Under the pieces are notes generated by a model. The model was given only the letters and a program-made list of their open reading frames with translations, was not told the DNA's origin and did no database searches. Below are positions 1 to 64,000 of a stretch of DNA of 64,000 bases, piece by piece. Numbering within the stretch: position 1 is the first letter of the stretch; every line of letters starts with the position of its first letter. The position numbers and the translations under genes were made by a program. This DNA is from Methylovulum miyakonense HT12 (GTDB lineage Bacteria; Pseudomonadota; Gammaproteobacteria; Methylococcales; Methylomonadaceae), in contig NZ_KB913025.1 in the NCBI RefSeq assembly GCF_000384075.1, positions 3,595,721-3,659,720 of the forward strand, in the 5' to 3' direction.

Positions 1-1
1 C

Positions 2-136
2 TTTCATGGTGTCGCCACCGACTATTTGCCGCACTATCTCGGCTGGCGGCGGGTCTTTGAGCAGCACCATAACCCAACACCCCAATGGCTGCTCAATGCC
101 GCCTTGGGGAATTTTCAACAATCAACGGTGACATAG
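2..136 (+). mobile_element. IS1595-family transposase, C-terminal 44 codons
   Basis: The window begins inside a reading frame that stops at a TAG at 134-136. Its start reads FHGVATDYLPHYLGWRR, and this FHGV-x-T-x-YL-x-Y-x-W pattern is typical of the C-terminal end of IS1595 (ISXO2-like) DDE transposases. Only the tail is visible, so I cannot tell whether the element is complete. It lies on the left flank of the accessory island and probably marks an insertion site. The assignment rests on this short motif. Confidence 0.7.
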
Positions 137-160
137 CCTTTCACAAAGCCCACAGGCACA

Positions 161-198
161 AAAAAGCCCGCAAAATTAAACAATTAAGCGGGCTTTGG
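161..198 (+). terminator. Hairpin after the transposase
   Basis: AAAGCCCGC at 163-171 pairs perfectly with GCGGGCTTT at 188-196 across a 16-nt AT-rich loop. It lies 27 bases after the transposase stop and before the primase operon. The 3' arm ends in only three T, so it would be a modest terminator. Confidence 0.45.
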
Positions 199-281
199 TG
201 TACGGCTATGGCAATCAAACAGCAGGGTAATTATACCCGATTGCCTAGCTGTACGCTATCCCGCGATTAAGGATAGCCAAC

Positions 282-1130
282 ATGTGTAAAGAATTTCAAG
301 ACGTAATCAGGGCTGCTGGTTTAGTGCCGCCTGACCATATCCCAACAGGCAAAATTATCGCCTTTGCCGGATTGGACAAACCCAAAACCAACAAGGCGGC
401 GCGTTGCCTTTTGTTCGATGATCGGCGCGGTGGCTGGTTTCAAGATTACACCACCGGACTTTTTGAAGTCTGGCAAGCCAAGCGCGAAAGCCCCTACACC
501 GAAGCCGAACGCGCCGCATTCCGTGAACAATGCGAACGTGACCGACTGGCACGGGAACAAACCCTTATCCAAGCCCACCAGCAAGCCGCCACCAAGGCGC
601 GGAAACTCTGGAAACGCGCCATTTATGCCGATGCCGGCAACGGTTATTTGCATCGTAAACAGGTGCAGCCCAACGGCACGAAAACGGGCGATTCAGGCAG
701 TTTGAAAGGTGTGCTGATTGTTCCTCTTTACGATGAAAGCCTTAAGCTGGTGAACCTGCAATTCATCCAATCGGACGGCACTAAACGCTTCCTGACTGGC
801 GGCAAAAAAAGTGGCTGTTTCTGGTGGCTAGGCAAAAAATCCGCCACCGTGTTGGTTGCCGAGGGTTTCGCCACGGCGGCAAGCTTATGTGAAGCCACGG
901 GCCATCAGGTTTTTATTGCCTTTGACGCGGGCAACCTTGCCAACGTGGCTAAGATCGTCAGGGATAAAAACCCTGATGCCGACATTATCATCATGGGTGA
1001 CAACGACGAGAACCGCACAGGCCAGAAAGCCGCGCACTTTGCGGCCTTGGCGTGTGGTGGAAAATACCTGATACCGCCTGTTATCGGGTATGACTGGAAC
1101 GATGCCGTCAACGCGGGGGTGACGGTATGA
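282..1130 (+). CDS. TOPRIM-domain primase of a mobile element
   Basis: A 282-residue protein whose C-terminal half looks like a TOPRIM domain of phage and plasmid primases. The glutamate motif is VLVAEGFATAASL at about residue 190, DAGN follows near 213, and the metal-binding IIMGDND lies near 237. The N-terminal part has the CLLFDDRRGGWFQDY stretch common in element-borne primases and a charged helical linker at residues 70-110. I see no clear zinc finger. The product would make primers for element replication. The stop overlaps the next start by four bases (ATGA), so the helicase is translationally coupled. Function is inferred from the motifs and the helicase partner. Confidence 0.8.
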   Translation: MCKEFQDVIRAAGLVPPDHIPTGKIIAFAGLDKPKTNKAARCLLFDDRRGGWFQDYTTGLFEVWQAKRESPYTEAERAAFREQCERDRLAREQTLIQAHQQAATKARKLWKRAIYADAGNGYLHRKQVQPNGTKTGDSGSLKGVLIVPLYDESLKLVNLQFIQSDGTKRFLTGGKKSGCFWWLGKKSATVLVAEGFATAASLCEATGHQVFIAFDAGNLANVAKIVRDKNPDADIIIMGDNDENRTGQKAAHFAALACGGKYLIPPVIGYDWNDAVNAGVTV

Positions 1131-3046
1131 GAGGATTGCCAAACCATGACCTGTTTGAAGACCTTGGCGACACCATCGACAAACCGCCTAAAACCCCAAA
1201 GAAACGGGGCAGAAAACCCAAGCCAAAACCTATTGAAGAAAAAACGGGGGTTATCGGTGGTACAGGTGGCACAGCCAGCAACGGCGGGGCTTCCAACGGT
1301 AACACCGCAAAAAGTGAAGGTGTTGGCGGTGTTACCGTCATTGACTTGGATGCCGCCATCGACCCACGGGAAAAAGCCACGCCAAATGTTCATTTGCTTG
1401 ACCGTGACGACAAGAAAAAATCCCAAGCCACCCTTTTGATTGAGCTGGGGCAGAAAAACCGCCTGTTCCATTGCCCCAACATGGACGGCTACGCGCTGAT
1501 TGGCGACTGTCAGGCCGTCATGGCCTTACGTTCAAGGGATTTTCGGGAACACCTCAGCCATGCCTTTTTCAAGCTCACTGGCAAAGGCTGCAATGCCAAC
1601 GCCCTGACCGATGCCTTAGCCACGCTTGAATCCATTGCCAAGTTCAACAACCCTCAGCACGACGTGTATATGCGGGTGGCTAATCTGGACAAGTCCCTCT
1701 ACCTTGATACAGGTTGCCCGGATTGGCGGGTTATCGAAGTCACGGCGGATGGCTGGCGGACGCTGGACAGATCGCCCGTGAAATTCTTTAGAAAACGCGG
1801 TGCGATGGCTTTACCCGAACCCTCGACCCATGGCGACATCACGTTATTGTACAAATACATCAATGTGGAAGCTGCACAACTCCCCTTAGTTGTAGGCTGG
1901 CTATTATGTGCCTTGGCGGGTGTCAAACCCTACCCCATCCTGATATTGCAGGGCGAACAAGGCACGGGCAAAAGCACCACCAGCCGGGTGTTGCGCTCAT
2001 TGGTTGACCCGTCCACAGTCCCCTTGCGCTCACCGCCGAAAGACCCGCGTGACTTGTTGGTGTCGGCAGGCAATAACCATGTCGTGGTGCTGGACAATCT
2101 CAGTGGCCTATCGCCGGAATTGAGCGATTGCCTTTGTCGGCTTAGCACAGGCGGCGGTATCGACCTTCGCGCCCTGTTCACCGACAACGAACAGGTTTTG
2201 ATCGACATCCAGCGGCCTGTGTTAATCAACGGTATTGATGATGTGGCGACCCGCCCCGATTTGGCGGAACGCTCCATTATCATCAACCAGCCCGTGATTG
2301 GGGGAAGCGACCGCAAAGGCGAACTGGAATTCTGGAAAGCCTTCGAGACCGCCAAGCCGCTGATATTGGGCGCATTGCTGGATGCCTTGGTTGCCGGATT
2401 AAATCACCGTGATAGCGTCAAACTCCCTTATAAACCACGCATGGCGGACGTGGCGCAATGGGTGACGGCGTGTGAACAGGGCTTGGAAAGCGTGGGCAGT
2501 TTCATGGCGGCGCATGAGAAAAACCAGAACGAAGCCGTCGAATTGGGCTTGGAGTCTAGCCCTATCGGTTCAGCCATCATGACCTTGGTGTCGGAACGTG
2601 AGCGGTGGCTAGGCAAGCCCACTGAATTGATGGTGGCCTTGGCGGATATTGCGGGTGATTCACAAACCAGGTCGAAAGCCTGGCCACAATCGCCCAAAGG
2701 TTTGAGCAACGCCATAAAACGGCTGATGCCTTCATTGCGTAGAGTCGGCATATCCATTGAAGAAAGCCGGACTATGACGGCGCGGCAATACACAATAGTG
2801 AATACGGGTTTTTATGCGTCATATCCGTCATATCCGTCATGTGATGACCACAGCCCACAGGCGGCGCGGCCTACAGCCATGACGGATAGAATTGAATCCA
2901 TGACGGATAGGCCAGTTATGACGGATAGCATGACGGATAGGAAACAGCCGCAAGCCACGGACGGCGTGGGCTATGACACTTATGACGGATATGACGCTTA
3001 CAAACCCACCCTTCACGTTTTTGATGATGACAAGGGGGTTATATGA
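1127..3046 (+). CDS. SF3-like helicase/ATPase paired with the primase
   Basis: A 639-residue protein. The N-terminus is low-complexity (Lys, Pro, Gly, Thr, residues 15-70). A P-loop, GEQGTGKST, lies at about residues 278-286, followed by a Walker B-like VVVLDN near 322 and a PVLINGIDD / LAERSII stretch resembling the sensor and arginine-finger region of D5/SF3-type replicative helicases. Phage satellites and integrative elements commonly pair a TOPRIM primase with such an ATPase, and this pair overlaps by four bases. The C-terminal 70 residues are disordered and repetitive (SYPS, MTDR repeats) and are encoded by an unusual 10-bp DNA repeat. The next gene also overlaps by four bases. Confidence 0.75.
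   Translation: MRGLPNHDLFEDLGDTIDKPPKTPKKRGRKPKPKPIEEKTGVIGGTGGTASNGGASNGNTAKSEGVGGVTVIDLDAAIDPREKATPNVHLLDRDDKKKSQATLLIELGQKNRLFHCPNMDGYALIGDCQAVMALRSRDFREHLSHAFFKLTGKGCNANALTDALATLESIAKFNNPQHDVYMRVANLDKSLYLDTGCPDWRVIEVTADGWRTLDRSPVKFFRKRGAMALPEPSTHGDITLLYKYINVEAAQLPLVVGWLLCALAGVKPYPILILQGEQGTGKSTTSRVLRSLVDPSTVPLRSPPKDPRDLLVSAGNNHVVVLDNLSGLSPELSDCLCRLSTGGGIDLRALFTDNEQVLIDIQRPVLINGIDDVATRPDLAERSIIINQPVIGGSDRKGELEFWKAFETAKPLILGALLDALVAGLNHRDSVKLPYKPRMADVAQWVTACEQGLESVGSFMAAHEKNQNEAVELGLESSPIGSAIMTLVSERERWLGKPTELMVALADIAGDSQTRSKAWPQSPKGLSNAIKRLMPSLRRVGISIEESRTMTARQYTIVNTGFYASYPSYPSCDDHSPQAARPTAMTDRIESMTDRPVMTDSMTDRKQPQATDGVGYDTYDGYDAYKPTLHVFDDDKGVI
2822..2991. repeat. Seven copies of a 10-bp repeat within the helicase gene
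   Basis: TATCCGTCAT occurs at 2822-2831 and 2831-2840. Its reverse complement ATGACGGATA occurs at 2879, 2900, 2918, 2930 and 2982. Copies lie in both orientations and in more than one codon frame (they encode SYPS, MTDR or YDGY), so the repeated unit is the DNA and not the peptide. This suits iterons for an element-specific binding protein, placed at the end of the helicase gene. Confidence 0.65.
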
Positions 3047-3375
3047 GCCACGCCCTAACCAAAATCAAGGCCGCTGGATTTGTCGTGGAGCTGGACGGGA
3101 TGGACTTAGCGGTAAGTCCGTTTTCCAAACTCACGCCGCCCCAAGTGCTGTTCCTCAAAGCCCATAAGGCCGAAATCATCCAAGAGTTGAAGCAGGAAAA
3201 AGCCAGTAACGATAACCATGCCCCCGAACATGTCTTGGTGGAAGACGATCGCCACTATTGTAGCGAATGCCAACACCTGAATTACCTAGGCCGATGTAAG
3301 GCAAGCCCGACCCGGTACAGTCCAGCGGACACCCACCCGCGCCGATGCGCAATTTACTTAGGAATTAAAAAATGA
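3043..3375 (+). CDS. TubC-like N-terminal domain protein with four-cysteine motif
   Basis: A 110-residue protein. Residues 1-50 (LTKIKAAGFVVELDG ... LKAHKAEIIQELK) look like the TubC N-terminal docking domain fold that recurs in small proteins of integrative elements. The C-terminal half carries C-x2-C-x8-C-x15-C (CSEC near residue 71), which could bind zinc. It overlaps the genes on both sides by ATGA, so it belongs to the primase-helicase operon. The role is unknown; a DNA-binding or adaptor role in replication is a guess. Confidence 0.6.
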   Translation: MSHALTKIKAAGFVVELDGMDLAVSPFSKLTPPQVLFLKAHKAEIIQELKQEKASNDNHAPEHVLVEDDRHYCSECQHLNYLGRCKASPTRYSPADTHPRRCAIYLGIKK

Positions 3376-3653
3376 ACAACGAAGTTTTCGAAAGTTTTCT
3401 GACCAGTTATGAAATTGGCGTACTTACTCAGACACCTCATAAGCGTGTCTTGGAACGGGCCTGTGAAACTTTCTTGGCAGCCAACATTGATCCCAATCAG
3501 TTTTGGTATGACCAGGAATGCCCGCCACGTAAAGTCTTAAGCCTAACCAAACCATTAGCCATCATTGCCTTGAATCACGAATGGTATAGCGATAAAGCGC
3601 GGGCGGCGGTGCTGGACGTGTTCGCTACTTGGGAGCGTAACGTGCTGGATTAA
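3372..3653 (+). CDS. Hypothetical protein, last gene of the primase operon
   Basis: A 93-residue acidic-to-neutral protein that I do not recognise. It has no signal peptide or membrane segment and looks helical. The start overlaps the previous stop by four bases, indicating co-translation. It ends 22 bases before the first attC site, so it is either the 3' end of the element operon or the gene of the first cassette. The operon overlap favours the first. Confidence 0.6.
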   Translation: MNNEVFESFLTSYEIGVLTQTPHKRVLERACETFLAANIDPNQFWYDQECPPRKVLSLTKPLAIIALNHEWYSDKARAAVLDVFATWERNVLD

Positions 3654-3677
3654 ACATTAAACTAAGAGGAATTTGAA

Positions 3678-3796
3678 GCCCAACGTGACGGTAAGGGGCT
3701 GCCCGTTGGTTGCCTACAGCGGAGCCGCCTACCAATGAAAACCAAAAACTTCGCCAGCCATAATGGCGGGCAGTCCCTTTGATCGGCTTGTTGGGC
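3678..3796 (+). repeat. attC site 1
   Basis: It starts with the core GCCCAAC (3678-3684) and ends with GTTGGGC (3790-3796). The inner arms GGTAAGGGGCTGCCCG and CGGGCAGTCCCTTTGA are imperfectly complementary with an unpaired base, the layout expected of a folded attC bottom strand. Confidence 0.85.
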
Positions 3797-4353
3797 ATGA
3801 TGAAGCACAAAAGCCCTAAAGCCGCCAACAACCCAAACAAAAACTAACCCCGGCCGCCCCGCAGTGACGGCAACCCCGCCGCACCCGACAGGCCGGAAGT
3901 GGAAGCCGGAAACCCGGCCGGACAACCGCCAGGCAAAAGCCAAGGCTTCAAGCTTGCCCAAAACACCAACCAAGCAAACCGCCAAAACTGAAGGGGACGG
4001 TTGCGCCACCGCCGCCGGACGGAAACCCCAAACAGCGACATGCCGAAGGTGGAAGCCGGAAACCCGACCGGACAACCACCGGGCAAAATCTAAACCCCAA
4101 CTTTACCCAAAACCTTGGCCAAGCAAACCACCGATGCAGGACAACACACCCGCTACAGCACCCGACCGCCCAAACCAAAGGGGACACAACCCGCAAAACG
4201 CATACGGGAACGGCAAAGCCAACAATCCGCAGCATTCAGGGATAACGCTGAAACCAACCCGCAAAAAAACTAGACAACGGCAACCGACAGCCCGAAAATC
4301 ACCAGCGCCCCACAAGCCTAGCCGACAAGCTGAACCCCGCCCGGACTAAGGCC
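3797..4353 (+). other. Non-coding cassette A, thymine-depleted
   Basis: This cassette body has almost no T on the plus strand; 4141-4200, for example, contains a single T. It holds an internal direct repeat of about 43 bp (near 3896 and 4045, both containing GGAAGCCGGAAACCCG). Reverse-strand ORFs exist only because A-poor sequence lacks stop codons; their predicted proteins are Gly/Phe/Trp/Val-rich and not convincing. Its 3' 150 bp resembles the equivalent part of the cassette at 6192-6649. Confidence 0.6.
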
Positions 4354-4413
4354 GCCCAACGCAAAGCTCAGCGGCGGAGCGTTAGCGGAGTCCGCTGGAG
4401 CGTTGAGTTAGAC
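4354..4413 (+). repeat. attC site 2 (60 bp)
   Basis: It runs from GCCCAAC (4354-4360) to GTTAGAC (4407-4413), with complementary inner arms CAGCGGCGGA and TCCGCTGGAG. The short form resembles the 60-bp sites of mobile and Pseudomonas/Xanthomonas integrons and differs from the 120-bp type of its neighbours. Its right core contains the stop codon of the reverse-strand gene that follows. Confidence 0.85.
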
Positions 4414-5148
4414 CAAGTGCTTTCTAGCATCAGCTTCAAAGGCAGAAATCATACCGTCTATATTCTTTACAACCTCAGAAGCCTTTCCGTCTTTATTGTT
4501 ATTAATGATCCCATAAATAATTGATGAATATGCTTCCGCGATTTCTTTTGCCTTAGATGAAAGGTCTTCGCCAATCCAAAATGAGCAAGAATTCACGGTT
4601 GCCATTAACTCAGAGGTTTTAGAGCCAAAATCGTTAACAGATTCAAGGTAAGATGCCCTATATGACTCTTTTAGATTATCATCTTTTGAAACAATATCGG
4701 CCATGTCCTCAAATGGTCCGGTGCAACTTTGTCTTGCAAAAGCGGTAAGCATCGCATTAAATGCTTTATCGCATTCCCTAATTTTTTGTACAACTAATGA
4801 TATATTCTCAACTTCCTTATCTTTGTTTTTATTTTGCCGATCAATCTCATTTTTATAGTTTTCCAAGGTTTTGCTTAAAATGAGCGGAGCAGGATTAAAG
4901 AAAAAGATAATTACAAACACTGCAATAGCGCCACCTGCACGAATTAGCAGTTCCGTGCCTGTGCTTAGCTCAAGATTTATGAATCCTGGAATCATCGCCG
5001 CAACACCTGAAGCAGCAAGAGAAAGGATGATACGAAAGACGTTGTATTGAAATGCTGTTGGATTTGGATATTTAACCGCAACAACGAGAAGCGTAATAAC
5101 AAAAGATACGCCAAAAAGAAATGCTATGGTTATTTGTGCAATTTCCAT
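4408..5148 (-). CDS. Cassette-borne membrane protein with coiled coil, unknown function
   Basis: A 246-residue protein with three predicted N-terminal membrane helices (about residues 6-26, 40-58, 70-88), then a charged helical segment (residues 98-130) likely to form a coiled coil, then a soluble helical domain. The gene runs opposite to the attC sites, and its TAA stop lies inside the core of attC site 2 (4408-4410). AT content is higher than in the neighbours, as expected of a captured cassette. I do not recognise a family. The membrane-plus-cytosolic-helix layout recalls some defence effectors, but nothing specific supports that. Confidence 0.7.
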   Translation of the reverse strand: MEIAQITIAFLFGVSFVITLLVVAVKYPNPTAFQYNVFRIILSLAASGVAAMIPGFINLELSTGTELLIRAGGAIAVFVIIFFFNPAPLILSKTLENYKNEIDRQNKNKDKEVENISLVVQKIRECDKAFNAMLTAFARQSCTGPFEDMADIVSKDDNLKESYRASYLESVNDFGSKTSELMATVNSCSFWIGEDLSSKAKEIAEAYSSIIYGIINNNKDGKASEVVKNIDGMISAFEADARKHLV

Positions 5149-5170
5149 GATTTAAGTCCCGACGATCAAC

Positions 5171-5293
5171 ATCTAACGTTACGGTAAGGGGCGCGCCGCA
5201 TCTGCGGACTTAAGCGAAGCCCCCGAACCTTGATAAAAACCAAACTTCAAAACCGCCAACGGGCGACGCGTCCCTTTGACTGACTTGTTGGGC
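5171..5293 (+). repeat. attC site 3
   Basis: It runs from ATCTAAC (5171-5177) to GTTGGGC (5287-5293). The inner arms GGTAAGGGGCGCGCC and GGCGACGCGTCCCTTTGA pair imperfectly. It closes the cassette that carries the 246-residue membrane protein and is related to sites 1 and 4. Confidence 0.85.
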
Positions 5294-5327
5294 TGTAAGC
5301 AGCACACCGCAACTAAACTAACACTTC

Positions 5328-5996
5328 CTATGATCCCTTACTAACCATCATTAGTATGCTTCCGCATTCGTTTGTTCGAATTGTTGGAAACCCTCGAGCT
5401 GTCAGAACAGGGCAATCAAGTAAGCCACAAAGAACTGTCATTGAAACGATTTGCTTTTTATTTGGAGTCTTAACGCTTGCCCATTCATCGTAATGTCGAA
5501 AATTTGCGGCGGCTGCTGCAAATATTTCACCAATCGAAAAACCTTTAATCGTTGGACTAGCCGATTTCCATTCATTGTCTGACACATTTAAATCTTGCTT
5601 AAACCGCTGAAGAAGATTGTTTAGAACAACAAAAATTGAGCCTGCTAGAACTGAAGATACTGACTGGCATTCAAGTATGTTGCTGGTTACTTCGTGATAT
5701 TCTCTCGGTTCACGACTTAACGATGGCCCCTCGTCCCGTTCTCTTGCTTTAGATAACTCGTCAAGCTGTCTTGATGCTCGAAGCATTGGGATAAATAATT
5801 CATTTATAGTGGATTCACTTTGACGCCATCTTTCTACTAGCCTAAATATAGCATTCGATTGTATGTTACCCATTTGCAAATCACCGTCACGAGTTATCGC
5901 TAAATCACCGTTTTTGTTTACTTGGAGATCAATTCTGCTTTTCAGGTTTTCCAGTTGAAATTGTGCAAGAGTTTCATCATATCCTTTTAGAGGCAT
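5328..5996 (-). CDS. Cassette-borne hypothetical protein
   Basis: A 222-residue soluble protein of unknown function, starting at the ATG at 5996 (MPLKGYDETLAQFQLENL). The frame stays open further upstream, but that extension reads through attC site 4, so I reject it. The N-terminal 50 residues are charged and include TRDGDLQMG; the middle is helical. Like the previous cassette gene it is antisense to the attC orientation and AT-rich. No signal peptide or clear catalytic motif is visible. Confidence 0.65.
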   Translation of the reverse strand: MPLKGYDETLAQFQLENLKSRIDLQVNKNGDLAITRDGDLQMGNIQSNAIFRLVERWRQSESTINELFIPMLRASRQLDELSKARERDEGPSLSREPREYHEVTSNILECQSVSSVLAGSIFVVLNNLLQRFKQDLNVSDNEWKSASPTIKGFSIGEIFAAAAANFRHYDEWASVKTPNKKQIVSMTVLCGLLDCPVLTARGFPTIRTNECGSILMMVSKGS

Positions 5997-6071
5997 CGTT
6001 AATTTCCGTTTTGTCAAATGATAAATGAAAGCATATTGCTGATGAAATTTAGCTGTAACGATTTTTAATAA

Positions 6072-6191
6072 GCCCAACGTTACGGTAAGGGGCTGCCCGC
6101 GTGATGGCCTACAGCGGAACCGTCCACCTGTGAAAAAACCTAACTTCGCCAGCCGGAACGGCGGGCAGTCCCTTTGACTGGCTTGTTGGGC
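6072..6191 (+). repeat. attC site 4
   Basis: It runs from GCCCAAC (6072-6078) to GTTGGGC (6185-6191) with arms GGTAAGGGGCTGCCCG and CGGGCAGTCCCTTTGA, nearly identical to site 1. It lies 75 bases upstream of the start of the reverse-strand cassette gene. Confidence 0.85.
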
Positions 6192-6649
6192 ATGAGGATG
6201 ACGCTTGGCTCGAATCGGAAAAACCCGCCGCACCGCACTGCCGCACAACGGGAAAGAAACTAACCCCGCCAGGCCCGACAACACCCAACTGAAACCAGCC
6301 CGAAACCACCAAAACCGCCAGCCACAAACCAGAAAACCCAACCGGCAACCGCACAGCAAAAACGAACCGGACAACCCGCCAAAAACCCAAAGCCAACAAA
6401 CCGCCAGAAATGAAGGGAACGACAAAAACCTATGCCGGACAAAAAACTTACAGCGGTGGCAAGCCGCCCAAGCCACAACTTCCACAACCCGCGAAACCGA
6501 TACGGAGACGACCCTGTTGCCAGCACGCAGAATTCAGAGATGACGCTTAACCCAACCCGCAGAGAAACCAAGCAAAGCCAACCGACAGCCCCCACGCCGC
6601 CGCCAATTTACAAGCTCGGGACAACCCCCAACCCACCCGGACTAAGACC
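6192..6649 (+). other. Non-coding cassette D, thymine-depleted
   Basis: The plus strand is A/C-rich and nearly free of T: 6301-6420 contains one T in 120 bases. The 3' part aligns by eye with cassette A, sharing for example CCGACAGCCC and CCCGGACTAAG just before the attC. Long ORFs on both strands here come from this skew and I do not accept them as genes. Confidence 0.6.
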
Positions 6650-6771
6650 GCCCAACTTCGAGCTAAGCACCGATTCCTCGGCGACCTGAACGGAAGGGGG
6701 ATTTGGGGCTTGCCCGTTGGTTGAAAGGTGTGGGGCTGACCGGAATCGTGTGCTTTAGCGAGTTGTTATAC
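6650..6771 (+). repeat. attC site 5 (divergent)
   Basis: It runs from GCCCAAC (6650-6656) to a non-canonical core GTTATAC (6765-6771). The arms GAGCTAAGCACCGATTCC and GGAATCGTGTGCTTTAGC are long and complementary with a few mismatches. The weaker right core may mean a decayed or differently recognised site at the end of the array. Confidence 0.65.
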
Positions 6772-6832
6772 CACGCGACAGGGCAGACCCCAATAAACAA
6801 AAATGCCGCCAAATTTTGCAAAACACCGGTAG

Positions 6833-6899
6833 GTGAAGCGAAGCCGCCTGAGGTCGCATCAACGCTTCCAGTTATGCACTTCAGGCGGCTTCGCTTCAC
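6833..6899. repeat. 19-bp perfect inverted repeat
   Basis: GTGAAGCGAAGCCGCCTGA (6833-6851) is the exact reverse complement of 6881-6899, with a 29-nt loop. AT-rich flanks continue partial symmetry (AAACAAAAA at left, TTTTTGTTT at right). It sits between the cassette array and the restriction gene and could be a terminator, a REP/MITE-like element or a folded recombination site. Confidence 0.7.
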
Positions 6900-7489
6900 T
6901 AATAGCATTTTTGGCGGAATTTTGCAATTTTTTGTTTAATATCAATAGGGAAGCTTGATCGTGGGGAATAACGTTAAGTAGGCACCTAAATAGGCACCTA
7001 AAAAGGTGTATTGAATTACACACAAATAGGTGCATAAATTTTTATCAAGTTCATATAAATCAATAAAATAAGACTATATTATTTTGATATGGGCTTATTT
7101 TTGCCATTGATTTATACACCTCATCCAGAATTTTCCCCTTGATCTTGGCAGGCTTTTATCCTTTTCAGAACAATCATTGCCAATTCGCTTTTTGATTTTC
7201 CAAAAACGGCTCAAAAACTAGCATTGAATCGTCACAAAAAATATTAACGATTACCTGAAAAATAGTGAATTTCCCACTACCTCTAAAAAGCCGTTGTTTT
7301 ACTTTGGTTTTTTCTGAAACTATTTTTTACCATCAGGGGATTTCGGCCTGAAATAAGCACCCTATTTTCAAAAACAACCGCCTTATTTGCCTATATAGCC
7401 ATAGCGTTACGGCGCAAGCAAAATGTCCATTTCCCAGAATAAATAGGATAGACTTACCCCATCCTATTAGCCACACCCCGCATTAATAC
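6900..7489. other. AT-rich leader of the restriction gene with 12-bp tandem repeat
   Basis: About 590 bases with no credible gene. TAGGCACCTAAA occurs twice in tandem (6979-6990, 6991-7002), followed by related half sites AGGTGTA (7004) and TAGGTGCATA (about 7026). Such repeats upstream of a restriction-modification gene may bind a regulator. I cannot place a convincing promoter. Confidence 0.45.
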
Positions 7490-10400
7490 ATGACCGCCCT
7501 ACAAACCCTGCTCAACACCTACCGCGAAGCCGCCCAAACCCACCGTGAAAAAGGCACTTATTTTGAAGACTTGATTTGCACCTACCTTCGCAACGAAGCC
7601 AGCTATAAGGATTTGTACAGCGATGTGTGGACGTATGGCGATTGGGCGCGGGAACAGGGCTTGGACGCGCGGGACACGGGCATTGACTTGGTGGCGAAAA
7701 CCCAAGGTACGGACGAATACCATGCCATCCAATGCAAGTTCTATGAAGAAGGCCACCGGGTGCAAAAATCCGACATCGACAGCTTTTTCACCGCCTCCGG
7801 CAAAAAGCCCTTCACCCACCGGATTATCATCAGCACCACTGATAACTGGAGCGAACACGCCGAGGACGCGCTGCAAAACCAACAGCCGCCCGTCAGCAAA
7901 ATAGATTTGAACGACCTGGAAAACAGCCAGATTGGCTGGTCTCTGTATCAGCCAGATAAACCGCCAGTACTCAAACCCCAAAAAAAATTAAGGCCACATC
8001 AAACCAATGCTTTATATGGTGTTAGGACAGGCTTAGAAACCGCCAACCGTGGCAAACTGATTATGGCCTGTGGCACAGGCAAAACTTTCACTAGCCTAAA
8101 AATTGCAGAACGTTTGGCGGGAAAAGGCAAGCGTGTGTTGTTTCTTGTACCTAGCCTGTCCTTGTTGTCGCAAAGCCTCACCGAATGGACGCAAGAATCC
8201 GCCACGCCCCTGCACAGTTTTGCCGTGTGTTCCGACAGCGACATAGGCCACAAGCGCAAAAAAGACGATGACATCGTGCAGACCTTCACCCACGAATTGC
8301 GCTACCCCGCCACCACCCACGCGGGGCAGCTTGCCAAGGAAATGACCAAACACCACGACAGCCATCACATGAGCGTGGTGTTTTCCACCTACCATTCCAT
8401 TGAAGTTCTCAGCAAAGCCCAAAAAGAACACGGCTTGGCTGATTTTGACCTAATAATCTGCGACGAAGCCCACCGCACCACGGGCGCAACCTTTGATGAC
8501 GATGACGAATCCACCTTCGTCAAAGTCCACGATGCCGGGTTTATCAAAGCCGCCAAACGCCTGTACATGACCGCCACCCCGCGCATCTATGGCGGCATGG
8601 CAAAAGCCACCGCTGAAAAAACCAACGCGGCCTTGTGTTCAATGGACGATGAAGCCCTGTACGGCAAAGAGCTGTACGTCATCAGCTTTTCTGAAGCGGT
8701 CAAACAGGAATTATTGGTCGATTATAAAGTGCTGGTGTTGGCAATAGACGAAGCCCACGTCAGCCAACGCCTGCAAAAACTCTTGGCGGATGACAACAAC
8801 CAACTGAAAGTAGACGATGCCGCCAAAATTGTCGGCTGCTGGAAAGCCCTGTCCAAACAAGGTGCAAGTCAAGACCTAACCGACGATGCCGCGTTCATGC
8901 GCCGCGCCGTGGCCTTTTGCCAAGTCATCGAACCCGCCACCAATCCCAAAACCCACAAAGTCAGCTCCAAAAACATCGCCAAGATGTTCAAGGCCGTCGT
9001 GGATGCCTATCGGGAAGCCGAAATCGAAGCGGGTAACATCGCCCAACCTGCACTGGAACTGCAATGTGAGGCCGAACACATCGACGGCAGCATGAACGCC
9101 AGCGAAAAAGAAACCAAGCTCACTTGGCTAAAAGCGCAAACGCCCGACAACACCTGCCGCATCTTAAGCAATGTCCGTTGTTTGTCCGAAGGCGTGGACG
9201 TACCCGCCTTGGATGCCGTGCTGTTTTTAACCCCGCGCAATTCGCAAGTGGACGTGGTGCAATCGGTGGGGCGCGTTATGCGCCTGGCCCCGGGCAAAAA
9301 GCGCGGCTACATCATCCTGCCTGTGGTAATCCCCGCTGGCGTAGAGCCAGACAAAGCCTTAGACGACAACAAGACCTACAAAGTCGTCTGGCAAGTCCTG
9401 CAAGCCTTACGCGCCCATGATGACCGCTTTGATGCCATGATTAACAAACTGGATTTGATCGGCAAAGACACCAGCAAAATGGAAGTGATCGCCATCACCG
9501 ACAAAATCCAGAAAAAAGCCAAAAAGCCCGCCGACACCAACGCGAATACCGCCGCCAAAGCCAAACGCGAATACGGCATTGGCGAAACCGTCAAAAAGCC
9601 CAAACAAGAAGACATCATAGAAACCTTTGAAGTGGACGACATCCAACGCGCCATCTACGCCAAAGTCGTGCAAAAATGCGGCAACCGCAGCCACTGGGAA
9701 GATTGGGCGAACGACATTGCCAAAATCGCCCGCACCCACATCACCCGCATCCAAGCCATCTTAGACACGCCGTCCAACACCGAAGAAATCGCCGCTTTCA
9801 ATGCCTTTGCAGAAGAACTGCGCGACGACCTCAATAACGCCATCACCGACACCGAAATCGTCGAAATGCTGGCCCAGCATCTCATCACCAAACCTGTATT
9901 TGATGCCCTGTTCCAAGATTACAGCTTTGCCCAGCACAACCCCATGTCGGTTGCCATGCAAGACATCCTGGACAAATTGCAAGAACACCACCTCGACAAA
10001 GAAGCCGACACCCTGAAAGCCTTCTACGACAGCGTGAAAATGAGGGCGGACAAAATCGAAAGCGCGGCGGGCAAACAAAAAATCGTCGTCGAGCTGTACG
10101 ACAAATTTTTCCGCAACGCCTTCCCGCGCATGACCGAAAAACTGGGCATTGTCTACACGCCCGTGGAAGTGGTGGACTTCATCATCCACAGCGTCAACGA
10201 CGCGCTACAAAACGAATTCGGGCAAACCCTGGGCGATGAAAACGTCCACATCATCGACCCGTTCACGGGCACCGGCACGTTTATCACCCGCTTGCTACAA
10301 AGCGGCCTGATTAGCCCCGAACAACTGCCCTACAAATACCAACACGAAATCCACGCCAATGAAATCGTCTTGCTGGCCTACTACATAGCTGCCATCAACA

Positions 10401-10732
10401 TCGAAGCGGTTTACCATGACATCGTTGGCGGTTCTTACCAGCCTTTTAATGGCATTTGCTTAACCGACACCTTCCAGCTCTACGAAAAAGACGACCTGGT
10501 CAGCCAAATATTGGTGGACAACAGCGCACGGCGAACCAAGCAAAAAGCCTTGGACATTCGCGTCATTATTGGCAATCCACCGTATTCGGCAGGACAAGAA
10601 AGCGCGAACGACAACAACGCCAACGTGGCCTATGAATCGCTGGACAACAAAATCCGCACAACTTACGCGGCGCACTCCACCGCCACCAACAAAAACGCCT
10701 TGTATGATTCCTACATCCGCGCTATCCGCTGA
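7490..10732 (+). pseudogene. Type ISP restriction-modification enzyme, 5' part (interrupted)
   Basis: 1080 codons of a single-chain type ISP (LlaGI/LlaBIII-like) enzyme. In order: an Mrr-like PD-(D/E)xK nuclease (DTGIDLVA ... AIQCKFY, residues 60-86), a superfamily 2 helicase (P-loop MACGTGKT near 192, CDEAH near 324, and a C-terminal motor domain), a helical coupler, and an adenine methyltransferase (DPFTGTGTF near 923, NPPY near 1027). The reading stops at a TGA (10730-10732) where homologues are expected to have Trp (IRW-ASDRVGDSG). The same frame continues with recognisable protein for about 60 codons, so a nonsense mutation is likely. A frameshift follows near 10908. Without readthrough the enzyme lacks its target-recognition part. 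Confidence 0.85.
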
Positions 10733-10763
10733 GCCAGCGACCGCGTGGGCGATAGCGGCGTAA

Positions 10764-12479
10764 TTGGCTTTGTCACCAATGCCGGATTTATCGAAGCCAA
10801 CACCGCCGACGGTTTACGTAAATGTTTGGTGGATGAATTCAGCAGCATTTATGTGTTTCATTTGCGCGGCAATGCCAGAACATCCGGCGAATTACGCCGC
10901 AAGGAATAAAGACAATGTATTTGGTCAAGGAACGCGCACCCCGATTGCTATCACCATCTTTGTCAAAAATCCCGAAGCCAGCAGACACGGCAGAATCTAC
11001 CTGCACGACATTGGCGACTATCTGACCCGTGAACAAAAACTGGAAAAGGTTAGCAGCTTTAAAAGCCTGAACGGTGTAACGGCTGCGGACGGCTGGCAAA
11101 CCATCACACCCGACCAGCATAACGACTGGCTAAAGCAACGGGATGATAGCTTTGGCGGATTTATCAGTTTGGGGGATAAGAAAGATAAAAATGCGGCGGT
11201 GATTTTTGAGAATTATTCGAGCGGCGTTAAAACTAATCGTGACGCTTGGTGTTACAACTTTTCAAAAATCACGCTTGCCAAAAACATACATGGAATGATT
11301 GATTTTTATAATGCGGAAGTGATGCGCTATAAAGCCGCTTGCCAAGGATTAAGCAAAGACGAATACCCATCAGTAGATCATTTTATCAATCCAGACACGA
11401 CGAAAATTAGCTGGAATCGCGGGCTTAAAAATGATTTGAGCCGATTCACAAAGCACGACTATCAAGAATCGGCATTAGTGACAGGATTGTACCGACCATT
11501 TACCAAGTCCTTTGTTTACTTTAGCAAGTATATGAATGACATGGTTTATCAAATGCCACGCCTTTTTCCTGATCCAATGATAAATAATCGGGTTATTTGC
11601 TTAACTGGACGTGGGGCAACCAAAGAATTTTGCGCTTTTATCACCGATACCTTGATTGATTTGGAAATGGTGTCAAAGGGTCAATGCTTCCCCCTAAAAC
11701 TCTACGAACCCGCACCAACCGATGCCAGCCAACAAGCCAACGACCTAAAACCACAAACCGACCTGTTCAGCACCGAACGGATCGCGCCAACGGCGGCAGT
11801 TTCTGGGCAAATGGACGAACAGCCGCGTTATACCGTTAAGGATGGCATCACCGATGTCGGGCTAGCCCACTTCCAAGCCGCTTATCCTGACGAAACCATC
11901 AGTAAAGAAGACCTGTTTTATTACATCTACGGCTTGCTGCATTCCGAAGACTACAAAGCCCGCTATGCAGACAACCTGAGCAAAGAATTGCCGCGCATCC
12001 CCTGCGTCAACAAGGCGGCGGATTTTTGGACGTTCAGCCAAGCAGGGCGGGCGTTGGCGGAACTGCACATCAACTACGAAACCGTAGAGCCTTACCCCGT
12101 GACAATGGAATGCGGCAGCACGGCGTTTGACGATCTGAAAGACGCGGATTTTTACGTCACCCAAATGAAGTTCGCCCACAAAAGCGATAAGTCCATCGTG
12201 GTCTATAACCCGAAAATCACGATTAAAAATATCCCGCTGGAGGCATACGCCTACATCGTCAACGGCAAACCCGCGCTGGAATGGGTGATGGAACGCCAAG
12301 CGGTAACGAAGCACAAAGACAGCGGCATCCAAAACGATGCCAATGCGTGGGCCATTGAAACGATGGGCAACGCCCGTTATCCCCTGGAATTGTTCCAGCG
12401 CGTCATCACCGTCAGCCTTGAGACGATGAAAATAGTCAACGCCTTGCCAAAATTAGAGATAAATTTACATGTGGTGTAA
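10764..12479 (+). pseudogene. Type ISP restriction-modification enzyme, 3' part (out of frame)
   Basis: Continuation of the ISP enzyme. True homology in this frame begins at about 10897 (KDNVFGQGTRTPIAITI); the first 45 codons are read out of frame. The preceding part, up to GELRRKE, lies in the frame of the 5' fragment and ends at TAA 10907-10909, so one extra base or two missing bases separate the halves. The segment covers the end of the methylase and the target-recognition domain and is otherwise open to the TAA at 12477-12479. With the TGA at 10730 this makes two lesions, which points to decay more than to a single sequencing error. Confidence 0.8.
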
Positions 12480-12520
12480 TCCCAATAATCAACAATCCCA
12501 TTTTTAACAGCAAAGGTTAC

Positions 12521-13426
12521 ATGACTGATTTTTACCCCATAATCCCAATTCCTGGTGATGCGCCCGTACAGCTCGAACAACAAGGGACTAAAACCAAATA
12601 TTGGCTGTGTTTAAATGAACAGCAGCATTTATTTAAGATTGGCCGTGAAAACACAGGGGAAAACTGGGCTGAAAAAGTTACTTGTGAATTATGTGTCTTA
12701 TTGGGTTTGCCCCATGCTCATTATGAGTTTGCGGTAAGGATGGATATAAAAGGCGTTCTCACTAAAACGATTGTACCGACTGATGGGAGATTGGTTATGG
12801 GCAATGAGTTGTTAGCGGAAATTCACAGTACCTATCCAGCACAGAAAAACTATAAAGTACAGGATCACACGTTAGGCCGAATTGTTGCCTTATTAAATAA
12901 CCCAGAGATTTTATTGCCTATGGATTGGCAGCCACCCAGTGATGCCATACATAATGCAGTTGATGTATTTTTAGGATATTTATTGCTGGATGCGTGGATT
13001 GCTAATCAAGACCGACACCATGAAAACTGGGGTCTCATTCACCATAATGAAATTTATCTAGCCCCAACCTACGACCATGCCGCCTCACTGGGACAAAACG
13101 AAAGTGACGCAAAACGAAAAGAATTGTTAACTACTAAAGATAGCGGACGGCATATCACCCACTACGTAAAAAAAGCCCGTTCAGCAGTTTATTTAAAGAA
13201 ATCTGAAAAAAAAGCATTGCTTACATTATGTTTGTTTCAGTTGCTTGCCGCCAAAAGACCTAAAGCGGCAAAAGTGTGGTTGCAACGATTAGGCGACATT
13301 AGCCCCGAACAGTGTCAAAATGTCTTTAACAGAGTACCGCCGTCTGAAATCAGTGAAACGGCGATTGAGTTTGCTATGAAGTTATTAGAATTAAACAAAA
13401 AGAGATTATTAGAGGTAGCACCATGA
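12521..13426 (+). CDS. HipA-like Ser/Thr kinase (possible toxin)
   Basis: A 301-residue protein with the HipA kinase catalytic core. DRHHENWG (Asp164, Asn169) fits the catalytic loop and YDHAASLG (Asp185) the metal-binding DFD-type motif. FKIGRENTGENWAEK near residue 38 would be the nucleotide-binding entry. HipA family kinases phosphorylate Ser/Thr of translation factors or tRNA synthetases and cause growth arrest. The usual HipA N-terminal subdomain is missing here and a similar region appears in the next gene, whose start overlaps by four bases. No HipB-like HTH gene is adjacent. The pair is AT-rich compared with the restriction gene, which suggests separate acquisition. The start has an upstream AAAGG. 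Confidence 0.8.
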   Translation: MTDFYPIIPIPGDAPVQLEQQGTKTKYWLCLNEQQHLFKIGRENTGENWAEKVTCELCVLLGLPHAHYEFAVRMDIKGVLTKTIVPTDGRLVMGNELLAEIHSTYPAQKNYKVQDHTLGRIVALLNNPEILLPMDWQPPSDAIHNAVDVFLGYLLLDAWIANQDRHHENWGLIHHNEIYLAPTYDHAASLGQNESDAKRKELLTTKDSGRHITHYVKKARSAVYLKKSEKKALLTLCLFQLLAAKRPKAAKVWLQRLGDISPEQCQNVFNRVPPSEISETAIEFAMKLLELNKKRLLEVAP

Positions 13427-14160
13427 ATCCCCTTTATATTGCATGGCAAGACCCAAAGTCACGCCTTTGGCATACGGTGGGGCGATTGAGTCGGGAAAGA
13501 GATTTATACACATTCGCTTATACCCAAGGTGCGCTAGCTTCGCCACACTTCAAATATTTGGGCAGAATGAGAGATGTATATAAAACATATTACTCACAAG
13601 AGCTGTTTCCGTTATTTGCTAACCGTATTTTAAACAGTTCACGACCAGAATACCCCGATTATGTACGTTGGTTGGCCATGAATCCTGATAAGGAAAACGA
13701 CCCAATGCAATTGTTGGCCCGTTCCGGTGGTGAGCGTGCAACTGATGAGCTGTATGTTTATACCCATCCTGAAACTAACGATCAGGGGGAATTGGAATTA
13801 TTTTTCCTTAGCAACGGTTTACGTCACCTTGATCCAGCCAGTCTACAACGTATTGGGCAATTACAAATGGGTGACAGTTTGGCATTACGGCGGGAAGCTG
13901 AAAATGAACATGATCGCTTTGCATTAGTGATTGAAACTGATGAACCCATTAAAGTTGGGTATTGCCCACGTTATTTAAACCGTGATTTATGTCAAATTAT
14001 GGAAAATACCACTATTAAACTGACTGTAGAACGTTTAAATCATGATGCCCCAATTCAATTTCGTTTATTGTGCAAGGCTCTTTTTAAATTGCCCCCAGGA
14101 TTTACATTGTTTGGGGATGATGAATATCAACTTTTAGGAGGGGAAGTTGTGGCAGCGTGA
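13423..14160 (+). CDS. HipA-N-subdomain-like protein fused to HIRAN domain
   Basis: A 245-residue protein. Residues 110-215 match a HIRAN domain (MGDSLALRREAENEHDRFAL then VGYCPRYLNRDL), a module that binds DNA ends or stalled forks. Residues 1-105 (VGRLSRERDLYTFAYT ... LLARSGGERATDEL) resemble by eye the N-terminal subdomain of HipA, which is absent from the kinase gene upstream. The two genes overlap by ATGA and were probably one functional unit. It may restrain the kinase, in the way HipS relates to HipT in three-part HipBST systems, and sense DNA damage or foreign DNA. That is inference. Confidence 0.7.
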   Translation: MNPLYIAWQDPKSRLWHTVGRLSRERDLYTFAYTQGALASPHFKYLGRMRDVYKTYYSQELFPLFANRILNSSRPEYPDYVRWLAMNPDKENDPMQLLARSGGERATDELYVYTHPETNDQGELELFFLSNGLRHLDPASLQRIGQLQMGDSLALRREAENEHDRFALVIETDEPIKVGYCPRYLNRDLCQIMENTTIKLTVERLNHDAPIQFRLLCKALFKLPPGFTLFGDDEYQLLGGEVVAA

Positions 14161-14185
14161 TTAGGGTTTGTTGTGACTACTTAAC

Positions 14186-14290
14186 ACCTTGATTTACACC
14201 GTCAAGGATCGCATTACGAAACCGTTCATTACCGCTTTGAAAATCGTCAACGCCTTGCCGCCGTTAGATATTGCAGCCAAGCAAGGCTAG
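14186..14290 (+). pseudogene. Ghost of the ISP gene 3' end
   Basis: In one frame ending at TAG 14288-14290 the sequence reads LIYTVKDRIT, then ALKIVNALPPLDI. These match YTVKDGIT (codons near 11829) and MKIVNALPKLEI (near 12426) of the restriction gene, with the intervening 580 bases gone. It lies just after the HipA/HIRAN pair, so remains of a second ISP gene copy flank the pair on its right. It has no start and cannot make a useful product. Confidence 0.75.
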
Positions 14291-14489
14291 CCAATGAATC
14301 CGCCAGGGGTCGTGAAACGCGCCCCCTGTATAGGCTTGCCTATCAATACGGTATTTCCGTTGAAAGCAGGGGCAAGCCCAGTTATCCAAGCGGGTTATTT
14401 CCCATTTTCAACACGCTTTGGCTAAAGCCGTTTAGTGGGTAATATTTGGGTGCAGGTAGGCGGTATTCTGTCAGCCATTTTTTTCACCA

Positions 14490-14526
14490 CAACTAATTGA
14501 TTATTTTGTCTATCATCAATTAGTTG
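14490..14526. repeat. 12-bp palindrome beside the iterons
   Basis: CAACTAATTGAT (14490-14501) is the exact reverse complement of ATCAATTAGTTG (14515-14526), with a 13-nt AT-rich loop. Its right arm runs into TTGCGCAA, the core of the iteron array 30 bases downstream. Confidence 0.7.
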
Positions 14527-14557
14527 CGCAATTTGTCCGTGCATTACCGCAACTAAA

Positions 14558-14645
14558 ATGTCACTCAAAAGTTGCGCAAAAACTACGCAAATGTCACTCA
14601 AAAGCTACGCAAAAGTTGCGCAAAAGTTGCGCAAAAGCTACGCAA
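14558..14645 (+). repeat. Eight tandem 11-bp iterons
   Basis: Eight consecutive 11-mers keep perfect register. Six are variants of AAGYTRCGCAA and two are ATGTCACTCAA (units 1 and 4). The unit is near one DNA helical turn, so a bound protein would line up on one face. The array and adjacent palindrome sit in a gene-free stretch before a Mor-like regulator. An origin of replication or an operator is plausible. No spacers separate the units, so it is not CRISPR. Confidence 0.75.
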
Positions 14646-14915
14646 AAACGGCCTTTCAAATCAGGTGGCAAAAATTACAGCCTTAATACATTCAATGGCT
14701 TAACCGTGATTGTTTCATGGGTAAACTCGACTAACCAAGATAGTTTCTTGAGTCCACTTAAACGTATTTTCTGAACCCCATCTGGGATGGTTATCTCTTA
14801 AGTCGGTCAAAGGGCATTATCCAAGCCAGTCCCGCAACCATCCACACATAGGAAAACCCCGCCTAAACGCCTTTACGGGAAGTGCTTTAATAACCTCACT
14901 TTCCCTCACTAGGCC

Positions 14916-15221
14916 ATGCCCATGAATGACTTTTACCCGCTCTTGCACGAACTCATCCAATCCCACCTGACCGCCAATGCCATTGATGACGGACTGGCTG
15001 GCGGCATTGCCCAAAACATCATTGACGGCTTGGCAGACGGCTATGGAGGCCAAACGGTTTATCTGAAAAATAACTCCGCCGAGAGGATGGCGCGTAAACA
15101 TCGGCAGATCGTGGCGGAATATGACGGCAAAAACACCATGGCGATTTGCCAGAAATACCGGATCACTTCCATTTGGTTAAAGCGGTTAGTAGCGAGGGCT
15201 GGAAATGAACCTGCCAGCTAA
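14916..15221 (+). CDS. Mor-family transcriptional regulator
   Basis: A 101-residue protein resembling the middle-operon regulator (Mor) family of Mu-like phages: a helical N-terminal dimerisation region, the conserved GGQTVYL at residues 44-50, and a C-terminal helix-turn-helix (AERMARKHRQIVAEYDGKN ... CQKYRITSIWLKRLV). An alternative ATG lies two codons in. Its stop overlaps the next gene by 17 bases. It probably controls genes of the integrated element and may act through the repeats upstream. Confidence 0.75.
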   Translation: MPMNDFYPLLHELIQSHLTANAIDDGLAGGIAQNIIDGLADGYGGQTVYLKNNSAERMARKHRQIVAEYDGKNTMAICQKYRITSIWLKRLVARAGNEPAS

Positions 15222-15432
15222 TAGCCAATGCCAAAAGCAACGCTTGCTGGCTTACCTCAAGCAGCATGGGCGCATCACCACCTTGGAGGCCAGGACAAAC
15301 CTGGATGTGTTCCATCCGGCGGCGCGGATTCAGGAACTCAAAGGGCAAGGCCACCACATCGTCACTTACCGAAGAATGGTGAATAGCGGCCTTGGCGACC
15401 ACAAAATCGCCGAATATGTGCTACTGGCATGA
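15205..15432 (+). CDS. Small winged-helix protein (HTH_39-like)
   Basis: A 75-residue protein typical of small phage helix-turn-helix proteins: KQRLLAYLKQHGRITTLEA forms the first helices and VFHPAARIQELKGQGHHIVT the recognition helix and wing. It is translationally linked to the Mor-like gene by overlap. A role in DNA binding within the mobile element is likely; the target is unknown. Confidence 0.7.
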   Translation: MNLPANSQCQKQRLLAYLKQHGRITTLEARTNLDVFHPAARIQELKGQGHHIVTYRRMVNSGLGDHKIAEYVLLA

Positions 15433-15523
15433 CACTGATACAAACACTGGGCTTTGCCAGTTATTCAAGCTACTGGCAAGCCATTAATAACAACCCCCAA
15501 CCACCGATAAAGAAGGCAATATC

Positions 15524-16123
15524 ATGCAACACGCCATTTATGAATCCGTTTATAAAACCCGCCACCCTGTTATCCAAGGCCTCAAACAGGCGATAGAGGT
15601 TATCAATTATCAAAAAACAGCAATTGACAGCCTAAGCCATGATAAAAGGCTCAAGGATTTGCCAGACAGGCTGAAAACGGCACTGGCTGAACTGGACTAC
15701 ATCCGCAACGCCATTTTTAATGCCTATGCGGACGACAAGGCAGCATCACAAGGCCGATGTATGCCGGAACTGGTGAAGCTTTGCGCCCGGCGGATGCTGA
15801 AAATACCCACCGAGATTGAAGGTAAGGAAAAGGGGTTCGAGTTCGCCCAACAACGCTACGATGACAAGGAGGAAAATTTAAGGAAAATAGGTTATACATC
15901 GGAGCAGGTGGCAAACTTCCTGAAGGATGAAATGGAAAAACCCTGCGAGGAAAGCCATAAGGCCGAACTGTCCGTACTCAGGAAAGAATTGGGCGCATTG
16001 GACGCCTTTACCCGCGATTACCCCCGATATGACCAGAGGCTATTGATCGGCACGCTGTTCGAAAACTGGAAACCGGACAATGCCGATGATTTTGACAAGG
16101 CGGCGGGGGCGTTGGCACAGTAA
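15524..16123 (+). CDS. Hypothetical helical protein of the island
   Basis: A 199-residue protein with a good ribosome site (AAGAAGG) nine bases before the ATG. It is highly charged and predicted helical throughout, without membrane segments. No known family is recognised. It is the last gene of the island and is followed 21 bases later by a strong terminator. Confidence 0.65.
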   Translation: MQHAIYESVYKTRHPVIQGLKQAIEVINYQKTAIDSLSHDKRLKDLPDRLKTALAELDYIRNAIFNAYADDKAASQGRCMPELVKLCARRMLKIPTEIEGKEKGFEFAQQRYDDKEENLRKIGYTSEQVANFLKDEMEKPCEESHKAELSVLRKELGALDAFTRDYPRYDQRLLIGTLFENWKPDNADDFDKAAGALAQ

Positions 16124-16144
16124 CGGGAACGGCAACCGATTAAA

Positions 16145-16167
16145 GGGCCGCCTTCGGGCGGTTTTTT
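16145..16167 (+). terminator. Rho-independent terminator
   Basis: CCGCC (16148-16152) pairs with GGCGG (16157-16161), closing a TTCG tetraloop, followed by six T. It ends the transcript of the hypothetical gene at 15524-16123. Confidence 0.85.
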
Positions 16168-16336
16168 ATGCCTTGGATATTTTGGGATTATCGGCAAGCA
16201 AGCGTAAAAATGGTGGCTTTATGGTGCAAAAACAAAAATCCTGAATCAAAGCCCCCTGTTTTGCCCCCTTTTTATATTTTATACCGCCGTAAGCCTTGAT
16301 AATCCTAAGTCCATGTACTATAGCTTGGCCCCAAGA

Positions 16337-16369
16337 CCCCGCAAGTTATCTGGCTTAGCGGGGTTTTTT
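16337..16369 (+). terminator. Second terminator at the island edge
   Basis: CCCCGCAAG (16337-16345) pairs with CTTAGCGGGG (16354-16363; one A bulged), followed by six T. The 170 bases between the two terminators hold no gene. Both end in the same GGTTTTTTATGCC, so a repeated attachment sequence is possible but weakly supported. Confidence 0.7.
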
Positions 16370-16516
16370 ATGCCCGCACGTTTCATACTGGAACACCAAA
16401 CCGCGTTATTCTTGCTTTAGGCCGGCCATTTGACAGGGTGACTAAAAAGTTTTCCCTATGCCGCGAATTAACTGTAGAATTCGCAAATTTTTCTTTTTCA
16501 AAGGAGCGACAAGCAA

Positions 16517-17233
16517 ATGGGTAGAGCCTATCAAAACCGTAAAGTGTCCATGGCCAAAACGTCTGATGCCAAGGCAAAGGTCTACAGTAAGTATGGACGT
16601 GAACTTTATGTTTGCGCTAAAGCGGGGGGCATCGACCCGGATGGCAACTTGGCATTGCGTGGCCTGATTGAGCGCGCCAAAAAAGCCCAGGTGCCTGCCC
16701 ACGTTATCGAAAAAGCCCTCGATAAAGCCAAAGGCGGTGGTGGTGAAGATTTCGCCCCTGCCCGTTATGAAGGGTTTGGTCCCGGTGGCTGCATGGTGAT
16801 TGTCGACTGCCTGACCGATAACCCCAACCGCACTTTCAACGATGTGCGCCAATGCTTCACCAAAACCAAAGCGAAAATTGGCATCCAAGGTGCGGTCAGC
16901 CACATGTTTGACCATTCGGCCATCATGGCCTTTGCACATGCTGACGAAGACACCGTCTTGGAAGCCCTGCTGGCGGCCGATGTGGATGTCTCCGACATTG
17001 AAAGCGAAGACGGCAAAATCACCGTGTTCACCCCTCCCGCCGACTATTTTAAGGCGAAGCAGGCCTTAACCGATGCCTTTGGCGAGATTGATTTTGATGT
17101 GGATGAGATTCAATTTTTACCTAGAAGCGTCACGGCGATCAGCGGTGATGACTTGGTATTGTTTGACAAATTTTTGGACATGCTGAATGAATTGGATGAT
17201 GTGCAAAACATTTATCATGACGCCGAAGTTTAA
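16517..17233 (+). CDS. YebC/YeeN-family protein
   Basis: A 238-residue protein of the YebC/PmpR family. It lacks the MAGHSKW start of YebC and matches the YeeN branch in length and in motifs such as RYEGFGPGG (residues 85-93) and VSHMFD near 131. YebC proteins act as regulators and, in recent understanding, help ribosomes translate difficult stretches such as polyproline. An AGGAG lies 10 bases upstream of the ATG. It is the first gene I take as core genome to the right of the island and is transcribed alone. Confidence 0.9.
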
Positions 17234-17447
17234 GGCTTTATTTAGCGGCCTGTGACCGATACATTTAAAGTCCGGCGACCCTTTTTATATCCCCGCCACC
17301 AGATTAACCTGAGTTCTGGGCAAGGGCTCGGGTTAAGCAAGCAAAAGCCTTTTAAATCTGTTTGCGCTCCCCTCCTCCACCCATCCATTTTGTGTTTTCC
17401 ACCCCATTACATTGACCAGGCGGGCGAATCCTTGACGCCCGTAAAAA

Positions 17448-17470
17448 CACCCCGAACCGGGGCGTTTTTC
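17448..17470 (+). terminator. Terminator of the yebC-family gene
   Basis: CCCCG (17450-17454) pairs with CGGGG (17458-17462), followed by C, G and five T. A second inverted repeat, GGGCG/CGCCC, lies just upstream near 17422-17440. Confidence 0.7.
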
Positions 17471-17496
17471 GTTTAACCCTGCGCAAACAGCCCTAA

Positions 17497-17536
17497 GCAC
17501 TAATTTGGTGAGCCCAAAACGACCTATTTTGGTGCG
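17497..17536. promoter_or_regulatory. Two probable NtrC binding sites upstream of ntrBC
   Basis: GCACTAATTTGGTG (17497-17510) and GACCTATTTTGGTGCG (17521-17536) both resemble the known NtrC palindrome GCACY-N5-GGTGC, with centres about 25 bases apart. They lie 150 bases before ntrB, where NtrC autoregulation is known in enteric bacteria. No clear sigma-54 -24/-12 box was found beside them, so repression or an upstream glnA-like control is possible. Confidence 0.5.
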
Positions 17537-17686
17537 TTTCTTATGGGCCCGGTTATACTTGTTCCGATAAAGGTTATGCACATCACACAATGCATTATCC
17601 AAACGACGGCTTTCGGCCTTCTATAATAATTGGTCTAATAATTGCTTAGCCAATCAATGCAACCCAAATGGATTTCAATATATTTC

Positions 17687-18736
17687 ATGTACAAACGCAT
17701 ACTTGACCATCTTAATACCGCAATCTTGCTATTTAATCGGGAATTAACGTTAACTTATATCAATACGGCCGGGGAAATTTTACTGGCTGATAGCGCACAC
17801 CATTTGATCGATCAAAATGCCTGCGACTTGTTCAAATCATCCGACCCGGCGTTACTGCTTAATTTAAAACAGTGCTTGGCTATGGGGGAACCGCTAGTGG
17901 AGCGCTCATTGACCCTCAACCGCATGAGCCAAAACGTAACCGTTAACCTAAGCACAACGCCGTTATTCAATAAGGAAGAAATTATTGAAATCTTGATTGA
18001 ACTTCAGCAAGTGGACACCCATTTGCGGATCTCTAAGGAAGAACGGCTGTTGACCCAACAAAATACCGCAAGATTGCTGGTCAGGGGGTTGGCACATGAA
18101 ATCAAGAATCCCCTAGGCGGCCTAAGGGGGGCGGCGCAACTGCTGGACTTGGAGCTGACCGATCCCGAACTGAAAGAATACACGCAGATTATTATTGCCG
18201 AATCTGACCGCCTGCAAGGGCTAATGGATAAAATGCTCGGCCCCAATAAATTGCCCAATAAAAAGTTATTAAATATCCATGAGGTATTGGAGCGCGTCAG
18301 GCAATTGGTGCATGTTGAAGCTAGCGGCAACTTAATTATCAAGAATGACTATGACCCCAGCATCCCGGATGTTTTGGGGGACAAAGACCTGCTCATCCAG
18401 GCCATGCTGAACATTACCCGCAACGCGGTCCAAGCGACCGAAGGTAAAGGGCATATCATCATAAAGACCCGTATACACCGGCACATGACCGTGGGCCGCA
18501 AACACTACAAATTAGCCGCAAAAATTGACGTCATTGATGACGGCCCAGGTATAGACGCCGATATGTTAAACCAGATTTTTTATCCGATGATTACCGGCCG
18601 TGCCGAAGGCACAGGGCTCGGTTTGTCCATTGCCCAATCGTTGATCAATCAACATAACGGCATTATTGAATGTAACAGTGAACCTGGAAACACCGTGTTT
18701 TCAGTCTTTTTACCCGTGGAGAACGGCAATGAATAA
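17687..18736 (+). CDS. glnL: Nitrogen sensor histidine kinase NtrB
   Basis: Two-component kinase/phosphatase that phosphorylates NtrC when nitrogen is scarce, under control of PII. From the ATG at 17687 it has 349 residues: a PAS domain (1-110), the phosphoacceptor helix GLAHEIKNPLGGLRGAAQLL with His137, and an ATPase domain with the N box (NITRNAVQA), G1 box (DDGPGID) and G2 box (GTGLGLS). There are no membrane segments, as expected for NtrB. An ATG at 17657 and a TTG at 17642 are in-frame alternatives. It overlaps ntrC by eight bases. Confidence 0.95.
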   Translation: MYKRILDHLNTAILLFNRELTLTYINTAGEILLADSAHHLIDQNACDLFKSSDPALLLNLKQCLAMGEPLVERSLTLNRMSQNVTVNLSTTPLFNKEEIIEILIELQQVDTHLRISKEERLLTQQNTARLLVRGLAHEIKNPLGGLRGAAQLLDLELTDPELKEYTQIIIAESDRLQGLMDKMLGPNKLPNKKLLNIHEVLERVRQLVHVEASGNLIIKNDYDPSIPDVLGDKDLLIQAMLNITRNAVQATEGKGHIIIKTRIHRHMTVGRKHYKLAAKIDVIDDGPGIDADMLNQIFYPMITGRAEGTGLGLSIAQSLINQHNGIIECNSEPGNTVFSVFLPVENGNE

Positions 18737-20138
18737 GTCCGAAACCGTCTGGATTATTGATGATGACAAATCTATCCGCTGGGTGGTTGAAAAAGCCTTA
18801 CAAAAAGCCGCCATCAACACCCGCTGTTTTTCGGGGGCAAAAGAATTGCTGGCCGCATTAGAACATGATTCCCCTGATGCCTTGATCACCGATATCCGTA
18901 TGCCCGGCATGGATGGCCTGGAACTGCTCAAAAGGGTCCAAGACAGCCACCCCAACCTGCCCGTGATTGTCATGACCGCACATTCTGATCTGGAAAGCGC
19001 GGTTTCGGCTTTCCATGGCGGGGCATTTGAATATTTGCCAAAACCCTTTGATATTAAAGAAGTGGTTGACCTCGCGCATCGCGCTTGCATCCACGGGCGG
19101 CAACAGCATTCCGGCGCTGACGAACAAGCTAGCCAGGAAGCCACACCGGAAATTATCGGCGCCGCCCCCGCCATGCAGGAAGTGTTCCGGGCGATCGGAA
19201 GGCTAGCGAAATCGCACATCACCGTCTTGATTAATGGCGAATCCGGGACTGGCAAAGAGCTCGTGGCTAAAGCCCTGCACCGGCACAGCCCGCGCGCCAA
19301 AAACCCCTTCATCGCGCTGAACATGGCGGCGATCCCTAAAGATTTGATGGAATCTGAATTGTTTGGCCATGAAAAAGGGGCGTTCACGGGGGCGGCGGCA
19401 CGGCGTTCCGGGCGTTTTGAACAGGCCAATGGCGGGACTTTATTCCTTGATGAAATCGGTGACATGCCCGCCGAACTACAAACCCGTTTATTACGGGTTC
19501 TGGCGGATGGAGAGTTTTATCCGGTCGGGGGGCATGCTTCGATAAAAGTCGATGTGCGCATTATTGCCGCCACCCATCAGAATTTGGAAGTGCTAGTCCA
19601 GCAAGGCCGCTTCCGGGAGGACTTATTTCACCGCCTCAACGTCATCCGCATCCACATCCCTCCCCTGCGTGACAGGAAACAAGACATTCCCTTGTTATTG
19701 CGGCATTTTTTAAACCAAGCCGCGCAAGAGCTCAACACCGAAATAAAAACCCTAAAACCTGAGGCGGAGGCGTTTTTAAGCACCTTGGAATGGCCCGGCA
19801 ATGTCAGGCAATTGGAAAATATCTGCCGCTGGCTGACCGTTATGGCATCGGGGCGGGAAATCCATCTCCATGATTTGCCGCCCGAATTACTCAACACGCC
19901 GGCAGAAAAATTCAGTGCGGGGACGGATTGGGAATCGCTGCTAAGGACTTGGGTGGACCAGCAGTTGCTCAATAAAGAAAACGAAGTCGCCAAACAGACG
20001 ATCCCTACGGTGGAAGCGATCTTAATCAAATCGGCGTTGAATTTTACCCATGGCAAACGCCACGAAGCGGCGATTCTGCTCGGTTATGGCAGGAATACCC
20101 TGACCCGGAAGATTAAGGAATTGGGGATTGAAGACTAA
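18729..20138 (+). CDS. glnG: Nitrogen regulator NtrC
   Basis: Sigma-54 enhancer-binding response regulator of 469 residues. The receiver domain has Asp55 (ALITDIRMPG) as phosphorylation site. The AAA+ domain has a P-loop at 170-177 (GESGTGKE), the sigma-54 contact GAFTGA at 217-222, and FLDEIGD. A C-terminal Fis-type helix-turn-helix (HEAAILLGYGRNTLTRKI) binds DNA. The ATG at 18729 is chosen because the family starts just before the WIIDDD strand and it overlaps the ntrB stop, giving coupled translation. It would activate nitrogen-assimilation genes elsewhere. Confidence 0.95.
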   Translation: MNKSETVWIIDDDKSIRWVVEKALQKAAINTRCFSGAKELLAALEHDSPDALITDIRMPGMDGLELLKRVQDSHPNLPVIVMTAHSDLESAVSAFHGGAFEYLPKPFDIKEVVDLAHRACIHGRQQHSGADEQASQEATPEIIGAAPAMQEVFRAIGRLAKSHITVLINGESGTGKELVAKALHRHSPRAKNPFIALNMAAIPKDLMESELFGHEKGAFTGAAARRSGRFEQANGGTLFLDEIGDMPAELQTRLLRVLADGEFYPVGGHASIKVDVRIIAATHQNLEVLVQQGRFREDLFHRLNVIRIHIPPLRDRKQDIPLLLRHFLNQAAQELNTEIKTLKPEAEAFLSTLEWPGNVRQLENICRWLTVMASGREIHLHDLPPELLNTPAEKFSAGTDWESLLRTWVDQQLLNKENEVAKQTIPTVEAILIKSALNFTHGKRHEAAILLGYGRNTLTRKIKELGIED

Positions 20139-20215
20139 AGACCTGTTGATGCAGGTTGTTAACAAAGCCCCCGCGATTAGCACCGGAAAGATCATGTAAC
20201 GGATTGGATCTGAGA

Positions 20216-20242
20216 ATGAAAAAGGCGGGTTACCGCCCGCCT
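20216..20242 (-). terminator. Terminator of the proA-nadD-rsfS operon
   Basis: Read on the minus strand, AGGCGGG and CCCGCCT form a perfect stem around a six-base loop, followed by TTTTTCATT. It lies 58 bases after the rsfS stop, between convergent ntrC and rsfS. Confidence 0.75.
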
Positions 20243-20300
20243 GGGACACCACCAAAAACCATTGGCAGGTGCACGCCTGTAATTGCACCCGCTGGCTTGC

Positions 20301-20654
20301 CTAATTGGCCGCGTAAGTTTTTTCTTTTGGCGCGTCAACCGACCACAGTTTTTCCAGTTGATAAAATTCGCGGGTTTGGGCGGTCATGGCGTGGACTATC
20401 ACATCCCCCAAATCCAGCAATATCCAGTCTGAACCCAGATCACCTTCCATACCCAATGGGACACACCCTTGCTCTTTCGCCGCTATGGCGACATGTTCGC
20501 ATAAGGATTTCAAATGGCGGCCTGATGTCCCCGTGACCAGCACCATGTAATCGGTGAAACTGGTTTTCCCCCTGACATCCAATGTGGTGATGTATTGGCC
20601 TTTGCGCTCATCCAAAACAGTTTGGACGATCTTCAATAATTCTTCTGTTTGCAT
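20301..20654 (-). CDS. rsfS: Ribosomal silencing factor RsfS
   Basis: 117 residues of the RsfS/Iojap family, which binds ribosomal protein L14 and blocks subunit joining under starvation. Family features seen are TTLDVRGKTSFTDYMVLVTG at residues 23-42, the EG-x(4)-W (EGDLGSDW) near residue 70 and the final DVIVHAMT. It is last in an operon after nadD with a 52-base gap, a common arrangement in gammaproteobacteria. Confidence 0.95.
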   Translation of the reverse strand: MQTEELLKIVQTVLDERKGQYITTLDVRGKTSFTDYMVLVTGTSGRHLKSLCEHVAIAAKEQGCVPLGMEGDLGSDWILLDLGDVIVHAMTAQTREFYQLEKLWSVDAPKEKTYAAN

Positions 20655-20706
20655 TAACTACCTTAAATTAAAATGGCGTGACGTTAAAAAAATCTCACTT
20701 GAACAA

Positions 20707-21345
20707 TCATTCAGGTGATTGATAAAGCTGGTGGTGGTGGATGTATTCTATAACCACATCGGGCAATAAAAAACTCGGGTCTTGCTGCTTGGCGAAACTC
20801 TCCCTAATCGCGGTGGCCGAGATATCCAGCAAGGTCACCGCTTGAAAAAATAGCTTGCCGGCTTGCGCCTGTTCCAAGTCACCGGCATTTTCAGCCACTC
20901 TGGCTTTGAGATCATCAAATGCCTGCGCTTTCCAGCCAGGCCGCGCCATAACGACGATATGCGCGTAGTCAAAAAGCCGTTGCCAACAATGCCAGTTTGG
21001 CAACTGGTTGAACGCGTCATTGCCGATAAACAGCAATAATGGCTGCTCCGGAAAATCTTCACGCAATGACGCCAGGGTATCAACCATAAAAGATTGTTTG
21101 CTTGGCGACTGCAAATAACGGTCAATTTCACGGCGGTCGCAGACTAAACCGGGATGGTTTTTGATCGCCAGGTCAATCATCTGCGCCCGTAATAACGCAG
21201 GCACTTCAGGGGATTCCTTGTGCGGCGGATACGCATTAGGAATTAACCGGACTTGTTCCAAGCCGAACAAGCCCTTGACTTCAATTGCACAACGCAAATG
21301 CCCATAATGTATGGGATTAAACGTCCCGCCAAGAATACCTATCAT
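20707..21345 (-). CDS. nadD: Nicotinate-mononucleotide adenylyltransferase NadD
   Basis: A 212-residue enzyme that adenylates nicotinate mononucleotide in NAD synthesis. It has the nucleotidyltransferase signature GGTFNPIHYGHL (residues 5-16) and, near the C-terminus, DISATAIRE, equivalent to the ISxTxIR motif. The ATG overlaps the proA stop by one base (TAATG), so translation is coupled. Confidence 0.95.
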   Translation of the reverse strand: MIGILGGTFNPIHYGHLRCAIEVKGLFGLEQVRLIPNAYPPHKESPEVPALLRAQMIDLAIKNHPGLVCDRREIDRYLQSPSKQSFMVDTLASLREDFPEQPLLLFIGNDAFNQLPNWHCWQRLFDYAHIVVMARPGWKAQAFDDLKARVAENAGDLEQAQAGKLFFQAVTLLDISATAIRESFAKQQDPSFLLPDVVIEYIHHHQLYQSPE

Positions 21346-22601
21346 TACTGCCGGATATGGCCGTCACCCAAGACAATATATTTTAATGAAGTCAGCCCAT
21401 TCAAGCCCACCGGGCCACGGGCGTGGAGCTTGTCGGTGCTGATGCCAATTTCCGCCCCTAAGCCATACTCAAAACCATCCGCAAACCGTGTCGAGGCATT
21501 GACCATCACCGAACTGGAATCCACTTCGCGCAGGAAGCGTCTCGCCAGCGTGTAATTTTCCGTCACTATCGCTTCGGTATGTTGTGAGCTGTAGTGGTTG
21601 ATATGTTCAATCGCCTGGTCTATGCCATCGACAACCCGGATGGATAAAATGGGCGCAAGGTATTCGGTATGCCAATCTGCTTCGGTAGCGCGTTTGCATT
21701 CGGGGATGAACGAACAGGTTTTTAGGCAACCGCGCAACTCCACGCCTTTATCCAGATAAATTTTCGCCAATAACGGCAATACCCGGTGCGCGATGCTTTC
21801 CGCCACCAGCAAGGTTTCCATCGCGTTGCAGACCCCGTAACGGTGGGTTTTGGCGTTGTCGGCAATCGCCACGGCTTTGTCCATATCTGCCTGTCCATCA
21901 ATATAAACATGGCAAATGCCATCCAAATGCTTGATGACCGGAATGGTCGCTTCTTTTGAAATGCGCCCGATCAGGCTTTTGCCGCCACGGGGGACGATGA
22001 TGTCAACGTAAGTGTCCATTGTAATCAGCTCGCCGACCGCGTCCCGGTCAGCCGTGGCGACAATTTGCACGGCGGTGGCGGGCAAGCCCGCCGCCTCCAA
22101 ACCTTGGGTGATGCAGGCCGCTATCGCCTGGTTGGAATGTATGGCTTCCGAGCCACCACGCAGGATACAGGCATTACCCGACTTTAGGCATAACGCCGCC
22201 GCATCAACAGTCACATTCGGGCGTGATTCATAGATAATGCCAATCACCCCCAAAGGCACCCGCATTTGCCCCACCTGAATCCCGCTGGGACGGTAACTTA
22301 AGCCCGTGATTTCACCGACCGGGTCAGGCAGTGCGGCAACTTGTTTCAGGCCTTCTATCATGGCGTTCAGCGCTTTTGGCGTTAACGCCAGCCTATCCAA
22401 TGAAGCGGAATCCAAGCCGTTTTCCTTACCCGCCAGCAAATCCTTTTCATTTTCCGTTGCCAACAAGCCACGGTTATTTTCAATCGCGTTGGCAATCTCC
22501 AGCAAAGCACGGTTTTTTTTCCCTGATTCAGTGCGGCTGAGTTCTCGTCCAGCTTGCCTGGCGTTACGCCCAAGCTGTTGCATATAATTTTTAATATCCA
22601 T
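21345..22601 (-). CDS. proA: Gamma-glutamyl phosphate reductase ProA
   Basis: A 418-residue NADPH-dependent enzyme that reduces gamma-glutamyl phosphate to the semialdehyde in proline synthesis. Aldehyde-dehydrogenase fold motifs are seen: [20 protein letters not shown] in the N-terminal half and the nucleophile Cys in [11 protein letters not shown]. The ATG at 22601 follows a GGTGAG ribosome site; a 19-codon upstream extension lacks one and is rejected. First gene of the proA-nadD-rsfS operon. Confidence 0.95.
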
Positions 22602-22947
22602 GTTCTCACCAAACAGGTTGGAAGTTGACCCGCGATTATAACGGTTAATGCCGCCCATTAACAGCGTGGATATTTGTTAAGTCACTGATTTTGAATTTTT
22701 TAATGTTTATGCCTTACAACCCGGAACAGACGTTTTACGTTATTTCTCAATTGGCCTGGGTTTGTAATAGAATAATGCAGTTTTGCCATTGGGCTGACTA
22801 GCTGGATAAGCGGCAAAACGCAACGCGTGGATCAATCATCAATCGACGCAACTTTAAAATGTTACTGTTGTTGCAAACGGATAGCCCATTTTGGATGGAT
22901 GCTTGCGATAACGGCATAAATAATAATAAATATAGAGGTCAAGTTTT

Positions 22948-23733
22948 ATGTGTTGGAGTGGAGAAGCGTCAGGCGTATTAGCCGCCGCAGGTCTGAGCAC
23001 CGCCGTTTATGTTGCCATGAAAGGGGAGTCCAAAGAACTATGGATCCCATTGACTTATTTCGCGCTAATGGAATTGTTGCAAGCGTTCACTTATGTCTAT
23101 ATCGACTTGTGCGACAACCCGAACAATCAGATACTCACCTTATTTGGCTATCTGCACGTCGCGTTCCAGCCGTTTTTTGTCAATATGGTGGCGATGTATT
23201 TTATCCCCGAAGCGGTCAAATTAAAGATACGCACTGCCGTTTACACGATTTGTGCGATCGGTTCATTGGCCATGCTGGTAAAGATGTACCCCTTCGCTTG
23301 GGCAGGGACTTGCAACGTCGGTACTGAAGGTTTTTGCGGCCCTGAAGTCTGCTCCACCCACGGTGCTTGGCATATCGCTTGGCACATGCCTTTGAACGGG
23401 CTGTTATCCGACCCGGTCACCTGGCTGTTCGATTTTAGCTGGGGCTTGCATGCCCTAACCTATATCGTCGTAGCTTTTTGCCTCCCGGTCATTTATGGCT
23501 CCTGGCGGTTCGTGGGCTTCCATTATGTGATTGGCCCGTGGATTTCCGATGTGACCACCGACGACCCTAATGAATACGCAGCCGTTTGGTGCCTGTTTTC
23601 AATTGCCTTGTGCGTATCGGTGATCAAGACCCCGATCAGAAAGCATTTACATGTAAAAAGCTGGCCGTTTTACAACAATGCGGCCAATAAACCGCTTGAA
23701 ACGGGCGTATCTGTTACAATCCAGCCAGATTGA
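22948..23733 (+). CDS. DUF5765 membrane protein
   Basis: A 261-residue integral membrane protein beginning MCWSGEASG, a start I associate with the DUF5765 family. About six membrane helices are predicted, with conserved aromatic and His residues (HGAWHIAWHMPLNG near residue 140) that could bind a metal or cofactor. The biochemical function is unknown. It stands alone between the proA operon and pntAB, transcribed toward pntAB with a gap of 121 bases. Confidence 0.7.
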   Translation: MCWSGEASGVLAAAGLSTAVYVAMKGESKELWIPLTYFALMELLQAFTYVYIDLCDNPNNQILTLFGYLHVAFQPFFVNMVAMYFIPEAVKLKIRTAVYTICAIGSLAMLVKMYPFAWAGTCNVGTEGFCGPEVCSTHGAWHIAWHMPLNGLLSDPVTWLFDFSWGLHALTYIVVAFCLPVIYGSWRFVGFHYVIGPWISDVTTDDPNEYAAVWCLFSIALCVSVIKTPIRKHLHVKSWPFYNNAANKPLETGVSVTIQPD

Positions 23734-23790
23734 TTAGCGACTTGCTTGATTTTTAATTGAAAACCGAGGGTTAATCTTTTATCCTCAAAG

Positions 23791-23822
23791 CCAAAGGTTT
23801 TGCCTATGCGGCAAACTTTTGG
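23791..23822 (+). promoter_or_regulatory. Hairpin in the pntA leader
   Basis: CCAAAGGTTTTGCC and GGCAAACTTTTGG flank a five-base loop and pair almost fully. It lies 33 bases upstream of the pntA ATG and may terminate the upstream gene or act as an attenuator. A smaller GAGGGTT/ATCCTC repeat precedes it at 23765-23787. Confidence 0.5.
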
Positions 23823-23854
23823 CAATGCCTTAACTCACTATCACAGGAGACTGT

Positions 23855-25402
23855 ATGAAGATTGGTATACCTAAAGAAATGCACCGTGGTGAAAAACGGG
23901 TCGCCACCACCCCGGAAGCAGCCGCGCAAATTATACAATTGGGCTTTACCGTATCCATAGAAAGCGGGGCGGGACTGGGGGCCAATATTTCCGATGAGGC
24001 CTATCAGGCGGTAGGCGTAGAAATCGTTAACGATATAAAATTGCTCTGGGACCAGTCAGATATCATGCTCAAAGTCCGGGCCCCTGAATGGCGCCCAAAC
24101 CCGAATAGGAACGAATTGAATTTATTCCGTGAAGGCCAAACCATCATCAGCTTTATCTGGCCGGCACAAAATGAAGAGCTAATGCAAACCTTAGCGGCAA
24201 AAAACACCACCGTGCTGGCTATGGACAGCGTGCCGCGCATGTCCCGGGCGCAAAAAATGGACGCCCTCAGCTCCATGGCCAACATTGCCGGATACCGCGC
24301 CATTGTCGAAGCCGCCCAACATTTCGGACGCTTTTTCACCGGACAAATCACCGCCGCCGGCAAAATCCCGCCTGCCAAAGTCTTGGTCATCGGTGCCGGT
24401 GTCGCCGGATTGGCGGCCATCGGTGCGGCTAAAGGCATGGGGGCTATCGTGCGGGCCTTTGACACCCGCCCTGAAGTCAAAGAGCAAATCGAAAGCATGG
24501 ACGCCGAATTCCTGATGCTAGATTTCAAAGAAGAAGGCTCAGGTGTCGGCGGTTATGCCAAAACGATGTCACCGGAATTTATCGCCGCTGAAATGGCCTT
24601 ATTCGCCGAACAAGCCAAAGAAGTCGATATTATCGTCACCACCGCGCTGATCCCTGGCAAACCCGCGCCGAAACTGATCACCGCCGAAATGGTGCAATCC
24701 ATGAAAGCGGGCAGCGTGATTGTCGATTTGGCGGCGGAACAGGGCGGCAACTGCGAGTTGACCGAGAAAGACAAGGTCGTGGTCGCCCACTCCGTCACCA
24801 TCATCGGCTACACCAACCTCCCTAGCCGCTTGGCCAACCAATCCAGCCAATTGTACGCCACCAACTTACGGCATTTGCTCACCGAACTTTGCCCGAATAA
24901 AGATGGCATTCTCAACGTCAATATGGATGATGAAGTGATCCGTGGTGCGACGGTCATCAAGGAAGGCAAAATCACCTGGCCACCTCCCCCACCTAAACTA
25001 TCGGCCGCACCTGCGGCGAAACCAGCGGCAGTTGCCGAAACAACCGCTAAAGCCCCTGTAAAACCCTCCGTCATCAAACAGCTGTTGCCGCTAATCATCG
25101 CGGGGCTAGCCTTGTTCAGCATTGGTTCGGTCGCCCCCGAATCATTCATGACCCACTTCACCGTATTTGTCCTGGCGTGTTTCGTTGGTTATCAGGTGAT
25201 ATGGAATGTCTCGCCATCCTTACATACGCCATTGATGAGCGTCACCAACGCCATCAGCGGCATCATTGTCATCGGCGCGATTGTGCAAGTGTCATCCCCC
25301 ACTGTCGGCTTACTGGCAGGATTGGCGACACTGATTGCCTCAATCAACATCGCGGGCGGCTTTTTAGTCACGCGCCGCATGTTAGACATGTTCAGAAAAT
25401 AA
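23855..25402 (+). CDS. pntA: NAD(P) transhydrogenase subunit alpha PntA
   Basis: A 515-residue subunit of the proton-translocating transhydrogenase, which uses the proton gradient to reduce NADP with NADH. The NAD-binding domain I fills residues 1-370 (Rossmann motif [17 protein letters not shown] near 174), then a Pro/Ala-rich linker at about 370-405, then four membrane helices. The fused soluble-plus-membrane form is the E. coli type, not the three-subunit type. CAGGAG lies seven bases before the ATG. pntB follows after 13 bases. Confidence 0.97.
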
Positions 25403-25415
25403 GCGGAGTAGCGAA

Positions 25416-26840
25416 ATGTCCCACAGTTTAACCACGATGTCTTACATCATTGCCGCCATCCTGTTCATTCTGAGCTTGAGCGGTTTAAGCAACCAAGAAA
25501 CATCCCGTCGCGGCAATTATTACGGCATGGCGGGTATGGCCATCGCGATTATCGCGACTGCCTTAAGCGGCACCGTCACCGCCTATGCCATTTTAATCAT
25601 TGCCGTCCTGATAGGCGGTTCGATAGGCGCGATGTTGGCCTCGAAAGTCGCCATGACCCAAATGCCGGAATTGGTCGCCATCATGCACAGCTTGGTGGGG
25701 ATGGCGGCGGTGCTGGTCGGTTTCGCCAATTTTATGGACAGTTCCAGCGGCTTGGCCGGAGCCGAAAAAACCATCCATGAAATCGAAATTTATATCGGTA
25801 TTTTGATCGGCGCCATCACCTTTTCCGGTTCGGTGATCGCGTTTTGCAAATTGAGTGAAAAAATCAGCGGCAAACCGTTGCTGCTGCCTGCCCGCCATTG
25901 GTTTAACCTGCTCTTGCTGGTCGCCGTATTCGTGCTCGGCGCCCAATTCCTGCAACAAACCGAAGGCGGTGGCGGCAACTTGCCAATGTTGTTCCTCGAC
26001 CACAGCGGTGCCTTGCCATTATTGATCATGACCGTCATTGGCCTGACCTTTGGTGTCCACATGGTCATGGCGATAGGCGGTGCGGACATGCCGGTAGTGG
26101 TGTCCATGCTCAATAGCTATTCCGGTTGGGCGGCGGCGGCGACAGGCTTTATGTTAAGCAATGACTTGCTCATCGTCACGGGCGCATTGGTCGGCAGCAG
26201 CGGCGCGATCCTGAGCTACATCATGTGCCGTGCGATGAACCGTAATTTTATCAGCGTCATCGCCGGTGGTTTTGGCACCGCTTCCGGCGGGGCGGCGGCT
26301 GTCATCGAAGGCGAAGTGCAACCGATTGATGCCGATGAAACCGCGCAATTGTTGTTGGCGGCGAAGAACATCATGATCATCCCGGGTTACGGCATGGCGG
26401 TTGCGCAAGCCCAGCACACGGTCTACGAAATCACCAAGTTCCTGCGCGAAAAAGGCAAAAAAGTGCGTTTCGGCATCCATCCCGTCGCAGGCCGCATGCC
26501 AGGCCACATGAACGTCTTGCTGGCGGAAGCCAAAGTGCCGTATGACATCGTCTTTGAAATGGAGGAAATCAACGAAGACTTCGCCAATGTCGATGTTTCC
26601 ATCGTCATCGGCGCCAACGACATCGTCAACCCATCCGCTTTAGATGACCCGAACAGCCCCATCGCCGGAATGCCCGTGCTGGAATGCTGGCACGGAAAAA
26701 CCACCATTGTCCTCAAACGCAGCATGGCTTCCGGTTATGCGGGCGTGGGCAACCCGCTGTTTGTCCTGGAGAACACCCGTATGTTGTTTGGTGACGCCAA
26801 TGCAACCATGCAGGCGGTTTTGAAGGCCTTGAAAGGCTAA
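25416..26840 (+). CDS. pntB: NAD(P) transhydrogenase subunit beta PntB
   Basis: A 474-residue partner of PntA. About nine membrane helices (residues 5-260) form the proton channel domain II. The NADP-binding domain III has the [10 protein letters not shown] loop near 327, [18 protein letters not shown] near 353, and GANDIVNP near 395. The start follows GGAG. In methylotrophs and many other aerobes the complex supplies NADPH for biosynthesis. Confidence 0.97.
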
Positions 26841-26892
26841 GCCTAGAATCAGGGCGGCCGGTATTACCATTGCCCGTTTTTGATATTTTATA

Positions 26893-26967
26893 AGGGGGTC
26901 GACAGAAAAACCGATCCCCCTCTCCAAACATGCGTAGGGCGGGCATAAACAACAATGCCCGCCCTAC
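26893..26967. terminator. Two inverted repeats between convergent pntB and pqiC
   Basis: GTAGGGCGGGCAT (26934-26946) pairs perfectly with 26955-26967, a GC-rich REP-like palindrome without a T tract. Next to it AGGGGGTCG (from 26892) and CGATCCCCCT (to about 26921) form a weaker stem that on the minus strand is followed by TTATAAAATAT. Together they probably stop transcription from both sides. Confidence 0.55.
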
Positions 26968-26972
26968 AGCCC

Positions 26973-27554
26973 TCACAATTTTTGCAAAACCAAAGCCAGT
27001 TCGGCACTAAACTGCCCCAACACTTGGCTGAGCGCATGCACCGTTGCCGGATATGACTTATCTATCAGCGCGTGGCTGATTTTGCTGCGCCCATGGTCAA
27101 TGATGCGGTGGTTGCTTTCGTCCATAACCGCCCAAGTCGCCTCAAAATTAACGGAGATGCCGGGCCGGGTGTCGAAACGGATGACATCAACCAACACCCG
27201 GTAATTGACCGTACCATAAGCGCTCCACGGATAAGGGCGGATAAAGCTTTCCGGTTGCAATTGGGTCAGGTTCTGCGTCAACGCTTCCAAGACATTGTCT
27301 TTTAACGGTGATGCCCATTGGTGGAATTCCGCGACTTCGATGCCGTTCATCAAGGTGCGGGTGACGATTTGTTTGCGGTCCAGCAACGGCGGTAGGGTGA
27401 TGGGGCCAACGCCAACCAGGCGTTTTTTCAGGTTTTTGCTGGCTTGAGGCGGGGCTTGGCTGACGGCTTCCAAAACATAAAAATTGGTTGCAGGCGTCGA
27501 TGCGCAAGCCGCCAACAACAATACCGCCATAAACGTTAGGGGTTTCTTGATCAT
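26973..27554 (-). CDS. pqiC: PqiC-like outer-membrane lipoprotein
   Basis: A 193-residue lipoprotein with a lipobox (LLAAC, Cys17) and the PqiC/YmbA domain after it (TNFYVLEAV). In E. coli PqiC anchors the PqiB needle in the outer membrane for lipid movement across the envelope. It begins two bases after pqiB ends, the last gene of a pqiA-pqiB-pqiC operon. Confidence 0.9.
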   Translation of the reverse strand: MIKKPLTFMAVLLLAACASTPATNFYVLEAVSQAPPQASKNLKKRLVGVGPITLPPLLDRKQIVTRTLMNGIEVAEFHQWASPLKDNVLEALTQNLTQLQPESFIRPYPWSAYGTVNYRVLVDVIRFDTRPGISVNFEATWAVMDESNHRIIDHGRSKISHALIDKSYPATVHALSQVLGQFSAELALVLQKL

Positions 27555-27556
27555 GA

Positions 27557-29149
27557 CTAATCGGCCTTTTTCCCGCGAATTAACGTGTCCGGGTGTTGTT
27601 GCAAATAATCGGCAAGTTGTTTGACCGAGCTGGCGGTTTGGGTGAGTTCCTGTAGCAATTGGTCCAATTCATAATGGGTGGTGGAACCGGGTTCCAGTGA
27701 GTTTAAGAGTTGGTGTGCGGACACCATGGTTTTGTCCGTGTTGGCCAACGCCGCTTTGGCGCTGACCAGCGTATCGGTCGCGGCTTTCGAAGTCGTTTGT
27801 AAGGTTTGTAAGGTTTTCGTGGTTTCCGCGCCCATTTCCTCCAAAGGCAGTTTGGCGACCTTGTCCATGATGGTTTGCGCGGAATGGGCGAACTGGTCCA
27901 ACGAGCTGGGGATGGTCGGAAATTCAGGATAAACACTGGAATTGTTTGCGGCCAGCGTAATTTTGTTTTTCGGGTGAAAATCCAAATCGACCAGCAACTG
28001 CCCGGTCAACAAGCTGCCCGTTTGCAATTGCGCCCGCAGGCCTTTGTTTATCAGTTCCGCCATGATGTTCTTATGGCTGACTTCGGGCAAATTATTGACG
28101 GATTCAATGCGGTTTAGCTCCAATTCAACCGTCACCGGAATACGTATCTCGGCGGTTTTTTCATCCAGTTCCAATTTGATGTGGGTGACCTTACCGATGG
28201 GTATGCCCCGCAGTTGCACAGGCGCCCCTTCCGTCAAACCGCGCACGGAACCATTGAAATACATGACATATTTCAAGGTGTTGCCGGAAAACACTTCCTC
28301 GGATTTTTCGTAATTGTCGTACAACTCGAACTCGCTGTTTTCCGGCTGCACATCGCTAGGTTTGTCATAAGGCGAGGTACGGAAAGCAATGCCGCCACTC
28401 AGCAAAGAAATCAGCGGCCCCGTCCTGACTTTAAAACCATCCGCGCTGGCGGACAAATCCACGCCGCTGTCTATCCAAAAACGGGTGTTTTTTCTGACAA
28501 ATTGCCCGTAAGGCCGGTTGATGAATATTTTTAACTTAATGGCATCGGCGGTCGGCGACAATTCGTGGCTCAACACTTCGCCGACATTGATGCCATGAAA
28601 ACTGATCGGCGTACCGGCATGGAGCGAACCCAAGTTATTGGTTTCCAATGTAAATTGCCGGCCCTCGGCGTTGGTCTTTAATAACGGCGGCGTGGTCAAG
28701 CCGACAAAGTCCGTCTTATCACGCCCGCCGCCCGGCTTGATTTCAATATACGGGCCGGAAAACAGCGTGCCCAGGCCTGACACGCCACCCAAACCGACTT
28801 GTGGCCTGACCACCCAAAAGCTGGTCTGGTCTTTCAGGTAAGGTTCCGCTTCGCTGTGCATTTGCGCGTTCACGACAATGGTTTTTAAATCATCGCTGAT
28901 GCTGATGTCGGTCACCTTGCCCACTTCGACATTCAAGTACTTGATTTTGGTCTTATCGACTTCCAACCCTTCCGCATTAGGGAAGCTGATGGTGATTTGC
29001 GGGCCTTTGGCGGCGATGGACTTGTACACCAGCCATCCGCTGACAATCACGGCGATTAGCGGCAACAACCAAATCAACGGAAAACGGGCTTTTTTATCAA
29101 TGGCAGGCTCTTCGGCCTGATAAATGTCGGGGTCGGAAAAATCGTTCAT
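27557..29149 (-). CDS. pqiB: PqiB-like MCE protein
   Basis: A 530-residue protein with one N-terminal membrane helix (residues 23-43) and three MCE domains (starting near residues 50, 165 and 290; for example FPNAEGLEVDKTKIKYLNV). A helical C-terminus (residues 420-520) would form the periplasm-spanning tube. PqiB rings carry phospholipids between the membranes. It overlaps the upstream PqiA-like gene by ATGA. Confidence 0.92.
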   Translation of the reverse strand: MNDFSDPDIYQAEEPAIDKKARFPLIWLLPLIAVIVSGWLVYKSIAAKGPQITISFPNAEGLEVDKTKIKYLNVEVGKVTDISISDDLKTIVVNAQMHSEAEPYLKDQTSFWVVRPQVGLGGVSGLGTLFSGPYIEIKPGGGRDKTDFVGLTTPPLLKTNAEGRQFTLETNNLGSLHAGTPISFHGINVGEVLSHELSPTADAIKLKIFINRPYGQFVRKNTRFWIDSGVDLSASADGFKVRTGPLISLLSGGIAFRTSPYDKPSDVQPENSEFELYDNYEKSEEVFSGNTLKYVMYFNGSVRGLTEGAPVQLRGIPIGKVTHIKLELDEKTAEIRIPVTVELELNRIESVNNLPEVSHKNIMAELINKGLRAQLQTGSLLTGQLLVDLDFHPKNKITLAANNSSVYPEFPTIPSSLDQFAHSAQTIMDKVAKLPLEEMGAETTKTLQTLQTTSKAATDTLVSAKAALANTDKTMVSAHQLLNSLEPGSTTHYELDQLLQELTQTASSVKQLADYLQQHPDTLIRGKKAD

Positions 29150-29766
29150 AACTTATTTTGCTTATCCCAGATCAGACGCGGGTCAAGGCTTTTTGCCGCC
29201 AGCATGGTCAACACCACCACCGCCGCAAACGCCGTCGCCGCCGGACCTGCGATCACTTGGGAAACGCCGCCGCTTAAATCCACTACGGCGACCAGAATGG
29301 AAATCATAAAAATATCTAACATGGACCATCGTCCGACAAACACAATCAGCCGGTACATGCGCATCCACCACTGCGGATGGCGTTGCCAACGTAACCGGAC
29401 GTTGAGCAACAACGCGCTAAGCCCCAGTAATTTTAACAGCGGCACCATAATGCTGGCTATGAAAACCAATGCCGCAATCGGGGCCATGTCTTTTTCGACC
29501 AAGGCAAAAATGCCGCCGATGATGGTATGGCGTTCTATCACGCCAAATTGGTTGACGGTCATGATGGGGAAAATATTGGCGGGGATATAGAGCGCGTAAC
29601 TGCTGATCAGCAAGGCCAAGGTGTGCTGTAAACTGTGCGGCCTCCGGGCATGCAGCACACCACCGCACACCGGGCAATGGCGGGCACGGCGCAGCTTGGC
29701 CAGGTGGCCGCACGCGTGGCAACGCACCAAGCCTTGGGCTAAGGCGCCGCGTTCAGCCTTGCCCAT
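29146..29766 (-). CDS. PqiA-like membrane protein, second half
   Basis: 206 residues from the ATG at 29766. It starts with a zinc-ribbon-like C-x2-C ... C-x2-C (CHACGH and CPVCGG), followed by four predicted membrane helices of the PqiA domain. E. coli PqiA contains two such domains in one chain; here each is a separate gene and the two overlap by 14 bases. The upstream ATG at 29817 is rejected because it lies further inside the preceding gene. Confidence 0.85.
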   Translation of the reverse strand: MGKAERGALAQGLVRCHACGHLAKLRRARHCPVCGGVLHARRPHSLQHTLALLISSYALYIPANIFPIMTVNQFGVIERHTIIGGIFALVEKDMAPIAALVFIASIMVPLLKLLGLSALLLNVRLRWQRHPQWWMRMYRLIVFVGRWSMLDIFMISILVAVVDLSGGVSQVIAGPAATAFAAVVVLTMLAAKSLDPRLIWDKQNKL

Positions 29767-30379
29767 GAAGTTTCCTGCGTAATTCGGCGATCCGCTGCCA
29801 AAACAAGTACCCGTCAAGGCTGCCCGTCAGCATCACATTAACCAGCAACAGCGCGACAAACGCATACAAACCAAAACCCAGTTGCACATCGGCAGTGTCA
29901 GAGAGTTTCACGCAAGCGACAATGATGCCTAACATATACACTTCCAGCATGGCCCATTCTTCCAAATGTTGCAACCAACGCATCCAATGCGCAAGAAGAT
30001 GGTGCGGACGGTTAAAATGCAGGTGCAAGCTGATTAAGAGCGCGAGGGAAATATTCAGCAAAGGCACAAAAATGCTGGACAAGAACACCAGCGCCGCGAC
30101 CAGCCAAAAACCCTCGGCGAACAATCCCGCCGTACCCGCCCATAAAGTCCCTTCATGGCTATTGCCTAGAAAAGTGATGCCAATCAACGGTAAAAAATTA
30201 GCGGGACCCGCCAAAATCAAGCCGGCGACGGACAAAGCCAACACGCGCTCGACGCTTTGCTCCCGGGGACTATGCAACAAATAGCCGCAACGGGGGCATA
30301 CGATTTTTTCACCGACAATCGGGCGGGAGGGCCGTAGCAACAAATCGCATTCGGGGCAAGCGTCTGGCGGATGGGTCAT
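29753..30379 (-). CDS. pqiA: PqiA-like membrane protein, first half
   Basis: 208 residues from ATG 30379, with CPECDLLL and CPRCGYLL as zinc-ribbon pairs and four membrane helices. It matches the N-terminal domain of PqiA. It is the first gene of the pqi operon. In-frame upstream starts at 30430 and 30484 exist, but family members begin shortly before the first Cys pair. No ribosome site is obvious at any of them. Confidence 0.83.
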   Translation of the reverse strand: MTHPPDACPECDLLLRPSRPIVGEKIVCPRCGYLLHSPREQSVERVLALSVAGLILAGPANFLPLIGITFLGNSHEGTLWAGTAGLFAEGFWLVAALVFLSSIFVPLLNISLALLISLHLHFNRPHHLLAHWMRWLQHLEEWAMLEVYMLGIIVACVKLSDTADVQLGFGLYAFVALLLVNVMLTGSLDGYLFWQRIAELRRKLHGQG

Positions 30380-30461
30380 GGGAAGGAGGTGTTCAATCGG
30401 GTATACGGATCTGCAAAATGTAAATACCATATCTTGATTCTGTCGCTTTGGGAAGGCAGGA

Positions 30462-31721
30462 TCAAGATATAAGGGTTCCGGCATCTTGCTTGGCCAGAGT
30501 GCCGGCGTTTGTGTCGGCCATCACCGTAGGGGCCGGCATAGCCAGGATCCTATGGATAACCTGGAAAATTTGCGGGGCAATGGCCCCCACATCATAACTC
30601 TTGACCTTTTCGGCTGCGCGTTCCCCAAGACATTGCCGCAGACCGGGGTCTTTTAAAAGGGTGACCAGACGTTCCCCCATCAGTCCGATATCAAGGTAGG
30701 GGACAATATAACCTGAATCGTCTTGGACAAATTCACCCGCACCGCCACCTTTATCAAAACAGAGGATGGGTTTGTTGAGCATCGCCGCCTCCAATACCAC
30801 GAGCGGGAAAGGGTCTTCACGTGACATGAGTGAAAACACATCGAAGCTAGCGATGTATTCAAGGTAGTTCGTCTGTGAACCAATAAAATGTATGGCATCG
30901 CCAAGGCCTAAGTTGGCAATGTCATGGGTTATTTCGTCGATAACGGCACCTGTGTGAACCCCTCCGACCCATACAAAATGGGCTTGCAGTTCTGGCGCCA
31001 GTTTATAGGTTACCTGCGCCAACTGAATGAAAAGGTCATAACCTTTCCGCCATTCGATGGTTCCGGCAGCGCCGACAATAGGCGCGCTGTCCGGTATCCC
31101 CAGTTGCGCCCGGATTCTGCCCTGGACGCCGGGTTGAATGCCTTTGTCCGGGGTTACCGGAATGAATTCGTAAATGGTTTCCACCCGTTCAGGGGCGACA
31201 CCATGGTTTTGCACCAAGTTAAGCCTGACAATTTCCGAACCGGCGACGAAATAGTCAGTGTTTGCAAACAGCTGGTGTAATGCCAACCCGCTGATATGAT
31301 GCCGCATCAAGTGTTCCAATTCGTGGATATGGGAAATGATCGGGACGCCCAAATCACGCAACCATGCCAGCACCTCACCATTGGTTGCCGTATTCGAATA
31401 CACAAGGCTTATACTTTCCTTGGCGAAAAATTTCTTGAGCCTTGCCTGCGCCCTGGCCTCTACAAAACTATTGAAACCCATAATGCTGGCTAAACGCTCG
31501 ACTATCCCGCTTCCGTATGACATTTCGCGGGATAGGGTGATTGTTGGGGCTAAAGCTTCAAACTCCGGCTCAAGGGCGCCTCCCCTTTTCAGTAGGATGC
31601 AAAATGGCAGGTCAGCATGCCCCTTAAACCACCTTAAGAAATGCAGCAACAAAAAAGGCGCACCAGTCCGTGTCGCATCATGTGATATGAACAAAATTTT
31701 TCCGGGTTTAATAGCGGTCAT
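30462..31721 (-). CDS. Family 4 glycosyltransferase
   Basis: A 419-residue GT-B fold enzyme. The N-terminal Rossmann half starts at KILFISHDATRTGAPF; the C-terminal half has GTIEWRKGYDLFIQLA (residues 196-211) and the nucleotide-sugar E-x7-E motif, REDPFPLVVLEAA (near 288). A retaining transfer from a UDP- or GDP-sugar is expected; the acceptor is unknown. It is the last of three leftward genes with an epimerase and a methyltransferase, suggesting surface polysaccharide synthesis. Confidence 0.85.
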   Translation of the reverse strand: MTAIKPGKILFISHDATRTGAPFLLLHFLRWFKGHADLPFCILLKRGGALEPEFEALAPTITLSREMSYGSGIVERLASIMGFNSFVEARAQARLKKFFAKESISLVYSNTATNGEVLAWLRDLGVPIISHIHELEHLMRHHISGLALHQLFANTDYFVAGSEIVRLNLVQNHGVAPERVETIYEFIPVTPDKGIQPGVQGRIRAQLGIPDSAPIVGAAGTIEWRKGYDLFIQLAQVTYKLAPELQAHFVWVGGVHTGAVIDEITHDIANLGLGDAIHFIGSQTNYLEYIASFDVFSLMSREDPFPLVVLEAAMLNKPILCFDKGGGAGEFVQDDSGYIVPYLDIGLMGERLVTLLKDPGLRQCLGERAAEKVKSYDVGAIAPQIFQVIHRILAMPAPTVMADTNAGTLAKQDAGTLIS

Positions 31722-31771
31722 TTCTCTTACTTGTTTTATTGCCAGAACGGATAAATGCGGTCAGCCATCAG

Positions 31772-32707
31772 TTAGTCTTTTAGTGTTCCGGCGTTCATCC
31801 ATGCCCACGTTCTTGCTATGCCTTCAGTGATCGTGGTTTGCCGGAACCAGCCCAGTTCATCCCCTGCGAGCCGGGTATCCAAGCAATTTACCGGGACATC
31901 CAGCTTGCGTGACGGTGAATAAACGACATCAATGTTTTTTCCGGTCACGTCGCGGATGATTGAAAGCAGCTCGTTGATACTTAAACTGCTCCCGCTTCCG
32001 ATGTTGAATATCTTCGATCGGGGGGATTGTTCGGCCGCCTTCACAAACGCGCTAACCAGGTCGCCCACATAAAAATAATCACGCCGGACATGGCCGTCAC
32101 CCCATACGGTCACGGACGCCCCCTCAGCCACCTTTGCAAGGAAAGTTGTGACCGCCCCTTGGCCGCTAAGCGGATTTTGGCGTTCGCCAAAAGGGTTGGC
32201 AAGGCGGAGAATAATGTATTCAAGCCCATAGAGGTGTTGGTAAAGCTGAAGGTATTTCTCAATCGCCAGCTTGGTTATCCCATAAGAGCAAAGCGGTTCT
32301 GTCGGGTGGTTTTCAGGAATGGGAAAAATGGTGGGCCTCCCGTAAACCGTGCCCCCTGACGATGCGAAGACAATTTTCCTTACCCCTGCACTGAGCGCGC
32401 AATCCAGCATACGCAAAGTGCCGGCCAAATTGGTCTGCACATCGTAGGCCATATTTTCATTGGAACTGCTGGGAATAGTGGTGGTGACCAAATGGACCGC
32501 AACCTCAACCCCGGAAAGTGCCAGGGCCAAGTCTTTTTCATTGAAAAAGTCGCCATGGATGGCCTCGATTTGAGAAGGGATACCGATATGATTGCGTGTA
32601 TCTGAACTTAAGCGGTCAAAAACCCGGACATCATGGCCCCTAGCGACAAAGGCATCGGTGACATGGGAGCCAATGAAACCCCCACCCCCGAAAATGACAC
32701 ATTTCAC
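31772..32707 (-). CDS. NAD-dependent nucleotide-sugar epimerase/dehydratase
   Basis: A 311-residue short-chain dehydrogenase of the extended type: GGGGFIGSHV binds NAD, FASSGGTVYG holds the catalytic Ser/Thr, and YGITKLAIEKY the Tyr-x3-Lys. It resembles UDP-glucose 4-epimerase-type enzymes, but the exact sugar is open. I chose the GTG at 32707 (reading M-KCVIFGG) because it puts the NAD motif at the N-terminus and avoids overlap with the upstream gene. The ORF stays open to 32815. Confidence 0.83.
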   Translation of the reverse strand: MKCVIFGGGGFIGSHVTDAFVARGHDVRVFDRLSSDTRNHIGIPSQIEAIHGDFFNEKDLALALSGVEVAVHLVTTTIPSSSNENMAYDVQTNLAGTLRMLDCALSAGVRKIVFASSGGTVYGRPTIFPIPENHPTEPLCSYGITKLAIEKYLQLYQHLYGLEYIILRLANPFGERQNPLSGQGAVTTFLAKVAEGASVTVWGDGHVRRDYFYVGDLVSAFVKAAEQSPRSKIFNIGSGSSLSINELLSIIRDVTGKNIDVVYSPSRKLDVPVNCLDTRLAGDELGWFRQTTITEGIARTWAWMNAGTLKD

Positions 32708-32759
32708 AGGAAGCCCATTAAGGGCGCGTTTGTCCCGAAATAGCTGGAATTGGCCGCCA

Positions 32760-33500
32760 TTATGGCTTTCCAAGCACGGCCAAATTCGACAGGTAAACCG
32801 GATACCTGTCGTCATTTAACACGTATCGGTCTTGCAACCATCGGGCCTTTAATAATTTGTACACAACCCTGACCATCACCGACAAGAACTTTGAGACAAT
32901 TTTAGAGCCACGTCCGTCCTTAGGGCTGGTGCCGCTGTAAGTGGCGCCTAGGACAGTGCCCAGCACGTCCCAAGCCGAACCCAGCCGTCTTATCGAATGC
33001 TCGCGAAGACCATGACGTTGCGCGTAGAACCGGATCGCGTGGACGGTAGGCCGCCAGAAATCATAGGGTTGTTCATGCAGGATATAGACGTGGGGGCAAG
33101 TAATGAGTAGGGTGCCTCCGGGTTTTAACAGGGCCGCAAAGTTGGAAAAGGCCTTATCCCACAGGGCGACATGCTCCATAACCTCAGTGCATAGGATAAA
33201 ATCGAAAGGGGCCTCGTTAAGCAAGCCAAGCGGCAGGTCTTTGTCTATCTCGGCAATATGATGCACTATGCCCAACGGATCCTGGGTATCTGCACTGACA
33301 TATTGATAGCCACGCTGCTCAAGCAACCCCCGGAACGGTTGCCCCCCGCATCCCATATCTAGCACCTTGAATCCCGTCGAATCGGCCGATAACGCGTGTA
33401 ATACTTGCTCAATGCCGTCCCGGAGCAAGGGCACCATAAATTCTTCAACAGGAAGGGTGGGCTGATACACTTGTCGTTCAATAATGGTAGGCCGGCTCAT
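32760..33500 (-). CDS. SAM-dependent methyltransferase
   Basis: A 246-residue class I methyltransferase with motif I VLDMGCGGQPF near residue 46, an acidic residue after strand 2 (SADTQD) and FDFILCTEVMEHV near 98. The substrate is unknown; with the neighbouring epimerase and glycosyltransferase a sugar or lipid-linked glycan is likely. It is the first gene of the three-gene leftward group. Confidence 0.83.
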   Translation of the reverse strand: MSRPTIIERQVYQPTLPVEEFMVPLLRDGIEQVLHALSADSTGFKVLDMGCGGQPFRGLLEQRGYQYVSADTQDPLGIVHHIAEIDKDLPLGLLNEAPFDFILCTEVMEHVALWDKAFSNFAALLKPGGTLLITCPHVYILHEQPYDFWRPTVHAIRFYAQRHGLREHSIRRLGSAWDVLGTVLGATYSGTSPKDGRGSKIVSKFLSVMVRVVYKLLKARWLQDRYVLNDDRYPVYLSNLAVLGKP

Positions 33501-34206
33501 AAAAGTCCACTAATTTTCAAGGTAATTGGCTAATTTTGCCAGGCTAATCAGATTGTCGCCGTCAAAGCCGTAAGCAGATCAGCCCGAAGAGTTCCCTACG
33601 TCCACCCAAAAAACTATCCTAAGCAATGGTTCCGTAGCGTATTTGCGAATAATTGCCGCCACATTTTTTGCTCAAGTCAGCTATGGAGATATTCCCCATG
33701 GTAGCGGACGATATTTGAATAGCTGTCCAGCTAGCCTTTCAGAGGGATCTAATGAACATCCCGGCACATCCACAAAGGATATAACCGGGGGATTTTATCA
33801 CCAAAGGCATCCACTGGACATTTAGTTATTCAATATTGCCAAGAGTGAGGCTATTTGTGCATCCTAATTGCTTGCATTGTGATTCCTGCAACTTGACAAG
33901 TTTTTAGACAATGGGGCCAGAGCCCCGCTTGCGTAGCCGAATCCAAGTGTATCCATACCCTACCCAATTTACCCGCCCTATCTGGAAAATCATGGAGATG
34001 CCGGACAGCGTTTCTTAGGGCTATTATGGCCCCTTAAAGATTTTGCCTTCCCCCTATCCCCTTGTAAACACGCTTTTTCCTGATCCAGCTAGCAAACTGG
34101 CTGCACAAATAAGCCCTGGAGATGGTGATTTCCCTGCATTTTTGCTAGCCGTGCAAAGGTTATTCCAGTAAAGTGTGGCTTATTTATTAGCCTTTTCAAA
34201 ACCCGT
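33501..34206. other. Gene-free region between divergent methyltransferase and nhaD
   Basis: About 700 bases without a convincing gene; a 60-codon ORF at 33643-33825 has no ribosome site or recognisable product. A small hairpin, GGGGC-CAGA-GCCCC, lies near 33911. The region must hold promoters for both flanking genes, but I cannot place them. Confidence 0.4.
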
Positions 34207-35664
34207 ATGGCCAGACGTTTTATATCCAATATTATATTTTTTAGCGTTATCTTAGGTATCCCGGCATCCGCTTTCGCTGGCGAAAATATGGCTGTGGCAA
34301 CCACCCCCATGAACCTTACCGGACATTGGGTCGGCTATCTTGCCATTGCCATTTTTTCTATTGCTTATGTGTTGGCGATGCTGGAAGAAGTCACGGAATT
34401 ACGCAAATCGAAACCGATGGTGCTGGCCGCCAGTTTGATTTGGGCTTTCATTTCGGTGATTTACGTCAATAACGGCATGAGCGAGTTGTCAGGCCAATCT
34501 TTCCGCATGGCGCTTGAAGGTTTCGCCGAGCTGTTTTTGTTTATCATGGTGTCCATGGCCTATCTTAACGCCATGGAAGACCGGGGGATTTTCGAAAACT
34601 TGCGGATATGGCTGTTAAGCAAAAGCTTTAGTTACCGGCAATTATTCTGGATTACCGGCTGGATGTCCTTTTTCTTGTCTTCGGTGTGCAACAACCTGAC
34701 CACTGCGCTATTGATGGGGGCAGTGGTGTTGGCAATGGGCAAAGGCAATAAACGTTTCGTAGGTATCGCCTGCGTCAATATTGTTGTCGCCACCAATGCG
34801 GGGGGGTCTTTCAGCCCGTTTGGCGATATAACGACGTTGTTGGTCTGGCAAAAAGGCGTAGTCCCATTCACTAGTTTTTATTCTTTGTTAATCCCTGCGA
34901 TGGTCAATTTCGCCTTACCTGCGGGGTTGATGCACTTTTGGGTGCCCAAAGAGCAACCTGCGGCGGCGATTGAAGAACCCATGATGAAACGTGGCGGCAT
35001 CATCATGATCGTATTGTTTTTGCTGACCATCATCACCGCGGTTTGCTTCGAGAACTTCCTCCATTTGCCTCCTGCGGCAGGTATGCTGATGGGGTTGACT
35101 TATCTGAAATTTTTTAGCTATTACCTGCAAATGACAGCGGATAAATTTACCGACCAACAAAACCGGCTATACGCTGACCAGATGGAAATGCCGCCGGACT
35201 TGCTCGGCAAACAAGACAAGCACGATTTTGACGTGTTTGAAAAAGTTGCGCATTTGGAATGGGATACGTTGCTGTTTTTTTACGGCGTGATGATGAGCGT
35301 CGCTGGCCTGAGTTTTCTTGGGTACTTAGGTTTCGCTTCAAACTTCCTCTATGACCAAATCGACCCGACGGTAGCGAATATTTTGGTCGGAATTTTTTCG
35401 GCCTTCATCGACAATGGGACGATCATGTATGCCGTTTTAACGATGCACCCGGATATTTCACAAGGCCAATGGTTGTTGGTGACGTTAACTGCAGGGGTGG
35501 GGGGGAGTTTACTGGCGATCGGGTCGGCTGCCGGAGTTGGTTTGATGGGGCAGGCGAAAGGGCTTTATAGCTTTAGTACGCATTTAAAATGGATGCCACT
35601 CATTTTAATCGGTTATTTTGGCAGCATAGGCGTGCACTTTTTGCTGAACCAACGATTTTTTTAA
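34207..35664 (+). CDS. nhaD: Na+/H+ antiporter NhaD
   Basis: A 485-residue inner-membrane antiporter of the ion transporter superfamily. The N-terminus looks like a cleavable signal peptide (ASAFA then GE, residues 20-25), followed by about 12 membrane helices. Motifs seen are SSVCNNLTTALLMGAVV (near 156) and ATNAGGSFSPFGDITT (near 197), typical of NhaD. It exports sodium or lithium in exchange for protons. The gene is monocistronic. Confidence 0.92.
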   Translation: MARRFISNIIFFSVILGIPASAFAGENMAVATTPMNLTGHWVGYLAIAIFSIAYVLAMLEEVTELRKSKPMVLAASLIWAFISVIYVNNGMSELSGQSFRMALEGFAELFLFIMVSMAYLNAMEDRGIFENLRIWLLSKSFSYRQLFWITGWMSFFLSSVCNNLTTALLMGAVVLAMGKGNKRFVGIACVNIVVATNAGGSFSPFGDITTLLVWQKGVVPFTSFYSLLIPAMVNFALPAGLMHFWVPKEQPAAAIEEPMMKRGGIIMIVLFLLTIITAVCFENFLHLPPAAGMLMGLTYLKFFSYYLQMTADKFTDQQNRLYADQMEMPPDLLGKQDKHDFDVFEKVAHLEWDTLLFFYGVMMSVAGLSFLGYLGFASNFLYDQIDPTVANILVGIFSAFIDNGTIMYAVLTMHPDISQGQWLLVTLTAGVGGSLLAIGSAAGVGLMGQAKGLYSFSTHLKWMPLILIGYFGSIGVHFLLNQRFF

Positions 35665-35718
35665 GGGGGCCGGGATGCCGCTTGGGTTTGTCCTACCCGC
35701 AACATCCCTATGGATAAG

Positions 35719-36177
35719 CTAGGGTAAGTCCAATTGGGGCTTGCCCTGCAAATAAGAGGCATTAGGCGCGATGATAAAGCGTTTATCCAATGCAGTGCGC
35801 CCAATCAATAGCCTAAACAGCATGCTATCGCGGTTAGTCAACGTCATTTCGGCGGTGATCACCGATTGCCCGACCACCAACTGGGTATCTATCACATAAC
35901 GCAGCTGTTTGTGCCCGCCGGAATCCGAAACGACCCGCCGGTCTTTAACGGGTGCATGGCATTCTATCGCAACGTCGGTATTTTTTTGGATAGGATGGAT
36001 TGCAAACATGACCCAACGCTCACCGCCTTTTCTATACGGGTCTATGGCAAAGGCATGCAAGGCCGACGAACGCGCGCCTGTGTCGATTTTAGCCTTAATT
36101 TGCATGATATTGAAATTTGGCAAACCCACCCATTCACGCCAACCCAACATAGGTAAATCTGTCAAAAGCTCCGGCAT
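35719..36177 (-). CDS. Retropepsin-like RimK/ATP-dependent zinc protease family protein
   Basis: A 152-residue protein of the family annotated as ATP-dependent zinc protease (DUF785). KIDTGARSSALHA at residues 29-41 carries the Asp-Thr-Gly of a retropepsin fold, and LIGRTALDKRFI near 122 is the second conserved motif. The ATG at 36177 follows GGGGAGAGGAGA; a longer frame to 36387 runs into the divergent gene and is rejected. Proteolysis is inferred from the fold. Confidence 0.85.
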   Translation of the reverse strand: MPELLTDLPMLGWREWVGLPNFNIMQIKAKIDTGARSSALHAFAIDPYRKGGERWVMFAIHPIQKNTDVAIECHAPVKDRRVVSDSGGHKQLRYVIDTQLVVGQSVITAEMTLTNRDSMLFRLLIGRTALDKRFIIAPNASYLQGKPQLDLP

Positions 36178-36204
36178 TCTCCTCTCCCCTCTTCCCGTTG
36201 TTCT

Positions 36205-36522
36205 ATGAATTGGTTTGTTTATATAATTTTGTGTACTGATAATTCGCTTTATACCGGGATTACTACCGATGTATCGAGACGCTTTGCTGAACATGCCAAC
36301 CAGCAAGGGGCGAAATATTTTCGTGGGCGGCAACCGCTGCAAGTGCTTTATGTTGAAACCAACCATAACCGCAGTTCCGCGAGCCAACGTGAAAATAGGA
36401 TCAAGAAATTAAACCGGGTGGAAAAATGGCGGCTGGTCAATTCTGAATGTAACCAATTGACCGCTGTGAGAAATTACCACAATGGCACTGGAAAGACGAC
36501 ACTTATATGCACTGGGGATTAA
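36205..36522 (+). CDS. GIY-YIG nuclease family protein
   Basis: A 105-residue single-domain GIY-YIG protein (UPF0213 type). The catalytic WFVYIILCTDNSLYTGIT at the N-terminus holds the two motif tyrosines, SRRFAEH the Arg and His, and QRENRIKKLN the later conserved residues. Its substrate is not established. It is divergent from the retropepsin-like gene with a 27-base gap, so their promoters overlap. Confidence 0.88.
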   Translation: MNWFVYIILCTDNSLYTGITTDVSRRFAEHANQQGAKYFRGRQPLQVLYVETNHNRSSASQRENRIKKLNRVEKWRLVNSECNQLTAVRNYHNGTGKTTLICTGD

Positions 36523-36561
36523 AAAAAACCACTGAAGGCCGGTTGATCTTGATATTTTTCC

Positions 36562-37425
36562 CTATTGCGCCAACACTTCCAATCCGCTATCAAAAAAATC
36601 GGGTTCTTGGCTTATCAAATCCCTACCGAGCGTTAGGCCGACAAAGTCAAATATTTTAGGGTCGGCAAGTTGTGACGGGGCGACATTTTGCAAGCTAGTG
36701 AATATGGTCTCCAAGCGTCCCGGAAACTGTTTGTCCCAGCCTTTTAACATGACTTTCATCGCCGCCCGCTGGAGGTTTTCTTGTGAACCACACAAATTGC
36801 AAGGAATGATCGGAAACTTACGGAACGCGCTGTAGCGCTCTATATCCTTTTCCCGGCAATAGGCCAATGGCCTAATGACGATGTTTTTTTTGTCATCGCT
36901 CAATAACTTGGGCGGCATGGCTTTAAGCTTGCCACCGTAGAAAATGTTCAGGAAAAACGTTTCCAAAATATCGTCACGGTGATGGCCTAAGGCGATTTTG
37001 GTCACGCCGTTGGCTTCCGCATAACCGTACAAGGTGCCTCGCCGCAATCGCGAACATAGGCCACAGGTGGTTTGGCCTTCGGGGATCACGCGCTTGACGA
37101 CGCTGTAAGTGTCTTTCTCGATGATGTGGTACGGCACCCCCAAAGATGCCAGATATTCAGGCAGCACATGTTCAGGGAACCCCGGTTGTTTTTGGTCAAG
37201 ATTGACGGCGATCACCTCAAAGCTGACGGGCGCGGTTTTTTGCAAATTCAATAAAATATCCAGCAAGGTGTAAGAGTCTTTGCCTCCGGACAAGCACACC
37301 ATGACTTTGTCGCCGTTTTCGATCATTTTGTAGTCGGCAATGGCGTCGCCGACATAATGCCGTAAGCGTTTTTGTAGTTTATTGAATTGGGTACGGGATT
37401 TTTGCGAGAAGTTGTCGTCTGACAT
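36562..37425 (-). CDS. ttcA: tRNA 2-thiocytidine synthetase TtcA
   Basis: A 287-residue enzyme that thiolates C32 of certain tRNAs with an iron-sulfur cluster and ATP. The PP-loop is SGGKDS (near 46), and the two C-x2-C pairs are CGLC (near 120) and CNLC (near 211). The ATG at 37425 ([10 protein letters not shown]) is preferred over a TTG three codons earlier. The gene is convergent with the GIY-YIG gene. Confidence 0.94.
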
Positions 37426-37472
37426 GGTCAGCAATAATAGGGGGAAGTGGGGCTGCAGGATGGGTTCTTGGC

Positions 37473-37508
37473 AAACACGAAGTTGGCATCGCCACCAACT
37501 TCGTGTTT
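37473..37508 (-). terminator. Hairpin after fabB
   Basis: AAACACGAAGTTGG (37473-37486) and CCAACTTCGTGTTT (37495-37508) form a perfect 14-bp stem seven bases after the fabB stop. On the minus strand the stem ends in TTT only, so termination strength is uncertain. Confidence 0.65.
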
Positions 37509-37514
37509 TATTGT

Positions 37515-38735
37515 TTAGCCGTTATAGCGCTCAAAAATCAAGGTGGCGTTAGTGCCGCCAAAACCAAAGCTATTGGACATGATGGTGTTAAGCGTCACGT
37601 TTTCTTGAAGCTCGCGGACAATAGGGATGCCTGCCGCGCCGGAATCCAATTCTGTGATATTGGCGGACGCGCTCAAAAAGTTTCCTTGCATCATCAACAA
37701 AGAATAAATTGCCTCATTGACACCCGCCGCACCTAAGGCATGGCCCGTCAAGGATTTGGTCGAACTGACCCAGGGCATAGTTTCTTCAGCAAACACCGTA
37801 CGCAATGCACCCAGTTCTTTAGTGTCGCCAACGGGCGTGCTCGTGCCATGCGCGTTGACATAGTCAATTTTGTTGTGGACGGTCGCCATCGCCTGCTGCA
37901 TACAGCGGACCGCCCCTTCACCGGAAGGTTGCACCATGTCGTAACCATCAGAGGTTGCGCCGTAGCCAGTCAATTCGGCGTAGATTTTCGCACCACGGGC
38001 TTTGGCGTGTTCCAATTCTTCGATGACCAACACCCCGCCGCCGCCGGAAATGACAAAACCATCACGGGTCTGGTCATAAGGCCGTGATGCCGTAGCTGGC
38101 GTGTCGTTGTATTTGGAAGACATCGCACCCATCGCATCAAACAACACCGACATGGTCCAATGGACTTCTTCGCCACCGCCCGCAAACACCACATCTTGTT
38201 TGCCCATTTGGATCAGCTCCATCGCATGGCCGATGCAATGCGCACTGGTCGCGCAAGCGGATGTGATGGAATAATTGACGCCCTTGATTTTATAAGGCGT
38301 TGCCAAACACGCGGTGTTGGTGCTGGACATGGCGCGGGGGACCATATAAGGGCCGACTTTTTTTACGCCTTTGCTACGCAAAATATCAGCGGCTTCAACC
38401 AGATTGGAGGTTGAAGGCCCGCCCGAACCCATCACCAAGCCCGTCCTAACATTCGACACCTCGGATTCTTCCAAACCCGAATCATCAATGGCTTGCTGCA
38501 TCGCAATATAATTGAACGCCGCACCATCCCCCATAAAACGTTTGATTTTACGGTCGATGAATTCATCGAAATCAATGTTGATGGCACCGTGGATCTGGCT
38601 CCTAAACCCAAGCTCCTTATAAATGTCTGCAAATACGATTCCTGACCGGCCTTCCCGTAGGGAACCGATAACCTCAGTTTGGTTGTTGCCGATGCTGGAA
38701 ACAATTCCTAAACCGGTTACCACGACTCTTTTCAT
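37515..38735 (-). CDS. fabB: Beta-ketoacyl-ACP synthase I FabB
   Basis: A 406-residue condensing enzyme that elongates acyl chains, including the unsaturated branch started by FabA. The active Cys is in [12 protein letters not shown] (near 163), with the two His in [11 protein letters not shown] and [11 protein letters not shown]. It follows fabA with 11 bases between, the classic fabA-fabB operon that marks anaerobic-type unsaturated fatty acid synthesis. Confidence 0.96.
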
Positions 38736-38746
38736 TGCTATAGCCT

Positions 38747-39262
38747 CTAAAAATCTTCTGTAGATGTAAACAAACCAACCCGCAAATCAGTTGCTTCATA
38801 AATGACTTTACCGTCAACATCCATGGTCGCGTCGGCGATCCCCATGACTAACTTACGCATAATCAGGCGTTTTAGGCTGACGCGGTAAGTGACTTTTTTA
38901 GCGGTGGGCAAAACTTGCCCTGTAAACTTAACTTCACCCACGCCTAGCGCACGGCCTTTGCCGGGGCCTCCCATCCAACACAAATAAAAACCCACCAACT
39001 GCCACATGGCATCCAAGCCCAAACAACCTGGCATGACCGGGTCGCCTTGGAAGTGGCAGGCAAAAAACCATAAATCCGGGGTGATATCGAGTTCAGCCAC
39101 CATTTCGCCCTTGCCATACAAACCGCCTTCTTCCGTAATAAGGGTAATCCGATCCATCATGAGCATGTTGGGTAGAGGTAGTTGCGCGTTTTTAGGGCCG
39201 TATAATTCCCCCCGTCCAGACATTAACAACTCTTCACGCGTAAAACTGTGTTGTTTACCCAT
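38747..39262 (-). CDS. fabA: 3-hydroxydecanoyl-ACP dehydratase/isomerase FabA
   Basis: A 171-residue hot-dog fold enzyme that introduces the double bond. Catalytic His is in [20 protein letters not shown] (near 70) together with the Asp of GLDAMWQL. Length equals the family norm. The ATG at 39262 gives [13 protein letters not shown], the usual start. First gene of the fabA-fabB operon. Confidence 0.96.
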
Positions 39263-39347
39263 TGTGCACCCTTCAACCTTTAGTGATTATTTTTATAATG
39301 TAACCCAATATTATCTAACATACCTTAGGAAAAATCAGCTCAATTTT

Positions 39348-41261
39348 TTAATTACCTGATAATTCCGCCAGCATATTTTTTAATTTCAGGCCATTCGTCT
39401 GCAAACGGTGTTGATAAATAATTGCGTAAGACAATACCGAAGTCACATATTTCCGGGTTTCCTTATAAGGGATGGTCTCAATCCAAATATCGGCCGGCAC
39501 ATGCCCATTGACAGGCAGCCATTTTGCCACACGGTTAGGGCCGGCATTATAAGCGGCGATAGCCAGGGCGGCATGCCCGTCAAAGCGCTGCAAAAGTTCG
39601 GCAAAATAATAACTGCCATAACGGATATTAACGGCAGGCATAAATAACTGCTGGTCACCCAGCCAATTTTCGTCCAGTTTATTTGCCACTTGCTCTGCGG
39701 TTGCCGGCATCATCTGCATCAGCCCTTTCGCGCCAACCGCTGATAACGCCTTGCTGTCGAGCATGCTTTCCTGTCGCATCAACCCTAAGATAATAGCCGG
39801 ATCAAGGTTTTGCCGTGTCGCGTTACGGCGCACATCATCAACGTAACGCAACGGGAAGCGTAACGCCACATCATCCCAATAGCCGGCCTTCACCAAAGTC
39901 ATAATGGCAACTTGATCCCATTGCCATTGCTGCGCAAGCTTAGCGGCAATCATCAGCCGCTCTTTGTCCAAACTTTCTATGGCAAACCACCATTGCCGCC
40001 GTGCTTCCAGATCCCGGCCCAGCAACCGCCATTCTTCTATAGCCCTAAATCCCGGCTGTTTAAGCAAAGCTTCAAACTGGCCATCAGCCACCAAAACGGG
40101 TTTATCGCCAATAGTATAGCCGCTACCCAACTTATCTGCGGCTAAAAATCCATAAAAACTTCTATCGTCGGACAATTTTTGGTAGATGGTTTGCGCTTCC
40201 TGAACCCTACCCATCATGGTTAGCGCCCGCCCCCGCCAATATTGCCAGGCGGGTTCCTGTTGCACCGCCCAAGGCAAGCTTATCAGCGCCTCATTGACAT
40301 GCTGCCAATTTTGTTCCAATAAGGCCGCCCTGATTTTTGCCTCACGCACTTTATCGTCAGGCACACGCACTTGCTGTAAACGCTGGTAAGCCCGATGATC
40401 CCGATGGCTAAACAAGACCAACGCCAGCTTCTTATCGACCTTGTCAATAACCTTATCATCTAGGGACAGATACTGCTTGCGCCCGTCCCACAGCTGCAAG
40501 GCCATTCCCACATCAGAAAGGGCCAGCCTAGCCACCCCCTCGGCAAAAATGCGTCCGGTCATCGCATCGTTGCTGACCCACAGGCCGCTATCCTTGACCA
40601 AATATGGATTTTTATAAACTTGCAGCCAAAAATCGGCGGTTTTTTGCGCCGTTTTATCTAGCAAACGGCGCAAATATTCGACTAATGGCCAATTTTCCTG
40701 ATCAATAGCCAATTCAAAACGCTGCCAAATTAAGTCGCTGCCAAACATAGGCGATTGCATGAACTCCGCAAACAAGGCATCACATGCTTGCGGTTGGCTC
40801 ACCCCGGTCAGCCACAGGCGTTGCGCTTCGCCTAACGCTTTTTGTTTATCGCCTGTTTCGTGTAAGGCCCAAAGGTAATGGCATTCGCGGGCTGCATTTT
40901 CGCCGCCCTGATAATATTTGGCATACTCCTTCCAACGCCCATGTTTCGCAAGATAATCCAACCATTTCGCGCGTAACAATGGCGCATAGCGGGTCTTTTC
41001 ATAGCGCGACAAAAAATCGGCCACCTTATCGGTTTTCTGCAAATGCTTTTTTAACCATTCGTACAACAAATGCGGATACAACGGGTAATCGGCCAGGGTA
41101 TCGCCTAACTCCAAGAACGCTTCATCATGACCCTGCTCCAACAATTGCTCGGCGCGTAAAAAATCCGGCCGCTGTTCAACAATCGGTTCGGTGGGAAACC
41201 ATTTTGTCAAAAAAAACAGGACGGCGACCAACACCAGCTTATAGAAATAGTTAACCGCCAT
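39348..41261 (-). CDS. slt: Soluble lytic murein transglycosylase
   Basis: A 637-residue exo-type lytic transglycosylase that cleaves peptidoglycan glycan strands. An N-terminal hydrophobic helix (residues 8-22) directs it to the periplasm. A long alpha-helical superhelix fills residues 30-460, and the lysozyme-like domain has the catalytic Glu in LMRQESMLDSKALSAVGAKG and the motif AYNAGPNRV. Length matches E. coli Slt70. Confidence 0.93.
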   Translation of the reverse strand: MAVNYFYKLVLVAVLFFLTKWFPTEPIVEQRPDFLRAEQLLEQGHDEAFLELGDTLADYPLYPHLLYEWLKKHLQKTDKVADFLSRYEKTRYAPLLRAKWLDYLAKHGRWKEYAKYYQGGENAARECHYLWALHETGDKQKALGEAQRLWLTGVSQPQACDALFAEFMQSPMFGSDLIWQRFELAIDQENWPLVEYLRRLLDKTAQKTADFWLQVYKNPYLVKDSGLWVSNDAMTGRIFAEGVARLALSDVGMALQLWDGRKQYLSLDDKVIDKVDKKLALVLFSHRDHRAYQRLQQVRVPDDKVREAKIRAALLEQNWQHVNEALISLPWAVQQEPAWQYWRGRALTMMGRVQEAQTIYQKLSDDRSFYGFLAADKLGSGYTIGDKPVLVADGQFEALLKQPGFRAIEEWRLLGRDLEARRQWWFAIESLDKERLMIAAKLAQQWQWDQVAIMTLVKAGYWDDVALRFPLRYVDDVRRNATRQNLDPAIILGLMRQESMLDSKALSAVGAKGLMQMMPATAEQVANKLDENWLGDQQLFMPAVNIRYGSYYFAELLQRFDGHAALAIAAYNAGPNRVAKWLPVNGHVPADIWIETIPYKETRKYVTSVLSYAIIYQHRLQTNGLKLKNMLAELSGN

Positions 41262-41466
41262 ACTGCCCCCAACCCTTTATCCGCACGAAGGACCAATAAC
41301 CCATTGGGTCAAAAATGGCCGGTATTGTGGCAGGAAAAAAAAGAAACGGAAAATAAATTGGCTGGGGCAAACGGCGGCACTGGCTATGCGCAATATCAAG
41401 GGTGTCACTGGCTTAGTGCGCCATGACCCTGAAACCTAGCATATCCCCTGTGCCCTGGCCTAGTGT

Positions 41467-42006
41467 TCAAAATAACTGCAGCGCCAGCATAATGGCATCT
41501 TCACGGCCATTTTCAGCGGGATAGTAATTTTTTCTGATACCAATTTCATTAAAGCCCATGTCTTCGTATAAGGCGATGGCGACGGTATTGGAGGGGCGGA
41601 CTTCGAGAAATACGGTCTCCGCCCTGCCCCTGGCCAAGTCAATTAAATGCTTGAGCATTTTCCGGCCTATGCCTTGTTTTTGCTCGGCGGGATCCACGGA
41701 AATATTCAGGATATGCGCTTCGCCAACCGCAATGGAGATAAGGCAATAACCCAACACCCTGTCCATTTCTTCACATACCCAACAGCCATAGCTACCCTTA
41801 AGGCAATCTTCAAAAATATCTTCTTCCCACGGAAAGGGATAGTTTTTGTTTTCAATAGCCAACACTGCTGGCAAATCCGCCATGGTCATGCGCCGCATAC
41901 GGAACAAATCCTTACGCGGCACCGAATCGGGGAAAATTTTGGCATAAAACTCTTTGTCGGCATCGTAAACAACCAACGATTTAAGCTTATCGAACAGTTC
42001 ACGCAT
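41467..42006 (-). CDS. rimI: Ribosomal protein S18 alanine N-acetyltransferase RimI
   Basis: A 179-residue GNAT enzyme expected to acetylate the N-terminus of S18. The acetyl-CoA loop is EQKQGIGRKML (near 109), followed by VRPSNTVAIALYEDMGF, typical of RimI. It has about 35 extra N-terminal residues before the GNAT fold. ATG 42006 follows AGGAGG at the correct spacing; the longer frame to 42057 overlaps the UDG gene. It sits just after the UDG gene, a frequent pair. Confidence 0.9.
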   Translation of the reverse strand: MRELFDKLKSLVVYDADKEFYAKIFPDSVPRKDLFRMRRMTMADLPAVLAIENKNYPFPWEEDIFEDCLKGSYGCWVCEEMDRVLGYCLISIAVGEAHILNISVDPAEQKQGIGRKMLKHLIDLARGRAETVFLEVRPSNTVAIALYEDMGFNEIGIRKNYYPAENGREDAIMLALQLF

Positions 42007-42025
42007 GGGTGGCCTCCTTTTCTTA

Positions 42026-42706
42026 TTATTGTTGTTCTTGTAGGGTGCGCATTGCAAATTGCAGGTCTTGCCAAGCTTTGCGCTTTTCCAACAAAGACCT
42101 GAGCAAGTACGCGGGGTGATAAATGACGATTAGTGGTGTCGCGTTTAACGTATGCACCTTGCCCCGTAGTTTGGACAAAGGCGCATCCGTGTTAAGCAGG
42201 GTTTGCGCGGCGATACGGCCCACCGCCAAGATGATCTTCGGTTGGACCAGGGCGATTTGCCGTTGCAGGTAGTCATGGCAGCTCGCCACTTCATCGGCAT
42301 GCGGGTCACGGTTGTTGGGCGGGCGGCATTTGACGATATTGGCGATATACACCTCATCGCGGCCCAAACCAAGGGCGCGGATCATTTCCGTCAACAATTG
42401 CCCGGCATTGCCGACAAACGGCAAACCTTGCTCGTCTTCATGCTGGCCCGGGCCTTCGCCGATAAACAGCCAATCGGCGATTTTATTGCCGGAACCAAAA
42501 ACTGTGTTTTTGCGGGTGGTGCAGAGGCCACATTTTGTGCAATTGGCGACTTCGGCTTGCAGTGCTTCCCAGTCGTCAGCTACTTGGGGACTCACCGCTA
42601 GCCCGTCAAACGGGCCGGGTGCTAGTTCATCCTGGGGTGGCTCCCTGGAGACCCAAGAGGTGATTCCCATCGCCTCCAGATACTGCAAACGCAGTGCGTT
42701 GTCCAC
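42026..42706 (-). CDS. Family 4 uracil-DNA glycosylase
   Basis: A 226-residue glycosylase with a [4Fe-4S] cluster bound by CTKCGLC (near 56) and later Cys residues in KCRPPNNRDP and VASCHDYL. Motif A is GEGPGQHEDEQGLPFVGNAG (near 83) and motif B is YHPAYLLR. It removes uracil from DNA. The N-terminal 45 residues are variable, as in many gammaproteobacterial members. rimI starts 20 bases after its stop. Confidence 0.92.
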   Translation of the reverse strand: MDNALRLQYLEAMGITSWVSREPPQDELAPGPFDGLAVSPQVADDWEALQAEVANCTKCGLCTTRKNTVFGSGNKIADWLFIGEGPGQHEDEQGLPFVGNAGQLLTEMIRALGLGRDEVYIANIVKCRPPNNRDPHADEVASCHDYLQRQIALVQPKIILAVGRIAAQTLLNTDAPLSKLRGKVHTLNATPLIVIYHPAYLLRSLLEKRKAWQDLQFAMRTLQEQQ

Positions 42707-42717
42707 AACCTTACCTG

Positions 42718-44262
42718 CTAAACATCACCTTTCTGCGGGTGTTGGCGCTTATTGGGATGGTGCAGTTTATTGACGGCGTTGATATATGCCTTGGCCGAGG
42801 CCACGACTATATCCGTGTCCGCACCCAAGCCGTTGACAATACGTCCGGCTTTTTCCAGGCGCACGGTGACTTCACCTTGCGAATCCGTGCCGTTGGTGAT
42901 GTTGTTGACAGAATACAATGCCAAGGTCGCATGGGTTTGCACCAATTGCTCGATGGCTTTTAAGGTGGCGTCAACCACACCGCCGCCTTCGGCACAGCCA
43001 ATGGCTTCCTTATTGTCGATGCGCAAGGTCACCTTGGCATTAGGCGTTTCCCCCGTTTCGGAGCAAACTTTTAAAGAAATCAATTTGACGCGCTCGTCTT
43101 CGGCGTCAATGCTGCTTTCCGAAATCAAGGCTTGCAAATCTTCGTCAAAAATCTCGTGCTTTTTATCGGCAAGTTGTTTGAAGCGCATGAACGCATCGTT
43201 GATTTCTTCTTCGGAAGCGAATTCAAAACCCAACTCCGTGATGCGGCTCTTGAACGCATTACGGCCTGAATGTTTGCCCAACACCATCCGGTTCGCCGAC
43301 CAGCCGACATCTTCCGCCCGCATGATTTCATAGGTTTCGCGGCTTTTCAGCACACCGTCCTGATGGATGCCCGCTTCGTGGGCAAAGGCATTCGCGCCGA
43401 CAATGGCCTTGTTGGGCTGCACCGGGAAGCCCGTGATGGTGGAGACCAACTTTGAGCAAGTCAAAATTTCGCGGGTGTCGACGCGGGTTTGGCAACTGAA
43501 GACGTCATGACGGGTACGCACCGCCATCACCACTTCTTCCAAGGACGCATTACCGGCCCTCTCTCCCAAGCCATTGATGGTGCATTCGACTTGGCGTGCG
43601 CCGTTCATCACCGCCGATAAGGAATTCGCCACCGCCAGACCCAAGTCATTATGGCAATGCACGGAAAAAATCGCCTTGCCGGAATTGGGGATGCGTGCAA
43701 TTAGGCTAGCAATGGTCGCGCCGAATTGCTGCGGGATGCTATAACCGACCGTATCAGGGATGTTCAGGGTGGTCGCACCTGCGTCTATCACCGCCTCCAA
43801 AATCCGGCACAAAAAATCCTCTTCCGAACGTCCGGCGTCTTCCGGTGAAAATTCGACATCGTCAGTGTATTGCCGCGCCCGTTTTACCGCCTTGACCGCA
43901 TGTTCTATCACCTGTTCCGGCGACATGTTCAGCTTCATTTGCATGTGTATCGGTGACGTGGCGATAAAGGTATGGATGCGGCGGCGTTCGGCGTGTTTCA
44001 GCGCTTCGCCCGCACGGTCGATGTCCTTGTCCAAAGCCCGCGCCAAACCGCAGACGGTGCTGTCTTTGATGATTTTCGCCACCGCCTGGACGGCTTCAAA
44101 ATCGCCCGGGCTGGCTGCCGGAAACCCGGCTTCAATGACATCAACCCGAAGACGCTCCAAGGCCCTGGCTATGCGGACTTTTTCGTCGCGGGTCATGGAC
44201 GCGCCCGGGCTTTGTTCGCCATCGCGCAAGGTGGTGTCAAATATAATTAAGTGGTCTTTCAT
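42718..44262 (-). CDS. leuA: 2-isopropylmalate synthase LeuA
   Basis: A 514-residue enzyme that condenses acetyl-CoA with 2-oxoisovalerate, the first step of leucine synthesis. The HMGL-like TIM barrel begins [13 protein letters not shown] and has the metal-binding HCHNDLG (near 205). A linker and the C-terminal LeuA regulatory domain (residues 385-510) carry leucine feedback. An ATG five codons upstream (44277) is also possible. No leader peptide or attenuator was found. Confidence 0.95.
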
Positions 44263-44424
44263 AAAAATGCCATACACGAAGAAGCATCAACATACATGTT
44301 AATGCGTGGAAAAATGGATTGTGGAAGATAAAGATAAATTAGCCGCCCGCCAGAGCAGTAATCCTAGAGAAGTACGTAGACATGCAACATAAAAAATATC
44401 AAGATAAACTTGTCGACAAATCCA

Positions 44425-44907
44425 TTAAGTATTTTTATAACCGCAGTATTCATCAATTGTCCGTTCAAATTCATCAATTATCAATTGGGGTCTTGTGTGT
44501 TTGTTTGCATCCAGCAACAATGATAAGTAGTAAGGACGCTCGTCATCAAATTCAAAATCATATTTTTCAAAACCGTCGCCATGTTTCTTAAACCAGTTAG
44601 CAAACAGCTTATGCCTAGCGTTCTGTTTTTCATCCCTACTCTCACAAACAAAAATAATAATGTTCCCTTTTTGTAAGATTGCTTTGACAATTTCAACAAT
44701 CGTTAAACTAACCCTCTCGTCATAATGGGAAGAAGCTCGGGAAGATTCAAAAGCGATTTCATAGCTTAATGATTTTATTTCAGGGAAATTTGAAAAATAG
44801 ACATCACCTGCTTCTTTCAAGGCAACTTCATAGTCTGCGCCATTGTTTCCTTGAAACCGAAATACCCCCAATATCTTATCAAACGACCAATCATAGGGGC
44901 TTGGCAA
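44425..44907 (-). CDS. DUF6169-like protein, toxin-antitoxin-like pair
   Basis: A 160-residue acidic protein that looks like the DUF6169 family. The N-terminal half reads YEVALKEAGDVYFSN; the C-terminal half is charged (KYDFEFDDERPYYLSLLL). There is no signal or membrane segment. Function is unknown. It overlaps a 56-residue ORF upstream by 17 bases, and the two AT-rich genes sit between pssA and leuA, which are neighbours in many proteobacteria, so they look inserted. A toxin-antitoxin role is inference. Confidence 0.6.
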   Translation of the reverse strand: MPSPYDWSFDKILGVFRFQGNNGADYEVALKEAGDVYFSNFPEIKSLSYEIAFESSRASSHYDERVSLTIVEIVKAILQKGNIIIFVCESRDEKQNARHKLFANWFKKHGDGFEKYDFEFDDERPYYLSLLLDANKHTRPQLIIDEFERTIDEYCGYKNT

Positions 44908-45061
44908 GCTTAATACCTCTTTGCAACAGCTCTTCTTTGGTCATTTCCCCACGCATATACGCTTGGAGACAACGCTTATCTTCCGCCATACGCTTAACAA
45001 ATGGCGGTGTTTGTTTAAAGTAACGGACTGTTTTGCTTGGGTGTGGGCGTGTGTTCATCAT
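44891..45061 (-). CDS. Small basic protein upstream of the DUF6169-like gene
   Basis: A 56-residue ORF starting MMNTRPHPSKTVRYFKQ and ending KLAKPL, with a helical middle (MAEDKRCLQAYMRGEMTKEE). The two adjacent ATGs at 45061 and 45058 are both possible. Small proteins of this look (TPPFVKRMAEDK, then GE-x-T/S-K-E-L) occur as first genes of two-gene cassettes and could be an antitoxin. Its stop lies inside the start of the next gene, which suggests coupling. Confidence 0.6.
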   Translation of the reverse strand: MMNTRPHPSKTVRYFKQTPPFVKRMAEDKRCLQAYMRGEMTKEELLQRGIKLAKPL

Positions 45062-45128
45062 TATTTATCCGAACAATTAGTTAATGCCAAAGAATATACC
45101 CGAATGCCAATACATGCTCAAGTTTGGC

Positions 45129-45869
45129 TCACCCCTTACGCTCTTGCAAAATCCGTTTGCGCTGCACCAGGGTAATGACCGGCCCGGAAATCGCATAAGC
45201 CAGGAACAGCAAAAACAGCATGGTTTGCGGTTGCGCCATCACGAAGGCGATGCCCAGCATCATGGCAATGGCGACAAAAAACGGCACTTTGCCTTTCAGG
45301 TCTATGCTCTTGAAACTGGTGTAGCGGAAATTGCTGACCATCAACAAGCCTGTGCTGATCGTCAAAGCAATCGCCACATATTTGACCATATCAATAGGAT
45401 ATTGGTGCTCCAGGCAAATCCAGATAAAACCGGCCAGGATCGCCGCCGCCGCAGGGCTGGCCAAACCTTGGAAATAGCGTTTGTCTGCAGTTTCCAACTG
45501 GGTGTTGAAGCGCGCCAACCGCAAGGCCGCTCCGGCGGTATGGACAAAGGCCGCGAACAGGCCTAGGCGGCCCAGGCTAGAAAACGCCCACAAGTACATG
45601 ACCAAGGCCGGGGCGACACCGAATGACACCATGTCCGACAAGCTATCGTATTGGGCGCCAAACTCGCTTTGGGTATTGGTCAGACGCGCCACGCGCCCGT
45701 CCAAACCATCAAGGATCATCGCGACAAAAACAGAAACCACGGCGGTTTCAAAATGCCCGTTCATCGCCGAGGTGATTGCGTAAAAGCCCGCGAACAACGC
45801 ACCAGTCGTAAATAAATTGGGTAATAAATAAATGCCTCGACGGCGCATAGAAGTCTTATTAGATGCCAT
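45129..45869 (-). CDS. pssA: CDP-diacylglycerol-serine O-phosphatidyltransferase
   Basis: A 246-residue membrane enzyme making phosphatidylserine from CDP-diacylglycerol and serine, on the way to phosphatidylethanolamine. The CDP-alcohol phosphotransferase motif D-G-x2-A-R-x8-G-x3-D-x3-D is complete (DGLDGRVARL ... GAQYDSLSD, near 52-80). About seven membrane helices. This is the membrane-bound type II (Bacillus-like) form, not E. coli PssA. Confidence 0.94.
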   Translation of the reverse strand: MASNKTSMRRRGIYLLPNLFTTGALFAGFYAITSAMNGHFETAVVSVFVAMILDGLDGRVARLTNTQSEFGAQYDSLSDMVSFGVAPALVMYLWAFSSLGRLGLFAAFVHTAGAALRLARFNTQLETADKRYFQGLASPAAAAILAGFIWICLEHQYPIDMVKYVAIALTISTGLLMVSNFRYTSFKSIDLKGKVPFFVAIAMMLGIAFVMAQPQTMLFLLFLAYAISGPVITLVQRKRILQERKG

Positions 45870-46044
45870 ACTGCAATTAATTCCTTGATGAAATCGTTAT
45901 TCCTTTGAATTATACAATGGGTCATCCTGGCAATGGCTGATTTTTACAATTTTTCACATAATTGCCGTTAAATTTAACCGTACTTAACAGCCAGCTTATC
46001 CTGTAGCGCCAATACCGCATCAACAATTGGGCCTTGTTTTTTGA

Positions 46045-48276
46045 TCACCACTTCATCCAGCGCAAACGGTTGGCATTGGTGACAACGGTCAAAGACGACA
46101 TCGCCATGGCCGCGCCGGCGATCATGGGGTTTAACAAGATGCCAAAGAACGGGTACAACAAACCAGCGGCCACCGGGATACTGAGGACATTGTAAAAAAA
46201 CGCACCGGTTAGGTTTTGCCGGATATTAGTGACGGTCGCTTTGGACAAGGCAATCGTTTCGGGCACTTTTAACAGTGAGCCTTGCAAGATCACCACATCG
46301 GCGCTTTCTATCGCCACATCGGTCCCCGTGCCTATCGCCAAACCGACATCCGCTTGTGCGAGCGCGGGGGCGTCGTTGATGCCATCACCGACCATACCGA
46401 CAATTTCGCCCTGGTCTTGCAAGGCTTTGATCAAGGCGGCCTTATCTTGCGGCAACACTTGGGCGTTGACTTCGGTGATCCCGGCTTGCTTGGCAATCGC
46501 ATGGGCGGTGATTTGGTTATCGCCGGTCACCATAATGATGCGGATACCTAGCTGCTGCAATTGCGCAATCGCCGCCGGAGAATCTTTTTTCAAGGCATCG
46601 GCAACCGCAACCAAACCGACCACCTTATCGTCCACCGCCAGTAACATGGGCGTTTGGCCTAATGCCGAAAGTTTTTCCAATTTATTGTTATAGCGGGTGA
46701 ATTTAACCCCTTCTTTGTCCATCAGGGCTTTATTCCCGAATAACAGGCGCTGGCCTTCACATCTCGCGCTAACCCCAAACCCCGCCAGCGCAGAAAAATC
46801 CGTCACCGTTTTTAGGGGCAGCCGCTTTTGTTCCGCCGCCGCGACAATGCTCGCCGCCAACGGATGCTCGGAAGCCGCTTCAATGCTCGCGGCCAATTGC
46901 AATAAAGTGTCCTCGCTTAAATCGCTCATCGTTTCAACACTGGCGACCGTTGGCTTGCCTTCCGTCACCGTCCCGGTTTTATCGACAACCAGGCAGGTCA
47001 GTTTACCGGCCGTTTGCAGCGCATCACCATTGCGGATTAGGATTCCGGCTTGTGCCGCCCGCCCTACCGCCACCATGATCGAAATGGGTGTCGCCAACCC
47101 TAAGGCACAAGGGCAAGCGATGACCAGTACGGTCATCGCCGTTGCAAAGGCATACCCCAAGGAAGGTTCAGGCCCGAACACATTCCAAACGATAAAAGTG
47201 AATACAGAAATGGCCACCACTATCGGCACGAACACGCCAGAAATCTTATCGGCCAAACGCGCAATATCGGGTTTGCTGTTTTGCGCTTGCCGCACGCTTT
47301 TAATGATTTGCGCCAGGGCGGTGTCGCGGCCTATGCGGGTTGCGGTGAACAAAAAACTGCCCGTTTGGTTAAAGGTTCCGGCGACCACTTTGGAGCCCAC
47401 GCTTTTTTCAACGGGCAAGGGTTCACCGGTCAGCATGGATTCATCGACTGATGAATGGCCTTCGGTCAATACCCCGTCCACCGGGATTTTCTCGCCAGGC
47501 CGGACCCGGACGGTTTCGCTTAATCCGACCAGTTCTATGGCAATGTCAATCTCTTCGCCATTCCTGATAACCCTGGCCGTACGTGGTTGCAAACCAATTA
47601 ACTGGCGGATCGCACTGGAGGTTTTGCCCCTGGCGCGGGTTTCCAGTGCGGTCCCCAGATTGATAAACGCCAGGATCACCACCGCCGCTTCAAAATAGGC
47701 GTTTTTTGCCAGCGACGGCAACATGGCGTGATAGTCGATGACAATACAGGAATATAGCCACGCCGAACCCGTGCCCAAGGCAATCAATGTGTCCATATTG
47801 GCTTGGCCCAACAGGAGCGATTTGACCGCGCCGCTGTAATAATGCCAACCGGAATAGAGCATGATCCCTAAGGTAATCAACGCCAGCTCAGGCCATAACC
47901 ATAAGCCCGTCTCCGAACCTATTTCCGGCAACCATTGCCAATGCTCGCCCAGCATCAACAATAGCCCGAAGCCCCCCGCCACCCCGGCTTTTTTCAGTAA
48001 CTGGCGGTACCTTAGCAATTCTTGCCCTTCCTGTGCGCTAGGGTCTTCCAGGCTTTCCATAACCGCCGCATCATAGCCGGCTTGTTTGACGGCTTGGGCC
48101 AACAACCCGGCATCCACCTGCCCAGTAACCGAAGCCGAATGGTCGGCAAAATTCACGCTAACGGACGTGACGCCTGCAACCGCCGCCAATGCACTTTCGA
48201 CCGCACTGACACACCCCGCACAACGCATACCTGCAATGGACAAGAGTATCGCGTCGTCATGTTCTTCTGTATTCAT
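46045..48276 (-). CDS. copA: Copper-exporting P1B-type ATPase CopA
   Basis: A 743-residue copper pump. One N-terminal heavy-metal domain holds the GMRCAGC motif (Cys19, Cys22). Eight membrane helices include the ion-binding CPC at 388-390, and the phosphorylated Asp is in DKTGTVTEG. The C-terminal motif [10 protein letters not shown] is intact. It exports Cu(I) from the cytoplasm. copZ lies 19 bases upstream, so they form an operon. Copper export would matter in a copper-using methanotroph, but the gene is general. Confidence 0.95.
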
Positions 48277-48295
48277 GTGTCACCCGAACCGGCGG

Positions 48296-48511
48296 CTAAA
48301 CCGAAACTACGGTATAACCCGCATCGGCAATGGCGTCTTTAATGATGGCCAGGGAAATTTTTTCGGGGTTAAAGTCAACTTGCACCGTTTGCCCTTGGCT
48401 GGACGCCTTGGCGGAAATGACCCCGTCCAATTCGCCCAATTTGCCTGTCACATTGGCCTCGCAGCCCCCGCATTTCATGCCGGTGACATTTAAGATGACA
48501 GATTCGCTCAT
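48296..48511 (-). CDS. copZ: Copper chaperone CopZ (heavy-metal-associated domain)
   Basis: A 71-residue ferredoxin-like HMA domain with the metal motif GMKCGGC (Cys13, Cys16). Such chaperones hand Cu(I) to the CopA N-terminal domain. First gene of the copZ-copA operon; I did not identify a CueR operator upstream. Confidence 0.9.
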   Translation of the reverse strand: MSESVILNVTGMKCGGCEANVTGKLGELDGVISAKASSQGQTVQVDFNPEKISLAIIKDAIADAGYTVVSV

Positions 48512-48675
48512 GATCTTTTCTCCTGATGATAGCTGATGGTTTTATGGGCAATTTCAACCCATACGTTGTAAAAGGCTTAACAGGGCTATATTACGCCCTT
48601 TATGGCCTAAACTAAATTGAACAAGGGTGTTTATTCTTGGTACGATAATGCCCCGACCCAACCCTAGCAATAACT

Positions 48676-49299
48676 ATGCAATTACAAACCATCACCCATC
48701 AAACTATCGCGCTAGCCGGAGTTGCCCAAGCGGCCGCTTTGGTGCAACAGCTGGCGACCACTGGAACTGCAGATAGCGCCGCTATGGAAGCGAGTATTGG
48801 TAGTGTCTTAAAAATCGACGCGGACACGGTGATCGAAGTTTACGGTAGCTTAGCCGGGCTCCAACTTGGGCTTGGGCATTTGAAACAGCAAATGACCAAC
48901 TATAAAATTGCCAATGCGGAACAGGCGCGTTATTCCGCCTCGTTGGTGTTTTTAGAAAACCAGCTGTCCAAACAGCCGAAAATGCTGAAAACCATCTCCG
49001 AAGGCATTGAAAAAGCCCAACTGCAAGTGGAGCACTTTGGGTTGTTGCATGATAATGTCCTGGCAAATTTGGCGGACATTTACAGCAACACCGCCAGCAA
49101 ATTACAACCCAAAATCATGGTCAATGGCGAAAGCGATTACCTGACGAACCCACACATCGCCGACAAGATACGCGCCTGCTTGCTGGCGGGCATCCGTTCG
49201 GTGACCTTATGGCGGCAATGCGGCGGCACGCGCTGGAAATTTTTGTTTTACCGTAAAAAAATCCAAACCGAATTAGAAAAGCTGTTAAAACAGGTGTGA
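48676..49299 (+). CDS. hflD: High frequency lysogenization protein HflD homologue
   Basis: A 207-residue helical protein that matches HflD by the N-terminal ALAGVAQAAALVQQLA, the central RYSASLVFLENQLS and the C-terminal RACLLAGIRSVTLWRQCGG. HflD is restricted to gammaproteobacteria; in E. coli it binds lambda CII, and its cellular role is peripheral to the membrane. It is usually next to mnmA or purB, but here it precedes an ABC transporter by seven bases. Confidence 0.93.
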   Translation: MQLQTITHQTIALAGVAQAAALVQQLATTGTADSAAMEASIGSVLKIDADTVIEVYGSLAGLQLGLGHLKQQMTNYKIANAEQARYSASLVFLENQLSKQPKMLKTISEGIEKAQLQVEHFGLLHDNVLANLADIYSNTASKLQPKIMVNGESDYLTNPHIADKIRACLLAGIRSVTLWRQCGGTRWKFLFYRKKIQTELEKLLKQV

Positions 49300-49305
49300 C
49301 GGCGA

Positions 49306-50232
49306 ATGACCCTATTGCTAGAAGCAGACCACCTATACCGCCATTACGGCAAGCGCTGTGCAGTCAATGACGTCAGTTTTACCCTCTCGCGTGGCGAAGT
49401 GCTGGGTTTTTTGGGGCCTAACGGTGCCGGCAAAACCACCACCCTGCAGATGCTCTGCGGATTGCTGGCGCCCGATACCGGAACCATTAAAATCAATGGC
49501 ATTGACTTGTTAAGCCACCCCAAACTTGCCAAACAGTCGCTAGGCTATTTGCCCGACACACCGCCGCTCTATAAAGATTTGACCGTGCAGGAGTTCTTAC
49601 GCTATTGCGGGCAACTGCACGGCATGGCCAAACCGCAGATTGCCCGTGCCATCACCCAAGCCCAAGACCGCTGCGGTTTGCAGGAAGCCACGCATCGCCT
49701 GATCGGGCAGCTGTCCAAAGGTTTCCAGCAACGCCTAGGCATTGCCCAAGCCATCCTGCATAACCCCGACGTGATCATCCTCGACGAGCCCACGGTTGGG
49801 CTGGACCCTTTGCAAATCCGTGAAATCCGCGCCTTGATCCGTGAATTGGGGCAAGGGCATGGGGTGATCTTATCCACCCATATCCTCAGCGAAGTCCAAG
49901 AATCCTGCACACATGTGCAAATTATCCATCAAGGCCAATTGATACTGCGGGAAAATGTCGCGGGGCTTAACCAACAGTTGGAGGCCGGTAGCCTGGAAGT
50001 GACGACACGGCTTGCGGCTGATTTGTCGGTGTTGGCCGCCATCCCCGGGGTCACCCGAATCAAACCTTTGACGGACTTGCGGTTGCAAATCCATTACCGC
50101 ACCAGTGACAATCCCAAGCAAAAAATCACGGAAACGATTATGGCTAAAGGTTGGGGATTGCAAGAGCTCACGCCGATAAAAAAATCGATGGAAGACATTT
50201 TTATCGGCCTAACCCAAGATGACGCCCCATGA
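49306..50232 (+). CDS. ABC transporter ATP-binding protein (GldA-like)
   Basis: A 308-residue ATPase with Walker A GPNGAGKTTT (38-47), signature LSKGFQQRLGIAQAI near 137, Walker B VIILDEPTVGLDP near 160 and a C-terminal extension of about 85 residues. With the next two genes it forms a Gld-type transporter (GldA, GldF, GldG). Outside gliding Bacteroidetes such sets are common and their substrate is unknown. It overlaps the permease by four bases. Confidence 0.88.
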   Translation: MTLLLEADHLYRHYGKRCAVNDVSFTLSRGEVLGFLGPNGAGKTTTLQMLCGLLAPDTGTIKINGIDLLSHPKLAKQSLGYLPDTPPLYKDLTVQEFLRYCGQLHGMAKPQIARAITQAQDRCGLQEATHRLIGQLSKGFQQRLGIAQAILHNPDVIILDEPTVGLDPLQIREIRALIRELGQGHGVILSTHILSEVQESCTHVQIIHQGQLILRENVAGLNQQLEAGSLEVTTRLAADLSVLAAIPGVTRIKPLTDLRLQIHYRTSDNPKQKITETIMAKGWGLQELTPIKKSMEDIFIGLTQDDAP

Positions 50233-50981
50233 TCTCCACCATCGCCATTCGGGAATTTAAGGCCTTGTTTTTATCGCCGGTCGCTTGGAGCCTGCTGGCG
50301 GTGCTGCAATTTATTTTGGCTTATTTGTTTTTGAAACAAGTGGAAACCTTCATGGTGCTGCAACCCAAACTGGCGGCCATCCCCAATAGCCCCGGCTTGA
50401 CCGATATCGTCGTACCGCCGTTGTTCGGCAATGCCGCAATCATCTTGTTGCTGGCCGTGCCGCTGTTGACCATGCGCCTGATCGCCGAAGAACGCCGCAA
50501 CAAAACCCTACCGCTATTGTTGTCCGCGCCACTTACCAACGCTGAAATTATCCTCGGCAAATTTTTGGGCTGTTTGGGCTTGCTGGTTATTGTCATTGGC
50601 TTGGTTACGGCAATGCCCCTGTCGTTATTGCTGGGTGGCGAATTGGATTTTGGCAAGCTGTCCGCCAATGTCCTGGCTTTATTGATGCTGGTCTCCGCCT
50701 TGACCGCCACCGGCTTGTATTTGTCCTGCATCACCCAGCATCCTGTCGTCGCGGGCATAGGCAGTTTCGGCTTGTCGTTGGTTTTATGGCTATTGGACAC
50801 TGGTTCGCAAATGCGCGACCATCGCAATGAATGGCTGGAATATTTGTCGCTGTTACGGCATTTCCAGAACCTGCAAAGCGGCTTGATCAACTCGGTTGAT
50901 GTGGTTTATTTTTTAGTGTTCATCAGCATTTTTATCTTACTTAGCATCCGGAGTTTGGATAAGTTGCGGTGGCAAAAATGA
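50229..50981 (+). CDS. ABC-2 type permease (GldF-like)
   Basis: A 250-residue membrane protein with six predicted helices and the ABC-2 feature RLIAEERRNKTLPLLLSAPL (near 79), which couples to the ATPase. It overlaps both neighbours (ATGA at each end), so the three proteins should be made together. Confidence 0.87.
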   Translation: MISTIAIREFKALFLSPVAWSLLAVLQFILAYLFLKQVETFMVLQPKLAAIPNSPGLTDIVVPPLFGNAAIILLLAVPLLTMRLIAEERRNKTLPLLLSAPLTNAEIILGKFLGCLGLLVIVIGLVTAMPLSLLLGGELDFGKLSANVLALLMLVSALTATGLYLSCITQHPVVAGIGSFGLSLVLWLLDTGSQMRDHRNEWLEYLSLLRHFQNLQSGLINSVDVVYFLVFISIFILLSIRSLDKLRWQK

Positions 50982-52258
50982 AGCCATCCATCCGTAGGAT
51001 AAACACCCTAAAGACCCTGGCGGCCCTGTCTTTATTGCTAGGGCTGGCTTGGTCAAGCACCCGCCACCCCTGGCAAGTTGACATCACCGCCGCGTCGAAC
51101 AACACCTTGTCGGCAGCTTCGCAAAAACTGTTGCAGGCCATGCCGGATAGCATCAAAATCACCGCCTACCTTAAAAAAGGCTTGCCGGTACGCTTGCAAA
51201 TTGCGCAATTGCTAGACCGATACCGCCGTTATAAAGCGGATCTGTCTTTGGAATTTGTCGACCCCGATAGCCAACCGGAAAAAACCCGCGAATTGGAAAT
51301 TGGCCCTGAAGGGGCGGTGCTCGTTGAATATCGCGGGCACACCGAAAAACTGACGTTTGTCGATGAATCCACGTTGACCAATGCCTTGCTGCAAGTGGCG
51401 CATGCGGAGCGGCGGTGGGTGAGCTTTTTGACCGGGCACGGCGAACGCGCACCGGACGGCATCGCCAATTTTTCGTGGGGGCAATTTGGAAAGGAACTGG
51501 CCTTGCGTAAGGTCACCGCCTTGACCATCAACTTGGCAACGGTGCCCACCATCCCGGACAATTCCGCCTTATTGGTCATTGCCGCCCCCACGGTAGGGCT
51601 GCTTCCTGGCGAAATCGAGACCGTCAAGCGCTATGTCCAAAATGGCGGCAACCTGTTGTTACTGGGTGAGCCGGACAGCACGCACCTTGTTGCCTTGCAG
51701 GGGCAACTTGGCATCCGCCAAGCAACCGTCCCGATCCTTGATGACAGCACCCGGATGTATGGCATCGACGACCCCCGTTTTGTCATCGCCAGCAGTTACC
51801 CGTCGCATCCGATCACGCGGGGGCTACAACTGATTAGCCTTTACCCGTTAGCGGCGGCGCTCACTGCCGACAAAAGCGGGCCATTCCAAGCGAAACCCTT
51901 ACTTGAAACCACGGGCCAAAGCTTGGCCTCCAAAGCCAACGGCAGCCAAATTTTTGCTTACGCGCTCACCCGCGACCTGGCCAGGAAACAGCAACGGGTC
52001 GTGGTCGTCGGCGACAGTGATTTTTTGTCGAACGCCTACTTGGGCAATGTCGGAAATTTGGATGTGGGGATACGCATCATCAATTGGCTGCTCCAAAATG
52101 ACGGGTTTGTCGACATTCCGGCAAACACGGCAACCGACAAACACCTGGCCTTGAGCGCGCCCGCCGTCGCCGTCATTGGTTTTGGGTTCTTGCTGGGCTT
52201 GCCGCTAGGGCTGGCCATTACGGGATTTGTCATCTGGCGTAAACGCAAGCGGCGCTAA
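50978..52258 (+). CDS. GldG-like ABC exporter auxiliary protein
   Basis: A 426-residue protein with an N-terminal membrane helix (residues 9-25), a periplasmic domain of the GldG/DUF4350-like ABC_transp_aux type (LLVIAAPTVGLLPGE, LLLLGEPDSTHL) and a C-terminal membrane helix followed by basic residues. The ATG at 50978 overlaps the permease stop; a GTG three codons earlier is possible. The end overlaps the convergent cyclic-di-GMP gene by 54 bases. Confidence 0.85.
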   Translation: MKPSIRRINTLKTLAALSLLLGLAWSSTRHPWQVDITAASNNTLSAASQKLLQAMPDSIKITAYLKKGLPVRLQIAQLLDRYRRYKADLSLEFVDPDSQPEKTRELEIGPEGAVLVEYRGHTEKLTFVDESTLTNALLQVAHAERRWVSFLTGHGERAPDGIANFSWGQFGKELALRKVTALTINLATVPTIPDNSALLVIAAPTVGLLPGEIETVKRYVQNGGNLLLLGEPDSTHLVALQGQLGIRQATVPILDDSTRMYGIDDPRFVIASSYPSHPITRGLQLISLYPLAAALTADKSGPFQAKPLLETTGQSLASKANGSQIFAYALTRDLARKQQRVVVVGDSDFLSNAYLGNVGNLDVGIRIINWLLQNDGFVDIPANTATDKHLALSAPAVAVIGFGFLLGLPLGLAITGFVIWRKRKRR

Positions 52259-54847
52259 CCGGCCCTTATTGGCTTTCTTCAGCCACTTTTCCGTCAGTTC
52301 ACCCGCTGTCACCGGGCGGCTAAAATGATAGCCTTGAAACAGCAGGCAGCCTTTCTCGACCAAAAATGCCAATTGCCTTTCGGTCTCCACCCCTTCCGCA
52401 ACCACCGCCAACCCCAGATTATTCGCCATGTTGATGATCGTTTCCACAACCACCTCATTGCTGCGGTTCTCAAAAATATCTTTGACGAAACTTCGGTCAA
52501 TTTTTAACTGGCTGATAGGGAACGCGGTCAAATACGCCAAAGACGAGTAGCCGGTACCGAAATCGTCGATGCTAATGGCGACCCCCAGCGCCTTCAACGC
52601 CAACATCTTACCGACCGCTTCCTCGCTATGGTCCATCAACCCGCTTTCGGTCAACTCCAGCATGAGTTGGCTAGGGATGATGCCAATGTCCGTGATCGCC
52701 TGTGCAATCCCTGCGACAAAATCAGTCTGCTGGAATTGCCGGGCACTGACATTGATGGCGATATGCGAAAACTCGAAACCTTGTTCCGACCATTTTTTTA
52801 TCTGCTGGCAAGCTTCCCTAACGGCCCAATGGCCTATCGGCAATATCAGCCCGGTATCCTCGGCAACCGGAATAAAATTGACGGGCGGGATAACGCCGTT
52901 CAGGGGGTGGTCCCAATGTATCAAAGCTTCCGCACTGACCAAGTTGCCCCCGGCATCCACTTGGGGCTGGTAATGCAAGGCAAACTGCCGTTGCTCAAGT
53001 GCGGCCCTCAAATTGCGTTCCAGCTGCAAATGCTGGTCTGCCGCCTCTTGCATACTGGCATCAAAAAAACTGATGGTGTTGCGGCCTTTCGTTTTGGAAC
53101 GGTACATGGCGGTATCCGCCTGTTGCAACAATTCCTGGGGGCCACAGGCGGATTCGCCAGAAAATAGCGTGGCTCCGATGCTGGCGGAAAAATAATGCTC
53201 GCTATCGTTTAAGGTGTACGGTTGGTTCAAGGACTGCATCACCCTCTCGGCGCGGTTGAGTACGAAATTGGTTGCGCCAAGCCACTGTGAAGTATGGGTG
53301 TCCAGTAAAATAACAAATTCATCGCCGCCCAAACGTGCTGAAATGCCTTCGTCCTGAACCGCGTTCCTTAGACGTATCGCGACCAATTTTAACAATTCAT
53401 CCCCAATCTGGTGGCCTAGCGAATCATTAAGCCATTTGAAATGGTCAAGGTCCAGGAACAGGATGGCCATATAACTAGGCTCCCCCCGGGTATTGCCAAT
53501 GGCCTGGGCAATCCTTTGTTCCAACAAACGCCGGTTAGGCAGATTGGTCAAGGGGTCATAAAATGCCAGCTGTTTGATATGTTCCTCAAATTCCTTTTTT
53601 TCACTAATATCGGTGAACATCGACACATAATTGGTGACCACACCATCACTGTCGGTCAGCGCGGTGATGCTTTGCCACTTGGTGAAAATGGTGCCATCTT
53701 TACGGCGATCAATCACCTCACCTTCAAAGCGCCCGTCAATGTCCAGCTTCTCCCATAAATCATCATAAAAAGCATCATCATGGATGCCTGAACGGAGGAT
53801 ATTTGGCTTTTTGCCCAGCACCTCTTCCTGCGAATACCCCGTAATATTGGTGAACGCCTGATTGACCCGCAAAATATGGGTATCGGCATCGGTGATCATT
53901 ATGCCTTGCAAGCTATTGAAGGTGATCGCGGCCAGGCGCATTTCCTCCTCATGTTTTTTAAACTCGGTGATGTCCATCCATGCACCCATGATTTCATCTT
54001 GGCCGCCATCGACCGAAGATAAAAATTTGACCTTATCGTGTATCCAACGGTAAGAGCCGTCTTTATGCAGGAAACGGTACTGCATATTCAAGTTTCGGGT
54101 TTCCCTTAAGGAATTTATTTCCGCCAACAAACGGTCACGGTCTTGGGGATGGACATGGTTGACCCACAACAGGTGGTCGCTGTACCACTCATCAGGCGTA
54201 TAACCAGTAATCGGCAAAAACGCATCGCTGATGAAGGTGTTCAGCAACAAATAACGCGGGTCATCGGTGAACACGGACGTGTATATGGCCGCCGGGCTTA
54301 AATTGACCACCAATTTAAAACGGTTTTCACTATCCTGATAGGCCCGGTTACTGGCCTTCAACAGGGTGACCGCCTTATCCAAGTCGATATTGATTTGTTT
54401 CAGTTGGTCCCGGGTTTGCATGTGGAACAGGATTTCATCTTGCAATTGCCGGTTTGCATGCAACAGTTCCGAGGGGTTGGGGATTAACAAGGCTTTGGGG
54501 ATCAACGGCCATAAAACGACCGCCGTCAGCAGGGAAACGGCAGCAGTGCCGGCCAAAACCAAGCCTTCCCAAGCATAGTAAGGCTTCCAGATAGTGACGA
54601 TGGCGAAGAGATGGGTAATGCCACAACACAGGATAAACGTGCTGAATAACCAAAAAATACCTTTAAAAGCAATGTCTTTACGTTTTTTGATGAAATAGGC
54701 AAGTGCGATAGGGATTGAAAAATAGGCTAAGGCAATACTCAGATGGGACACCACAAACAGCCAAAGCAAATCTGGCCGCCACAGGAAACAAAACCCATGG
54801 GGCATAAGGGTACTGCCTGGCAATATAAAATCGAGAAAACCTTGCAT
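52205..54847 (-). CDS. GGDEF-EAL protein with ethylene-receptor-like sensor and PAS domains
   Basis: An 880-residue cyclic-di-GMP enzyme. Residues 25-115 form three membrane helices closely resembling the ethylene-binding domain of plant ETR1: LAYFSIPIALAYF (residues 40-52) and FILCCGITHL (71-80), with Cys75 and His79 matching the copper-ligating Cys65 and His69 of ETR1. His35 occupies the place of ETR1 Asp25. Two PAS domains follow (about 160-290 and 300-415), then an intact GGDEF near 505 and an EAL domain starting with SAEALIHW near 637. Both catalytic motifs look complete. It could couple a small gas or copper signal to c-di-GMP. Confidence 0.88.
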   Translation of the reverse strand: MQGFLDFILPGSTLMPHGFCFLWRPDLLWLFVVSHLSIALAYFSIPIALAYFIKKRKDIAFKGIFWLFSTFILCCGITHLFAIVTIWKPYYAWEGLVLAGTAAVSLLTAVVLWPLIPKALLIPNPSELLHANRQLQDEILFHMQTRDQLKQINIDLDKAVTLLKASNRAYQDSENRFKLVVNLSPAAIYTSVFTDDPRYLLLNTFISDAFLPITGYTPDEWYSDHLLWVNHVHPQDRDRLLAEINSLRETRNLNMQYRFLHKDGSYRWIHDKVKFLSSVDGGQDEIMGAWMDITEFKKHEEEMRLAAITFNSLQGIMITDADTHILRVNQAFTNITGYSQEEVLGKKPNILRSGIHDDAFYDDLWEKLDIDGRFEGEVIDRRKDGTIFTKWQSITALTDSDGVVTNYVSMFTDISEKKEFEEHIKQLAFYDPLTNLPNRRLLEQRIAQAIGNTRGEPSYMAILFLDLDHFKWLNDSLGHQIGDELLKLVAIRLRNAVQDEGISARLGGDEFVILLDTHTSQWLGATNFVLNRAERVMQSLNQPYTLNDSEHYFSASIGATLFSGESACGPQELLQQADTAMYRSKTKGRNTISFFDASMQEAADQHLQLERNLRAALEQRQFALHYQPQVDAGGNLVSAEALIHWDHPLNGVIPPVNFIPVAEDTGLILPIGHWAVREACQQIKKWSEQGFEFSHIAINVSARQFQQTDFVAGIAQAITDIGIIPSQLMLELTESGLMDHSEEAVGKMLALKALGVAISIDDFGTGYSSLAYLTAFPISQLKIDRSFVKDIFENRSNEVVVETIINMANNLGLAVVAEGVETERQLAFLVEKGCLLFQGYHFSRPVTAGELTEKWLKKANKGRLAPLAFTPDDKSRNGQP

Positions 54848-55176
54848 TACGCCCGTCCTTCAACCCCATCGCTATATTAAGACATTATCTACGTTATTTA
54901 ATGGGCTTATGCAACCTATTGATAAATTTTAGTGGCCTATTGGCTTTGGGTCGAAAAGTTAAAACCGCCCAGATTTTAGCATTAATTAGGCCATTTTTTG
55001 ATTAATATAAGCTTTTATGAAAAAATATGGCGCCACCTTATTTTATATACAGGGCCAGTTTTAGCCTTGGCCGCGCAGCTGACAAAAATTGTTATTTGCT
55101 GACAATTTCTTATGCGCCTAAATTGCCCTGGGCATCTGGCTCGGATGCGGCCGGTCATGGCCAAGCCCAATAACCA
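54848..55176. other. AT-rich gap upstream of the GGDEF-EAL gene
   Basis: About 330 bases with no gene. It holds the promoter region for the leftward GGDEF-EAL gene and the 3' side of the next leftward gene. I see no strong hairpin or operator. Confidence 0.4.
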
Positions 55177-56448
55177 TCAGCCAAAAAACCAATAAGCCAC
55201 GAACATGCTCGCCACCACCCCTGCCCCGTCGGCAAGCAAACCGCAAGCGACCGCATAGCGGCTATACCTGACCCCGACCGCCCCCAAATACACCGCCAGC
55301 ACATAAAAAGTCGTTTCGGTGCTGCCTTGGACTATACACGCCAAACGCCCGGCAAACGAATCCGCCCCCAAGGTTTTCATCGTGTCCAGCATCATCGCCC
55401 GCGCCCCGCTGCCGCTAAACGGCTTAATCAAGGCGGTTGGCAACGCGTCGACAAAACGGTTGTCAATGGCCAACCCGTCGGCTAAAGCGCGGATGCCGCT
55501 GGACAACAACCCGAACGCGCCGCTGGCACGGAACACCCCAATGGCCACCAGCATCGCCACCAGATAAGGGACAATTGTCACCGCCGTCTGGAAACCGTCT
55601 TTTGCACCGTCAATAAACGCCTCATAAGCATTCACGTTTTTATAAACGGCACCGGCAATAAAGGCCGCCACCAACGAGAACAGCAAGACATGGCTTAAGG
55701 TCGCCGATTGCTCCAGCATCTCCTGTTGCGGCAAGGCCGAAAAATACCCCAGCAGGCCGCCCACCATGAGCGTCAAACCGCCCAAATAAGCCAACACCAC
55801 CTTGTCCAGTAGATTGATTTTCTGGGCATAAGCAACCGCCAGCAACCCCGCCAATGTGGAAATATAAGTCGCGATCAGGATAGGGATAAACACATCGGTA
55901 GGGTTGAGCGCACCCAATTGCGCCCGATAACTGAAAATCGTCACCGGAAACAAGGTGACGCTGGAGCTATTGATCACCAAAAACAGGATTTGCGCGGAAC
56001 TCGCCGTATCCGGCTTGGGATTGAGTGTTTGCAACTCCTGCATCGCCTTAATGCCCAACGGGGTCGCGGCATTATCCAGCCCCAACATATTGGCCGAGAT
56101 ATTCATCACCATCGCCCCCAAAGCCGGATGGTTGCTTGGCACCTCCGGCATCAGGCGGCTAAACAAAGGGATCAGCCCACGGGTCAACAACAGGATAAAG
56201 CCGCCCCTTTCACCCACGCGCATAATCCCCAGCCACAAAGCCAAAATGCCTGCCAGCCCTAGGGAAATTTCAAACGCGGACTTGGACTGCGTGAACATAG
56301 CCGCCATAATGTCGGCAAAAACCTGCGGGTCACCGAAAAAAAGCCATTTGATGGACGCGATAAGGAAAGCGACGAGGAAAAAACCGATCCAGATAATATT
56401 GAGCATGAAAGTGCCAAGGAAAAAGCCGCCTATTGATGGCGATTGCAA
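55177..56448 (-). CDS. SpmA-SpmB-like fused nucleoside-recognition membrane protein
   Basis: A 423-residue integral membrane protein with about ten helices. The N-terminal half (LGLDNAATPLGIKAMQEL near 125) resembles spore maturation protein A and the C-terminal half (PFSGSGARAMMLDTMKTLG near 342, then GSTETTFYVLAVYLGAVG) protein B. Fused forms are common in non-sporulating proteobacteria; the substrate is unknown. It is a single leftward gene. Confidence 0.85.
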   Translation of the reverse strand: MQSPSIGGFFLGTFMLNIIWIGFFLVAFLIASIKWLFFGDPQVFADIMAAMFTQSKSAFEISLGLAGILALWLGIMRVGERGGFILLLTRGLIPLFSRLMPEVPSNHPALGAMVMNISANMLGLDNAATPLGIKAMQELQTLNPKPDTASSAQILFLVINSSSVTLFPVTIFSYRAQLGALNPTDVFIPILIATYISTLAGLLAVAYAQKINLLDKVVLAYLGGLTLMVGGLLGYFSALPQQEMLEQSATLSHVLLFSLVAAFIAGAVYKNVNAYEAFIDGAKDGFQTAVTIVPYLVAMLVAIGVFRASGAFGLLSSGIRALADGLAIDNRFVDALPTALIKPFSGSGARAMMLDTMKTLGADSFAGRLACIVQGSTETTFYVLAVYLGAVGVRYSRYAVACGLLADGAGVVASMFVAYWFFG

Positions 56449-56681
56449 ATCGGGGTTGAAAAACCACGGATAGCCGGGTTAAGTGTTTATGCCACACACA
56501 TAAATGGCCCTCCCATAACACTGCACCGTTAAAAGGATTTTTAAACTTAGGTGTGGAAATGGCGATAAACGGTAAAATACGTTGGCTATCACCGCCGCCA
56601 GTTAACAGGTAAATATATTAGGCCGCAACTGTTTTTATCTGTTTATTTCATTAATCGAAGTTAAGTTATCTGGAGAAAGAA

Positions 56682-57251
56682 ATGTTAGTTTGGTCAGACA
56701 GTTTTGCGACAAAAATAGAAATCGTTGATACACAACATAAAAAATTATTTGAACTACTAAACCGCTTACCCGAATGTGTTGCATCAGGCAGGCCTGATCC
56801 GGAGATGATAGATTCCATATTAAAAGAATTAATGGCTTATGCCGACAAGCATTTCGTCGATGAAGAACTACTGATGGCACACCATCACTTGGATCCCAGA
56901 CATATCAACGTCCACCGTATGGAACACAAATCCTTTATGTATGATGTTCAGAACATGTGGGAGCACTTGTCCTTGGAAGAAGATTTGACGGAAGTTTCAG
57001 AAAAGCTCGTGCGTTTTGTCACTTCATGGTTGACATACCACATCCTTGGGATAGACCAAGTTATGGCGCTTCAAATTTTTGCCATCCACCATGGCGAAAC
57101 TCCAGAGCAAGCCTATGAGTTGCGCCATACCATCAAATATGACTCGGCAACCACCCATTTAATGTTGGATTCTGTGCTGGATTTGTGGCACATGTCTATG
57201 GATCGCTGCCATAGGCTAGAAACTAAATTGGCGGCGTTGGAAAACCCTTAA
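56682..57251 (+). CDS. Bacteriohemerythrin with C-terminal extension
   Basis: A 189-residue oxygen-binding di-iron protein. Hemerythrin ligands are seen in DTQHKKLFELL (His20), HFVDEELLMAHHHLD (near 59), VHRMEHKSF (near 81) and YHILGIDQVM (near 114). The domain ends near residue 130; a further 55 helical residues ending MDRCHRLETKLAALENP are not part of the usual fold. Bacteriohemerythrins are abundant in methanotrophs, where oxygen supply to methane monooxygenase has been proposed. GGAG precedes the ATG. Confidence 0.88.
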   Translation: MLVWSDSFATKIEIVDTQHKKLFELLNRLPECVASGRPDPEMIDSILKELMAYADKHFVDEELLMAHHHLDPRHINVHRMEHKSFMYDVQNMWEHLSLEEDLTEVSEKLVRFVTSWLTYHILGIDQVMALQIFAIHHGETPEQAYELRHTIKYDSATTHLMLDSVLDLWHMSMDRCHRLETKLAALENP

Positions 57252-57320
57252 CCATACCACCTGGCAAACGGTCCACGCGCATTAGGCCTTGCGCCACGTC
57301 AATTCCGGGTTCGCCCACCA

Positions 57321-58331
57321 TTAACCGGCCGCCCCGACAAGGTCAGGTTTGAGCACTTTGATGCCAATGGCCGACAGTGCCGCGTCCAAGCGCCGGTACA
57401 TCGCGTCATCGGTATAAGTCCCGATAATGGCTCCCCCTGAACCGGTAAAGTTTGCGCTGGCTCCCACGCTTCTGGCGGCTTCGACCATGCGCAGATTGCC
57501 GCCGCTGATTTTCAAAATACGTTTCCTTACATCAAAATTGCGGTCAACCAATCCGGCTATCTCGCCCCCCCTGCCCGCTTCCAGCAAGGCTTTGGCCTGT
57601 ACGGCCAAGTCCGCGCACTCCGCCATGGCATTAACCACGTCCGTATCCCCCCGGCCATAACGTTCCCTAAGGTCATTGTGGGTGGTTTCCGAACCTTCGG
57701 CCAAATCGCTACGGTAGGCTAGGTAAAGGTTCGGCAACAGTTTTATATCCAGATTCACATAATCGCCATAGCCTTGCCGCTCCATCAGGGTTTTATCAAA
57801 ATCCATATAAACCAGCCCCTGGTAGACCTGCGCCACCCTATCCTGTAGCCCCGCCCCAATCAGCAATTCATCCTTTTCAACGGAGAGTATCAGGTTCGCC
57901 AACTGCGGTTTCGGAATGCTAACGCCATAAAACTGCATCAGCCCGCGCAGGCAGGCGGTGACAATCGCACTGGATCCTGCCAGCCCTAGCCGCTGCGGGA
58001 TGGTCGTGCCGTAACCCAACGTAAAATTCCGGTTATCGGGCGCTATGGCTTGGCTCAGGCAATACTCGTGAAAACGCTTGATGGCCGCTTTCAACAGGCG
58101 GACGCCGCCGTAATAACCGTAAGCCTGAATATCCCCGACCAGCTGCGCCATCGAGGCAAACACCAGTTTGTCCCGGTCATTAGGCAAAATTTCCAGCCGC
58201 TCCGATTCAGTCAGGCTAACTTCAGCATGGAAATTACTGAACACAAACGCAAGCGTCTTGCCGAAATAACCGTCGGAAGGGTTCCCGACCAACGCGGCGC
58301 GCGGGTAGGAACGGGTTACGATGATGTTCAT
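57321..58331 (-). CDS. GHMP kinase, glucuronokinase-like
   Basis: A 336-residue sugar kinase. The N-terminal RAALVGNPSDGYFGKTLAF resembles plant glucuronokinase, the phosphate loop is PQRLGLAGSSA (112-122), and the C-terminal GHMP motif is ANFTGSGGAIIG near 296. The expected reaction is phosphorylation of a sugar or uronic acid at C1. GAAGGAA precedes the ATG at 58331; the frame open to 58361 is less likely. Last gene of the unusual leftward cluster, following the ATP-grasp gene by about 85 bases. Confidence 0.85.
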   Translation of the reverse strand: MNIIVTRSYPRAALVGNPSDGYFGKTLAFVFSNFHAEVSLTESERLEILPNDRDKLVFASMAQLVGDIQAYGYYGGVRLLKAAIKRFHEYCLSQAIAPDNRNFTLGYGTTIPQRLGLAGSSAIVTACLRGLMQFYGVSIPKPQLANLILSVEKDELLIGAGLQDRVAQVYQGLVYMDFDKTLMERQGYGDYVNLDIKLLPNLYLAYRSDLAEGSETTHNDLRERYGRGDTDVVNAMAECADLAVQAKALLEAGRGGEIAGLVDRNFDVRKRILKISGGNLRMVEAARSVGASANFTGSGGAIIGTYTDDAMYRRLDAALSAIGIKVLKPDLVGAAG

Positions 58332-58416
58332 GTGGATTCCTTCAGGCAGACCCACAAACAATACGCAAAACGAAAGTTTTCATGTCTTCCGTGCTGTCCG
58401 TGGGCACATAATCGGA

Positions 58417-59910
58417 TTAGGCAAGACCCAAATTGCCCCATAATTTAAGGCTGACCCCCATCCAGGCAGGTACGGAAGGGTCATCCGCCAATAACCGGGA
58501 GTGGCCCAAACCCGCAGGCCGTGGGTTTGCCTCCAAAAACACCGGAATAATCTTGCCGTCCTGGCCGCAATCAAGCAAAACGTCCAGCCCCATCAGCAGC
58601 AGGCCCTCGAACAAACTGGCCGCCCGCCCGGCCTGCGTGCAGATACGGCGCCAGTCTTGGGCATCAAGACGGACGGGCTTGCCGTCATAATCTAAGCCGG
58701 AAATGGCTTCATCAATAGGCATAATGCCCCCGCCGCGCCCACAGGACGCAGGATGTTGCCAGTCCCGCCCCAATTGCGCATAACCCGATTCCAGCCCATA
58801 CCGTTGCCCGTCGAAAGCCAAATTGAGGCGCAAAGCCAAGGTTTGCCGGATACCGCTGAGCGGGTTCAGGAAGCCCACGCCATCGCAGCGTTGTTGCATG
58901 ATGGCGGCACCCTGCATCCAGCAGCGTTGCAGATGCGTTTCCAGCAAAGCTTTGGCCTGACCATCACCCCGTTGGAAAAAAGCCACCAACTCGCCTTCGG
59001 TGGCCTGATTCGGTTTCACCACGATTTCGGCACAACGCTCAAAAAAACTAAACGCCGTTTCCCAATCCCCCGGCGCAACAGTTTGCCAAACCGGCACGTC
59101 CAATCCCAAAGCCACCCAACCCGCCAAAGTGGCGGCTTTATCATCGGCCAGCCTTGACGGCGATGCCGGATTGACCTGTAAGCAATGGTAGCGTTGGGAT
59201 AAGGCTGCGTGGTGTGCTTGCTCCTGCTTACCCAAGCAAAGGAACTGTACGCTATCGGGATGCAGGGGCACGGCCAGATCGGTTTCGACCAGCCGCCCTG
59301 ACGCAACATCAAGATAAATGGCACGCCGCAAAGCGCCGTTTTCGGCAAGCCAACCCATATGCGCCCCAAAAACATGGGTGCGCGGCCCACCATAACGCCC
59401 GCAATCATGCTCGTAGGCATCGACAGCCAACGGGTAAAATTCATGGGTGAAAAATACGGCGGAGGCGAACAAGACCACATGGATGCCGTCTCCGGGCAAC
59501 ACCGCCGGGAATCCAGGCGCTGAGGCAGGGCTTGATTGGAGACAAAGTTCCGGCGCCAACGGCTCGCTGAGTACAGTTTCCAAAGCCAGGTCAACCAGGC
59601 GTTGCCGATAAAGCGATGCTTCCGCCAATAGACCCCATTCCATCTCCGGCAGATTATTGATGGCGCCCATGCCTGCCAGCATATCGCTTAGCAATGCCTC
59701 CAACCGCCTGCGTAACGCGATGCCTGCATCGGTTTGCCAATGGGCACGCCAGTAACGGATTTCCCCGCCGCCCAATCCTTCCAACAGGAGATACTTAAGG
59801 AACACACTGGCCTCAAGCATAGTGAGCGGGGAATCAGCTTCAATCCCTAGCGCATCGCCTGTCCGTTCGCGGGCGTTTTGTATTTGCCGGGGATCAGGAA
59901 AATAAGGCAT
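58417..59910 (-). CDS. ATP-grasp-like ligase of unknown substrate
   Basis: A 497-residue protein. The second half has ATP-grasp hallmarks: EIVVKPNQATEGELV near 293 (ATP-binding Lys), a hydrophobic strand pair around LRLNLAFDGQRYGLESGYA, and the magnesium motif VFLEANPRPAGLGHS near 455. The first half is unfamiliar. Enzymes of this fold make acyl-phosphate intermediates to form amide or ester bonds. The ATG at 59910 overlaps the end of the giant upstream gene by 17 bases, so the two are coupled. The exact family is not recognised. Confidence 0.65.
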   Translation of the reverse strand: MPYFPDPRQIQNARERTGDALGIEADSPLTMLEASVFLKYLLLEGLGGGEIRYWRAHWQTDAGIALRRRLEALLSDMLAGMGAINNLPEMEWGLLAEASLYRQRLVDLALETVLSEPLAPELCLQSSPASAPGFPAVLPGDGIHVVLFASAVFFTHEFYPLAVDAYEHDCGRYGGPRTHVFGAHMGWLAENGALRRAIYLDVASGRLVETDLAVPLHPDSVQFLCLGKQEQAHHAALSQRYHCLQVNPASPSRLADDKAATLAGWVALGLDVPVWQTVAPGDWETAFSFFERCAEIVVKPNQATEGELVAFFQRGDGQAKALLETHLQRCWMQGAAIMQQRCDGVGFLNPLSGIRQTLALRLNLAFDGQRYGLESGYAQLGRDWQHPASCGRGGGIMPIDEAISGLDYDGKPVRLDAQDWRRICTQAGRAASLFEGLLLMGLDVLLDCGQDGKIIPVFLEANPRPAGLGHSRLLADDPSVPAWMGVSLKLWGNLGLA

Positions 59911-62900
59911 CGGACAGCTTCTTGGCCTTGAGCGCGTCAAGATACGCCTCCCCGGCACGGTTCAAATCCCTCAGCACTATCCTGGCGTTCTCACCGATGC
60001 GGTTCCAGTCAGGGTCGATGCCTGCGTCACGGGCACGTTCCAATTCGTGATGCTCCTCGCGCAAGGCCACGCGGTCCCACAAGCCCACGCCGATATTCGG
60101 CTCGATCAGCACGATACGCCAATCAACAACCGTGCCCGGAAAACGATGTAAGCCTTGTTGTAAGATAAAGCGCGAGCCTACGCGGCAACCGTTGCCATCA
60201 AACATCGGTTCGATTTCAACTAACTGGCCTTCCTCACCGAACACTGGCGTAATCAAAAAATCCAGCATCATATAGCGGGGCATGCCGTAGGAAACGCCGG
60301 TTAAATCGCTACCCACCATCCGCCCGGTTTCCTGGGTATACGCCGCCGCGCCGCAGGCTTCGTAGGCGGCCAGCGCCTCCATCACCTGCCGGCCGGCTTC
60401 GGCCAGTTTGCCGAGAATGGTTTGCCGGTATTCGGGACGTATGGTTTCCGGCAACAGCAAATCCAAGGTTCCGCCCCGGCCGACATTGGTGATCAATTGC
60501 TTGCTGTTAAGCGTGATCCAATGGGAAATATGCCATTTTTTATCGGCATCCGCTTCGTCCGGATGGCCCGTGGACAGGATAATCCGGTGCGATCCAAAAA
60601 TCGGCGTATAAGGCAACCGTTGCCGGTTCACGGCGCTACCCCACTCAACGATTTGCCTATGCACAAAACCCTGCATGAATGCCTCGGTGGCCCAGTGTTC
60701 TGGTGAACTCAGGATCACTTCCTGAATACAGACATGGTGTTTCAGCGAGATTTGATAAATAAAATCCACCGCCTGCCCGATTTGCCCGTCATCCAGGCCG
60801 CCGTCAGGGCCTACCAGCAGGAAAGCCTGGGCGTTGCGGCCACCGGATTCGGCGGCGTCCTTAATCATGACTAAGGGATGGCATCGGGAAAACGCCAGTA
60901 AACCGGGATAGCCCGTTTCCGCCCAACCATTTTTGATCCAGCCTTTAACCACGGATTTTTCCGCACTGCGGGCGGTGTCATCGGCTAGCCAATTGATTTC
61001 CTCCGGCATGTCCACTGCGCTGCCAGCAAAAATATCCCGGTATTTGGCCTTGTCGTAGGTCGTCCAGGTGTGGAACAACGATTGCACCGTATACGGCAAG
61101 CCGCAGGCTTCAAGCTTACCCTGGGTGTAGACAGGGTCACCGTGGAAGGGATACACCAGCGCGGCCAGCACCGGCCGGGAGAAATGCGCCGCCACCCGTA
61201 TGCCCTTGGGCGGTATGCGGGATGCCAGATGGTCGGCTTCCTGTTCGGAACAGCCTTTATGCTTTATCAAGGCTTGTTTATAGCTGGCGGCATCCAGATA
61301 AAAATGGCCGCTGCCGATCAACGCCACCGGACGTGGATATTCTGGCTGTTCAAGAATATTGACTTTTCGGGTGATAATCAGGTTGCCGCCACGCTGGCCT
61401 TGCGTTTCCAATTCCCGCGCCAGACTGGGGCCTTCGCAGAGCATACGCGAAAAATGGGTGCGGCCGACTGGCGCGGCAATGACGTGGTTGACCCTGGTAC
61501 GGTCATGGATAAGTTCGGGATCGAATTCAGGAAAGACTTCTGGCACAGCAAAACCGTCGTTGCATATAAACGCCAACTCCCGCAACTGCCCATAAGCCCG
61601 CCAGATTTTTTCCGCATCCCCGTCCGCGCCAGCACCGATGGCTTCCATCGCGTTGCCGTCCAGAAAATTGCCCAACAGCATATCCTGCTCTGCTTCGGGC
61701 AACGCCCTCAGCTCGGTGTAACAGGTCAACACAAAACGCAGGTAACGGTACAACCACTGGTGATGTTCCACTGCCAACCGATACAGCGCTTCACCGTGGT
61801 AATCGGCATAACCGGTGCCACGGCTATACAGCCAGGGCCGGTATTCATAACTGTGGTCGTTGAGGGTTTGGGCGAAGAAACCGGACAGCGCCCGCCATAA
61901 AGGCACGGCATCGACCGCCGCCGGTTCCTGATGGGTATAAGCGATGGTGCTATCAACCGCCAAAACGATGTAAAACAGTTCGCCGCCCTGGGCTATGCAG
62001 CGTAAGGCCTGATCCTTGCTTGCCGCGTCGATTTTGCCTTGCCGGGCGCGTTCACGGACATTTTGCGCCAAACGGCCAAAATCGCCGATGTCTTCATAGC
62101 CGCCAGCGATGCGCTGGTAAACCTGTTCGTCGATTTGCCGGCCTGAAAACAATGGCTCCAGACTGGCCAGCATGGCTTGCGTGTGTTCGGGATGACCGTC
62201 GTCCTGATAGGCTTTGGCCAAGGCTGTCAGCGCATTGCGGGCAAATTTCAGGAACGCACCGAAAGCCGCTTCGGACACTGGCTGACCGCCGTTGCCCAGG
62301 GTTTCAATGGCCTGGCGGTAATTATCGGAAAAACGGTCGGACTCGGCTTGCGCCGTCGCAAAACCGGTTTGGCGCTGGTTCAGGGCACGGGCCTGGGCAA
62401 TGCGGGCGGCCAACTGGCGGCGGGTTTCCAACGCCACCGCAGGCCGCTCATCCATCGCTTTGTTGGAGCTTTCTATGCCTTTTTCCTGACGGAATCCGGC
62501 CACCAGCCCCTGCCGCTGTGCCGATAACAATTGGGCAACAAGGCTTTCATCCATATCGCCTGCGCTGCCACCCAACGATGCAATACCGTTGGCAAAGCCC
62601 GTCATCGCGGCATGGATTTCGTTTTCGTCTGCGCCGACAAACAAATACAATCCACCCAAGGCCAGAAAACCAATAAAATCCAACTCCGCCAAGGTCAAAC
62701 CGCTGCCGATACGCACTAAGGCTTCCACCAGCATCCGGTCGCGTCCGCTGTCACGGCCGAAACGGCCTAGCTTATCGGTTTCAGTTAAGGCCGACTGGAT
62801 TTCATGATCCTGCTGGATTTCGCCGACAACACGCGCGTAAAGCTGGTTGGCAAGCGTAAGATTTTGGGAAGTTAAAGCTTGCCAAAGCCGTTCGGCGCGA

Positions 62901-64000
62901 CGACGGCGACGGCGCATGTCCGAACGCCAGGCTTCGACGGTTTGCTGGCCCACGCCCACGCTTAAATAGATGGATTCTTTGCCCAGGCGTTCGGCGGCGG
63001 CAAACCAGAGCATGACATCGCCACGGTTCATCGCCCGATGCCTAGCCCCGGCTGCGCCATCGGCAATCACCAGGGCGCTGTTCGGGTTTCCTTCCAACAT
63101 CAGGCGGCAAAGCCGGGCGGGGTCGGCCAGCAATTCCAGCAGGCTGCGGTGGGGAATGCCGGTGTCGATGACATCCGCGCCCTGCACGGCGTATCCGTAA
63201 TGCCGATCCGGCCCCAACACGGCTAGCGCCAGCGCATGGATACGTCCGCCCAGCCGCTCCTGTAAATCCGCGCCAAGCACCGAACGATAATCCCATCGGC
63301 CCAAGCGGCCGCCCCAGGTGCGCAAATTGGCTTCGATTTCCTTATCGCTCAAGCCCAGCGCCAGCAACTCCCGGCGGGTTGCATCGGCGATGGCTTCAAG
63401 CCGGGTGTCGCTGGTGTAATTCAGCAAATCCTGGGTGGACAAGCCTGTCGGCGAAACCATGCGGATTTCCGCAGGCGGCTTGGCGGGCGGGAACAACGGG
63501 GGCAACTGGGCGATGGCGGCCTGGTCATCTCCGTTTATCCCCATCATGTCCCGGATACGGCCATCCCAACCGCGCTGCCGCACACTGGCAAAGCCTTCGT
63601 TCATTAGCACGGCAACCATGCGGCCATCCAGGTCAAGGGCGTGCAGCAAATGCCCGCCGGTACCCGCCAAGATTTCAAACTTGCGCAAACCGGTGGCGAA
63701 ACGGGCATCCTGGGTGTCGGGTTTGTATTCGGCGGTCAGCACGACCACGCAGTTTTCAAAATTGATGGCAATGTCAGGACGGCGGCGGGCGGCTTCGGCA
63801 ACGCCCTGGCGGATCAGCCAGGATTTGAAGAAGGGCATGAAGCGGTTGACCTGCTCGCCGCCAGTCACCATTTTATGCAAGCCCCAACCGGCGGCCAGGC
63901 CGGAGGCGACCCGATAAGGATCACGCAGCTGCGGTTTGCCCAAATGCTCCAGGACATGCGCGATACGGGTGATCTGGAACACCGGCAGGCCACGGCTGAC
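59894..64000 (-). CDS. Giant protein with ATP-grasp-like C-terminus (5' end outside the window)
   Basis: At least 1362 residues. The frame is still open at the window edge, so the true start may lie outside; numbering here is from the GTG at 63982. The N-terminal 900 residues match nothing I know; they include an Arg-rich patch (DMRRRRRRAERLW, near 360) and mostly helical sequence. The C-terminal third looks like a diverged ATP-grasp: LVMIKDAAESGGRNAQAF (near 1034), MVGSDLTGVSYGMPRYM (near 1222) and VEIEPMFDGNGCRVGSR (near 1253). No membrane segments or signal peptide are seen. It probably acts with the next two genes. Confidence 0.6.
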   Translation of the reverse strand, partial: VSRGLPVFQITRIAHVLEHLGKPQLRDPYRVASGLAAGWGLHKMVTGGEQVNRFMPFFKSWLIRQGVAEAARRRPDIAINFENCVVVLTAEYKPDTQDARFATGLRKFEILAGTGGHLLHALDLDGRMVAVLMNEGFASVRQRGWDGRIRDMMGINGDDQAAIAQLPPLFPPAKPPAEIRMVSPTGLSTQDLLNYTSDTRLEAIADATRRELLALGLSDKEIEANLRTWGGRLGRWDYRSVLGADLQERLGGRIHALALAVLGPDRHYGYAVQGADVIDTGIPHRSLLELLADPARLCRLMLEGNPNSALVIADGAAGARHRAMNRGDVMLWFAAAERLGKESIYLSVGVGQQTVEAWRSDMRRRRRRAERLWQALTSQNLTLANQLYARVVGEIQQDHEIQSALTETDKLGRFGRDSGRDRMLVEALVRIGSGLTLAELDFIGFLALGGLYLFVGADENEIHAAMTGFANGIASLGGSAGDMDESLVAQLLSAQRQGLVAGFRQEKGIESSNKAMDERPAVALETRRQLAARIAQARALNQRQTGFATAQAESDRFSDNYRQAIETLGNGGQPVSEAAFGAFLKFARNALTALAKAYQDDGHPEHTQAMLASLEPLFSGRQIDEQVYQRIAGGYEDIGDFGRLAQNVRERARQGKIDAASKDQALRCIAQGGELFYIVLAVDSTIAYTHQEPAAVDAVPLWRALSGFFAQTLNDHSYEYRPWLYSRGTGYADYHGEALYRLAVEHHQWLYRYLRFVLTCYTELRALPEAEQDMLLGNFLDGNAMEAIGAGADGDAEKIWRAYGQLRELAFICNDGFAVPEVFPEFDPELIHDRTRVNHVIAAPVGRTHFSRMLCEGPSLARELETQGQRGGNLIITRKVNILEQPEYPRPVALIGSGHFYLDAASYKQALIKHKGCSEQEADHLASRIPPKGIRVAAHFSRPVLAALVYPFHGDPVYTQGKLEACGLPYTVQSLFHTWTTYDKAKYRDIFAGSAVDMPEEINWLADDTARSAEKSVVKGWIKNGWAETGYPGLLAFSRCHPLVMIKDAAESGGRNAQAFLLVGPDGGLDDGQIGQAVDFIYQISLKHHVCIQEVILSSPEHWATEAFMQGFVHRQIVEWGSAVNRQRLPYTPIFGSHRIILSTGHPDEADADKKWHISHWITLNSKQLITNVGRGGTLDLLLPETIRPEYRQTILGKLAEAGRQVMEALAAYEACGAAAYTQETGRMVGSDLTGVSYGMPRYMMLDFLITPVFGEEGQLVEIEPMFDGNGCRVGSRFILQQGLHRFPGTVVDWRIVLIEPNIGVGLWDRVALREEHHELERARDAGIDPDWNRIGENARIVLRDLNRAGEAYLDALKAKKLSDALFS

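Follow-up and report, generated by a model that had tools for sequence, protein, structure and literature searches.

A giant protein with a nucleotide-sugar dehydrogenase-like core, coupled to an ATP-grasp enzyme, in Methylovulum miyakonense and related methanotrophs

The window analysed here (64,000 nucleotides, bases 3,595,721-3,659,720 of the one-contig 4.69-Mb genome of Methylovulum miyakonense HT12) carries at its right end three genes, all leftward (-) in the ORF listing, which encode a giant protein, an ATP-grasp enzyme and a GHMP kinase (Table 1). The giant contains a core that resembles nucleotide-sugar dehydrogenases and keeps residues of their active site, its gene is coupled to that of a second protein with an ATP-grasp domain, and genes of the GHMP kinase and GalU families often lie downstream. 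The operon is genuine and its genes share a theme; the chemistry proposed for it is a prediction from sequence. Our tentative reading, possible rather than probable, is a sugar-nucleotide conjugation system, so far only in Methylococcaceae, in which the kinase and GalU would provide the supply, the giant would bind and the ATP-grasp enzyme would ligate to an amine.

The three leftward genes are those claimed in the earlier note, and several of its details held: the 497-residue protein has both the VKPNQ and the EANPRP motif, the GHMP kinase carries NPSDGYFGK, and the first two genes overlap by 17 bases, given the ATG of the ATP-grasp gene that was picked by alignment over a longer GTG reading (513 aa). 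The kinase has an alternative start, a TTG at 58361, giving 346 aa. The giant, noted earlier as a protein of at least 1362 residues, is cut by the window end; its real length is 2,485 residues, not 1,362, and the whole gene extends 3,351 bases beyond the window, to G000:C1:3663071. The dehydrogenase-like core sits just past the window end and was consequently overlooked at that first reading.

Table 1. Positions in the window of the operon genes and of the stretches discussed in the text.
Feature	Position	Strand	Evidence
Giant gene, C-terminal part (1,368 residues and stop)	59894..64000	(-)	ORF, full protein, alignment, homologs in 10 further loci
Giant residues about 1202-1244, weakly matching the UDP-binding C-terminal domain of nucleotide-sugar dehydrogenases (VVVLTAEYKPDTQDARF)	63620..63748	(-)	hhalign
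Giant residues about 2159-2420, with invariant residues ordered as in ATP-grasp enzymes (K..GGR, QE, RGG, D, ExN)	60092..60877	(-)	Alignment; profile tests negative
Overlap of giant stop with ATP-grasp start, 17 bases	59894..59910	(-)	Conserved at relatives' junctions
ATP-grasp enzyme, 497 aa from ATG at 59910	58417..59910	(-)	ORF, alignment, profile comparison
ATP-grasp domain of the 497-aa protein, approximate limits	58510..59175	(-)	hhalign profile positions 253-475; Pfam stretches at residues 244-468
GHMP kinase, 336 aa from ATG at 58331	57321..58331	(-)	PF00288; PDB profile matches; Rufibacter plasmid relative

The giant was found in ten further loci (nine from one homolog search, plus L058), in relatives labelled Methylococcaceae, Methylovulum, Methylobacter and Methyloglobulus morosus. 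Of 237 family genomes, 8 carry it, spread over 4 of 29 genera, among them that of the window. The sole giant match at 1e-7 in a phylum sample of 299 genomes was the window's own. In a class sample of 369 genomes, 20 other genomes matched the giant profile at 1e-3; every one of these matches fell within positions 933-1060, and the open frames that held them were 422-475 residues long, a length typical of ordinary dehydrogenases. Identity to the window giant is 55-75% for the seven others in the alignment (which holds 8 of the 11 giants and leaves out the frameshift-split L003, the partial L005 and L058), and dN was 0.16-0.40 against a dS of at least 1.15 in six comparisons, of which two were saturated; the giant gene is therefore not a product of chance. 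The frameshift that splits the giant gene in L003, a MAG, lies at about 9763-9797 and may be sequencing error or decay.

The ATP-grasp gene directly follows the giant gene in all 11 loci. The 17-base overlap is constant in the window and nine relatives (computed for seven relatives, and read at the junctions of the window, L006 and L007, the last two being highly similar to each other), which suggests translational coupling of the two genes. Kinase and/or GalU were present downstream of the pair in 7 of the 10 informative loci, L006 being excluded because its sequence ends too early. The kinase lies downstream, in the same orientation, in five loci (L002, L004, L007, L008 and L009) and GalU in three (L005, L007 and L011), and both are absent after the pair in L003, L010 and L058, the last with just 926 bases left. 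A gene-neighbourhood check had been suggested for the whole trio: the giant and ATP-grasp genes proved constant, but the kinase is variable, with a strong match in 4 of the 8 giant-bearing genomes and a weak one (4.5e-9), located elsewhere, in a fifth (G089). Beside the operon, neither a glycosyltransferase nor an acceptor gene could be recognised.

Recent horizontal transfer of the giant gene is not favoured, because its G+C tracks each host; the gene is 3-9 points above its flanks in nine loci (L006, with 29 flank bases, was left out). Internal duplication within the giant was likewise rejected, as among nine blocks no pair scored above 22. Searches of IMG/VR with two peptide patterns each gave no relative of the giant C-terminus or the kinase, and no defence model matched the kinase, the ATP-grasp protein, the part of the giant inside the window or 1,164 residues from the giant of L004. 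The plasmid collection held no match to the ATP-grasp protein.

Other genes of the window lie close by. A hemerythrin-domain gene (56682-57251; TIGR02481, 97.6 bits) adjoins the operon on the opposite strand, and none was seen in the relatives' loci. The gene at 55177-56448 encodes a protein in which two stretches match the nucleoside-recognition Gate model (PF07670). At 49306-52258 there is a row of an ABC transporter ATPase, a second ORF (50229-50981) and an ABC_transp_aux/DUF4350 protein, which we take to be a Gld-like transporter set.

The kinase has a GHMP N-terminal domain (PF00288, 41 bits against a cut-off of 22.3), and its PDB profile matches are heptose and mevalonate kinases. At E<=1e-30, 4 of 151 family genomes have it, all of them giant carriers, and at E<=1e-25 the sole kinase match in a class sample of 293 genomes was the window's own. 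The kinase alignment includes L007, whose kinase is cut or frameshifted at a contig end. GalU was assigned by TIGR01099 (cut-off 326.8 bits) in L005 (363.8 bits) and L011 (357 bits); L007 scored 326.3, just under the cut-off.

A plasmid of Rufibacter tibetensis (L119 12022-13960) carries a GHMP kinase gene and then directly galU, with no giant-like gene annotated near the pair; its kinase matched that of the window at 46.5% identity, and in a comparison with the methanotroph genes the kinase was 47-49% and GalU 53-58% identical. This adjacency would fit an independent UDP-sugar salvage cassette (e.g. for UDP-glucuronate) that stands beside the giant pair by chance, and so would the strong kinase matches in just half of the giant carriers and the plasmid collection, in which nothing matched the giant's last 1,200 residues. 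By contrast, the confinement of the sampled Methylococcaceae kinases to giant carriers, together with the downstream position and shared orientation of the kinase in five loci, speaks against it, and we consider the chance neighbourhood unlikely.

The core of the giant was identified by block-wise profile comparison (40 shuffles each), in which residues 925-1075 matched residues 139-285 of nucleotide-sugar dehydrogenases (z=25.3). PF00984 matched 8 of 8 giants (best 7e-6); it scored 25.3 bits on the full window-genome giant, just below the cut-off of 25.4, and 30.7 bits, above it, in the genome search (G000:C1:3659910-3660113). A PDB search with the giant listed five sequences with E no higher than 10, all of them nucleotide-sugar dehydrogenases, the best being a UDP-ManNAcA dehydrogenase (4.6e-5). 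Residues K990, N994, C1045 and D1049 are invariant in 8 of 8 giants and align with active-site residues of the dehydrogenases, but the Glu of the PE motif, invariant in the 11 aligned dehydrogenases (from 11 of 20 dehydrogenase loci), is Ser936 in 8 of 8 giants. The catalytic roles of Lys990, Asn994, Cys1045 and Asp1049, and that of the PE-motif Glu, are those we assume for the family. Residues about 1202-1244 showed a weak match to the C-terminal UDP-binding domain (hhalign, z 4.1-4.3, above 40 of 40 shuffles, E 0.0015-0.0039). The NAD-binding domain was not found by profile comparison in any of eight giant blocks (z -0.8 to 0.9). Oxidation by the core is doubtful, because no NAD domain was found and the conserved Glu is replaced by Ser936.

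The best single relative found outside the giants is a WecC-type enzyme (L021), chosen as BLAST subject because it was the top match outside the giants in the class-level profile search; in pairwise BLAST against three subject sequences only, it aligned with 8 of 8 giants at 53-65 bits. Its score on the UDP-ManNAc dehydrogenase model, 454 bits, falls slightly short of the cut-off of 459, it passes the general family model, and wecB adjoins it. Structure models added little: residues 215-1414 of the L009 giant gave a pLDDT of 49.9, below 50 at the core, which was not recovered, and residues 1286-2485 of the window giant gave 51.1. Foldseek searches with the giant models gave no match at E below 0.001 and were disregarded. 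About 2,000 residues of the giant are without an assigned fold.

These results bear on the view of the giant as an active NAD-dependent UDP-sugar 6-dehydrogenase, with an NAD domain diverged beyond recognition in a large scaffold, in which the ATP-grasp enzyme ligates the uronate while the kinase serves as a side supply. The invariance of all four catalytic-type residues and the WecC-type best matches speak for such an enzyme, and a strongly conserved stretch (residues 672-700) might be a degenerate dinucleotide motif. However, the NAD domain went unmatched in all eight blocks, the Glu is replaced, and the host genome has two ordinary members of the dehydrogenase family. Moreover, about residues 718-867 (converted from L009 numbering), shortly before the core, were modelled as helices only (block pLDDT 56-83, in a model that is poor overall). 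We regard an active dehydrogenase as somewhat unlikely.

The second protein belongs to the ATP-grasp superfamily, judging by profile comparison, which gave statistical support to its earlier description as ATP-grasp-like. It matched PF14397-type proteins with an hhalign E of 3.9e-9 over profile positions 253-475. Against shuffled controls, z was 23.3-25.1 for the PF14397-type proteins, 7.5-11.4 for a glutathione-synthase-like set, and 0.3 (global) or 5.1 (local) for a RimK-like set; the names of the latter two sets were assigned by eye, and the ATP-grasp sets used 9 of 10, 20 of 30 and 10 of 20 loci. On PF14397 itself the window protein scored 15.5 bits, below the gathering score of 31.4.

The giant was also said to end in diverged ATP-grasp motifs. 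Ordered invariant residues are indeed present (K2164, E2211, D2364, E2417 and N2419 in 8 of 8 giants), and we take the stretch of about residues 2159-2420 to resemble ATP-grasp motifs, but none of the profile tests made recovered an ATP-grasp fold. A Pfam scan of ten giants at E up to 10, in which HMMER filters drop most weak matches, gave no ATP-grasp match; one of the ten matched AAA_21, at 0.12. Profile comparison of the C-terminus with the three ATP-grasp sets gave z at most 2.1, and against the glutathione-synthase-like set the reversed control scored 27.1, above the 16.6 of the real block. A PDB search gave nothing usable (one match, at 0.71). These comparisons do not support placing the giant among the ATP-grasp proteins.

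In the sugar-nucleotide conjugation system that we prefer, the GHMP kinase would form a sugar- or uronate-1-phosphate, and GalU would convert it to a UDP-sugar or UDP-uronate; in the window genome, GalU would need to lie elsewhere than in the operon. The giant would bind the UDP-sugar via its dehydrogenase-derived core, with C6 held or processed at Cys1045, and the coupled ATP-grasp enzyme would activate the carboxylate of the sugar and couple it with an amine, so that the product would be a uronamide or an amino-acid-linked sugar nucleotide. We infer the substrate, the order of the steps, the amide product and the joint action of the giant and the ATP-grasp enzyme. The sugar- or uronate-linked conjugate suggested in the earlier note is still the best reading of the operon, and the dehydrogenase-like core and the GalU genes of three relatives add weight to it; its product is a prediction.

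Peptides are often substrates of ATP-grasp enzymes, and the pair might modify a peptide or protein through the ATP-grasp enzyme, with the core as a dead UDP-sugar sensor or structural part and the sugar supply merely regulatory. The missing NAD domain and the replacement of Glu by Ser would suit a dead core, whereas invariant Cys, Lys, Asn and Asp would be unexpected in one. No conserved precursor gene was seen at the loci among ORFs of at least 80 aa, although shorter ones may exist. We judge this peptide or protein modification distinctly unlikely. As a more daring variant of sugar conjugation, and a very unlikely one, the NAD-less core might have been recruited as a UDP-uronyl carrier: activation by the ATP-grasp enzyme would place the sugar C6 in a thioester on Cys1045, and the giant would then pass it to the amine. 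If true, this would be a thioester-based sugar conjugation machine.

The conservation of the giant along its length and its constant ATP-grasp partner make the operon an entry point to a methanotroph metabolite, perhaps of sugar-acid type. The system could show the reuse of a well-understood oxidation module in a ligase setting, and the kinase, GalU, the giant and the ATP-grasp enzyme can each be assayed.

No description of a giant and ATP-grasp operon was found in the literature, judged largely by titles. Like WecC and UGDH (PF00984, TIGR03026), the giant has invariant Lys, Asn, Cys and Asp in a central catalytic region, and it shows what may be a weak trace of the C-terminal UDP-binding domain. 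Unlike them, it is nearly six times larger (2,485 residues) with the core embedded, its N-terminal NAD domain was not found, and the conserved Glu is Ser. The nearest families to the 497-aa protein are PF14397 (ATPgrasp_ST) and PF14398 (YheC/D): its domain aligns full length with PF14397-type proteins and keeps K, D and ExN, but its 245-residue N-terminal region clearly matched none of the sets compared (z at most 2.4), and the window protein falls below the Pfam cut-offs. For the kinase and GalU, the excerpt of PMC3938481 considered here describes a zebrafish enzyme of UDP-glucuronate salvage, a glucuronokinase with a putative pyrophosphorylase, in which kinase activity was confirmed and pyrophosphorylase activity was not. 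As far as that excerpt goes, both systems combine a GHMP kinase with a bacterial-type nucleotidyltransferase; by contrast, in the methanotrophs these are separate genes, the nucleotidyltransferase is of the GalU type, and they are attached to a core of giant and ATP-grasp genes.
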